Source: Terriglobia bacterium
Lineage (GTDB): Bacteria; Acidobacteriota; Terriglobia; Terriglobales; Acidobacteriaceae
DNA length: 37,064 bases
Assembly (NCBI GenBank): GCA_020073105.1
Contig: JAIQFW010000012.1
Span: forward strand, 1-37,064
Direction: 5' to 3'
Shown here: in pieces, positions 1 to 37,064 of the stretch
How positions within the stretch are numbered: position 1 is the first letter of the stretch
How the letters are laid out: each line of letters begins with the position of its first letter
The notes under the pieces: model-generated
What the model was told of the DNA's origin: nothing
Database searches by the model: none
What the model saw: only the letters and a program-made list of their open reading frames with translations
Translations under genes and position numbers: made by a program

Positions 1-756
1 ATGATGGTGCGGCTGGGCGAAGCCGACGGCCTGATCGGCGGGCTGACTACGCACTATCCGGATACCATCCGGCCGGCGCTGCAGGTAATCGAGGTACGGC
101 CGGAACTGCGGCGCGTGGCTGGCGAGGCCTTCAAGCATGTCGATGTGCTGGCTCTTCCAACTGCGCCTACGGTCTACACCTGCGAGCAGGTGCTCGCCTG
201 GCAGGCTCAGTTCCCTGCCAACCCGCCGCTGACCCTGAGCGTGAACGTCACCCCGAAGGAGTTCGCCCAACCCGACTTGGCGGGAGAGATCGGCAAGATC
301 CTGGGGCAGATTGGATTTAACCCCGGCAATCTGCAGCTAGAAATCATCGAAACCATCGCCATGGGGGATGCGGAGAAGGATGGCCGCAAGCTCGCCCAAC
401 TCAAGGGACTGGGAGTGCGTTTAGGCATCGATGACTTCGGCACCGGCTATTCCTCTCTGAGTCGCCTGCGCCGGATCCCGGTGGACACGCTGAAGATCGA
501 CCGGGTCTTCATCTCCAATATGGACAGCGACCCGGAGAGTCTGGAGATCGTGAAGGTCATCATCATGCTGGCCCACAATCTCGGCTTGAAGGTGGTTGCC
601 GAGGGAACGGAAACGGCGGAACAGATTCAGACGCTTCAACAACTTAATTGTGAAGCCGCTCAAGGATATTTCTATTCGAAGCCCGCCGAGGCGGCCGCGA
701 TCTCGGCCCTGCTGGCCAAGAGCAATGGCTCGCGTGTGGCAACCGCCGGGGTCTAG
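1..756 (+). CDS. Chimeric ORF ending in a truncated EAL-domain (c-di-GMP phosphodiesterase) fragment
   Basis: The ORF is open from base 1 and may continue beyond the window edge. Residues from about 66 to the end are the C-terminal two thirds of an EAL domain. Visible motifs are LEIIET, the loop-6 signature DDFGTGYSS, the lysine strand TLKIDR, VVAEGTET and QGYFYSKP. The first part of the domain, including the E-x-L motif that names it, is absent, so cyclic-di-GMP hydrolysis is unlikely. Residues 1-42 instead read like the phosphotransacetylase-type C-terminal domain of NADP-malic enzyme (MVRLGEADGL, HYPDTIRPALQ). Residues about 43-66 read like an amidase, closest to allophanate hydrolase as I recall it (DVLALPTAPTVYT). 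Frame is kept across both junctions. It is either an assembly chimera at a contig end or a recombined pseudogene; I do not think it is a normal EAL protein. The EAL assignment is firm, the other two come from motif memory. Confidence 0.72.
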   Translation: MMVRLGEADGLIGGLTTHYPDTIRPALQVIEVRPELRRVAGEAFKHVDVLALPTAPTVYTCEQVLAWQAQFPANPPLTLSVNVTPKEFAQPDLAGEIGKILGQIGFNPGNLQLEIIETIAMGDAEKDGRKLAQLKGLGVRLGIDDFGTGYSSLSRLRRIPVDTLKIDRVFISNMDSDPESLEIVKVIIMLAHNLGLKVVAEGTETAEQIQTLQQLNCEAAQGYFYSKPAEAAAISALLAKSNGSRVATAGV

Positions 757-1189
757 ACCCGCAAACCATCTCACCAAAATTCCTGGCAGCCCTGCTGGAT
801 ACACGGGCTGTTCTCTGAGTTGCTCGTGACCCATCCGGAGTCAAGGCGGACTACGCCACGATCAACGGCACTTCCCAGATGTTGACTTCTCGCCCGAGTA
901 AGCTCTGGCGGCGTCATCCAGCCAAAGGCTCAGGAGAAAGGAACGCCAGCGCTGCCATAGCACCCACTCCGGGACGAGTCAAGATCGTCGGAGAGGCGGA
1001 GCGGTCAGTGCGGCAAGCAGGGATTACGAGCAGACGTCGGCTGGGACAAATCAGTGAACAGGGCAGTGGTCACGACTCAGCGCTTATGTGTGATCTTGTC
1101 GTCAATTGCTACATCGCCTGCTATGTGACAACGATCATTGACAATGGCAACCGCAGAGCATAGTTATACCGGGTAGGGAGGTGAATTCA
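757..1189. other. Gene-poor stretch, 433 bp
   Basis: No convincing gene, RNA or repeat is seen between the EAL fragment and the membrane-protein gene. A 94-codon open frame at 879-1163 has no recognisable domain and a low-complexity basic composition, and I treat it as noncoding. It holds the Shine-Dalgarno GGGAGG at 1176-1181 for the next gene. Confidence 0.5.
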
Positions 1190-1990
1190 ATGTTGCCCAC
1201 CATTCCCTCTACAATCATCTTGTTCTCTGCAGTCGCCTCTGACAACCAACCTACACTCAGCAGTCGTGCGCCATGGCTCGGATCGTACTTGGGGGCTGTC
1301 GTAATTATCGGATTGCTGAGTATGGTCGTGATTCAGATGGCTAAGGATTTTCTTCCAATCCGCCCTTATTTCCAAAAAGCTTGGGTTATCAAGTGGATCA
1401 AACAACGATCAGAAATGGCCTCCGGAGTTGAAGATCGGCGATCAGCGATATGCCCGTCTAGGGTAGAAGAGGATCTGCTGCGATGTGCAGGCCAGGAACG
1501 TGGCAGATATTATCTCTATAGTCTCCCCATCGAGGAGTTATGCGGGCAGATCAATGCTGCAATGCAAGCCGTGATGGAAAAGGCAGATACATATGGCGAC
1601 CTAATCCGAGTCTTCGCTGTCACCGCAAGTAAGGATGATCTGGAGAAAGTTGTTAAACTGCCTCCTCTTCTAGCGATCCGCGATGATATGCCGAGTGACG
1701 AGCGCAAGAAGATAGAGGAATACGCACAAGCCCGTAATCATGTGGCACACCATATAGAGCGCGCCGTTGATGGTCTGCAGATTACGATTGGCTCACGATG
1801 GAAGATCCTACTGCAGGGGTGCTCTGTTGCGTTGGGGATTCTCTTCGCTGCGCTCGGTGTTGGGATCGAGTGGATGAGAGGCAATTGTTGGGCGGCAGTC
1901 AGAGACGTCTTGTCCGTGGGCCTAGTCGCGGGGTACTTAGCTCCTGTAGCCAGAGACATTCTGGTTAGAATTCAGCAAGGGGGGCGATGA
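1190..1990 (+). CDS. Membrane protein of unknown function, paired with a hydrolase
   Basis: I do not recognise a named family. The 266-residue product has a hydrophobic N-terminal segment (around YLGAVVIIGLLSMVVIQMA), a soluble central region of about 140 residues containing charged helices (IEELCGQINAAMQAVMEKA, ERKKIEEYAQARNHVAHHIE), and two C-terminal hydrophobic segments (LLQGCSVALGILFAALGVGI and VLSVGLVAGYLAPVA). This gives an integral membrane protein with a loop or soluble domain between segments 1 and 2. A GTG at 1181 is in frame, but GGGAGG at 1176-1181 sits 8 bases before the ATG at 1190 and would overlap the GTG, so ATG 1190 is preferred. The next gene starts one base after its stop, implying translational coupling. 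Base composition is visibly less GC-rich than the flanking core genes, suggesting an acquired module. Confidence 0.72.
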   Translation: MLPTIPSTIILFSAVASDNQPTLSSRAPWLGSYLGAVVIIGLLSMVVIQMAKDFLPIRPYFQKAWVIKWIKQRSEMASGVEDRRSAICPSRVEEDLLRCAGQERGRYYLYSLPIEELCGQINAAMQAVMEKADTYGDLIRVFAVTASKDDLEKVVKLPPLLAIRDDMPSDERKKIEEYAQARNHVAHHIERAVDGLQITIGSRWKILLQGCSVALGILFAALGVGIEWMRGNCWAAVRDVLSVGLVAGYLAPVARDILVRIQQGGR

Positions 1991-1991
1991 A

Positions 1992-2864
1992 ATGATTCGC
2001 CTACAAGACCGCGAATTGGCGGTGCGCACCGAAGAAAAGGGCGGAGGCGTCACACCCAATGTACAGCCCGACACCCCTGTTCTTCGCTCTCGCGTAGTCC
2101 TGCTAATTCACGGCTACTGCAACAACCTCGAAGACGCAAGAAAATCTTATGCGACATTCATTGAGAATTTCAAAGCGTTCGAGCCAAAAGAGCAACTACG
2201 TGCCCAGTCGTTCGTTGGGGACATGGTTCGGTTTTACTGGCCCGGTGACAAAGACTGGTGGCGCTTGCGTTTTCTTAGCTACTCTTTAGAAATTAGGCCA
2301 GCGAAGAGCTCTGCAAAGGTGCTTGCTGAATTCTTCAGCAATCTCAAGGCACCTGTGGAACTGTACGTCATAGCTCACTCTTTAGGAAACCGCGTCGCGA
2401 TGGAACTGCTCGACAGTTTCTGGCATGACGGCGTGCCACCCGCCGTGCGGCTGAGGGGTGTCTGCATGATGGCGGCAGCAGTGCCAGTTTCGGCCGTGCG
2501 TTGGCCTGGTAACCTGCATTACGCTTCGCTCTTGACGCAAACACAGGTTCTCTTTTCACCCGGGGACTGGACCCTAAGGGTTCCGTTTCCCGCTGGTCAA
2601 GCCTTCGGCATTGACTCGTTCGCGTCCCAGGCTGTTGGGTTAAACGGAGAGCCTTTAATGCACTGGAAATGGAAACAGCCCATGGCCTATACGAAAAAGG
2701 GTAAGACAAAAAAGTACGGACACGGCGACTACTGGATTCAGAAAGAATCTGCTAAGCCGGTCTCAGACTTACTGAAGGGTGAAACCTCGACCAGCCTAGC
2801 GAAGCACGCCCTTCCATCAAATTCGCTCGCCCCACCTAACGAATTGGCCACCAGGAGGATCTAG
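1992..2864 (+). CDS. Alpha/beta hydrolase (DUF900/lipase-like)
   Basis: A 290-residue serine hydrolase of the alpha/beta fold. The oxyanion strand-loop is VVLLIHGYCNN (residues 35-45), as in DUF900/COG4782 esterases. The nucleophile elbow is AHSLGN with Ser130. Likely acid and base are Asp192 (FSPGDW) and His244 (YGHGDYW), so the triad appears complete. There is no signal peptide or membrane helix, so it probably acts in the cytoplasm or at the inner membrane with the protein encoded one base upstream. The substrate is unknown; ester or lipid hydrolysis is inferred from the fold. The ATG at 1992 follows the upstream TGA at 1988-1990 directly. Composition matches its partner rather than the surrounding genes, so the two were probably gained together. 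Confidence 0.8.
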   Translation: MIRLQDRELAVRTEEKGGGVTPNVQPDTPVLRSRVVLLIHGYCNNLEDARKSYATFIENFKAFEPKEQLRAQSFVGDMVRFYWPGDKDWWRLRFLSYSLEIRPAKSSAKVLAEFFSNLKAPVELYVIAHSLGNRVAMELLDSFWHDGVPPAVRLRGVCMMAAAVPVSAVRWPGNLHYASLLTQTQVLFSPGDWTLRVPFPAGQAFGIDSFASQAVGLNGEPLMHWKWKQPMAYTKKGKTKKYGHGDYWIQKESAKPVSDLLKGETSTSLAKHALPSNSLAPPNELATRRI

Positions 2865-3178
2865 GGACATGCTCATCCGGCAGCGATATCCGAACGCCTG
2901 AACTGTATCGTTAGCAGCGGGCGTACCCCGCGGGATCGGCGGCTACTCGAAAACTATCCATAAACGCGCTTCTGGGAAGCAGTTGGATCAGGTCCTGGTG
3001 GATCGCGTCGACTGCGGACGTCAAGCAGTAGACTTTTGTGTGACACCATCGAAGGGATCTTCGTGCGAGTGCCAACTGGAAGCGCAAGCAGCGTCTCGAT
3101 CATGGTGCAGGTGGCGACCCCTGCATGCTCCTGACTCCTGGCAAGGCTGACTGCACGCTTTCTGGCGAACCCCTTACA
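2865..3178. other. Gene-poor stretch, 314 bp
   Basis: No gene, tRNA or obvious repeat is seen. It separates the hydrolase from lpxB and, with the gap at 757-1189, frames the two-gene module. Open frames on the minus strand here overlap the start of lpxB and have no recognisable domain. Confidence 0.45.
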
Positions 3179-4408
3179 ATGTCTCCCGTGCGAATCCTTA
3201 TCTCCGCAGGGGAGGCTTCCGGTGAGATGTACGGCGCGCAGTTGATCCACGCCCTCCGCCGGGGAGGTGCCCGGGTAGGGACAGCCTTCACACCCTTTCA
3301 AGCTGGCCTGCAAAGCCGTCAGCTCGAATTCTTCGGTGTAGGTGGCGACCGGATGCGCGCCGCTGGGTGCGACACGGTGGTCGACTCCCGTGACCTGGCG
3401 GTCGTCGGCATCACCGAAATTCTCAGTCACCTGCCGAGGATCTATGGCCTATTTCAAGAGTTGATCCGGGAAGCGGATGCACGAAAACCTGATCTCGCCG
3501 TAGTCATTGACTCGCCCGCTTTCAACTGGCGGGTGGCGCGGCAGATGCACAAGCGGGGCATCCCCGTCGTTTATTACGTTTGCCCGCAATTCTGGGCATG
3601 GCGGCAGGGACGGGTACGGCTGCTGCGCAAGTACGTCAACAAGGCGCTGGTGATTTTTCCGTTCGAGGAGAAGTTCTATCGGGACCGCGGTGTGGACGCC
3701 ACCTTCGTGGGCCATCCCCTGGCCGACCTGCCCCGTCCTGCGATCACTCGCGCGGGCTACGCCGGTGAACAGAAACTGGACCCGGGCAAGCCCTGGATCA
3801 CGCTCATGCCGGGCAGCCGGGTGAAGGAGGTTCGCATGAACCTCCCGACCATCCTGGAGGCTTCCGACCGGCTAGGACCGGCGTATGAGTTCCTGCTCCC
3901 GGTTGCGCCTACGCTTCCGCCGGGCTTCTTGCAACAACTGATAGGCAATCGGGTTGCGATTCATCTGGTGCCGGACGCCTTGCCTGCGCTGGCCCATTCC
4001 CGGGCCGGAATCATCGCCAGCGGAACCGCGACCATCGAAGCCGCGCTGATGGAAACACCGTTCGTGATGGTCTATCGGGTCACGCCCCTCACCTATCTTT
4101 TGGGCCGCTCGAGGGTCAAGGTTTCACATTTCGCCATGGTGAACCTGATCGCAGGAAGAGAAGTTGTGCCGGAACTGGTGCAGCGGGACTTCACAGCGGA
4201 GAACGTGGTCGGAAGAACAAAGGAGATCCTTCCGGACGGACCGGCGCGGGACGCAATGCTTGAAGGGCTCGCAGGCCTGAGAGGCTTGCTTCGCAGTTCG
4301 GCATCCGCAGGCGAAGCCGCAGCAGACCGGGCGGCGGAAGCGATCGAGCGCCTCCTGCAGGCTCCCAGGGGCCCACGCTCTGCCAAGGCAGGGTCACCCA
4401 AGGACTGA
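3179..4408 (+). CDS. lpxB: Lipid-A-disaccharide synthase LpxB
   Basis: LpxB joins UDP-2,3-diacylglucosamine and lipid X to form the lipid A disaccharide on the cytoplasmic face of the inner membrane (glycosyltransferase family 19). The product begins MSPVRILISAGEASGEMYGA, matching the family's N-terminus, which argues for ATG 3179 rather than an in-frame ATG 54 bases upstream. Further family motifs are FFGVGGDRMRAAG, VVGITEIL, DSPAFNWRVAR, YYVCPQFWAWRQGR, FPFEEKFY, FVGHPLADL, LMPGSRVKEV and ASGTATIEAALMETPFVMVYR. Length is 409 residues, slightly over the usual 380 or so. Part of the excess is about 15 extra residues after HALRRGG (around residues 30-46), before the GVGG motif. It is not next to lpxA, lpxD or fabZ, its usual partners. 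Presence implies a diderm envelope with lipid A. Confidence 0.95.
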   Translation: MSPVRILISAGEASGEMYGAQLIHALRRGGARVGTAFTPFQAGLQSRQLEFFGVGGDRMRAAGCDTVVDSRDLAVVGITEILSHLPRIYGLFQELIREADARKPDLAVVIDSPAFNWRVARQMHKRGIPVVYYVCPQFWAWRQGRVRLLRKYVNKALVIFPFEEKFYRDRGVDATFVGHPLADLPRPAITRAGYAGEQKLDPGKPWITLMPGSRVKEVRMNLPTILEASDRLGPAYEFLLPVAPTLPPGFLQQLIGNRVAIHLVPDALPALAHSRAGIIASGTATIEAALMETPFVMVYRVTPLTYLLGRSRVKVSHFAMVNLIAGREVVPELVQRDFTAENVVGRTKEILPDGPARDAMLEGLAGLRGLLRSSASAGEAAADRAAEAIERLLQAPRGPRSAKAGSPKD

Positions 4409-4504
4409 AGACCTTATGTCACAAAATTGTCTAACCCTTGTCCTAACAGCATCTTTTGCGTCACAATCTTCATCATACGTTCTTGTCTGGGAGATTTTCA
4501 CTTA

Positions 4505-6565
4505 ATGCCCTGTCCATTTCGGCGACCAAGTCGGGCCCTCGCAAGTTCGCTCGCACTCGCATTTCTTTTGTTTTGTTTACCAGCTTCGGCCGCCGAGAGA
4601 ACGCGCCTGCGCGTGGACGACTACCAGATCGATGCCGAGCTCACGCCACACACCCATAAAATCACCGCCCGGGCCAAAGTGAAGTTCACGGCCCTGGAGA
4701 CGATCAATGCCGCCAGCTTCGAACTGCACAATGGCCTGCGGGTCACCAAAGTGACCGATGAAAGCGGCAAGCCGGTATCGGCTGAGCGGATTGTCCAGGA
4801 CTTCACGGTGCGGGTGCAGCTGCCCAAGGAACTCAACAAGGACGAGTCCACGTCTCTGACGTTTGAGTACGATGGCACGCTGGATTCGGCGGATGACAGC
4901 CCCGTACCCGGGCTCAAACTGGCGTCGATCGGGGATGACACTAGCTATCTGCTTTATGCCGGGCGTTGGTTCCCGGTCGCCGGCTATGGTATCAACCGCT
5001 TCACTGCGACCATGAACATTACGGTGCCTGCCCACATGGTGGTGATTGGCAGCGGCAAGCAGAGCGTAGGCCTTCCCTCCGCCCCCACCTCGAAGAAAGC
5101 AGCGGTTCCTGAGTTGCCGACCAAGACCTACAGCTTTGTGTGGGACAAGCCAAGCTTTCCCGGCTCCATCATCGCCGGGACCTTCCAGGAATTTAAGAGC
5201 GACGAAGCCGGAGTGGATCTGCACGTGTTCTTTAAGCCCATCCACCAGAACCTGGGAGCGATGTACGCCGAGACCGCGATCAAGGAGTTCACTTATTTCA
5301 TCACGCTCTACGGTGTACCGCCCTCGTCGACCCTGCGGATAGCGGAGATTCCCGACGACACCATGCCCTCGGCCTGGGCGCCCGAGTTGGCCGCCATCGC
5401 CAGCCGCGCCGTCACGGAAAAGGTCAATTATCGCTTGCTGGCAAACACCATCGCCCATCAGTGGTGGGGCGCTTCCGTCAGCCCTGATTCTATCGACGAT
5501 TGGTGGCTAGACAGCGGTTTTGCCCGTTACTCCGAAGCCCGGTATGTGGAGAGCGCTGCCGGGGTTGCGGGGCTCGAAGAAGCGGTAAAGGACATGTCAG
5601 TGGGAGCGCTGGCGTACGATACCGTTCCCCTGGCTACCGTCGGCAAGCTGGATATGTTCTCACCTGAGTTCCAGTCTCTGGTGACCGACAAGGGAGCGAT
5701 GATTCTCCATATGTTGCGCTGGATCGAGGGAGACCAGAAATTCGATCACACGGTGCGCACCTTTTACGCGACCTATGCGGGTAAGTCAGCCGCTGCTACG
5801 GACTTTCAAACCGTGGCTGAACAGGACTATGGCGACAAACTCACCTGGTTCTTCACCCAGTGGCTCAACTCCACGGGCGCTCCCGAATTCAAGGTCAAAT
5901 ACACCGTCTATCGCCTGGGCAATACCAAAGCCACTGGACCCAAGGGCGAAAAAGCCCCGGGATTCCGCGTAGTCGGGCAAATTGCGCAGGACCTCGATCT
6001 TTTCCGCATGCCGGTGGAGCTAAAGATCGACACCGACGGCCAGACGGAGAAGAAACGAATTGAGGTGGTGGGAACGGATTCGGCGTTCACCATAGAGACC
6101 TTTGGCAAGCCGCGCCGCATCTCGATCGATCCCGATAACCGGGTCTTGAAGAATTCCAGCGACGTAAAGTTGCGTGCCTCCATCCAGCGCGGCCAGGCGC
6201 TGGTGCAGCAGGGTGATCTGGCCGGCGCGCTTTCGGAATACAACAAAGCGCTTGAGGTCAACAAGAACAGTTCGCTGGCACACTACCGGATCGCAGAGGT
6301 GTTCTTCCAGCAGAAGAACTTCCAGGCTTCTGCAAACGCTTACCGCGATTCGCTGAACGGTGACGGTGAGCCGCGCTGGACCGAGGTCTGGAGCCACCTT
6401 CAACTGGGCAAGATTTTTGACCTTACCGGACAGCGGGAGCGCGCGACCAACGAGTATCGCCAAGCGCTGCAAACCAATGACAATACCCAGGGCGCGCTGG
6501 AAGAAGCCCGGAAGTATCTGCAGAAACCCTTCGAACAGCAGAAGAGCAACGCCAAGCTTGACTAG
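4505..6565 (+). CDS. Secreted M1-family pseudo-peptidase with C-terminal TPR repeats
   Basis: The 686-residue product has an N-terminal signal peptide (hydrophobic ASSLALAFLLFCLPASA) and the M1 aminopeptidase arrangement: a beta-rich N-terminal domain to about residue 250, a thermolysin-like middle domain, then TPRs from about residue 570 (GDLAGALSEYNKALEV, KNFQASANAYRDSL, GQRERATNEYRQAL). The motif that is HExxH-AHQWWG in active enzymes reads N314-T315-I-A-H318-QWWG. The third zinc ligand in NEGFA is replaced (WLDSGFA, Ser337), and GAMEN is not recognisable (DDTMPSAW). It should not bind catalytic zinc and is probably a binding or scaffold protein in the periplasm. An upstream TTG at 4427 is in frame, but ATG 4505 starts directly at the signal peptide with GGGAG about 11 bases before it. 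It lies 96 bases after lpxB on the same strand. Confidence 0.88.
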   Translation: MPCPFRRPSRALASSLALAFLLFCLPASAAERTRLRVDDYQIDAELTPHTHKITARAKVKFTALETINAASFELHNGLRVTKVTDESGKPVSAERIVQDFTVRVQLPKELNKDESTSLTFEYDGTLDSADDSPVPGLKLASIGDDTSYLLYAGRWFPVAGYGINRFTATMNITVPAHMVVIGSGKQSVGLPSAPTSKKAAVPELPTKTYSFVWDKPSFPGSIIAGTFQEFKSDEAGVDLHVFFKPIHQNLGAMYAETAIKEFTYFITLYGVPPSSTLRIAEIPDDTMPSAWAPELAAIASRAVTEKVNYRLLANTIAHQWWGASVSPDSIDDWWLDSGFARYSEARYVESAAGVAGLEEAVKDMSVGALAYDTVPLATVGKLDMFSPEFQSLVTDKGAMILHMLRWIEGDQKFDHTVRTFYATYAGKSAAATDFQTVAEQDYGDKLTWFFTQWLNSTGAPEFKVKYTVYRLGNTKATGPKGEKAPGFRVVGQIAQDLDLFRMPVELKIDTDGQTEKKRIEVVGTDSAFTIETFGKPRRISIDPDNRVLKNSSDVKLRASIQRGQALVQQGDLAGALSEYNKALEVNKNSSLAHYRIAEVFFQQKNFQASANAYRDSLNGDGEPRWTEVWSHLQLGKIFDLTGQRERATNEYRQALQTNDNTQGALEEARKYLQKPFEQQKSNAKLD

Positions 6566-6672
6566 GACAGTCGAGCTTTCCCGACAAACAATTCACGTTC
6601 CGCTGTGACGCCTGCACTTTCGCTGGCTCGGGCGCCATGGCAAGCTCCTCACCAAGAGGAGAACTCAGAGCC

Positions 6673-6852
6673 ATGTGGATCAAGATCCTCGGCGTCTGCG
6701 CCATTGTGCTTTTCGTGATATGACTGGTTGCCGTGCTCCAGGGTTGGAGCAAGAGCAACACCTCCGGTCGCATGATCGGCGCCAGTTTTGTCCTGATGCT
6801 TGGTGTTGGCGCGGTCTGGGGACTACGAACGCTTTTGGGGCTGAGCCACTGA
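6673..6852 (+). pseudogene. Small membrane-protein gene interrupted by one in-frame TGA
   Basis: From ATG 6673, 16 codons (MWIKILGVCAIVLFVI) lead to TGA at 6721-6723. The same frame then continues for 42 codons (LVAVLQGWSKSNTSGRMIG, then ASFVLMLGVGAVWGL) to TGA at 6850-6852. Read through, this is a plausible 59-residue protein with two hydrophobic segments. A Shine-Dalgarno-like AGGAG lies at 6655-6659. A single TGG to TGA change would explain the interruption, so it is either a fresh pseudogene or a base-call error. I know of no family with this sequence and see no reason to propose selenocysteine. Confidence 0.5.
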
Positions 6853-6913
6853 GATCTGTTCGTGAGGTCAGAGCCGCCGCGCCCAACACGCTCGCAGCCC
6901 TCGCTTAGCAGCC

Positions 6914-8731
6914 TCAATATTTCCAGCTCTTCAGGTCGGCGCCGGCGGGTGCGGTCTTTTCGATGTGCGTCACCATACTCCAGATCAGCGCGGGAAGGTG
7001 GTTCAGACGTTCGATCTGGGGCGCATCGAGGCGGACGCCAGCATAGCAGTGGGGCTGCAGAGGAGCGTAATCGAAAGTGGCGTTGGCCGGAGGATACAGC
7101 TTGGGGTCGGTCAGCACGGCTTCGGTAAGGTGTACGGCGTTGTTGAGGTACCAGGTGTCCATGTCGCCGACGGCAAAGTGAAGTTTGCCCACCAGTTTAG
7201 GGCCAAGCGTGGCCCAGTCGCGCTTCAGGATGTAGGTGAGGTCGTAGTGCTCGCGCCAGTAGTCAGCGACTGATTTGTCAATCTGGCCAGTACGCTTGTC
7301 CCAGATGGGCTTGGGGTAGCCGTCATCGCCCACCGGGCTGAAGACGGCTTGCCAGATGTCCCATTGTTCGCCGGAGCGGGAATGAGTGCCGAGCACCAGT
7401 TCGTAGCGGCTCTCCTGCTCCATGGTGGAGTCGAGAATGCCGTTGGTCTTGCGTTTTTCCGGGAGCGGGACTTTCAGAAAAGGACCCTGGCGGAAGAACG
7501 CGTTGCTGTCCTCATAGATGTTGACGGTGCCATACGCCTGGAAGTTGATCGGGTCGGGGCAAGCGGCCCAGGCGCCGTTGATTTCGTCGGGATAGAACAC
7601 CTGGGCGCCCAGAGTTTCCCATCCCCCGGTAGAGCCACCAAACGCGGCCCGCGCCCAGCCTTGACCCAGGCCGCGAAATTTCTTTTCAATCATGGGCAGC
7701 AATTCGTGCATGATGGCGTCGCCATAGGGGCCAAGGTTAGCCGAGTTCGCTGCGTAGGAATCATCGAAGTAGGGATTGGCGTGCTGCGGCATCACGATGA
7801 GCACGCGGGGCAGGCGGCCACTGGTCCAAGCCTGAAAAAAATTCCAGCCCGATTCCTGCAGCTCTCTCTCTTTGAATTCGTAGCCCCATTCCTGCCCCGC
7901 CCCTCCTGCCTGGACCGATTTGTACCCAGGGTCATTGACCTTAGCATCGGGCGGGGTGGTGCGGAAGCTGGGAAAAAAGTGTCGATGATAGTGGTCTTCC
8001 GAAATGAGAACGGGGTAATGGGCATCGGGGTGCTCGTCCCAGCCATCGGGCAGGAGTACAACTGCAGCAATCTCGGTGGGACGGCCCCAGAATTTGCTGA
8101 GCAGCTCGCTGTGCATGCGGACATGTTTCTCCCACTTGCTGTCTTCCGCAGAAGCAGGTTGCGTGATAGGACGCCAGTCGAGCAGTGTTTCAACGTCGGC
8201 GAGTTCTTCCTCAAGGGGGGGTACCTTGCGGTCGAGGGTGATGCGGACCAGGCCTGAATTCCGGGGATCGAGATGAAGCTTCTGCACTTTGCTCAGGAAG
8301 TTGCCGGGTTTGGTCTGCCAGTGCTGGCCTTCGCCACGATCGGGCGGAAGTTTTATGACTTTGCCGTTCCCGAGGCGGAAGGTTTCGTAGATGTTGAGCA
8401 CGGCCTGAACGTAGTAGTCACCGGGAGGCACGTCCCGCAGGCTCTCGACAGGATAGCCTAGCGTGGCGGAATCGACACGAACCGCCGTGCCAGGCGCGAG
8501 GCCGTCAACATCGACCCCGAAGGCCTGCTGGGATTCGATGCCTTCAGTGACGCCGAAACGCGGTTCTCTCTTGTCGTCTTTGGACAGGATGAGCAGGATG
8601 TGGCCGTCCACCGGGGCGGCGGACAGTTCCTTGCCGAAAGAGATTGCGAAACTAAGGGACGCCTGGCCTGCTGCTCCAATCGGCGACATCAGAATCAGCA
8701 GAGCAGCGGTGAAGTACAAGTATCGGAACAT
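6914..8731 (-). CDS. Secreted esterase-like alpha/beta hydrolase (enterochelin-esterase type)
   Basis: The 605-residue protein starts with a signal peptide (MFRYLYFTAALLILMSPIGA). Residues about 25-170 form a beta-rich N-terminal region, and the hydrolase part follows from about 220. It contains VVLLPDGWDEHPDAHYPVL, the long strand VLIVMPQHANPYFD, and the nucleophile elbow FGGSTGGW with Ser367, followed by AWAACPDPINF. This arrangement resembles the putative-esterase (Fes/esterase D) family. The C-terminal region carries FAVGDMDTWYLNNAVHLTE, likely holding the acid, and a candidate histidine in PLQPHCYAG. Expected location is periplasmic or extracellular; the substrate is unknown. The start lies 20 bases after the fabH stop on the same strand, so the two are likely cotranscribed, although a functional link to fatty acid synthesis is not obvious. 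Confidence 0.82.
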   Translation of the reverse strand: MFRYLYFTAALLILMSPIGAAGQASLSFAISFGKELSAAPVDGHILLILSKDDKREPRFGVTEGIESQQAFGVDVDGLAPGTAVRVDSATLGYPVESLRDVPPGDYYVQAVLNIYETFRLGNGKVIKLPPDRGEGQHWQTKPGNFLSKVQKLHLDPRNSGLVRITLDRKVPPLEEELADVETLLDWRPITQPASAEDSKWEKHVRMHSELLSKFWGRPTEIAAVVLLPDGWDEHPDAHYPVLISEDHYHRHFFPSFRTTPPDAKVNDPGYKSVQAGGAGQEWGYEFKERELQESGWNFFQAWTSGRLPRVLIVMPQHANPYFDDSYAANSANLGPYGDAIMHELLPMIEKKFRGLGQGWARAAFGGSTGGWETLGAQVFYPDEINGAWAACPDPINFQAYGTVNIYEDSNAFFRQGPFLKVPLPEKRKTNGILDSTMEQESRYELVLGTHSRSGEQWDIWQAVFSPVGDDGYPKPIWDKRTGQIDKSVADYWREHYDLTYILKRDWATLGPKLVGKLHFAVGDMDTWYLNNAVHLTEAVLTDPKLYPPANATFDYAPLQPHCYAGVRLDAPQIERLNHLPALIWSMVTHIEKTAPAGADLKSWKY

Positions 8732-8751
8732 CGTTTTCCCCCAGCCAGGAT

Positions 8752-9747
8752 TTAGTACGCCCAGCGCAGCAGCGTGGCGCCCACAGTGAACCCAGCCCCC
8801 ACAGCCGCCAACAAGACCAGATCGCCTTTCTTGAGCCTGCCCTCCTGCCGTGCTGTCTCCATGGCCAACGGAATGGTGGCGGAGGTGGTGTTACCGAAGC
8901 GGTCAATGTTGATGATGACCCGCTCCGCCGGCATGCCCAAGCGGTCCGCCGTGGCGGTAATAATGCGCTTGTTGGCCTGGTGAGGAATGAAGACATCGAT
9001 GTCCTTACCGGTGAACCCATTGCGCTGCAGCAGTTTCTCGCAGAGTTCCGCCATCTTGCGAACGGCAAACTTGAACACCGCCTGGCCATCCTGGTGGACG
9101 TAATGCATCCTTTGATCGACGGTTTCGTGGGTGGAGGGATTCAGACTCCCTCCGCCGGGCATGTAAAGGGAACTGCCGCCGGAACCATCCACCTCGTGGA
9201 GAAAATCAATCATCCCCAGCGAGTCGTTGGCTGGCTCCAGAATCACGGCGCCGGCGCCATCCCCGAAAATGATGCAGGTCGCCCGGTCGGTGTAGTCGAT
9301 GATCGATGACATGATGTCGGCACCAATCACCATAACTTTCTTATGGACTCCCGAGGCAACCAATCCTGATCCCACCTGCAGCGCGTACACGAACGACGAG
9401 CAGGCGGCATTCATATCAAATCCCCAAATCGCTTTGGCCCCCAGTTTGTGCTGTACCAGGCAGGCGGAACACGGAAACAACATGTCGGGCGTGACCGTGG
9501 CTACGATGATCGCGTCCAGATCGGACGGCCCGATGCCACGCTCCGCCAGAGCCAGTGTTGCAGCCTCCAATCCCAAGTCGCTCGTCGCGACTCCCTTGTC
9601 TACAATGTGCCGCTCGCGGATTCCGGTTCGTTCCAGGATCCATTGGTCAGTGGTTTCCACCAGCTTTTCCAGGTCAGCGTTGGTCAGTACGCGAGGCGGG
9701 ACGTAGGTCCCAAGGGCGCTGATCTTCACGCGCGCAGCTTGATTCAC
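8752..9747 (-). CDS. fabH: Beta-ketoacyl-ACP synthase III FabH
   Basis: FabH condenses acetyl-CoA (or a branched acyl-CoA) with malonyl-ACP to begin fatty acid synthesis in the cytoplasm. The 331-residue length is typical. The full catalytic triad is visible: Cys116 in NAACSSF, His256 in IPHQANKR and Asn286 in RFGNTTSA. Other family motifs are [19 protein letters not shown] and the glycine-rich C-terminus [11 protein letters not shown]. The start is a GTG at 9747; a minus-strand GGGAGA about nine bases upstream supports it. The usual neighbours plsX, fabD and rpmF are not present; instead a secreted esterase follows 20 bases downstream. Confidence 0.96.
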
Positions 9748-9917
9748 TCTGTATCTCTCCCATTAGAAATATGAAACGGCTATTGTGACGCACGCGTAGA
9801 GAATGCGCAACGATGGGCGGGGATCGGAAGTGTCCTAATTTGCCTGTTCCCTCTGGCGCTGTGTTTATCCAAAGGGATTAGCTTCCAAAGCTACACAGCC
9901 TTACCCGAAGCGTCATA

Positions 9918-10754
9918 TCAGGTGTAAAGGTTGTATTCGCCAGAACCGCACCGGATCACCTGTCCCCCAATCTCGCTAGGCTTCTCCCTAACGTGGGCAA
10001 ACGCGAAGCGCGTCTCTCTTTTTGTGCTAGATATTCCGTCGAAGTATTCGATTCTTCCATACACCACCAATTTGGAATTGGGCCGACTAAGCTCCCTCAT
10101 CCTGTTTGGCTCAGAGAAAGGGTTAAATTCCACAATCAGATGTTTGGCTCTTGGTTCAAGGAATTTCTCATTGAGCAACATCGACGGGTCGTATCGCGGA
10201 GGTACAGGGAGCTCACTGTCAGGAAACTGGAGGGCAGTTTCCGCATAAACCGAGGAAACGACACGCGCAGGCACTCCCCCATAGTTCTTGGCCCTTATCG
10301 TGAAGGTGGCATGCCCTCCGCTATCGTGGTTCTTAATGGCCTTAACGTATACCTGCGCACGCTCGGCATTAACAAGAGCCTGAGTTTGCTTTTCGACAGT
10401 TTTGAGGGTTTTATAAGCAGCACGTACACCGCCTGCACCAATTACGACCAGCATGCAGGCAAGACCCCATGCGACCCAATCCGCCCAATCTCTGTGTACC
10501 GACACGGGGGGAAGTTCGCTGACTCTTACGGACTGTTGTGTATTTGGTCCGCTTGGGCTACCGCTGTTCTGCTGACTTGGCTGGGCGCTGATCGGCTCGA
10601 CGACGGTCGCCGTCTTTTGGGGTGGTGTGTTCTGGACACTGCCGTGGTTCTTGACGTTCTGGCTACGGCCAGCGGATGGGTTGGGCGCCTTCGGTGGGGT
10701 CGGCACGGCTGCCTGCATGACCGCCAACACAACAGCCAAAGCAACGTATTTCAT
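9918..10754 (-). CDS. Membrane-anchored protein of unknown function
   Basis: I do not recognise a family. The 278-residue product has an N-terminal signal-like segment (KYVALAVVLAVMQAA), then about 65 residues rich in Pro, Ser, Asn and Gln. A clear membrane helix (WVAWGLACMLVVIGAGGVRAA, around residues 92-112) follows, with a short coiled region (LKTVEKQTQALVNAERAQVYV). A C-terminal domain of about 140 residues looks beta-rich (ATFTIRAKNYGGVPARV, KLVVYGRIEYFDGISS). That last region resembles soluble domains seen in many uncharacterised membrane proteins, but I cannot name it. An opposite-strand frame over the same region is long but has no recognisable features and runs into the SRP RNA, so this strand is preferred. 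It lies 45 bases downstream of ffs. Confidence 0.68.
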   Translation of the reverse strand: MKYVALAVVLAVMQAAVPTPPKAPNPSAGRSQNVKNHGSVQNTPPQKTATVVEPISAQPSQQNSGSPSGPNTQQSVRVSELPPVSVHRDWADWVAWGLACMLVVIGAGGVRAAYKTLKTVEKQTQALVNAERAQVYVKAIKNHDSGGHATFTIRAKNYGGVPARVVSSVYAETALQFPDSELPVPPRYDPSMLLNEKFLEPRAKHLIVEFNPFSEPNRMRELSRPNSKLVVYGRIEYFDGISSTKRETRFAFAHVREKPSEIGGQVIRCGSGEYNLYT

Positions 10755-10799
10755 GGCGTTGAATTAAGACACTACCCGACGATCACTGAAAAGCAAAGC

Positions 10800-10901
10800 C
10801 AGGCACCGGTGGCCCACTGCACACGCAAGAGCCCGTTACCGTTGCTTCCTTCCGGACCTGGCGGGGTTGGCGGGAAGACGTCGCGCGGGACCGATGCCTG
10901 A
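10800..10901 (-). ncRNA. ffs: Signal recognition particle RNA (4.5S type)
   Basis: On the minus strand the sequence contains the near-invariant domain IV core CAGGTCCGGAAGGAAGCA (+ strand 10842-10860 region), including the GGAA tetraloop. The ends pair: + strand 10801-10810 (AGGCACCGGT) is complementary to 10890-10899 (ACCGATGCCT) with one G-U pair, giving a hairpin of about 100 nt. This is the short bacterial SRP RNA that binds Ffh and docks with FtsY, whose gene lies at 23748 in this window. It has no Alu domain. A minus-strand TAGAAT at 10910-10915 is a suitable -10 box, placing the 5' end near 10902. Confidence 0.95.
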
Positions 10902-10909
10902 CAATTTCG

Positions 10910-10915
10910 ATTCTA
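10910..10915 (-). promoter_or_regulatory. Candidate -10 box of ffs
   Basis: On the minus strand TAGAAT matches five of six bases of TATAAT and lies 9-10 bases before the inferred 5' end of the SRP RNA. No good -35 hexamer is present; the expected position falls in the heptad array at 10934-10954. Confidence 0.45.
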
Positions 10916-10933
10916 ACATCGGATGACGGGCGA

Positions 10934-10954
10934 CTAGCTCCTAGCTGCTAGCTA
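10934..10954. repeat. Three heptanucleotide units upstream of ffs
   Basis: Three consecutive 7-bp units, CTAGCTC, CTAGCTG and CTAGCTA, vary only at the last base. On the minus strand they read as GCTAGNN heptads, similar in form to the GCYAANT arrays at 19273-19366 and 25971-26071. The array sits at the expected -35 position of the ffs promoter. Confidence 0.6.
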
Positions 10955-11032
10955 TTCCACTGCTTCATTTCCGGAGAACACTGGAAGTACCCTTCCTTTT
11001 CGCAACAAAATCGCCAACAATACGTAAAGCCC

Positions 11033-13210
11033 ATGTCATCGGCGACCAGCTTGCGATCCGCGACCACTCTTTTGCCGGAGGCGGTCGAGCGTTACTTCGA
11101 GGTAGCGCTCTATTTGCTGGTGCTGATGGGCTTCGGCACTTTGGCCTCGACCGGCGGCCTCGATCTGCCTACGGTAGCGTTCGTCACCGCAGCTTTTCTC
11201 GCGCGTGGGTATTGTTTGGTCACACACCGCACCGTCATCATTCCTGACCGCTGGACCACAGCGTTAACCATCGCCTACGTTGCCTTTTATCTTGCAGACT
11301 GCTTCGTAATTTCGGGAGCGTTTCTTAGTTCCACCGTACACCTCGTGCTCTTTGTGCTGGTGGTGCGGTTGTTTTCCGCCCGGCGCGATCGCGACTTCTA
11401 CTTTCTGGCGGTGATCGCCTTCCTCATGGTGTTGGCTGCCGCAGTGCTGACTGTAGACACTACATTTCTGCTGGCATTCCTCGGCTTCCTGCTGGTCGCG
11501 GTGGTCACGGTCATCCTCATGGAAATGAGACGCGCTTCGGCCAACGCAACCGTGCAATCCGCGCTGACGAGTAACGTTTCGGCGCCCCAAGACATGGGAC
11601 TTTCGCTGGCGGCCCTGGCGCCCGTCATGGTCGTCCTCATCTTTTTGGGAGCGGCAGGCATCTTTTTTGTTTTGCCCCGTGTGTCGAGCGGATATCTCAG
11701 CGCGTACACACCGACCAGTGCCATCGCCACAGGCTTCAGTGATCGCGTGCAACTCGGCCGGATTGGTGAGATCCAGCAATCCAGCGCGCTGGTAATGCAT
11801 ATCCGGATCAACGACGACCCGCATGGGGCTTTTGATTTGAAGTGGCGTGGAGTGACCCTGAGCGTTTTCGATGGTGCGACCTGGTCCAACCCTCACGAAC
11901 AACATGTGCTACCGCGCTCAGCAGACGGCCGTTTTCTTTTGTCCCAACCGCAGGCGAGCCGGGGACCACGAACCGGCCAAATCATCCACTATCGGGTCTT
12001 GATGGAGCCGGTCGGCAGCAACGTATTCTTTCTTGCGCCCACCGCCCTCACGCTCGATGGAAATTATCGCTTCGTGACGATGGACGGAGCCGGGGCGGTC
12101 CTCGACCCTGACCCCGGACATCCAGTCAGCAACTATGAAGCCGCCTCCGACATCTCCCGACCCAGCGCTTTGCAACTGCGTGCTGCGTCGGACAGTTACC
12201 CGCCCGGAATTCTCCTGGAATATCTTCAGCTGCCGAAGCTCGATCCCCGCATCACGGCGATGACGGAAGAGATCACATCTTCTCAAGCTAACAACTACGA
12301 CAAGGCGATCGCCCTTGAGACCCATCTGCGGACAAAGTTCGGGTATACGCTGCAGCTTCCCCGCACCCGGCACCGCGATCCCCTCGCGTACTTCCTGTTC
12401 GAGAGAAAACAAGGCCATTGCGAGTATTTCGCATCCGCCATGGCCGTTATGTTGCGCACCCTGCACATTCCCTCGCGCGTAGTGAATGGCTTCCGCACAG
12501 GAGAATTTAATGACGTGACGTCGCAGTATCTGGTGCGTGCTAGCAATGCACACTCCTGGGTAGAAGCCTATTTCCCAGGCTACGGCTGGGTCAGCTTCGA
12601 TCCCACTCCAGCGGCGCCAATGGAAGTGCGAACCGGCTGGAACCGCGTGCTGCTGTACATGGACGCGCTGGCCTCGTTCTGGCGGGAGTGGGTGGTCAAC
12701 TACGACACCAGCCATCAAGCAATTCTGGGCCGCGAGGCCACGCGGAACGGCATGGACTGGGCGCGGGCCATGCGGGATTGGGTACGCCGCGAGTACGCCC
12801 TGCTCCTGGCAGTGGCTCGCAGCACGCAACGTAAAGTCACCGATGCCCCGGAGCGCTGGACCGTGGCGGGAGTGCTGGTCACGATGCTGCTGGTGATGGC
12901 AGCCAACGCGCAGCGGCTGTGGCGGGCTTTTCGTAGGCATCGCGTGGCCACTCATCCCGAAAGATCTCCGACTGCAGCTGCGACAATCTGGTACGAGAGA
13001 GCACTGCGGATGCTGGCCAGGCGCGGATTCCCAAAATCACCGGCGCAAACACCCGCCGAGTTTGTGAAGTCGGTGCAGGACGAGAGCGTTCGGGCATCAG
13101 TCTCCCGGTTGACGGAACACTACGAGCGCGCCCGCTTCGGGCAATCGAGCGAGGACGCTGCGAGGCTGCCGGAGGACTATGAGGAAGTGGTCTCAGCGAC
13201 CTCGCAGTAG
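11033..13210 (+). CDS. Transglutaminase-like membrane protein (TgpA/DUF3488 type)
   Basis: The 725-residue protein has a block of N-terminal membrane helices (residues about 25-220, such as FLAVIAFLMVLAAAVLTV and APVMVVLIFLGAAGIFFVLP). A large periplasmic region containing a transglutaminase core follows, with one more helix near residue 610 (VAGVLVTMLLVMAA) and a cytoplasmic tail resembling DUF4129. The papain-like triad is complete: Cys463 (QGHCEYFASAMAVMLR), His507 (SNAHSWVEAYF) and Asp523 (VSFDPTPA). Characterised relatives such as Pseudomonas TgpA have transglutaminase activity and are usually encoded with a MoxR ATPase and a DUF58 protein. Neither is beside this copy: ffs lies upstream on the other strand and a convergent gene lies downstream. 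The natural substrate is unknown. Confidence 0.9.
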   Translation: MSSATSLRSATTLLPEAVERYFEVALYLLVLMGFGTLASTGGLDLPTVAFVTAAFLARGYCLVTHRTVIIPDRWTTALTIAYVAFYLADCFVISGAFLSSTVHLVLFVLVVRLFSARRDRDFYFLAVIAFLMVLAAAVLTVDTTFLLAFLGFLLVAVVTVILMEMRRASANATVQSALTSNVSAPQDMGLSLAALAPVMVVLIFLGAAGIFFVLPRVSSGYLSAYTPTSAIATGFSDRVQLGRIGEIQQSSALVMHIRINDDPHGAFDLKWRGVTLSVFDGATWSNPHEQHVLPRSADGRFLLSQPQASRGPRTGQIIHYRVLMEPVGSNVFFLAPTALTLDGNYRFVTMDGAGAVLDPDPGHPVSNYEAASDISRPSALQLRAASDSYPPGILLEYLQLPKLDPRITAMTEEITSSQANNYDKAIALETHLRTKFGYTLQLPRTRHRDPLAYFLFERKQGHCEYFASAMAVMLRTLHIPSRVVNGFRTGEFNDVTSQYLVRASNAHSWVEAYFPGYGWVSFDPTPAAPMEVRTGWNRVLLYMDALASFWREWVVNYDTSHQAILGREATRNGMDWARAMRDWVRREYALLLAVARSTQRKVTDAPERWTVAGVLVTMLLVMAANAQRLWRAFRRHRVATHPERSPTAAATIWYERALRMLARRGFPKSPAQTPAEFVKSVQDESVRASVSRLTEHYERARFGQSSEDAARLPEDYEEVVSATSQ

Positions 13211-13258
13211 GAGTCCCAAGCTATCCGCAATCTCTCCTCTTCGGCACCTTGAAATCCT

Positions 13259-14551
13259 TCACGGCGCGATCTCGAACACTACTCCACAGCTGTTTCCAAC
13301 ACAACCATTATTGTTACCGCCCCCGGCGGTCGTTCCATAAAGGTGCCTTGATCGACCAGCCACCAGTCCCGTGACAGGATAGGCCCCGTCCGCACCGCCT
13401 AGAAAACTATGCAACACAGTAACGCGCCTACCCGCGATCATGAGTACAGAGCCATACCCCGAGCCTGCCCCAGATGATGCAGTCCCATACAACCGGTCAT
13501 TCCTAGGATCAATAAGCAGCCCAGCCGCCGGGGCGACTCCATCAGAATCATCGAATGCGACGTATTCTGTCTTGCCATCGTCGAGTCTTATCCTGAATGC
13601 GCCGCCTTCGCCGTTGATGTTTCCATGCTCAACAGTGCTGTACAAATTCCCCTTCTGATCAAAACTAACTACTCCCAGAGGCATACCCCAGTTAGGAAAG
13701 GCGAGCAAAACAGTTTCTGACCATCCTTCCTGGCCCGGCGAAAGCTTGTAAACAACCCCTCCACCATAACCGTTCTTTTCCCCTCCCCACATCGTCGTTC
13801 CGTAGAGGTTACCGGATGAATCGAACGAGGGACCCGCAACCGGCTCAGCGCCGTCCAAGCAACCGCTACCCGGCCTGACCGAGCAAAAACTGTAAAGAAC
13901 TGTCTCAGTCCATCCGGTGGGGCCAGGAGTTAACTCGAACACGGTGCCCAACTCGTTCGCTCCAGCACGGATCGTCGTACCGTACAAGTTTCCTGCAGGA
14001 TCAAAAATCAGATCGCCCCGAGGATCAGCTCCGTCAGGGCAGACAGGATAGCTAGTGCAGAAATTGTAAAGAACTGTCTGTGTCCACTCGCCTCCGGGCG
14101 ACGACGGGGGAGATAGCTCAAACACGAGCCCGCAGCCCGCGGAGTCGGTTGGACAGGGTTCCGACCCGCCCTTGCTTGTTGTACCGTAAAGATTTCCCTC
14201 GGCGTCAAGCACCAACCCGGCCATGGGTTGTGCACCGTCAGGACACTTGGATCCTCCGTAGTCAGGACAAAAGGTATATATAACTCTTTCGGCCCAAGTA
14301 CCGTCATCGTTGGGCGACACCTCGAACACGGTGCCGCACCCGTAGAAAGTGCAAATGCCGGTATCCTTTGAACCGCCGAGCCTCGTCGTCCCGTAGAGGT
14401 TGCCCGCGCCGTCTCGAACAAGCCTTGCCAGCGGTTGATCTCCATCCCCGGCGCTTGATCCCAAAAAGCTATATAGCACCTTGTACTGCTGCCCGGTCGC
14501 CAGGGCACAGCCAATGATGATTAGCGCGGCGCAATGGAAGATCTTTCTCAC
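13259..14551 (-). CDS. Secreted GloVer-repeat protein (TIGR03803 type)
   Basis: A 430-residue protein with an N-terminal signal peptide (HCAALIIIGCALATG) followed by about seven repeats of some 45 residues. Each repeat centres on a G-N-L-Y-G-T-T motif and ends in a VFE(L/V)(S/T)P strand: GNLYGTTRLGG, GNLYGTTSKGG, GNLYGTTIRAG, GNLYGTTMWGG, GNLYSTVEHG, DRLYGTASSG and HLYGTTAGGG. This is the Gloeobacter/Verrucomicrobia repeat, very common in Acidobacteriota. It probably folds into a beta propeller and acts outside the inner membrane; no enzymatic role is known. Several repeats carry paired cysteines (CTFYGCG, CPTDSAGC), suggesting disulfides. It converges on the transglutaminase gene and is divergent from rimO. 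Confidence 0.85.
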   Translation of the reverse strand: MRKIFHCAALIIIGCALATGQQYKVLYSFLGSSAGDGDQPLARLVRDGAGNLYGTTRLGGSKDTGICTFYGCGTVFEVSPNDDGTWAERVIYTFCPDYGGSKCPDGAQPMAGLVLDAEGNLYGTTSKGGSEPCPTDSAGCGLVFELSPPSSPGGEWTQTVLYNFCTSYPVCPDGADPRGDLIFDPAGNLYGTTIRAGANELGTVFELTPGPTGWTETVLYSFCSVRPGSGCLDGAEPVAGPSFDSSGNLYGTTMWGGEKNGYGGGVVYKLSPGQEGWSETVLLAFPNWGMPLGVVSFDQKGNLYSTVEHGNINGEGGAFRIRLDDGKTEYVAFDDSDGVAPAAGLLIDPRNDRLYGTASSGAGSGYGSVLMIAGRRVTVLHSFLGGADGAYPVTGLVAGRSRHLYGTTAGGGNNNGCVGNSCGVVFEIAP

Positions 14552-14636
14552 GTCTACCCCGTACTAAGACGGCTGGAGTATACCACTGCAGATACTCATA
14601 CACATATGGAGCCAGCTGCTAGAATAGTCCTATTCC

Positions 14637-16115
14637 ATGCCTCGCCCGGACTCCACTATCACGCTCGAAAGTGTGCCAAGAACTGCTTCCCAGCCGCCCA
14701 AGGTCGGCTTTGTCAGCCTGGGGTGTCCCAAGAACCTCGTGGATAGCGAAGTCATGATGGGCATGCTGGCCCAGGCTGGCGCGGAGTTGACGGCGCGCGC
14801 CGAAGATGCCGATGTCATCGTAGTGAACACCTGCTCGTTCATTGAGAGCGCCCAGCAGGAGTCGGTCGACGCAATTCTGGAAATGGCGAGGCATAAGACC
14901 GGGGGACGGGCCCGCAAGCTGGTGGTTGCCGGCTGCCTGGTCGAGCGTTTCCGCGACGAGATTCGCAAGGATATCCCGGAAGTCGACGCCGTCGTCGGCA
15001 CCGGTGAGCTCGAAAACATTCTCGCCGCAGCCGGAGTCGGAGCGCCCCCGGCACCGCATTCTCCGTTCAGAATTCTGACCTCACGTCCTGAAGGCAACGC
15101 CCGTGCCGCCCAGGGCCGCTTTTCCCGGGAATCGTGGGACGGAGCAATCGCCGACCTCCCGAACTATCTTTACGACGAAGCCACGCCGCGCGTGCTGGCC
15201 ACCCCGCGCTACACTGCGTACATCAAGATCGCTGAGGGTTGCGACCATCCCTGCAGTTTCTGCATCATTCCGCAGTTGCGCGGCCAGTTTCGCTCCCGCC
15301 GTTTTGAGTCGGTGATCGCCGAGGCTGAGCGCCTAGCCCGATCTGGTGTCCGTGAGATTACCCTGATCGGCCAGGACACGACTTGCTATGGCGAAGATTT
15401 CGACCTGAAAGACGGGCTGGCATTGCTTCTAGAAAAGCTGGCTGCCATCGAAGACCTGCGGTGGATCCGGTTTCTCTACGCGTATCCGAACAAGATCACT
15501 GGCCGCCTCCTCGAAACCATCGCCGCTCACGACAAGATCTGCTCTTACGTCGATGTGCCTTTGCAGCACGCCTCGCCGAACGTCTTGAAGCGGATGAAGC
15601 GTGGCGGAGGCGCCGATGTGTTCCTGCGGTCAATCGAAAAAATGCGCCGTACGATTCCTGGCGTGACTCTGCGAACCTCGTTTATCGTGGGCTTTCCCGG
15701 AGAGACAGAAAAGGAGTTCGAGGAATTGTGCGAGTTCGTCCGTCACGCCCAATTCGACTGGATGGGCGCATTTGGATATTCAGATCAGGACGGGGCCAGC
15801 GCATTTTCCTTGGAAAAGAAGATTTCTCTCCGCGAAATCGAGCGGCGGCGCAAGCATCTGATGCAAATCCAGCGTCGCATAAGCAAAAAGAACAAGAAAG
15901 CCCTCGTGGGGAAGGAATTCGACTTGCTCCTGGAAGGGCCATCCGAGGAAAGTGAGCTTCTACTCGAAGGGCGCACGCCGATGCATGCTCCAGAAATCGA
16001 TGGCAAGGTTTTCGTCAGCGATGTCCCCGAGGGATTGCGTCCGCAGGCAGGCGAATTTTACCGTTGTCAGATCACGGAAGCACACGATTACGACCTGGTC
16101 GCGAAAATCGTGTAG
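14637..16115 (+). CDS. rimO: Ribosomal protein S12 methylthiotransferase RimO
   Basis: RimO is a radical-SAM enzyme that adds a methylthio group to an aspartate of ribosomal protein S12. Domains in order are an N-terminal UPF0004 domain with the three cysteines of the auxiliary iron-sulfur cluster (Cys30 in LGCPKN, Cys66 in NTCSFI, Cys100 in VAGCLV), the radical-SAM core with Cys202-Cys206-Cys209 (CDHPCSFC), and a C-terminal TRAM domain. LGCPKNLVDSE and GFPGETEKEFEELC are typical of RimO rather than MiaB. The 492-residue length exceeds many homologues, mainly through an N-terminal extension of about 20 residues and a loop around residues 136-170. TAGAAT at 14620-14625 lies only 11 bases before the ATG, so the message may be leaderless. 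It opens a run of same-strand genes, with yacG 6 bases downstream. Confidence 0.95.
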   Translation: MPRPDSTITLESVPRTASQPPKVGFVSLGCPKNLVDSEVMMGMLAQAGAELTARAEDADVIVVNTCSFIESAQQESVDAILEMARHKTGGRARKLVVAGCLVERFRDEIRKDIPEVDAVVGTGELENILAAAGVGAPPAPHSPFRILTSRPEGNARAAQGRFSRESWDGAIADLPNYLYDEATPRVLATPRYTAYIKIAEGCDHPCSFCIIPQLRGQFRSRRFESVIAEAERLARSGVREITLIGQDTTCYGEDFDLKDGLALLLEKLAAIEDLRWIRFLYAYPNKITGRLLETIAAHDKICSYVDVPLQHASPNVLKRMKRGGGADVFLRSIEKMRRTIPGVTLRTSFIVGFPGETEKEFEELCEFVRHAQFDWMGAFGYSDQDGASAFSLEKKISLREIERRRKHLMQIQRRISKKNKKALVGKEFDLLLEGPSEESELLLEGRTPMHAPEIDGKVFVSDVPEGLRPQAGEFYRCQITEAHDYDLVAKIV

Positions 16116-16121
16116 ATATCT

Positions 16122-16334
16122 ATGGCCCGCAAACGCACCCTGAACCTGCGTTGCCCGACCTGTAAGAACCCGGTAACACGCAATGATCCGGAATTTCCCT
16201 TTTGCAGCGAGCGCTGCCGGCTGATCGATCTGGGCAAGTGGGCCAGCGGAGCTTATGTGATCTCGTCGCCGGTCAATGATTCCAGTGACGCGATCGAGGA
16301 AGGGACCAGTGCGGAGCCTGATGAAGAACGTTGA
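16122..16334 (+). CDS. yacG: Zinc-ribbon protein YacG (DUF329), gyrase inhibitor family
   Basis: A 70-residue protein with the YacG zinc knuckle: Cys11 and Cys14 (RCPTCKNPV), then Cys28 and Cys32 ([15 protein letters not shown]). The E. coli protein binds GyrB and inhibits DNA gyrase. Whether this distant homologue does so is not known, and the conserved [12 protein letters not shown] motif supports only the family assignment. The C-terminal 25 residues are acidic and probably disordered. It starts 6 bases after rimO stops and its end overlaps the start of pgpA by 14 bases, so the three are likely cotranscribed and coupled. Confidence 0.9.
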
Positions 16335-16842
16335 ACTGTGGGGCAAGACCATATCCTCCCGCCCCCCCGCGCCGCTTTGGGCCACGTTGGTGGCAACTTT
16401 CTTCGGATCAGGGCGACTGCGTCCCGGGCCGGGAACCTGGGGTTCATTAGCCACTGTCCTGCTGTGGTGGCTTCTTACACGCTGGATCACTCCCAACTGG
16501 CAGTCGGGCGCCGCCATCGCCCTCGCGGCTCTGGTTACACTGGTCGGAATCCCTGCGGCCACACAGGTTTCGCGAGCGTCCGGGCTGAAGGACCCCCAGT
16601 TCGTGGTGATCGATGAAGTCGCTGGCCAACTCACCGCGCTTATCGCCGTCCCCGTCTCGTGGAAATCTCTGCTGCTCGGCTTTATACTTTTTCGAGGGTT
16701 TGACATCGTAAAGCCTCCCCCCGTTCGTCAACTGGAACGACTGTCGGAGGGCTATGGCATCGTGTTGGATGACGTAGCGGCCGGGATCTACGCTTTGGTC
16801 GTCATGCAAGTGGCTCTGCATTTCGGCTTTTTGCCCCGATAA
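16321..16842 (+). CDS. pgpA: Phosphatidylglycerophosphatase A
   Basis: PgpA removes phosphate from phosphatidylglycerophosphate to give phosphatidylglycerol at the inner membrane. Motifs are GPGTWGSLA near the N-terminus and [13 protein letters not shown] in the middle, the latter holding the acidic residues expected of the active site. Several hydrophobic helices follow ([30 protein letters not shown]). The [10 protein letters not shown] and DDVAAGIYA motifs near the end are also typical. An upstream in-frame ATG exists at 16276, inside yacG, but ATG 16321 gives the normal N-terminus and a 173-residue product of family length. It overlaps yacG by 14 bases. With plsY and gpsA a few kilobases downstream, the segment is enriched in phospholipid synthesis. 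Confidence 0.92.
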
Positions 16843-16875
16843 CGGTTTTTGCGAGACGCGGGGATTTTGGTACTC

Positions 16876-17940
16876 ATGGGAATTTCTGATCGACTCCTGG
16901 GCAAGAAGAACGTTAACGGGAAGCCGCACATTCTCGCGGTGCACCCAGGGGCTGCTCTGCCCGGAGGGGAAGTGCGCATTACGGGCACGGATCTGCGTCC
17001 CCCGGAATTGCGGCGGCCCCGTGTGCAGTTTGGCGATATTGAAGGCTCGGTGGTGATCAGCTCGGACGATTTCTTGGTGGCCCGCGTACCTCCGGGTGCG
17101 TCATCAGGACCGGTTGTAGTCTCGACCAACGGCCATTCCAGCAACCCCCACCAGATCAAGGTTGCTGTCCCCATTGCCGATAATTTGCATCCGGTCGCCA
17201 ATCCGGCTCTCGACGCGGAGGGTAATATCTACGCTTGCTTCTCCGGGAGCCGGGGACAAAAGGTGCCGGTGTCCATCTTTAAGATTGATACCAACTACAA
17301 CGTCAAGCCGTTTCTCTCGGAGTTGATGAACGCTACCTCAATTGCGTTTGACCGGGAGGGCCAGATGTACGTTTCCTCGCGTCATGAGGGAGCTGTGTAC
17401 CGGGTGGCACCGAACGGAACCATGTCGACCTATGCCGAGGGCATGGGCGTCGCGACCGGCATCGCGTTCGACCGTGCCGGGAACCTCTACGTGGGCGATC
17501 GCAGCGGGACGATTTTCAAGATCGCTCCTGACCGCCAGATCTTCGTGTTTGCCACCCTCGAACCCAGCGTTTCCGCCTATCACCTGGCGTTCGGCCCGCA
17601 TGGCGATCTGTTCGTCACCGGACCGACGACATCCAGCTTCGATTATGTCTACAAGATCGATCCACAGGGTAACGTTTCCGTCTATTTTCGTGGGCTGGGA
17701 CGACCGCAAGGGATGGCTTTTGATGCGGACGGAAATCTGTACGTGGCCGCCTCTTTTTCCGGCAAGCGCGGCATCGTCAAGATTACGGTAGGCGGTCTGG
17801 CCACGTTAGAGGTGGCGGGTGCCGGGCTGGTTGGTCTTGCCTTCGCTCCGGGACGCTCGGTCATCCTGGCAACCTCCAACGCGGTTTACCACCTTGCCTG
17901 GAACATTCCCGGCCTGCCCCTGGTTGAGTCTGCCAGGTGA
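16876..17940 (+). CDS. IPT/TIG domain plus NHL-type beta-propeller protein
   Basis: A 354-residue protein with an N-terminal IPT/TIG immunoglobulin-like domain (residues about 18-95: HILAVHPGAALPGGEVRITG, then VPPGASSGPVVVSTNG). A propeller of roughly six NHL-like blades follows (ALDAEGNIYACFSG, AFDREGQMYVSSR, AFDRAGNLYVGDR, AFGPHGDLFVTGP, AFDADGNLYVAAS, and a last degenerate blade). No signal peptide or membrane helix is seen from ATG 16876, so it is probably cytoplasmic or exported by an unknown route. An in-frame TTG at 16849 would add only nine residues. It sits 33 bases after pgpA, within the rimO-cinA gene run. Function is unknown; propellers of this kind usually bind proteins or ligands, and no catalytic motif is visible. 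Confidence 0.82.
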   Translation: MGISDRLLGKKNVNGKPHILAVHPGAALPGGEVRITGTDLRPPELRRPRVQFGDIEGSVVISSDDFLVARVPPGASSGPVVVSTNGHSSNPHQIKVAVPIADNLHPVANPALDAEGNIYACFSGSRGQKVPVSIFKIDTNYNVKPFLSELMNATSIAFDREGQMYVSSRHEGAVYRVAPNGTMSTYAEGMGVATGIAFDRAGNLYVGDRSGTIFKIAPDRQIFVFATLEPSVSAYHLAFGPHGDLFVTGPTTSSFDYVYKIDPQGNVSVYFRGLGRPQGMAFDADGNLYVAASFSGKRGIVKITVGGLATLEVAGAGLVGLAFAPGRSVILATSNAVYHLAWNIPGLPLVESAR

Positions 17941-18023
17941 ACATCTGCATTTAGTCCGCAGCGCGGTCTAGAGTGGTTTGGACTTCTGTGTCCTCCGCCG
18001 TTTTCATTTAGACTTTTATCTGG

Positions 18024-19268
18024 ATGAACGCCGAGATCATCGCCATCGGCTCGGAGATGCTGACCCCGTTTCGCCAGGACACCAATTCACTTTACCTGAC
18101 GGAAAAACTTAACCTGCTTGGGGTTGAAGTTATTTTCAAGACCATCGTGGGCGACAGCCTGGCACATCTTACCCAAGCCGCGTCACTGGCTCTTTCGCGC
18201 GCGGACATTGCGATCTTCATGGGAGGCCTTGGGCCAACCGAGGACGACCTCACCCGAGAAGCTGTGGCCGAGGCTTTGGGCCTCGAACTCCGCCGCGACC
18301 CCGAAGTCGTAGCCTGGCTCGAGCAGCGATTCGCCGCGCGTGGCTGGAAGATGGCGGCGAACAATTTGAAACAGGCCGACGTCATCACTGGAGGGGTGGT
18401 TCTACCCAATGCGAATGGTTCTGCTCCCGGCCAGTGGATCAGCGGCAAATATGAAGGGCGGGAGAAGATTGTGATCCTGCTTCCTGGTCCGCCGCACGAG
18501 TTGAAAGCGCTGTTTGAAGAGCACTGCGTCGAGCGTCTGCGGGCCAAGATACCGCTACAATTCATCGCGACCCGCGAATTGAAGATCACAGGAATCGGGG
18601 AATCGCACTGCGATGCCCGTGTCGCCCCAATCTACAAGCGCTTTACCGATGTGCAGACGACGATCCTCGCGGGGGCTGGAGAGATCCAACTTCATCTCAG
18701 AAGCCGTGCCGGTTCTCTCGATACCGCCCAGAAGAGAGTCGATGAACTCGTCGAGAAGATTGAAGAAGAGCTGGGTGATTTGGTCTTCTCCGACAATGGC
18801 GACTCCATGGAGCAGATCGTCGGCTACTATCTGCAAATGCGCAACGCTACACTGGCGGTGGCGGAGTCGTGCACCGGAGGCTTGATCGGCCAGCGAATCA
18901 CCTCGGTTAGCGGGAGTTCGCGATACTTTGTCGGCGGCGCAATCGTTTACTCCGACCAGCTCAAGACTGCACTGGCGGGCGTGTCCGCGGAGTTGATCAA
19001 GAAACATGGAGCGGTCAGTGGCGAGACGGCAGCCGCACTCGCAGAAGGCATTCGCAAACGTTGTGCTACTACCTTCGGTCTTGGGGTCACCGGCGTGGCC
19101 GGTCCGACTGGCGGAACGGCGGAGAAGCCGGTCGGTTTGGTGTTCCACGCTCTGGCCAGCGAGACGGGGACTGAAGTCGTCGAGCGTAGGTTCGCCGGAG
19201 ACCGCAAGCGTATCCGCTGGTTTGCCAGCCAGCAGGCGTTGGATATGGTGAGGAGGAGACTGTTGTAG
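18024..19268 (+). CDS. cinA: CinA: MoCF-like domain fused to nicotinamide-nucleotide amidase (PncC)
   Basis: A 414-residue two-domain CinA. The N-terminal domain (residues 1-170) is the molybdopterin-binding-like COG1058 domain, with MNAEIIAIGSEML, FMGGLGPTEDDLTREA and LLPGPPHELK; in characterised CinA it is an ADP-ribose or NMN-related pyrophosphatase. The C-terminal PncC domain (from about residue 255) has AESCTGGLIGQRITSVSGSS, the strand SYFVGG-type sequence YFVGGAIVYS, and GVTGVAGPTGGT. It deamidates nicotinamide mononucleotide to nicotinate mononucleotide in pyridine nucleotide salvage. Both domains look intact. The gene follows the TIG/NHL gene by 83 bases. Its stop is just before a heptad-repeat hairpin that leads into thpR. 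Confidence 0.95.
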   Translation: MNAEIIAIGSEMLTPFRQDTNSLYLTEKLNLLGVEVIFKTIVGDSLAHLTQAASLALSRADIAIFMGGLGPTEDDLTREAVAEALGLELRRDPEVVAWLEQRFAARGWKMAANNLKQADVITGGVVLPNANGSAPGQWISGKYEGREKIVILLPGPPHELKALFEEHCVERLRAKIPLQFIATRELKITGIGESHCDARVAPIYKRFTDVQTTILAGAGEIQLHLRSRAGSLDTAQKRVDELVEKIEEELGDLVFSDNGDSMEQIVGYYLQMRNATLAVAESCTGGLIGQRITSVSGSSRYFVGGAIVYSDQLKTALAGVSAELIKKHGAVSGETAAALAEGIRKRCATTFGLGVTGVAGPTGGTAEKPVGLVFHALASETGTEVVERRFAGDRKRIRWFASQQALDMVRRRLL

Positions 19269-19272
19269 GCCA

Positions 19273-19366
19273 GCACTTAGCAGTTAGCATTTGGCAATTG
19301 GCCGTCCAGTGCGGTGATCGTATCCACACTGGCGTGGGCTAAATGCCAATTGCTAAGTGCTAAATG
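19273..19366. repeat. Inverted pair of heptanucleotide arrays overlapping the thpR start
   Basis: The left arm, 19273-19302, read on the minus strand is GCCAATT, GCCAAAT, GCTAACT, GCTAAGT, GC. The right arm, 19338-19367 on the plus strand, is GCTAAAT, GCCAATT, GCTAAGT, GCTAAAT, GC. Units are exactly in 7-bp register and vary mostly at positions 3 and 6 (consensus GCYAANT). The 35-nt centre contains a further short inverted repeat (CCAGTG / CACTGG). The final plus-strand unit contains the ATG of thpR. A second element of the same type lies at 25971-26071. Confidence 0.85.
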
Positions 19367-19951
19367 CGGGTTTTTGTTGCTCTCGACATTGAGGACGCCA
19401 TTCGCGAGCGCATTCAGCGCTTTATGGAAGGAGTGCGCGGCTTCGCTCCGGACGCGCGCTGGGTGCGTCCCGAGTCGCTGCATGTTACCTTGAAATTCAT
19501 CGGAGAAAAGCCCGCCGATGCCGTGGAGAGAATCAAGAGCGCGCTGGCTGCAGCGAAGGCCGACCCGATACAACTCAACTTCCGTGGATATGGTTTCTTC
19601 CCTACTCCCAAGGCAGCTCGCGTCTTCTGGGTGGGCATCGAATCCGGGCCGCAGCTTGCGGGCCTCGCGGCAGCGGTTGACGAAACCACGTTCGCGCTCG
19701 GAATCCCGAAAGAGGATCATGCCTTCAGCCCGCATCTCACGCTGGCGCGTGGCGGCGGTCGCTCCGGCGCACCGGCATGGCGCAAGGGAGACGCGCCCAA
19801 GCGGAATTTTCAGATCCTGCAGGAGAAATTGGCAGCGATGCCGGCGCCTGAATTTGGTACGATGACGGCCCCGGAGTTTTTTCTGTATGAAAGCAAGCTC
19901 AGGCGGGGAGGTGCGGTGTACACAAAGATCGCGCGCTTCGCGCTGACGTAG
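19364..19951 (+). CDS. thpR: RNA 2',3'-cyclic phosphodiesterase (2'-5' RNA ligase family)
   Basis: A 195-residue 2H phosphoesterase. Both HxTx motifs are present: His40 in LHVTLKFIGE and His124 in FSPHLTLARG, about 84 residues apart as expected. Family members hydrolyse RNA 2',3'-cyclic phosphates and can ligate 2'-5' tRNA halves in vitro; the cellular role is unclear. The N-terminus MRVFVALDIE is canonical, so ATG 19364 is the start, although no Shine-Dalgarno is present. The ATG is made by the last unit of the heptad repeat (GCTAAATG) and the upstream bases are all repeat. It lies 95 bases after cinA and 13 bases before plsY. Confidence 0.93.
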   Translation: MRVFVALDIEDAIRERIQRFMEGVRGFAPDARWVRPESLHVTLKFIGEKPADAVERIKSALAAAKADPIQLNFRGYGFFPTPKAARVFWVGIESGPQLAGLAAAVDETTFALGIPKEDHAFSPHLTLARGGGRSGAPAWRKGDAPKRNFQILQEKLAAMPAPEFGTMTAPEFFLYESKLRRGGAVYTKIARFALT

Positions 19952-19964
19952 CCAAGAGCCACCG

Positions 19965-20564
19965 ATGCTCCCAATTCTCCTCACCGCCGCTTACAGCTAC
20001 CTGCTGGGGTCGATTCCGTCCGGCTACTTGCTGGTGCGCGTCTTTCGCGGGCAGGACGTGCGGCAGAGCGGCAGCGGCAACATCGGAGCCACCAATGTGT
20101 CGCGGACGTCCCCAGCCTTGGGCGTGCTCACGCTCATTCTTGATGCGGTCAAGGGCATGGCTGCGGTATTGCTCACACGCACGTTGTTCCCCGGCCAGCC
20201 GTTGCTTCTAGGGATCGCGGCACTGGTGGCTGTCATCGGCCACATGTTTCCCATCTGGTTAAAATTTCGGGGCGGTAAAGGCGTCGCCACCGGACTCGGG
20301 TCGTTTGCCCTCCTGTTTCCCAAGACCATCCTGGTGATTATCGGCATATTCGTCGCAATCTTCCTCATTTTCCGCTATGTCTCGCTGGCATCCATCCTTG
20401 CGGTAGCGCTATTGCCATTGTTGGTATGGACCCTCGGGCTGCCCTCCGCCACGCCTGGAATGCTGCTGCTCACCGCCGCCGCTTCCCTGCTGATTGTGGC
20501 CAAGCACCATCAGAACATTCGCCGTCTTCTGGCTGGAACCGAACCACGCTGGGGGCGTAAATGA
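19965..20564 (+). CDS. plsY: Glycerol-3-phosphate acyltransferase PlsY
   Basis: PlsY transfers the acyl group from acyl-phosphate to glycerol 3-phosphate to make lysophosphatidic acid, the first committed phospholipid step, in the inner membrane. The 199-residue product has the family's motifs: YLLGSIPSGYLL, SGNIGATNVSRT and the glycine-rich GGKGVATGLGS. Five or so hydrophobic segments fit the expected topology. The acyl-phosphate supplier PlsX is not in the window. The gpsA start overlaps its stop (ATGA at 20561-20564), coupling the acyltransferase to the enzyme that makes its glycerol 3-phosphate substrate. Confidence 0.95.
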   Translation: MLPILLTAAYSYLLGSIPSGYLLVRVFRGQDVRQSGSGNIGATNVSRTSPALGVLTLILDAVKGMAAVLLTRTLFPGQPLLLGIAALVAVIGHMFPIWLKFRGGKGVATGLGSFALLFPKTILVIIGIFVAIFLIFRYVSLASILAVALLPLLVWTLGLPSATPGMLLLTAAASLLIVAKHHQNIRRLLAGTEPRWGRK

Positions 20565-21577
20565 GCGAGATTGCCATCATTGGCGCCGGGGCATGGGGCA
20601 CGGCACTGTCGATTGCCTTGGGGCGGAAGGCCACGCATCGCGTCCGCTTATGGGCGCATGAGAAGGAAGTCCGGGACTCCATCGTTGCCCAAAGAACCAA
20701 TGAGCTCTATCTGCCCGGACAAACAATTCCTGAATGCGTAGTTCCAACCAACGACTACAAGGAAGCGTTGCACGGAGCCGAGATCGTGGTTAGCGTGATG
20801 CCCTCCCACCATTGCCGTGCGGTATTTGAGGAACTGCATGTGCACCTGACACCCACGATGATGGTGGTCACTGCAACTAAGGGACTCGAAGGCGGCACCA
20901 TGATGCGCATGTCGGAGGTGATCACGCAGGTCGTATCGGCTGGCGCAGGTTTCACTCCACAGGTTGGCGCGCTCAGCGGTCCTTCGTTTGCCAAGGAAGT
21001 CGCGCGCGGTGATCCGACCGCGATCACCATTGCTTCCCAACATTCCGCACTGGCGGAGACCGTCCAACGCGAGTTTAGCGATGCGCAATTCCGCATTTAC
21101 ACGAACAAGGATGTCGTCGGCGTAGAGCTGGGTGGTGCCTTGAAAAATATCATTGCCATCGCGGCCGGTGTTTGTGATGGCCTGGGACTTGGCCATAATT
21201 CCATCGCCGCTCTAATCACTCGCGGCCTGGCAGAGATCACGCGCCTGGTAGTTGCCTGTGGTGGTCACGCGGAGACCATGGCTGGGCTGGCCGGTTTGGG
21301 GGATCTTGTTCTTACCTGCACCGGCGGCCTGTCCCGCAATCGCAGCGTGGGCGTCGAGTTGGGCCGGGGGCGCAAGCTTCCAGAAGTTATCGCCACCATG
21401 CACGGAATGGTCGCGGAGGGCGTCTTCACCACGCATACCGCCATGGAACTGGCTACCCTTCGCAAGGTCGAAATGCCCATCACAGCGCAGATGGACGCCA
21501 TCTTGAACCGAGGCAAGTCGCCGCAAGAAGCCATCCACGAACTGATGACCCGCAGCGCCAAGAGCGAGACGGGGTGA
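20561..21577 (+). CDS. gpsA: NAD(P)-dependent glycerol-3-phosphate dehydrogenase
   Basis: GpsA reduces dihydroxyacetone phosphate to sn-glycerol 3-phosphate, the backbone for phospholipids, in the cytoplasm. The 338-residue product shows the Rossmann motif AIIGAGAWGTALS at the N-terminus, ATKGLEGGTMMRMSE, GALSGPSFAKEVARGDPTAI, the catalytic-lysine region GVELGGALKNIIAIAAG, and AGLGDLVLTCTGGLSRNRSVG. All are typical and intact. Its ATG overlaps the plsY stop by four bases, so the two are translationally coupled and supply one pathway. Confidence 0.96.
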   Translation: MSEIAIIGAGAWGTALSIALGRKATHRVRLWAHEKEVRDSIVAQRTNELYLPGQTIPECVVPTNDYKEALHGAEIVVSVMPSHHCRAVFEELHVHLTPTMMVVTATKGLEGGTMMRMSEVITQVVSAGAGFTPQVGALSGPSFAKEVARGDPTAITIASQHSALAETVQREFSDAQFRIYTNKDVVGVELGGALKNIIAIAAGVCDGLGLGHNSIAALITRGLAEITRLVVACGGHAETMAGLAGLGDLVLTCTGGLSRNRSVGVELGRGRKLPEVIATMHGMVAEGVFTTHTAMELATLRKVEMPITAQMDAILNRGKSPQEAIHELMTRSAKSETG

Positions 21578-21771
21578 ATCAAGTCCGAACCCAGAAAGCC
21601 CTTCCCAAACCCCCCGCCGTCCCATGTGGATGCCCTTTGCTGTTAACACTGTGCCAAAGGCGTGACTTCTTCGGTACTTTCGTAACCGCGTTCCGACCGC
21701 GTGTTCCAAGTACACTTTTAGCATTCCCCCTAGAGCTTGCCCATGCGCAGACACGGCACCATAGGGCCACT

Positions 21772-23661
21772 TTGTTGTTGAAACTGCCTCGACCATCGCG
21801 TCTTCCCATTCTCTACGTCATCCTTAGTGTGCTCATACTGGTGAGCGTTGTGCCGATGTACTTCTACTCGGCGCAGGTGGAATCCATCAACCGGGACCGA
21901 CTGATCACTAACGAGCGCATCCTGCAGAACACCGTCACCCGGTCGCTGGCAGACGACATTTCGCAGCATGAGGCATCCTTGGGCATGATGCTGGCCAATT
22001 TGTCCTCTGCTTTGCAAGTCGCCAGCGGCGGGGACTTCACCTCCGAACACGTGCAGGCGCCTGAACTGCGCGCCCTGCTCGAGAATTTCGTCTCTTCATC
22101 TGACGATCTGGCCTACGCCACTTTGCTCAACACCGAGGCCAAGGGAATCTCCGCGGGACGCATCGCGCCGGACGCATTCCTGCAGCGCGAACTGGAGCGG
22201 GCCTACGCCGCCGCTCGCGAGGGCAGACGGTACAACGGCCAGGCGCTGGTCGTGGGCACCGGCAAGTCCGCCCGAACGGTAGTCCTGGTCAGCATGCCCG
22301 TAATGGTCAGTGGCCGGTTCGTGAGCTTGATTGGTGCAGTGGTAGACCTGCAATTTCTGATTCGACGACTGCAAGAGGTTAGCCGGGGAGGGCTCATCCC
22401 CTACGTTGTCGACAACCAGGGACGGCTGGTCGCCGGGGCGTCGTCGGAGTACGCCACCGGTCAAGACATGACCAACATGGAGATCGTCAGGAACTTCCTA
22501 GAGCAAGGCGGGAAGGCCCAGATGGTGGCGGCTACGCGGGAGTTCAATGTTACACAAGGGAAGACCGTCAAGATGCTGGGAACCTACAGTCCGGTGAGTA
22601 ACCTGGACTGGGCCGTGGTGGTGCAGAAGCCACGCGCCGAGGCCTATCGCGGTGTGTACGAGATGCAGCGCACGGGACGAATCCTCGCCATTATGGCCAT
22701 CGCCCTGAGCATTGCGATCAGCGTCTTCGCCGCCCGCCGCATTACTAATCCGTTAGAAGTTCTGACTCAAACCAGCCGTGCTATCGCGCGCGGCGACTTC
22801 TCCCAGCGGGTGCAGCTCAAGAGCAGCACCGAGATCGGAGAGCTCGCACACACTTTCAATGTGATGTCGGAAGAACTCGAGCATTTCGTGCTCGACCTCA
22901 AGCGGGCGGCCACCGAAAACCGTGAACTGTTCCTGGGATCAATCCAGATGTTGGCGGGCGCAGTTGACGAGAAGGACCCGTATACCCGCGGCCACTCCGA
23001 CCGTGTCACTCGTTACTCCGTGATGATTGCCAGAGAAATGGGCATCTACGAGGACTACATCGAAACCGTCCGCATCTCCGCCCAGCTACACGACGTCGGC
23101 AAGATCGGCATTGAGGACCGCATTCTGAAGAAACCTGGTGCACTCACGCCCGAAGAATTCGAAATCATGAAGACGCACACCACCAAGGGCGCGAACATCC
23201 TGCGCCCTGTGGCCCAACTGAAGGACATGATTCCGGGCATCGAACTCCACCATGAGTCGCTCGACGGCCGAGGCTATCCGCATGGCTTGAAGGGCGACGA
23301 TATCCCGCTCCTCCCACGGATCATCGCGGTGGCTGACACTTTCGACGCGCTCACCACCAACCGTCCGTACCAGCAGGCGCACGACGCGAAAGATGCGCTA
23401 CGCATCATTCATTCGCTCTCGGGTAAACGTCTGGATCCGACGGCGGTTGCCGCTTTGACGGCGATCTTCGAACGTGGGGAGATTCGGATCCCGCAGCGTA
23501 CCATGCCGGCAGCCTCTGCCTTGGCGGCTGTGGCCGCCAGCGAAGCGCCGGGCGCAGCCACCCTTGCGGTCTCGGCTGCGATGCCTGTGACAACCTCGGC
23601 TCCTGTGGAGTCGAACCTTTCCCGGGACTCGGTCGCCCACGTCGAGGCCAGGCGCTTCTAG
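21772..23661 (+). CDS. Membrane HD-GYP domain cyclic-di-GMP phosphodiesterase
   Basis: Domains in order are an N-terminal membrane helix (LPILYVILSVLILVSVVPMYF), an extracytoplasmic dCache-like sensor of about 250 residues, a second helix (ILAIMAIALSIAISVFAA), a HAMP linker (RRITNPLEVLTQTSRAIARG), and an HD-GYP domain. The catalytic HD is in LHDVGKIGIED, and the GYP motif reads HHESLDGRGYPHGLKG; upstream histidines in YTRGHSDRVTRYS are also kept, so it should hydrolyse cyclic-di-GMP. The last 60 residues are Ala-rich and probably disordered. The frame is open from a GTG at 21574 overlapping the gpsA stop, but those 66 extra residues look untranslated. TTG codons at 21772-21780 directly precede the first helix, so the exact start is uncertain. 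Confidence 0.88.
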   Translation: MLLKLPRPSRLPILYVILSVLILVSVVPMYFYSAQVESINRDRLITNERILQNTVTRSLADDISQHEASLGMMLANLSSALQVASGGDFTSEHVQAPELRALLENFVSSSDDLAYATLLNTEAKGISAGRIAPDAFLQRELERAYAAAREGRRYNGQALVVGTGKSARTVVLVSMPVMVSGRFVSLIGAVVDLQFLIRRLQEVSRGGLIPYVVDNQGRLVAGASSEYATGQDMTNMEIVRNFLEQGGKAQMVAATREFNVTQGKTVKMLGTYSPVSNLDWAVVVQKPRAEAYRGVYEMQRTGRILAIMAIALSIAISVFAARRITNPLEVLTQTSRAIARGDFSQRVQLKSSTEIGELAHTFNVMSEELEHFVLDLKRAATENRELFLGSIQMLAGAVDEKDPYTRGHSDRVTRYSVMIAREMGIYEDYIETVRISAQLHDVGKIGIEDRILKKPGALTPEEFEIMKTHTTKGANILRPVAQLKDMIPGIELHHESLDGRGYPHGLKGDDIPLLPRIIAVADTFDALTTNRPYQQAHDAKDALRIIHSLSGKRLDPTAVAALTAIFERGEIRIPQRTMPAASALAAVAASEAPGAATLAVSAAMPVTTSAPVESNLSRDSVAHVEARRF

Positions 23662-23710
23662 CAGCCTTCTTGCTCCTCCTCGCTTCACCTTCGATCTGAC
23701 GCACTGCCAC

Positions 23711-23716
23711 TATAAT
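23711..23716 (+). promoter_or_regulatory. Candidate -10 box upstream of ftsY
   Basis: A perfect TATAAT lies 32 bases before the ftsY ATG, in the noncoding gap after the HD-GYP gene. No strong -35 hexamer is present at 16-18 bases; TTCGAT at 23690-23695 is the nearest. GGAGAG at 23740-23745 is the likely Shine-Dalgarno. It suggests ftsY begins a new transcription unit. Confidence 0.5.
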
Positions 23717-23747
23717 GAAACTTGGTGTGTGATGTGGTTGGAGAGTC

Positions 23748-24704
23748 ATGATTCAGACCCTGTTTGGCAGCCTAGACGAAAAGCAGAAACCCAGCTTCCT
23801 CGACCGTATGAAGGAAGCAGTCACGCGCACGCGCGAGAATCTCAGCGAGCGCATTGAAGCGGCCGTTTCGATCGGCAAGGAAATTGACCGCAACACGCTC
23901 GATGACCTCGAAGCCACGCTCATTGGCGCCGATCTGGGCAGCACGACCACGCGTGAGGTCCTGGGCAAGCTGCGGGAGAAAGCCGACCGCAAGCAGATCA
24001 AGAACGTCGACGAACTTAAACGCCTGCTGAAAGAAGAACTACTGGCGATTCTGAGTGCTGCCAACACCCGACCGGTGGAAAAAGTCGATGGCACGCCGGA
24101 GGTCATTTTGGTGGTAGGAGTGAACGGGACGGGGAAAACGACTTCCATTGGCAAACTGGCCCAGGTGTTTCGTTCCCAGGGGAAGACCGTTCTCATGTGC
24201 GCAGCGGACACCTTCCGCGCTGCCGCCATTGAACAACTGGAGATTTGGGGACAGCGGACCGGGACGGAAGTCATCCGCACCAAAGCGGGAGGAGATCCCG
24301 CGGCGGTGCTGTTCGATGCATTACAGGCGGCGTCGGCGCGGCACACCGACTATGTAATCGTGGACACCGCCGGCCGGTTGCACACCAAGTCCAATCTGAT
24401 GGCGGAACTGGAGAAGATGCGACGCACCGCGCAACGCATTATTCCCGGTTCGCCCCATGAAACGCTTCTGGTGATGGACGCGACCACCGGCCAGAACGGC
24501 TTGCAGCAGGCCCGGCAATTCACCGAATCGGCGGGCGTCACCGGGATCGTCCTCACCAAGCTGGATGGCACTGCCAAAGGCGGTGTCGTAGTCGCCATTT
24601 GCCGCGAATTGGGCTTGCCTGTGCGCTACGTCGGTGTAGGCGAAAAGGCCGGAGATCTGCTGCCGTTCGATCCCAAGGATTTTGTGGATTCACTGTTCGC
24701 GTAG
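23748..24704 (+). CDS. ftsY: Signal recognition particle receptor FtsY
   Basis: FtsY is the SRP-type GTPase that receives Ffh-4.5S RNA-ribosome complexes at the inner membrane. The 318-residue product has the helical N domain (residues about 15-100) and the G domain with P-loop GVNGTGKTT (124-132), [16 protein letters not shown] (206-210), MDATTGQN and [10 protein letters not shown] (270-279). [14 protein letters not shown] near the C-terminus is the FtsY signature. The long acidic A domain of E. coli FtsY is absent and only a short lead-in remains, as in many non-enterobacterial proteins. Its RNA partner ffs is at 10800. A nonamer repeat element separates it from ribD. Confidence 0.96.
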
Positions 24705-24707
24705 AGG

Positions 24708-24778
24708 CTCTGTGTCCTCTGTGTTCTCTGTGGTTAAAGAAAATGAAAATCACAGAGGAAATAGAGGTTCGCAGAGAA
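24708..24778. repeat. Short-period dispersed repeat with inverted arms between ftsY and ribD
   Basis: The left arm consists of three in-register 9-bp units, CTCTGTGTC, CTCTGTGTT and CTCTGTGGT (24708-24734). The right arm, 24748-24778, holds related sequence in inverted orientation (ATCACAGAGGAAATAGAGG, then CGCAGAGAA), and CCTCTGTG can pair with CACAGAGG. From memory, sequences of this form recur between genes in many environmental bacteria and give NHREHRGH-like peptides when translated; that reading is present here on the minus strand. No transposase or target duplication is visible. Confidence 0.7.
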
Positions 24779-24811
24779 TGTCGCCTGCCATCATAGTGAA
24801 GATTTACGCCT

Positions 24812-25978
24812 ATGTCCGACGCCGAAAATGACCGCCTTGTTCTTCGCCGCGCACTCGACCTGGCGCGACAGGGCGTTGGCCTGACTTCCCCCAACCCCTG
24901 CGTGGGCGCAATTCTGGTGGACGCTAGCGGAGCGGTAGTCGGGAGCGGCAGCTACACCTACGATGGCATCAAGCACGCCGAAGTGCTCGCACTTGAGCAG
25001 GCCGGAGAAAAGGCTCGGGGATCAACTCTCTACATCAACCTCGAACCATGCTCCCACCAGGGCCGCACGCCACCCTGCGTTGATTCCGTAATTGCAGCTG
25101 GAATCCGCCGCGTTGTTGCCTGCATGCAGGACCCGAATCCCCAGGTGAGGGGCCAGGGATTCGCCAAGCTCCGGGATGCGGGCATCGAAGTCTCCCTGGG
25201 GGTCCTCGAGGAAGAAGCCAAAGCGCTCAATGAGTCTTTCGCGAAATACATCCGGCACGGCGCTCCCCTGGTCACACTGAAGGCAGCGATGACCCTGGAC
25301 GGAAAGATCGCGCCGCCCCCTAGCGAATCGCACAATCCGACGGCACTCGGCGCTGGAGGCGCAACTGCGGGCTGGATCACCAGTGAAGCCGCCCGCGCCC
25401 ACGTGCACGAGCTCCGTCACCAGCATGATGCAATTCTGGTAGGTGTGGGAACGGTCATCGCTGATGACCCGCTGCTCACCGACCGCAGCGGCCGCCCCCG
25501 CCGGCGGCCTCTGCTAAGGGTCATCCTTGACTCGCGTCTGCGCTTGCCCCTCGAGTCCCGTGTGGTCACAACTGCAAAGGACGATTTGCTCTTGCTGTGC
25601 TCTTTCGCCGAGGAGAAAAAGAGGAAACAGTTGCTGCAGCGCGGCGTTCGAATCGAGCAGATCCCCCGTCCTACGCCGGAGGGACACCCCGACCTTGCAG
25701 CCGTCGCTCACCATCTTGGCAAAATGGAAATCGCGAGCCTGATGATCGAGGGTGGTGCTATGGTGAACTGGGCGGCGCTCTCTTCCGGCATCGTTGACAA
25801 AGTATTCTTGTACTACGCCCCGAAGATTCTCGCGGGAACAGGTTCCGTCCCGTTTGCGGCCGGGACTGGATTCCACCGCATGAGCGATGCAGCCCAAGTG
25901 AAGTCCATCCGCCTGCACCGCTTTGGAGAGGATTTCGCGGTGGAGGGGTATCTGAAGGACCCGTATGCGGGCACTTAG
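24812..25978 (+). CDS. ribD: Bifunctional riboflavin deaminase/reductase RibD
   Basis: RibD carries out the deamination and reduction steps that follow GTP cyclohydrolase II in riboflavin synthesis. Residues 1-150 are the zinc deaminase: His55-Ala-Glu57 (KHAEVLA) and Cys80/Cys89 (EPCSHQGRTPPC). The C-terminal reductase follows from about 155, with LKAAMTLDGKIA, WITSEAARAHVHELRHQHDAILVGVGTV, DDPLLT, VILDSRLRLP and IEGGAMVNWAAL. Length (388 residues) is normal. The stop TAG and the two codons before it lie in the first bases of a heptad-repeat element (GGCACTTAG), so the last residues are encoded by repeat sequence. ribE follows 100 bases later, the gap being filled by that repeat. Confidence 0.96.
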   Translation: MSDAENDRLVLRRALDLARQGVGLTSPNPCVGAILVDASGAVVGSGSYTYDGIKHAEVLALEQAGEKARGSTLYINLEPCSHQGRTPPCVDSVIAAGIRRVVACMQDPNPQVRGQGFAKLRDAGIEVSLGVLEEEAKALNESFAKYIRHGAPLVTLKAAMTLDGKIAPPPSESHNPTALGAGGATAGWITSEAARAHVHELRHQHDAILVGVGTVIADDPLLTDRSGRPRRRPLLRVILDSRLRLPLESRVVTTAKDDLLLLCSFAEEKKRKQLLQRGVRIEQIPRPTPEGHPDLAAVAHHLGKMEIASLMIEGGAMVNWAALSSGIVDKVFLYYAPKILAGTGSVPFAAGTGFHRMSDAAQVKSIRLHRFGEDFAVEGYLKDPYAGT

Positions 25979-26071
25979 CAATTGGCATTTGGCCGAGCGA
26001 GTTCCGTGGTCGTTCGACCCGCACATGGGGCTAAGGGCCAAATGCTAAGTGCTAAATGCTAACTGCTGAGG
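25971..26071. repeat. Inverted heptanucleotide arrays spanning ribD stop to ribE Shine-Dalgarno
   Basis: The right arm has six plus-strand heptads in exact register from 26030 to 26071: GCTAAGG, GCCAAAT, GCTAAGT, GCTAAAT, GCTAACT, GCTGAGG. The left arm, 25971-25993, reads on the minus strand GCCAAAT, GCCAATT, GCTAAGT, GC. The centre (25994-26029) is unrelated to the centre of the copy at 19303-19337. The left arm includes the ribD TAG (25976-25978); the last right-arm unit provides GAGG at 26068-26071, seven bases before the ribE ATG. Confidence 0.87.
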
Positions 26072-26078
26072 TTTTCCT

Positions 26079-26723
26079 ATGTTCACCGGCATCATTGAAG
26101 AAGTTGGACAGGTTACTCGCATCGCACAAGGCAACGGCACCCGCCATCTGACCGTATCGTCCACCGAACTGGTCAAAGAACTCAAGCAAGGGGCCAGCAT
26201 TGCGGTGAGTGGCGTCTGCTTGACAGCCGTTGACATCACCTCCCAGTCGGTGGGCTTCGATCTGGCCGAGGAGACCTGGAACGTCACTTCGTTCTCGCGC
26301 ATCAAGGAGGGTGCGCTGGTGAATCTCGAACTTCCCATACGTGCCGATGGACGATTCGGCGGCCACATCGTGCAAGGCCATGTCGACGGTACGGGCAAGT
26401 TTCTCTCCCTCGATCCCATCCCCGGCGCTGATGACTATTGGTTGCACATCGAAATTCCGCCCGAACTCACCCGTTATGTCATCTTCAAAGGATCGCTATC
26501 GATCGAAGGTATCAGTTTGACAGTAGCGAAGATCGAAGGCACGGCAGTCACAGTCGCGATTATTCCTCACACGGTTCTCATGACCAATCTCAAGTCGCTC
26601 AAGCGCGGCGACCCGGTGAACCTCGAAGTGGATATGATCGCAAAGTACGTGGAGAAGATGATGCATGGCGACTCAGCCAATAGCTCGATTACGCTGGAGA
26701 GACTGGTAAACCAAGGGTTCTAG
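26079..26723 (+). CDS. ribE: Riboflavin synthase alpha chain
   Basis: Riboflavin synthase dismutates two molecules of 6,7-dimethyl-8-ribityllumazine to riboflavin and the pyrimidine precursor. The 214-residue protein has the two tandem lumazine-binding domains. Domain 1 contains MFTGIIEEVGQV, ISGVCLT-like SIAVSGVCLTAVDI, GALVNLELPI and GGHIVQGHVDGTG. Domain 2 contains YVIFKGSLSIEGISLTVA, IIPHTVLMTNLKSLKRGDPVNLEVDMIAKYVEKM. The start ATG has GAGG seven bases upstream, inside the heptad repeat. No FMN riboswitch is seen before ribD or ribE. It is followed by a perfect 28-bp palindrome before a convergent gene. Confidence 0.96.
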   Translation: MFTGIIEEVGQVTRIAQGNGTRHLTVSSTELVKELKQGASIAVSGVCLTAVDITSQSVGFDLAEETWNVTSFSRIKEGALVNLELPIRADGRFGGHIVQGHVDGTGKFLSLDPIPGADDYWLHIEIPPELTRYVIFKGSLSIEGISLTVAKIEGTAVTVAIIPHTVLMTNLKSLKRGDPVNLEVDMIAKYVEKMMHGDSANSSITLERLVNQGF

Positions 26724-26737
26724 GAGCTGGTCAGGTC

Positions 26738-26765
26738 GTAGAGACGTAGCTAGCTACGTCTCTAC
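26738..26765. repeat. Perfect 28-bp palindrome between convergent genes
   Basis: The half-site GTAGAGACGTAGCT is followed at once by its exact reverse complement. It lies 14 bases after the ribE stop and 9 bases before the stop of the minus-strand ABC ATPase gene. It could act as a terminator hairpin for both, although no T-run follows. Similar GTAGAGACGT-type palindromes are, from memory, dispersed in cyanobacterial and other genomes, so a mobile palindrome family is equally possible. Confidence 0.8.
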
Positions 26766-26774
26766 AGCGGACCG

Positions 26775-27548
26775 TCAGGCGCTTTCTCCCAGATCCAGTT
26801 CATCCAGTTTCAGAAACTCCTGCACAATCGGCTCCTCTGACTCCTCCATCTCCGGATAGGTCCCGAAAAAGAGCACCTTGGCCTCGTGCAGGAACACGAT
26901 CCGGTCGGCCAACTTCTGGGCCAGGCGCATATCGTGGGTCACGACCACGCTGGTCAGGTGCAGTTGGGCTTTGAGGCGTTTGATAAGATCGCCCAGCAAT
27001 TGGGCCATGAGCGGATCGACCATGGTTGTCGGCTCGTCGTAGAGCACACACTCTGGCCGCGCTGCCAGGGCGCGCGCGATTGCCACCGATCGCTTCATTC
27101 CGGTGGACAGGTCGGAGGGCAGCAAGTCACGCATTTCCTTCACGCCCACCATCTCCAGCAATCCGTCGACGATTTGCAGGATCTGCTCTTCGCTGAGGTC
27201 CTTGTGCTCACGCAGGGGGAAAGCCACATTTTCGCCCACGCTCAACGAATCGAACAGGGCACCGTTCTGAAACACCATGGTGACTTTCTTACGGATTCCT
27301 TCCATCTGGTCTTCGGAGTAGTCAGTGATATCCTCATGCGCCACGATCACGCGTCCTGCGTCCGGCTTCAGAAATCCCATGATGTGCTGCAAGGAGACCG
27401 ACTTGCCCACGCCGCTGCGACCCAGGATGCAAACCGTTTCCCCCGGTATGACGTCGAAGCTGACTTGGTCGAGGACCAGATTGTCGCCGAAGGACTTGGA
27501 CACCTCCTTGAACTCGATGTACGGCCCGGTTTGTCCATTGCTGCCCAT
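26775..27548 (-). CDS. ABC transporter ATP-binding protein, MlaF-like lipid transport family
   Basis: A 257-residue ATPase subunit with Walker A GRSGVGKS (43-50), Q-loop VFQNGALFDSLSV (92-104), signature LSTGMKR (147-153), Walker B CVLYDEPT and the switch histidine in VVVTHDM. The wording of the Q-loop and of EPTTMVDPL after Walker B matches the MlaF/Ttg2A family, which powers phospholipid or organic-substrate transport between the membranes with an MlaE permease and an MCE-domain protein. Neither partner is in the window. The frame extends upstream to 27635, but ATG 27548 gives the usual MlaF-like N-terminus. It lies downstream of mobA on the same strand and converges on ribE. Confidence 0.88.
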   Translation of the reverse strand: MGSNGQTGPYIEFKEVSKSFGDNLVLDQVSFDVIPGETVCILGRSGVGKSVSLQHIMGFLKPDAGRVIVAHEDITDYSEDQMEGIRKKVTMVFQNGALFDSLSVGENVAFPLREHKDLSEEQILQIVDGLLEMVGVKEMRDLLPSDLSTGMKRSVAIARALAARPECVLYDEPTTMVDPLMAQLLGDLIKRLKAQLHLTSVVVTHDMRLAQKLADRIVFLHEAKVLFFGTYPEMEESEEPIVQEFLKLDELDLGESA

Positions 27549-27606
27549 GCGCAGTCCGGTGAATCCCTTCGATGATAAACGATGGAGCCGGAGAGTTGGT
27601 TGGTCC

Positions 27607-28194
27607 CTAGGAACGGATCTGGTTCGCCCGCTCAAAGTCTTCCGGGGTGTTCAGATTGCGAAACATCTCCTGCAAGAAGCCGGCCTGCGCCAATTCTTCT
27701 GCCTGGATCACCCGCGTGTTGACCGTGGCGAACAGCGGATCAATTTTATTCCTGCCCTCCCGCAAGGACTGTTCACAGGCCACAGCGAATTCGCTGCGGT
27801 AAACCGCCGTGAGCGGCTGATAGCCCCCCGCCGCCAGGGGCACCGTGACCATGGCTCGCGCTTCCCTGGCTTGCGCCACAAGGTATTCGAGAAACCGCGG
27901 TTCCAGCAGGGGCAGATCGACTGCCAAAAGCAAGTTCCATTCTGTTCGGGTGTTCGAAAGCGCTGCATGAATCCCGCCTAAAGGTCCTCGCCCTCGATAC
28001 ACGTCTTCGACGACGGTTCCAAAGTTCGCGAACTTCTTCGCGTCTCCTACGATTCGCACTTGCCTCGCAACGGTGCCAGCCAGTTTCAAGGCATGGGAAA
28101 GCAACGTTCCCCCTGCCCAGGGCAGAAAGGCCTTGTCGGAGCCCATGCGGGTACTCTTGCCACCCGCCAGGACGAATGCGGTGAGGTCGTTCAC
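27607..28194 (-). CDS. mobA: Molybdenum cofactor guanylyltransferase MobA-like
   Basis: A 195-residue nucleotidyltransferase with the MobA N-terminal loop FVLAGGKSTRMGSDKAFL, where the LAGGxSxRMGxDKA motif binds GTP, and the metal-binding AVDLPLLEP strand. YRGRGPLGGIHAAL and AAGGYQPLTAVYRSE are also typical. The reaction is transfer of GMP to molybdenum-molybdopterin to form the dinucleotide cofactor. Related IspD/GlmU-like and MocA enzymes share the fold, but the motif wording favours MobA. It lies 31 bases downstream of the VCBS-repeat gene and 58 bases upstream of the ABC ATPase, all on the minus strand. Confidence 0.86.
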   Translation of the reverse strand: MNDLTAFVLAGGKSTRMGSDKAFLPWAGGTLLSHALKLAGTVARQVRIVGDAKKFANFGTVVEDVYRGRGPLGGIHAALSNTRTEWNLLLAVDLPLLEPRFLEYLVAQAREARAMVTVPLAAGGYQPLTAVYRSEFAVACEQSLREGRNKIDPLFATVNTRVIQAEELAQAGFLQEMFRNLNTPEDFERANQIRS

Positions 28195-28225
28195 GCTGTG
28201 ATCATACTAGGGACAGGCCGCTACA

Positions 28226-29815
28226 TTATCGCCCCGACTTGGCAGCAAAGTTCGAGTGGCCTACTACAGCCGTTGTCGCTTCTCCGGCTTTGATTTCGTA
28301 GCGCACGTCGCACCCGGAAACACACGACAGGTCCGCCGGCACGCGCCATTGATAGCGGCCGTTGTTCGGTAGTTCTCCCGCGATCTTCTTCCATGGCCCG
28401 TTTGGACCAGTGCTTGAAACTGCCAGGGAAACGGTCGCCGCGCCGAATCCGTTCGGCACGGCAGCGTTCCACTCGAACATGCGCACCGAGCCCGGCACCA
28501 TTGTGGCCCCACCGTGGGGGTGCTTGGGGAAGATCCGCAATGCAGTCGCCGGTGAACTCTCCACGAACACATGGAAATGGTTTCGCGCACTGAAGGGGTT
28601 GCCTTCGGCCGCAATAACGCCGATGTCCGGATAGCCATTGTGGTCGACATCGGTCCCTGCGCGAAAGGCCGCGTATCCCTGTGTCCCCGGTGTCGTGAAC
28701 GTGCTCGCTAGCTTCCAGTTGCCTTTTCCGTCGCCGGCGATCACCACCATCCGTCCGGCGCCGAATGCCACCAGGTCGCCATGGCCGTCCAGATTCATGT
28801 CGGCGATCTGCGTGGCTTCGAATTTTCCGGAGGCGGGAAGCGCTCCTGAAAGATTCTTCCAGACTGCGTTGGAAACCATGGTCCACACCTGCAAGCCGCC
28901 GCTGGGAGTGGCGAAGGCCAGGTCGTCCCGGCCGTCATCGTTCACATCACCGACGGAGATCCCGGCGCGTCCCTGCGATGACATGGGGGGCAGGTTTCCG
29001 TCTGCCGGCCGGAAGCGTCCGTGTCCGTCTCCCAGAAACACCGTACCCTTTCGGTTGGCGGTGGCCATGTCTGCGTTTCCGTCGCCGTTGAAATCGGCGA
29101 AAACCAAGTCGTCGCTTGAGTTCTCCCCGAGAAAACCCGCGCTCTGCGACCAGGTCCCGTCCCCACGATTCAGATACACGTGCACGCCGGAGCAGCAACC
29201 GAAGGAATTCGAGCCGTAGTCGAGAAAGCCATCGTTGTTCACGTCGGCCAGATCAGTGCCGAACATGCCGTAGGTTTCACCATTGGTGGCCAGACCCTGG
29301 TCCCAGGGAGTCCAGTGCATGCCTGTGTTGTCACCCAAGGCCACGCCCTCAATGCGGTTGCCGAACTGGTTGTCGGAATAGTTGTGGTGATCGCCGAAGG
29401 CAACGTCCACCGATCCGTCGTTGTTCACATCGCCCAGAGCCACACCACCGTAGCCAAAATTGCCGTTTTGGAAGAGCTGCCATTGCCCCTGCTGACCCAG
29501 ACCATCGCCGAACCAGACCATCACACCATGCTCGTTAGAGGACAGCGGCGAACCGTGGTCTCCGATACTCACGATATCGACATTGCCGTCCCGGTTGACG
29601 TCGCCAAATTCGATTTCTGTGCGGCCTCCGTCCAGCTTTGCTCCCAAACCTTGCGAGGCTTCGACATAGTGCAATGACAGCTGGCCAGCCTGGGACGCGG
29701 TTGGGACTTGGTCCGAGCCGCCCCGCACAGTTGGCAGCAGCGCGGTACTCAGCCCTAACACACAGACGATCGCGGTTGCTCCGAATCGGTGAGATGACTT
29801 CCAAAGAGTGCACAT
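28226..29815 (-). CDS. Secreted VCBS/FG-GAP repeat protein
   Basis: A 529-residue protein beginning with a signal peptide (ATAIVCVLGLSTALLPT). Seven FG-GAP/VCBS-type repeats follow, each carrying a calcium-binding D-x-N-x-D-G loop: DVNRDGNVDIV, DVNNDGSVDVAF, DVNNDGFLDYG, DFNGDGNADMAT, DVNDDGRDDLAF, DMNLDGHGDLVAF and DVDHNGYPDIGV. They should form a seven-bladed beta propeller. The last 110 residues or so look like an immunoglobulin-like domain (SVRMFEWNAAVPNGFGAATVSLAVSS). It contains a cysteine pair in DLSCVSGCDV. It is likely periplasmic or extracellular with a binding role; the ligand is unknown. Confidence 0.88.
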   Translation of the reverse strand: MCTLWKSSHRFGATAIVCVLGLSTALLPTVRGGSDQVPTASQAGQLSLHYVEASQGLGAKLDGGRTEIEFGDVNRDGNVDIVSIGDHGSPLSSNEHGVMVWFGDGLGQQGQWQLFQNGNFGYGGVALGDVNNDGSVDVAFGDHHNYSDNQFGNRIEGVALGDNTGMHWTPWDQGLATNGETYGMFGTDLADVNNDGFLDYGSNSFGCCSGVHVYLNRGDGTWSQSAGFLGENSSDDLVFADFNGDGNADMATANRKGTVFLGDGHGRFRPADGNLPPMSSQGRAGISVGDVNDDGRDDLAFATPSGGLQVWTMVSNAVWKNLSGALPASGKFEATQIADMNLDGHGDLVAFGAGRMVVIAGDGKGNWKLASTFTTPGTQGYAAFRAGTDVDHNGYPDIGVIAAEGNPFSARNHFHVFVESSPATALRIFPKHPHGGATMVPGSVRMFEWNAAVPNGFGAATVSLAVSSTGPNGPWKKIAGELPNNGRYQWRVPADLSCVSGCDVRYEIKAGEATTAVVGHSNFAAKSGR

Positions 29816-30037
29816 CGCCTAGGCCCCCAAACCTCTGACCTAACTACAAACCGAGCTATCGTAGCCCTGAGCGTGGCGGGGGTCAATCTGGACGGCCCAA
29901 ACCGGTTGCTGTGAAAATCACTGGCGACTGCTGCGGCTCTGAGTCGGTTCAGGCATAGCTGCAGGCGCTTAGGGTTGCAGGGACGATAGCGACGCTGCAC
30001 GGAAGTAACCTACCCAAAGTTCGCGGAGCGGTACATC

Positions 30038-30631
30038 ATGGGTTTTCCGGTGTTCCCACCCGGAAAGACGAACATGCCCCAGAAGTTACTGGACGTCCTT
30101 ATGTTAGGTCGCTGCTCCCACGAATTCTCCTGGCCACGGCGGGCGGCGGATGGTGATTACTACCAGGTTTGCCTGCTGTGTGCCGCCGAGTACAAGTACG
30201 ACTGGAAAACCATGCGCCGTACTCAGCGGGTCGATCACACTGCGGCCCAAAGCACAAATGAGGCCGCCGGCGGCCGCCGGAGCCGGAGCCACGCCCGCAA
30301 ACCGTCCTGGGTCCCGCGCGCCCGGCGCCTCAAGCTGGAGACCACAGTCCGCTATCGGGTGAAGAACTTGGGCAGCTGGTACGAAGGAGTGATTAACAAC
30401 CTGAGCCAATCAGGTCTCCTTTTTCAGGGGCCGCAACGCTTCCCCAGCAACACTCTGGTGGAAATGGTCTTCGAGATGCCGGAAGAGATTTCCGGACAGA
30501 AGAACAGCACTGTCCTGTGTCAGGGGCGCATCATTCGCGCGAAGGAACCAGGGAAAAATGCGCATGAAAGTTCCGACAGCACCACCCTGGCAGCCAGCAT
30601 TCTCGATTACAAGTTCCTGCACCAGAATTGA
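30038..30631 (+). CDS. PilZ domain protein with N-terminal Cys motif
   Basis: A 197-residue protein. The C-terminal half (from about residue 92) is a PilZ domain: the arginine patch RARRLK, beta strands TTVRYRVKN, and NLSQSGLLFQG, matching the RxxxR and (D/N)xSxxG cyclic-di-GMP contacts. The N-terminal part has GRCSHEFSWPRR and YQVCLLCAAEYKYDW, giving a Cys-His plus CxxC set that could bind zinc. A basic linker (GGRRSRSHARKPS) joins the two. ATG 30038 has GGAGCGG upstream; an in-frame ATG at 30074 is also possible. It is likely a cytoplasmic receptor for cyclic-di-GMP, whose level the HD-GYP protein at 21772 could control, but no direct link is visible. Confidence 0.82.
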   Translation: MGFPVFPPGKTNMPQKLLDVLMLGRCSHEFSWPRRAADGDYYQVCLLCAAEYKYDWKTMRRTQRVDHTAAQSTNEAAGGRRSRSHARKPSWVPRARRLKLETTVRYRVKNLGSWYEGVINNLSQSGLLFQGPQRFPSNTLVEMVFEMPEEISGQKNSTVLCQGRIIRAKEPGKNAHESSDSTTLAASILDYKFLHQN

Positions 30632-30784
30632 CAGACGTCGAGTGGTCGGGAAAAGCGGAGCAGCCACCCGCTATCGCTGACCCGCTAAGTGCTTCACCGG
30701 CCTAGGTTTCTCCACCGGTATGACGGAACAGTTTCCAGCGAGAATTTTCTACCGGAATCACATCGGCGGTGCATCTAAACTGAA

Positions 30785-30790
30785 TATACT
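30785..30790 (+). promoter_or_regulatory. Candidate -10 box upstream of the BON lipoprotein gene
   Basis: TATACT (five of six to consensus) lies 30 bases before the ATG at 30820. No clear -35 hexamer is seen. AGGAG at 30807-30811 is the ribosome binding site, eight bases before the ATG. Confidence 0.35.
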
Positions 30791-30819
30791 GGCCACATAA
30801 ACTTTCAGGAGTAACGTCT

Positions 30820-31863
30820 ATGAAGGCGAGAGTCTCTCTCTACCTCAGCGCAGTGGTACTTTTGACCGTGTTCGTGGTCGCCGTAGGCTGTTCCAAGGCT
30901 CCCAGCGATGCCCAGATTGCCAGCGACATCCAGGCTAAGCTGACCAGCGATTCCGGCCTTCAGGGTAAGCAACTGGTGGTGCAGGCCGCAAACGGGACCG
31001 TGACACTCTCCGGCACCGTGGACAACGATGCCCAGCGCGATGCCGCAGCGCGTTACGCATCTTCGGAAGAGGGTGTAAAGCAGGTTGTGAACAATTTGCA
31101 GGTGGCGCCCCCGATGCAGACGGCGCGAGCACTTGCCCCACGGGAAGAACGCAAGCCATCACCCGCCCCTAAGCGGCGCCACGAGCCGCGCAAACAGCAA
31201 GATCCCGTTCCGGACCCGCCCGAGAGTGTGCAACCGGTAGCCCAGGTGCAGGCTCCGGCTCCAGCTCCGGCGATGCCGGCCACTCCGCCACCTCCACCGC
31301 CTCCGCAGAAGGTGACCATACCTTCGGGCACGGCGTTGTCGGTACGGCTGGTGGACTCGATCGACAGTGAGAGAAACCAGGTAGGTGATACCTTCCGCGC
31401 AACCCTGAATGCGCCCATCACCATGGACGGTGAAGTCGTGGTTCCCTCCGGCAGTGATGTTGTAGGCCACCTCGCAGATGTACGAAGCGCAGGCAGGTTT
31501 GCCGGCAAGTCGGCGGTTGTGTTGCAACTGGACAGCATTTCCTCGAATGGCAAGACCTATAACATCCAGACTGACCAATTTAAGCGTGAAGGCAGTTCCC
31601 GAGGCGTGAACACGGCTGAAAAAGTCGGCGCCGGCGCCGGTATCGGGGCAATCATAGGCGCAATTGCGGGTGGCGGCAAAGGTGCTGCGATTGGAGCTGC
31701 TGCCGGTGGGGGCCTGGGCGGCGGGGTTCAAGCTGCCACCAAGGGTCAGCAGATCAAGCTGCCCTCAGAGACCGTGCTGAACTTCAATCTGCAGGCGCCG
31801 GTCACAGTGATCGCCAGCGAGCGTGGGCGCGATTCCGGACGTCAGAAACTGGGCCCGAACTAA
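30820..31863 (+). CDS. BON-domain lipoprotein with glycine-zipper segment
   Basis: A 347-residue envelope protein. The N-terminus is a lipoprotein signal with lipobox VAVGC, Cys24 being the lipidation site. A BON domain follows (residues about 30-95: IASDIQAKLTSDSGLQGKQL, GTVTLSGTVDNDAQRDAA, VVNNLQVAPP). A Pro/Ala-rich linker with a run of seven prolines comes next, then a beta-rich C-terminal region (IPSGTALSVRLVDSIDS, VPSGSDVVGHLADVRSAG). Inside it is a glycine-zipper stretch (GAGAGIGAIIGAIAGGGKG) that could insert into a membrane. BON domains bind phospholipid surfaces or peptidoglycan-associated proteins. The gene is followed directly by a strong intrinsic terminator and appears monocistronic. 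Confidence 0.85.
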   Translation: MKARVSLYLSAVVLLTVFVVAVGCSKAPSDAQIASDIQAKLTSDSGLQGKQLVVQAANGTVTLSGTVDNDAQRDAAARYASSEEGVKQVVNNLQVAPPMQTARALAPREERKPSPAPKRRHEPRKQQDPVPDPPESVQPVAQVQAPAPAPAMPATPPPPPPPQKVTIPSGTALSVRLVDSIDSERNQVGDTFRATLNAPITMDGEVVVPSGSDVVGHLADVRSAGRFAGKSAVVLQLDSISSNGKTYNIQTDQFKREGSSRGVNTAEKVGAGAGIGAIIGAIAGGGKGAAIGAAAGGGLGGGVQAATKGQQIKLPSETVLNFNLQAPVTVIASERGRDSGRQKLGPN

Positions 31864-31882
31864 GAGTCAGGTATCGGTCAAT

Positions 31883-31919
31883 GAAAGGGACGCAGCGGGC
31901 CGCGTCCCTTTCCTTTTTT
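31883..31919 (+). terminator. Rho-independent terminator after the BON lipoprotein gene
   Basis: The stem GAAAGGGACGC (31883-31893) pairs perfectly with GCGTCCCTTTC (31902-31912) around an 8-nt loop, followed by CTTTTTT. It begins 20 bases after the stop codon. Confidence 0.92.
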
Positions 31920-31953
31920 GATCACTTCGCGACATGATCCATCACACCTGCTG

Positions 31954-31982
31954 GTGACAAACTTCACATCCAGCCGTACAAT
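31954..31982 (+). promoter_or_regulatory. Sigma-70-type promoter of the cytochrome c gene
   Basis: GTGACA at 31954-31959 (five of six to TTGACA) and TACAAT at 31977-31982 (five of six to TATAAT) are separated by exactly 17 bp. Transcription would start near 31989, giving a leader of about 65 nt. The leader contains a short direct repeat (GGAATCAT twice, 32004-32021) and AGGAGG at 32043-32048 five bases before the ATG. Confidence 0.62.
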
Positions 31983-32053
31983 TCACGCCTACACTTAAAC
32001 CTAGGAATCATCAGGAATCATAAGGAGCTTTCAGCAATCATAGGAGGCATGTT

Positions 32054-32485
32054 ATGCGGGTGCTGCTTTGGATTTTCGCGGTTCTTATGATGTTCACAGT
32101 TGCAGCCGGCGCACAGGAGAAGCCGACGAAGACCATCAAGCATGTCCCGGTGACGGCCACATCACCCACATCCGGCCAAGACATGTTTAAGGCCTATTGC
32201 GCCGTCTGTCATGGTATCGATGGCAAGGGGAACGGCCCCGCCGCCCCTGCCTTGAAGGTGCCCCCCACCGACCTAACCGTCCTGAGCAAGAACAGCGGTG
32301 GTCAATTTCCGGACATGAAGGTGATCTCTATCATCCGCGGCGAAGGCAACCTGGCGGCGCATGGCACGCGGGAGATGCCGGTCTGGGGCCATCTATTTTG
32401 GACCATGAGCCACGGACATGAAGGTGAAGTGCAACAGCGTGTAAGCAACCTGACCAAGTACATTGAGTCTCTGCAAGCGAAGTAA
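32054..32485 (+). CDS. Secreted monohaem cytochrome c
   Basis: A 143-residue protein with a signal peptide (LLWIFAVLMMFTVAAGA) and a single class I cytochrome c domain. The haem site is CAVCH at residues 49-53, and Met108 in REMPVWG is the likely sixth ligand. GNGPAAPALKVPPTDLTVL and the C-terminal VSNLTKYIESLQ helix fit small periplasmic electron carriers, such as subunits that accompany oxidases or dehydrogenases. No redox partner is encoded next to it. It has its own promoter and a strong AGGAGG ribosome binding site, so it is probably expressed as a single well-translated gene. Confidence 0.92.
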   Translation: MRVLLWIFAVLMMFTVAAGAQEKPTKTIKHVPVTATSPTSGQDMFKAYCAVCHGIDGKGNGPAAPALKVPPTDLTVLSKNSGGQFPDMKVISIIRGEGNLAAHGTREMPVWGHLFWTMSHGHEGEVQQRVSNLTKYIESLQAK

Positions 32486-32717
32486 GACATTCCGATGGCC
32501 GGAGGGGGCACACCGGAGCGTGCCCTTTTCGAGCCTCTCGCCCGATGCAAGTACGGCACGCTGATCTTGCTGGGTACGACCTCAAGCACAACTCGTTCAA
32601 CAACTTAGTAACTATTGCCCTTTTGTACACTGCCTTTAGTACCCTGCGTTCCACCTCGGGAATCACCGTATAATCGAGGCAAAACCGGCACAAACCAAGG
32701 TTTTGCACAAGGAGACG

Positions 32718-33638
32718 GTGGATCCTGCGTTGGCATTGGCGAGCTTCGCCCTCGGGCTGGCATTCGGCAGCTTCCTGAACGTGTGTATCTACCGCTTGCC
32801 GCGGGAGATCTCCGTCGTCCACCCGCGATCAAGCTGTCCCAACTGCAAACAGCCCATTGCCTTCTACGATAATGTCCCCATTCTGAGCTGGCTTCTGCTG
32901 CGCGGCCGCTGCCGCCATTGCCAGGCTCCGATTTCTCCACGTTATCTCGTGATTGAACTGCTTACCGGCCTGCTCTTTCTCGCCTGCTACGGGCACTTTG
33001 GGGCGACGTTGGCTTCTTTGAAGTACTGCACCCTCGGCTACCTGTTGCTGGGATTGATCTTCACCGATGCGGAAACCCAGCTCCTCCCGGACGAAATGAC
33101 TCTGTCTGGACTGGGGTTGGGGCTGCTGTTCAGCACGATTGTTCCGGTGAACGATCTGGTGTCGCAGATTCTTCCCGGCCTGGTTTCCCTGCCCGGGGCC
33201 GATAGTTCGTGGCGCATTCTGTCGGCGCTCGACTCCCTCACCGGAGCGGTGGTTGGCGCTTCTTTCATTTACGGCGCGGGAGCCATCTATCTGCGCGCCC
33301 GCGGCGTAGAAGGCATGGGGTTCGGCGACGTCAAATTGATGGCCATGGTGGGGGCGTTTCTGGGTACCCGGTTAACCATATTCACGATTTTCGCGGGGTC
33401 GATCGCGGGTTCGTTGTTCGGCCTTTGGACGCTGTCGGCAATCTGGATGAAGCGCACTCAGCGGCGCATGCAGCGCCATCACGAGTCCGCCAGCGAGGCG
33501 CGGCGGCATGCCTGGGTATCCGCCACCATCGCTCTGCGACGGTTCCCCATGCCCTTCGGCGTATTTCTGGGTGGCATGGCGATGGTTGCGCTCTTCTTTG
33601 GCAACCAGTTTCTGCGCTGGTACTGGAGGTTGCTGTGA
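32718..33638 (+). CDS. pilD: Prepilin peptidase / N-methyltransferase (type IV pilus, type II secretion)
   Basis: PilD cleaves the leader of type IV prepilins and pseudopilins and methylates the new N-terminus, in the inner membrane. The N-terminal methylase-type domain has LAFGSFLNVCIYRLPR and the two CxxC pairs Cys40/Cys43 and Cys65/Cys68 (SCPNCKQPI, RCRHCQAPIS). The catalytic aspartates are Asp118 (IFTDAETQLLPDEMT) and Asp204 (GMGFGDVKLMAMVGAFLG). About eight hydrophobic segments are visible. The frame is open from TTG 32703; GTG 32718 is chosen because AAGGAG lies at 32709-32714, but the spacing is short and the start uncertain. TATAAT at 32669-32674 may be its -10 box. Its stop overlaps the start of the next gene. 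Confidence 0.93.
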   Translation: MDPALALASFALGLAFGSFLNVCIYRLPREISVVHPRSSCPNCKQPIAFYDNVPILSWLLLRGRCRHCQAPISPRYLVIELLTGLLFLACYGHFGATLASLKYCTLGYLLLGLIFTDAETQLLPDEMTLSGLGLGLLFSTIVPVNDLVSQILPGLVSLPGADSSWRILSALDSLTGAVVGASFIYGAGAIYLRARGVEGMGFGDVKLMAMVGAFLGTRLTIFTIFAGSIAGSLFGLWTLSAIWMKRTQRRMQRHHESASEARRHAWVSATIALRRFPMPFGVFLGGMAMVALFFGNQFLRWYWRLL

Positions 33639-34489
33639 GGCTCCTGAGCAACCCCATGGTGGCGCGCATGCTGCTGGCATTGTTTGTTTCGGGATTCGCG
33701 TGCCTGGCAGCAATCGTGTTGGTGTGCGTCTTACGCCGAAAGCTTACGAGTGACGAGGCGCTCGAGGATACGCACCCTGATGCGGAACAATTTCCCTTGC
33801 ACACCTTTCAGGCGGTCATTCAAGACTTGAAGTTACAGAAGCACGAACTGCTCAGTGCCCAGCAGGCGGAAAGGCGGCGAGCCAAGACCGCGGAGAACAT
33901 CAGCGCCGCTGTGCTCTCCCATCTGGCCAGCGGGGTAATGTTCTTCAGCCAAAATGGTTTGGTCCGCCAGGCCAACGGCGCAGCCAAGAACATACTGGGG
34001 TTCGCCTCGCCGGTCGGGATGAGTGCCGACGAGATATTCCGTGATGCGGTTTCAGTTTCCGATCCGCGGTCCAAGCTGTCGGAAGTGGTGAGATCCAGTT
34101 TGCAGCAGCAGCTTCCGGAGCTGCGCCTGCGGGCACACTATGTCACTCCGGTGGGTGCCAGACGCATCCTGGAATTTTCGCTGACGGCGGTACGCTCAGC
34201 CTCACAGGAGGTGCTGGGTGCAGCGTGTCTGATTAACGACCAGACAGAAGCGGAGCTGATGCAGAAACAGCAGCAACTGCGCGGAGAGATGTCCGCCGAG
34301 ATGGCGCTTGCGCTACGCACCTCCCTGGCCACAATTTCCGGCTATGCGCAGCAACTAAGTACCGGCCGGGACTTGGCGCAGACGCAGCAATTGGCCTCTG
34401 ACATCATTTCCGAGGCAGCACACTTGAACGACACCATCGGTGGTTTTCTCGTCGGCAAGAAGGCCGCGACGAGCTCCGCTGGAGCCTAA
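33635..34489 (+). CDS. Membrane PAS protein with degenerate histidine-kinase dimerisation domain
   Basis: A 284-residue protein: one N-terminal membrane helix (LLALFVSGFACLAAIVLVCVL), a coiled coil (residues about 57-90), a PAS-like domain (VMFFSQNGLVRQANGAAKNILGF onwards, to about 205), and a C-terminal helical hairpin resembling HisKA. Where a kinase has HELRTPL, this has L225-A-L-R-T-S-L231, so the phosphoacceptor histidine and following glutamate are gone, and no HATPase domain follows. It therefore cannot be an autophosphorylating kinase. The GTG start at 33635 overlaps the pilD stop by three bases and has GGAGG at 33624-33628, showing coupling. It may be a remnant or adaptor form of a PilS-like sensor; that is inference from position. 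Confidence 0.78.
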   Translation: MRLLSNPMVARMLLALFVSGFACLAAIVLVCVLRRKLTSDEALEDTHPDAEQFPLHTFQAVIQDLKLQKHELLSAQQAERRRAKTAENISAAVLSHLASGVMFFSQNGLVRQANGAAKNILGFASPVGMSADEIFRDAVSVSDPRSKLSEVVRSSLQQQLPELRLRAHYVTPVGARRILEFSLTAVRSASQEVLGAACLINDQTEAELMQKQQQLRGEMSAEMALALRTSLATISGYAQQLSTGRDLAQTQQLASDIISEAAHLNDTIGGFLVGKKAATSSAGA

Positions 34490-34548
34490 CTGATTGCGGC
34501 CGGCCCCTCCACTCGAGACGAGGGTTCGGCACGAAGGATGGAGCAACT

Positions 34549-35163
34549 ATGAAACGCACACTCTATGTTTGGCTTGCTGGAATCGTTCTGGCGGGCATCA
34601 CCGTTCCGGTTTCTGGCGCGCAGGACTCTGGCGCCCCGGAGCCTTCACTGGGCAGCTACGCGCGCGCCGTCCGCAAGGACAAGAAGCCGCAAGCCGCCAA
34701 ACAGTTCGACAACGACACGTTACCCAAGAACGATACACTCAGTGTCGTCGGCAATGCGCCCACCCCCTCCGATGCGCAGCCTGGCGACCAAGGTCAGACC
34801 GCGGCCGATACCGCACCGAAGACCACGATCACTCCTGGGGAATCACCCGAGCAGCGGCAGCAAGTTTACGACCAGTGGCAGAAGAAAATAACCGACCAGC
34901 AAACCCAGGTGGACATGCTGGCACGCGAACTGGATGTTGCGCAGCGCGAGTACCGCCTGCGTGCCGCCGCCTTCTACGCCGATGCCGGCGACCGCATGCG
35001 CAATCAGGCCGCATGGGACAAGGAAGACGCGGACTACAAGACGAAGATGGCCGATAAGCAGAAGGCGCTCGACGACGCCAAACAACAGTTGGCCAACATG
35101 CAGGAAGAGGCCCGCAAGTCGGGCGTGCCGTCCTCGGCGCGCGAACCCTCGCAGCACGAGTAA
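34549..35163 (+). CDS. Secreted coiled-coil protein of unknown function
   Basis: I do not recognise a family. The 204-residue product has a signal peptide (LYVWLAGIVLAGITVPVSGAQ), about 80 residues of low-complexity Pro/Asp/Thr-rich sequence, and then two long amphipathic helices likely to form coiled coils (YDQWQKKITDQQTQVDMLA and KMADKQKALDDAKQQLANMQ). It contains a segment (LDVAQREYRLRAAAFYADAG) often seen in small acidobacterial periplasmic proteins, as far as I recall. There are no cysteines. It starts 59 bases after the PAS gene and could be part of the pilD transcript. An inverted repeat follows the stop. Confidence 0.75.
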   Translation: MKRTLYVWLAGIVLAGITVPVSGAQDSGAPEPSLGSYARAVRKDKKPQAAKQFDNDTLPKNDTLSVVGNAPTPSDAQPGDQGQTAADTAPKTTITPGESPEQRQQVYDQWQKKITDQQTQVDMLARELDVAQREYRLRAAAFYADAGDRMRNQAAWDKEDADYKTKMADKQKALDDAKQQLANMQEEARKSGVPSSAREPSQHE

Positions 35164-35181
35164 CAAGAGTCTTTCATGGCG

Positions 35182-35212
35182 GGCCCTCGAACCTATGCGA
35201 GGGCCTTCCCTT
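35182..35212. terminator. Probable bidirectional terminator hairpin
   Basis: GGCCCTCG (35182-35189) pairs perfectly with CGAGGGCC (35198-35205) around an 8-nt loop, followed by TTCCCTTTCT. It lies between the stop of the coiled-coil gene and overlaps the 3' end of the convergent DinB-like gene (stop at 35193). The T-tract is interrupted, so the strength is uncertain. Confidence 0.6.
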
Positions 35213-35726
35213 TCTGTCTTCGTAGTTTCCAAATCTGCCTCAGGTGATGCCGCCCGTGTATCCAATGGAATTTTCGCCATTGCCAGGTGGTTAGCGGGCC
35301 CAGGACCGGATGGTCCAATACGCGGGTGCGCTTCCCAAAACGTGCTTCACACTTGGTGATGATGTCGTCCATCGCCTCGATCTGAGGACCGATCCCCTTC
35401 ACAACTTCTTCCGCGGCCATGCCGCGTGGTATGGTCCGCTCCGGGGCTTCTCGACCTGGAGGAAAGTAGCCGAGGGTGACCACGAGCAAGGTGGAGGCCC
35501 GTTCCTTCAAGGTCGCGTTCCGCGCCAGCGGCTTTCCCTCCTGTAAGCAGCGCTCAAAACCCTTTACGGTACCGCGGTACGTGAGGTAGAGGTGCTCCAG
35601 CACCTCAGCCGTGCTCCATTTGCCCTCGGGGTGGCGGGAAAGGTCCTCCGCATCCGTCGCCCGGATCACTGAACTGATTGCCTCCTGTAACCTTTGCAGA
35701 TACCAGTCCACGGCAATTCTCCCCAT
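35193..35726 (-). CDS. DinB-like (DUF1569/DUF664-type) four-helix protein
   Basis: A 177-residue protein with the DinB/YfiT fold pattern: helix 1 DWYLQRLQEAISSVIRATDAE, the segment WSTAEVLEHLYLTYRGT that carries the first metal-binding histidine, and the C-terminal HGRHHLRQIWKLRR with the further histidines. Such proteins bind a divalent metal and some are bacillithiol or mycothiol transferases, but the thiol substrate here is unknown. The frame continues upstream to an ATG at 35753; the start at 35726 gives the normal N-terminus, although neither has a good Shine-Dalgarno. The gene converges on the coiled-coil gene and its stop lies inside the terminator hairpin. It is divergent from the downstream lipoprotein gene. 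Confidence 0.82.
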   Translation of the reverse strand: MGRIAVDWYLQRLQEAISSVIRATDAEDLSRHPEGKWSTAEVLEHLYLTYRGTVKGFERCLQEGKPLARNATLKERASTLLVVTLGYFPPGREAPERTIPRGMAAEEVVKGIGPQIEAMDDIITKCEARFGKRTRVLDHPVLGPLTTWQWRKFHWIHGRHHLRQIWKLRRQKGKALA

Positions 35727-35788
35727 CGCATCTAGTAAAATGAACCCCGACATCCGGTTGCAAAATCTTACGCCTTTAGGAAGGTGCT

Positions 35789-36409
35789 ATGAAGAAGCTG
35801 CTGATGGCGGCGCTGGCGCTGCTGGCGATGGCTGGTTGTTCCTCTGAACCCGCCAAGCCGGCGCAGAGCGAGAAACCAAAGCCCAAAGCTACCGACTTTG
35901 AGACCGGTCGGGTCGCCTTCCAGAGGCTCTACGTTGCTGCCCACGGCTGGGCGCACGACGCGCAGGCTTTCCGATTAGAGTCTCAACTTACCGCCGATTC
36001 CAAGGGCAAAGAGGGCAAGGCGGACGTGTGGCGCGCGGCCTTCGCCTCCCCGACACAACGCAGCGTGAAGCCTTACGTCTGGTCGGGTACGGATGCGTCG
36101 GACGCGCCCTCCCGCGGCGTTACTCCCGGGACCGAGGACTCCTACAGTCCCAGCAACTCCTCCACCCAGATCTTCGACATTGCGTTCCTGAAGGTGGATT
36201 CTGACAAGGCCCTCGAGGTCGCCCAGAAGCACGGTGGCGACAAGGTACTGGAGAAGGATCCCGACACACCAGTCCTGTATATGCTGGACTGGAGTCGCGC
36301 CACGAACCAACTGATCTGGCATGTGATTTACGGAACCAGCCGCGACGATGCCAAGCTGCGGGTGGCGGTAAATGCCTCCAGCGGCGACTTCATCCGGGTG
36401 GAAAAGTAA
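35789..36409 (+). CDS. Lipoprotein of unknown function
   Basis: The 206-residue product has a lipoprotein signal (KKLLMAALALLAMAGC) with Cys17 as lipidation site, followed by a Pro/Lys-rich linker. The remainder is one domain of about 165 residues with no name I can give. The C-terminal stretch (LIWHVIYGTSRDDAKLRVAVNASSGDF) resembles the last strands of PepSY-like domains, but this is weak. GAAGG sits seven to eight bases before the ATG. TAAAAT at 35734-35739 on the plus strand could be its -10 box. It faces away from the DinB-like gene and converges on the TPR gene that ends at 36440. Confidence 0.78.
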   Translation: MKKLLMAALALLAMAGCSSEPAKPAQSEKPKPKATDFETGRVAFQRLYVAAHGWAHDAQAFRLESQLTADSKGKEGKADVWRAAFASPTQRSVKPYVWSGTDASDAPSRGVTPGTEDSYSPSNSSTQIFDIAFLKVDSDKALEVAQKHGGDKVLEKDPDTPVLYMLDWSRATNQLIWHVIYGTSRDDAKLRVAVNASSGDFIRVEK

Positions 36410-36439
36410 CCCCGCTCAGCCGACAACCCATTCTGGATG

Positions 36440-37030
36440 CTACTTCGGTGGTGTCTTCTCCGAGGTTTGCTTCTCGGCAGACCCCAGCTTCGCTAGTGCT
36501 TTGCGCGCGTCTTTTGACAGCGGCCCTTGCGGAAGAATTCTCAAATACTCCTGGTAGTGGGTAACGGCCTCGTCAGGCTGGTACAGTTTCTCGTAGCACT
36601 GCGCCAGGCGGAAATTGGCCACCGCGTCGTTCTCCTTGTAGATCAGTGCATCCTGGTAGCGGGCCAGTGCGGCCTTGTAATTCTTTCTTTTGAAATAGTA
36701 GTCGCCAACCTCGTTGTCCTTAGCAGCACGATAAGGATTGAAGGCATGGAGTTCCTGAACGTCCCCGGCAGGGCCTTCATCGGCATCGGAGACGCCGGTC
36801 CCGCGGTTTGGATGGTCCTTGGCATCATCCTTGGGCGGGCTGACATCGATCCGTGTATCGCGGCTGGAACTCTCGCCCGCTTCGCCACGCCGCGCACGAG
36901 ACTTTTCCTCGTCAGAACGCGGGGGCGCCTGGTTTTGCCCGGGTGATTGATCAGACTGGGGGATTTGCTGGGCGAGGGCCCAACCTGGAAAGCAGACCGA
37001 CACAAGTACCCCAATAATCAACCCACGCAT
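36440..37030 (-). CDS. Periplasmic TPR protein (BamD/YbgF-like repeats)
   Basis: A 196-residue protein with a signal peptide (LIIGVLVSVCFPGWALAQQ). A hydrophilic linker rich in Ser, Asp and Arg comes next, then about two and a half tetratricopeptide repeats: NEVGDYYFKRKNYKAALARYQDAL, DAVANFRLAQCYEKLYQPDEAVTHYQEYL and a partial C-terminal KDARKALAKLG helix. The repeat wording (YYFKRKNYKAALARY) is like that of outer-membrane assembly lipoprotein BamD and YbgF. There is no lipobox cysteine and the repeat number is too low for BamD, so it is best called a TPR protein. Its function is unknown. Confidence 0.82.
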   Translation of the reverse strand: MRGLIIGVLVSVCFPGWALAQQIPQSDQSPGQNQAPPRSDEEKSRARRGEAGESSSRDTRIDVSPPKDDAKDHPNRGTGVSDADEGPAGDVQELHAFNPYRAAKDNEVGDYYFKRKNYKAALARYQDALIYKENDAVANFRLAQCYEKLYQPDEAVTHYQEYLRILPQGPLSKDARKALAKLGSAEKQTSEKTPPK

Positions 37031-37064
37031 AGACAGATTCTAAACCTTGGGTAAGAGATCTGCG

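Follow-up and report, generated by a model that had tools for sequence, protein, structure and literature searches.

The window analysed here (the whole 37,064-nt stretch of contig JAIQFW010000012.1, from a Terriglobia bacterium of the Acidobacteriaceae) carries an element made of two opposed arrays of GCYAANT-type heptads in the gap between cinA and thpR (Table 1). The pattern GCYAANNGCYAA matched the window 12 times against 0.26 expected, and the largest number found in any of 100 shuffles was two. The best ungapped arms of the element were 24 nt long, 88% complementary, and 42 nt apart. Three descriptions given in an earlier note on this DNA held up, namely the opposed arrays before thpR, the thpR ATG lying inside the last right-arm unit plus the next base (a G, giving GCTAAATG), and the lack of a Shine-Dalgarno sequence, the core of which was absent from positions -17 to -4. 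The statement that the leader is entirely repeat did not hold because the centre is unique DNA; repeat makes up 57 of the 95 intergenic bases (31 in the left arm and 26 in the right arm before the ATG). Variation does fall at two heptad positions, as noted earlier, these being corrected to positions 6 and 3, with T at position 7 in this class.

Table 1. Features of the two heptad elements and their flanking genes (window coordinates).
Feature	Position	Strand	Basis and remarks
cinA, upstream gene	18024..19268	+	Pfam CinA, MoCF_biosynth, CinA_KH; stop TAG 19266-19268
Left arm, AGC + four heptads (ACTTAGC AGTTAGC ATTTGGC AATTGGC), reverse complement of GCYAANT	19272..19302	-	Sequence
Centre, 35 nt, unlike other copies' centres; holds small CCAGTG/CACTGG stem	19303..19337		Sequence, fold
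Right arm, GCTAAAT GCCAATT GCTAAGT GCTAAAT GC, overlaps first bases of thpR	19338..19367	+	Sequence
thpR, LigT / 2'-5' RNA ligase-like phosphoesterase	19364..19951	+	Pfam LigT_PEase; relatives align from residue 1, ATG conserved
ribD	24812..25978	+	Pfam RibD_C, dCMP_cyt_deam_1; TAG stop 25976-25978 inside first heptad (CTTAGC) of second element
Second element, left arm	25971..25994	-	Sequence
Second element, centre	25995..26029		Sequence
Second element, right arm, GCTAAGG GCCAAAT GCTAAGT GCTAAAT GCTAACT GCTGA	26030..26069	+	Sequence
ribE, riboflavin synthase	26079..26723	+	Pfam Lum_binding, two stretches

The earlier account of the window captured the cinA-thpR element and missed a second one, between ribD and ribE (25971-26069). 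The first heptad of this second element contains the ribD TAG, and the repeat (25971-25978) therefore encodes the last RibD residues. A further intergenic inverted repeat, with a period of about 9 nt (CCTCTGTGT...), lies between two co-directional genes at 24705-24811. On the minus strand at 10800-10897 the window encodes a bacterial small SRP RNA (Rfam RF00169, 66.6 bits), which is adjoined by a short CTAGCTC tandem at 10934; this RNA was the sole Rfam match above gathering score in the window, with none at the element.

The array is not local to the cinA-thpR gap but represents a dispersed repeat class. Scanning of the source genome (5.14 Mb in 308 contigs) yielded 58 overlapping triple-unit matches versus 3 for the reversed pattern. 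Among the 26 own-genome clusters at the loci examined, 16 held both orientations, with the minus-strand arm first in all 16, and 10 held a single orientation. The earlier note had tied its functional reading to the array occurring elsewhere in the genome and in relatives, and it does both: of the 398 family genomes scanned, 229 had at least one match. Relatives that bear names are metagenome-assembled genomes (MAGs) of Acidobacteriota, for example of Candidatus Sulfotelmatobacter and Acidobacteriaceae. Reversed-pattern matches in the family genomes were usually few, although they outnumbered the forward ones in some (e.g., G132). Matches extended to 36 of 199 genomes in a phylum-wide scan and to 6 of 35 genomes reached via distant CinA matches, one of the latter being a Chloroflexi MAG with several inverted pairs. 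The copies have REP-type traits, being dispersed, palindromic, numerous, and mostly intergenic (intragenic copies were left out of the count). The highest number in these searches, 414 triple-unit matches versus 31 reversed, came from a genome of another family in the phylum scan.

GCYAANT is one of many heptad words. A unit-agnostic search of 200 kb of one relative (G018) covered 146 intergenic segments and located arrays of period 7 in 27 of them, compared to 15 for period 8, 16 for period 14, and at most 7 for each of the other periods from 4 to 13. The words include TTAGCAN, GTTGCCN, GTTCTCA, GTTTCNN, CAGCANT, and CAACGAC, among others. Lenient clustering of the 35 heptad stems from the own-genome stretches gave 11 clusters, and 17 of the 35 were TTAGCAN-like. 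Intergenic DNA displayed an excess of self-matches at lags 7 and 14 in the own loci (which were chosen by matches, so that the value is inflated) and in G018, along with a weak lag-7 signal in the window alone; no such excess was detected in coding DNA, in 35 loci of other phyla, or in a 200-kb stretch of G069. Of the stems themselves, 35/91 in the own genome, 51/170 in G018 (41 at lag 8), and 25/50 in the cinA-thpR set passed at lag 7, the signal was weak in G166, and the same threshold was passed by 7/60 control-phyla stems. No clear lag-7 excess of stems emerged in G069, G080, G004, G025, and the smaller g7 stretches. Because the lag-7 excess is clear in some genomes and not in others, heptad density varies widely between relatives. 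Most stretches used for these and the following counts were picked since their contigs carried matches, and others for thpR, so the densities are not genome averages; genes in them were called as hexamer-scored open reading frames. Period-8 inverted arrays (CATTTTGC-like) stand beside heptads at two G018 loci (L155 and L159).

The position of the ATG within the last unit had led to the proposal that the array creates the thpR start codon. From 111 loci we removed those with no adjacent cinA, no thpR start, or identical first thpR bases, and compared the remaining 87 distinct junctions of cinA and thpR, among them that of the window. The start codon was ATG in 86 junctions and GTG in one, and in 20 junctions of the set the gap did not exceed 25 nt and the scan detected no array, so the proposal is not sustained. 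A heptad stem was present at 34 of the 87 junctions. Shine-Dalgarno cores were rare both with (1/34) and without (4/53) such a stem, compared to 37% of called ATG genes in the own stretches and 10% after shuffling; the missing Shine-Dalgarno sequence thus belongs to thpR rather than to the array. The gap comparison among relatives, through which the earlier note expected the idea to be checked, did not bear it out: array-free relatives begin thpR at the same place, and hence the array does not make the start signal. The right arm perhaps adjoins thpR since the native ATGC fits the heptad sequence AAATGC.

Placement relative to flanking genes bears on the same question. In the stretches examined, heptad stems were present in 90 of the 921 gaps between co-directional genes, in 23 of the 222 convergent gaps, and in 8 of the 287 divergent ones (Fisher p 2.7e-5). 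Convergent gaps, which contain no start codon, thus had them as often as co-directional gaps, and divergent gaps had them rarely. The contexts ranked alike in the own genome plus G018 (65/430, 15/90, and 6/112) and in the remaining genomes (25/491, 8/132, and 2/175). Co-directional heptad stems lay a median of 7 nt from the stop codon versus 30.5 nt from the start codon, the stop side being the shorter in 65 of 90, and 10 of the 90 ended within 2 nt of a called start. Non-heptad stems also leaned to the stop side, less closely (medians of 33 and 65 nt). The heptad element is a 3'-flank element, not a 5' leader element. An array that supplies the thpR start and drives initiation without a Shine-Dalgarno sequence, as proposed for the Beggiatoaceae TAACTGA repeats, would fit the ATG in the last unit here, the ATG directly after the array at two related loci (L052 and L083), and the missing Shine-Dalgarno sequence. 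This reading is largely refuted and most improbable, given the stop-side bias, the stems in convergent gaps, and the ATG that is kept without an array, and neither a start-codon element nor the claimed dependence of initiation on the array was retained. The repeat class is real, but it is ordinary at the thpR start codon, and the case warns against inferring a translation signal where a repeat and a start codon touch.

The cinA-thpR element folds strongly, with an RNA folding energy of -62.1 kcal/mol versus -42.3 kcal/mol for shuffles (z -5.0) and a DNA fold at z -6.75; blocks of 6 bp predominate in the folded stem, each set apart from the next by a 1x1 mismatch where the heptad is variable. 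Regular 7-bp spacing of mismatches was considered as a general signature and set aside, being slight only. Folds of this strength, the stop-codon proximity, and the rarity in divergent gaps would all be expected of RNA hairpins acting after transcription, with roles in protecting mRNA 3' ends, in processing, or in attenuation between genes that are transcribed together. We regard this explanation as rather unlikely. A significant excess of G-U over A-C pairs on the sense strand was not found in 115 co-directional heptad stems (132 vs 114, expected share 0.51, p 0.22), while 45 control-phyla stems had 30 G-U versus 15 A-C pairs (p 0.043); a smaller early set had suggested an RNA-selected hairpin (112 vs 79), and the larger set did not sustain the excess. 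The variable base displayed no in-register covariation, either in 31 elements, which equalled unit-order shuffles, or in 19 elements compared at seven shifts. A T-tract (at least 5 T in the next 8 nt) followed 0 of 74 co-directional heptad stems versus 6 of 44 control stems and was absent at the cinA-thpR element itself, which is unlike an intrinsic terminator.

Comparison of the cinA-thpR gap across relatives (examples drawn from the best 30 of 71 and the best 30 of 47 matches) revealed different words at one site. Among these best matches, the word was TTAGCAN in the own genome, L052, and L083; GTACCGA in L053 and L058; GTCGTCA in L062 and L064; AGCTCTT in L072; and GATTGCA in L076. In one genus (g80) the gap was 4 nt in 7 of 9 species, the exceptions being G248, with a lone left arm (47 nt), and G236, with a 124-nt heptad element; the thpR starts of these two were 62 to 77% identical to those of the other seven species. 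On an unrooted tree, the simplest account is a gain of heptad sequence in the g80 gap. No target-site duplication was seen by eye, in a comparison limited by an empty gap that, at 4 nt and diverged, is too short for alignment. In a second genus (g29) the gap was 3 to 18 nt in seven species and held other inverted-repeat elements in several more. The gap in g29 loci L322, L330, L332, and L343 carries other inverted-repeat families (GTGTGGAGACGGGGC..., TCATCTTGAGCGAAGC...), for which reason it looks like a general landing site.

Arrays upstream of cinA offered a view of closely related g80 species (81 to 85% third-position identity), in which the units were shared and position 6 differed; the L314 array had two units more than those of L315 and L316. 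The L313 array upstream of cinA is apparently part hexameric (CAGTTG repeated), perhaps through a period change in place. For L311 and L316, the cinA genes are 93% identical at third positions, yet the DNA upstream of the heptad array could not be aligned, and a rearrangement may have its breakpoint at this array. The suggestion in the earlier note of slipped-strand tandem growth stands insofar as close species differ by whole 7-nt units; slippage alone is insufficient because the same core word is found at many loci whose centres are unrelated, often in inverted pairs. Plain microsatellite slippage confined to each locus, with no spread between loci, would produce such 7-nt length steps as well as the one-sided TTTTAGC run of L195, but is very unlikely in view of the 17 TTAGCAN-like stems in one lenient own-genome cluster, their unrelated centres, and the occurrence of the word in many genera. 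The L195 run (genome G361) has about eight units resembling TTTTAGC; it lies within older arms of the GAGC type and keeps phase with the right one.

Within elements, the arm classes defined by position 7 agreed in 31 of 36 cases versus about 18.6 predicted from the margins, and the variable bases of the two arms did not match in register beyond the level seen between other elements. Centres were tested for homology with 8 to 10 edge bases trimmed, and 2 to 3 of the 91 pairs among 14 centres reached the 99% level of the null, where about 1 to 2 are expected; a weak early signal of a conserved centre vanished once the arm-like edges were trimmed. In the own genome, L052, and L083, the arm cores and the right boundary agreed and the centres were unrelated. 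The arms are thus either kept by selection, which would give the same pattern, or renewed by a copying process, and we favour copying because the words differ at one site. Avoidance of identical neighbouring GCYAANT units appeared strongly in a first set (7/78 vs 20 expected), as one of about twelve comparisons, and was not upheld: it was absent in 53 pairs from other genomes (17 same versus about 19 expected) and is for this reason at most lineage-specific.

Agreement of core and right boundary around diverged centres would also be expected if the arms were binding sites of a heptad-reading DNA- or RNA-binding protein, such as a nucleoid protein or global regulator, with the core selected and position 6 free; paired tandem sites in Geobacter metallireducens have been proposed as global-regulator sites, according to the excerpted text of PMC2700814. 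We consider such a protein unlikely, as many words with the same architecture in one genome are hard to assign to one reader, and the same site bears different words in different species. The element probably belongs to a REP-like class of non-coding repeats dispersed between genes, with inverted degenerate heptad arms and a unique centre, placed just after the upstream stop codon. Elements of this class would settle at 3' flanks, where they are least harmful, and their arms would be remodelled unit by unit through slippage. The two arms may be kept alike by hairpin-templated copying at the DNA level, a process that would be strand-symmetric and not register-exact. Points against this REP-like reading are the lack of a linked transposase, the non-homologous centres (fresh copies would share theirs), the 10 of 26 clusters with a single orientation, and the lack of a clear lag 7 in some genomes. 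None of nine genomic loci for Y1 transposases (2.5 to 3.4 kb each) carried GCYAA arrays; one of these loci (L303) had two weak runs of other heptads.

REPINs consist of inverted arms with a variable spacer, and the heptad element is alike in this respect. It also resembles REP, BIME, and REPIN sequences as short palindromic intergenic repeats, as these are outlined in the excerpt of PMC3733652, but differs from REP and REPIN sequences in having no Y1 transposase gene beside the GCYAA arrays. The element is filed under paired inverted short tandem repeats of the Geobacter and Xanthomonas kind, not as a REP or REPIN because no Y1 transposase is linked and not as a MITE because the interiors are not homologous; it comprises intergenic inverted pairs of tandem units at variable distance and at several loci, with both arms in 16 of the 26 own-genome clusters.

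The sites of G. metallireducens (Gmet_I classes 1-3), as far as they are described in the excerpt of PMC2700814, are mostly opposite-strand pairs at variable distance, each with 3 to 5 tandem octa- or heptanucleotides (GTTGCTYN, TCTCCGTSY, MTYCTGA) and with several families in one genome. The Acidobacteriota elements share the opposed tandem short units and the several word families per genome; set against these descriptions only, they differ in words and phylum, and the Geobacter sites are predicted regulator sites, with class 1 at a fixed distance from ISGme8/9 (PMC2700814, in part). The heptamers GGGAATC and GGGGAYT of Xanthomonas and Nostoc are described in the excerpt of PMC4692102 as dispersed, mostly intergenic, and degenerate at fixed positions; they lie nearer the open reading frame on their 5' side, are rare between divergent genes, and form 70 (Xcc) and 75 (Xac) convergent inverted pairs. 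The excerpt also states that heptameric repeats occur in cyanobacteria, in agreement with the parallel drawn in the earlier note, and that heptamers are in excess between bacterial genes, with no settled explanation. The elements examined here are like these repeats in being dispersed, mostly intergenic, degenerate heptads that lie nearer the 5' gene, are rare between divergent genes, and include inverted pairs; unlike the Xanthomonas and Nostoc repeats, which in that account are G-rich and quadruplex-forming with one word studied per genome, they use GCYAANN plus many other words and are not G-rich. The Beggiatoaceae TAACTGA repeats, according to the excerpt of PMC4679880, are direct heptad repeats ending about 1 nt upstream of start codons that lack a Shine-Dalgarno sequence; unlike these direct, start-oriented repeats, many of the present ones are inverted, and they lie closer to the stop codon with no specificity for starts. 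Among the literature matches listed, none reported such elements in Acidobacteriota, nor did the excerpted portion of PMC4060949.

With many words, one architecture, and both occupied and empty states of one gap, these genomes offer a natural experiment in which the origin of inverted heptads is directly testable. A bolder proposal, to which we assign a low probability, is that an unrecognised cellular process writes inverted heptad pairs beside stop codons in Acidobacteriota, such that the word at one gap varies by species, is common to both arms, and leaves the architecture unchanged. If true, this would need copying machinery that steps by seven (a hairpin-templated polymerase or an unknown transposase), which is perhaps also behind the Geobacter and Xanthomonas pairs. 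As a separate observation, the 5' arm of heptad stems was T-rich and the 3' arm A-rich, with T versus A counts of 49:11 for GCYAA stems and 44:25 for other words, and non-heptad stems had no such 5'-arm bias (68:68).
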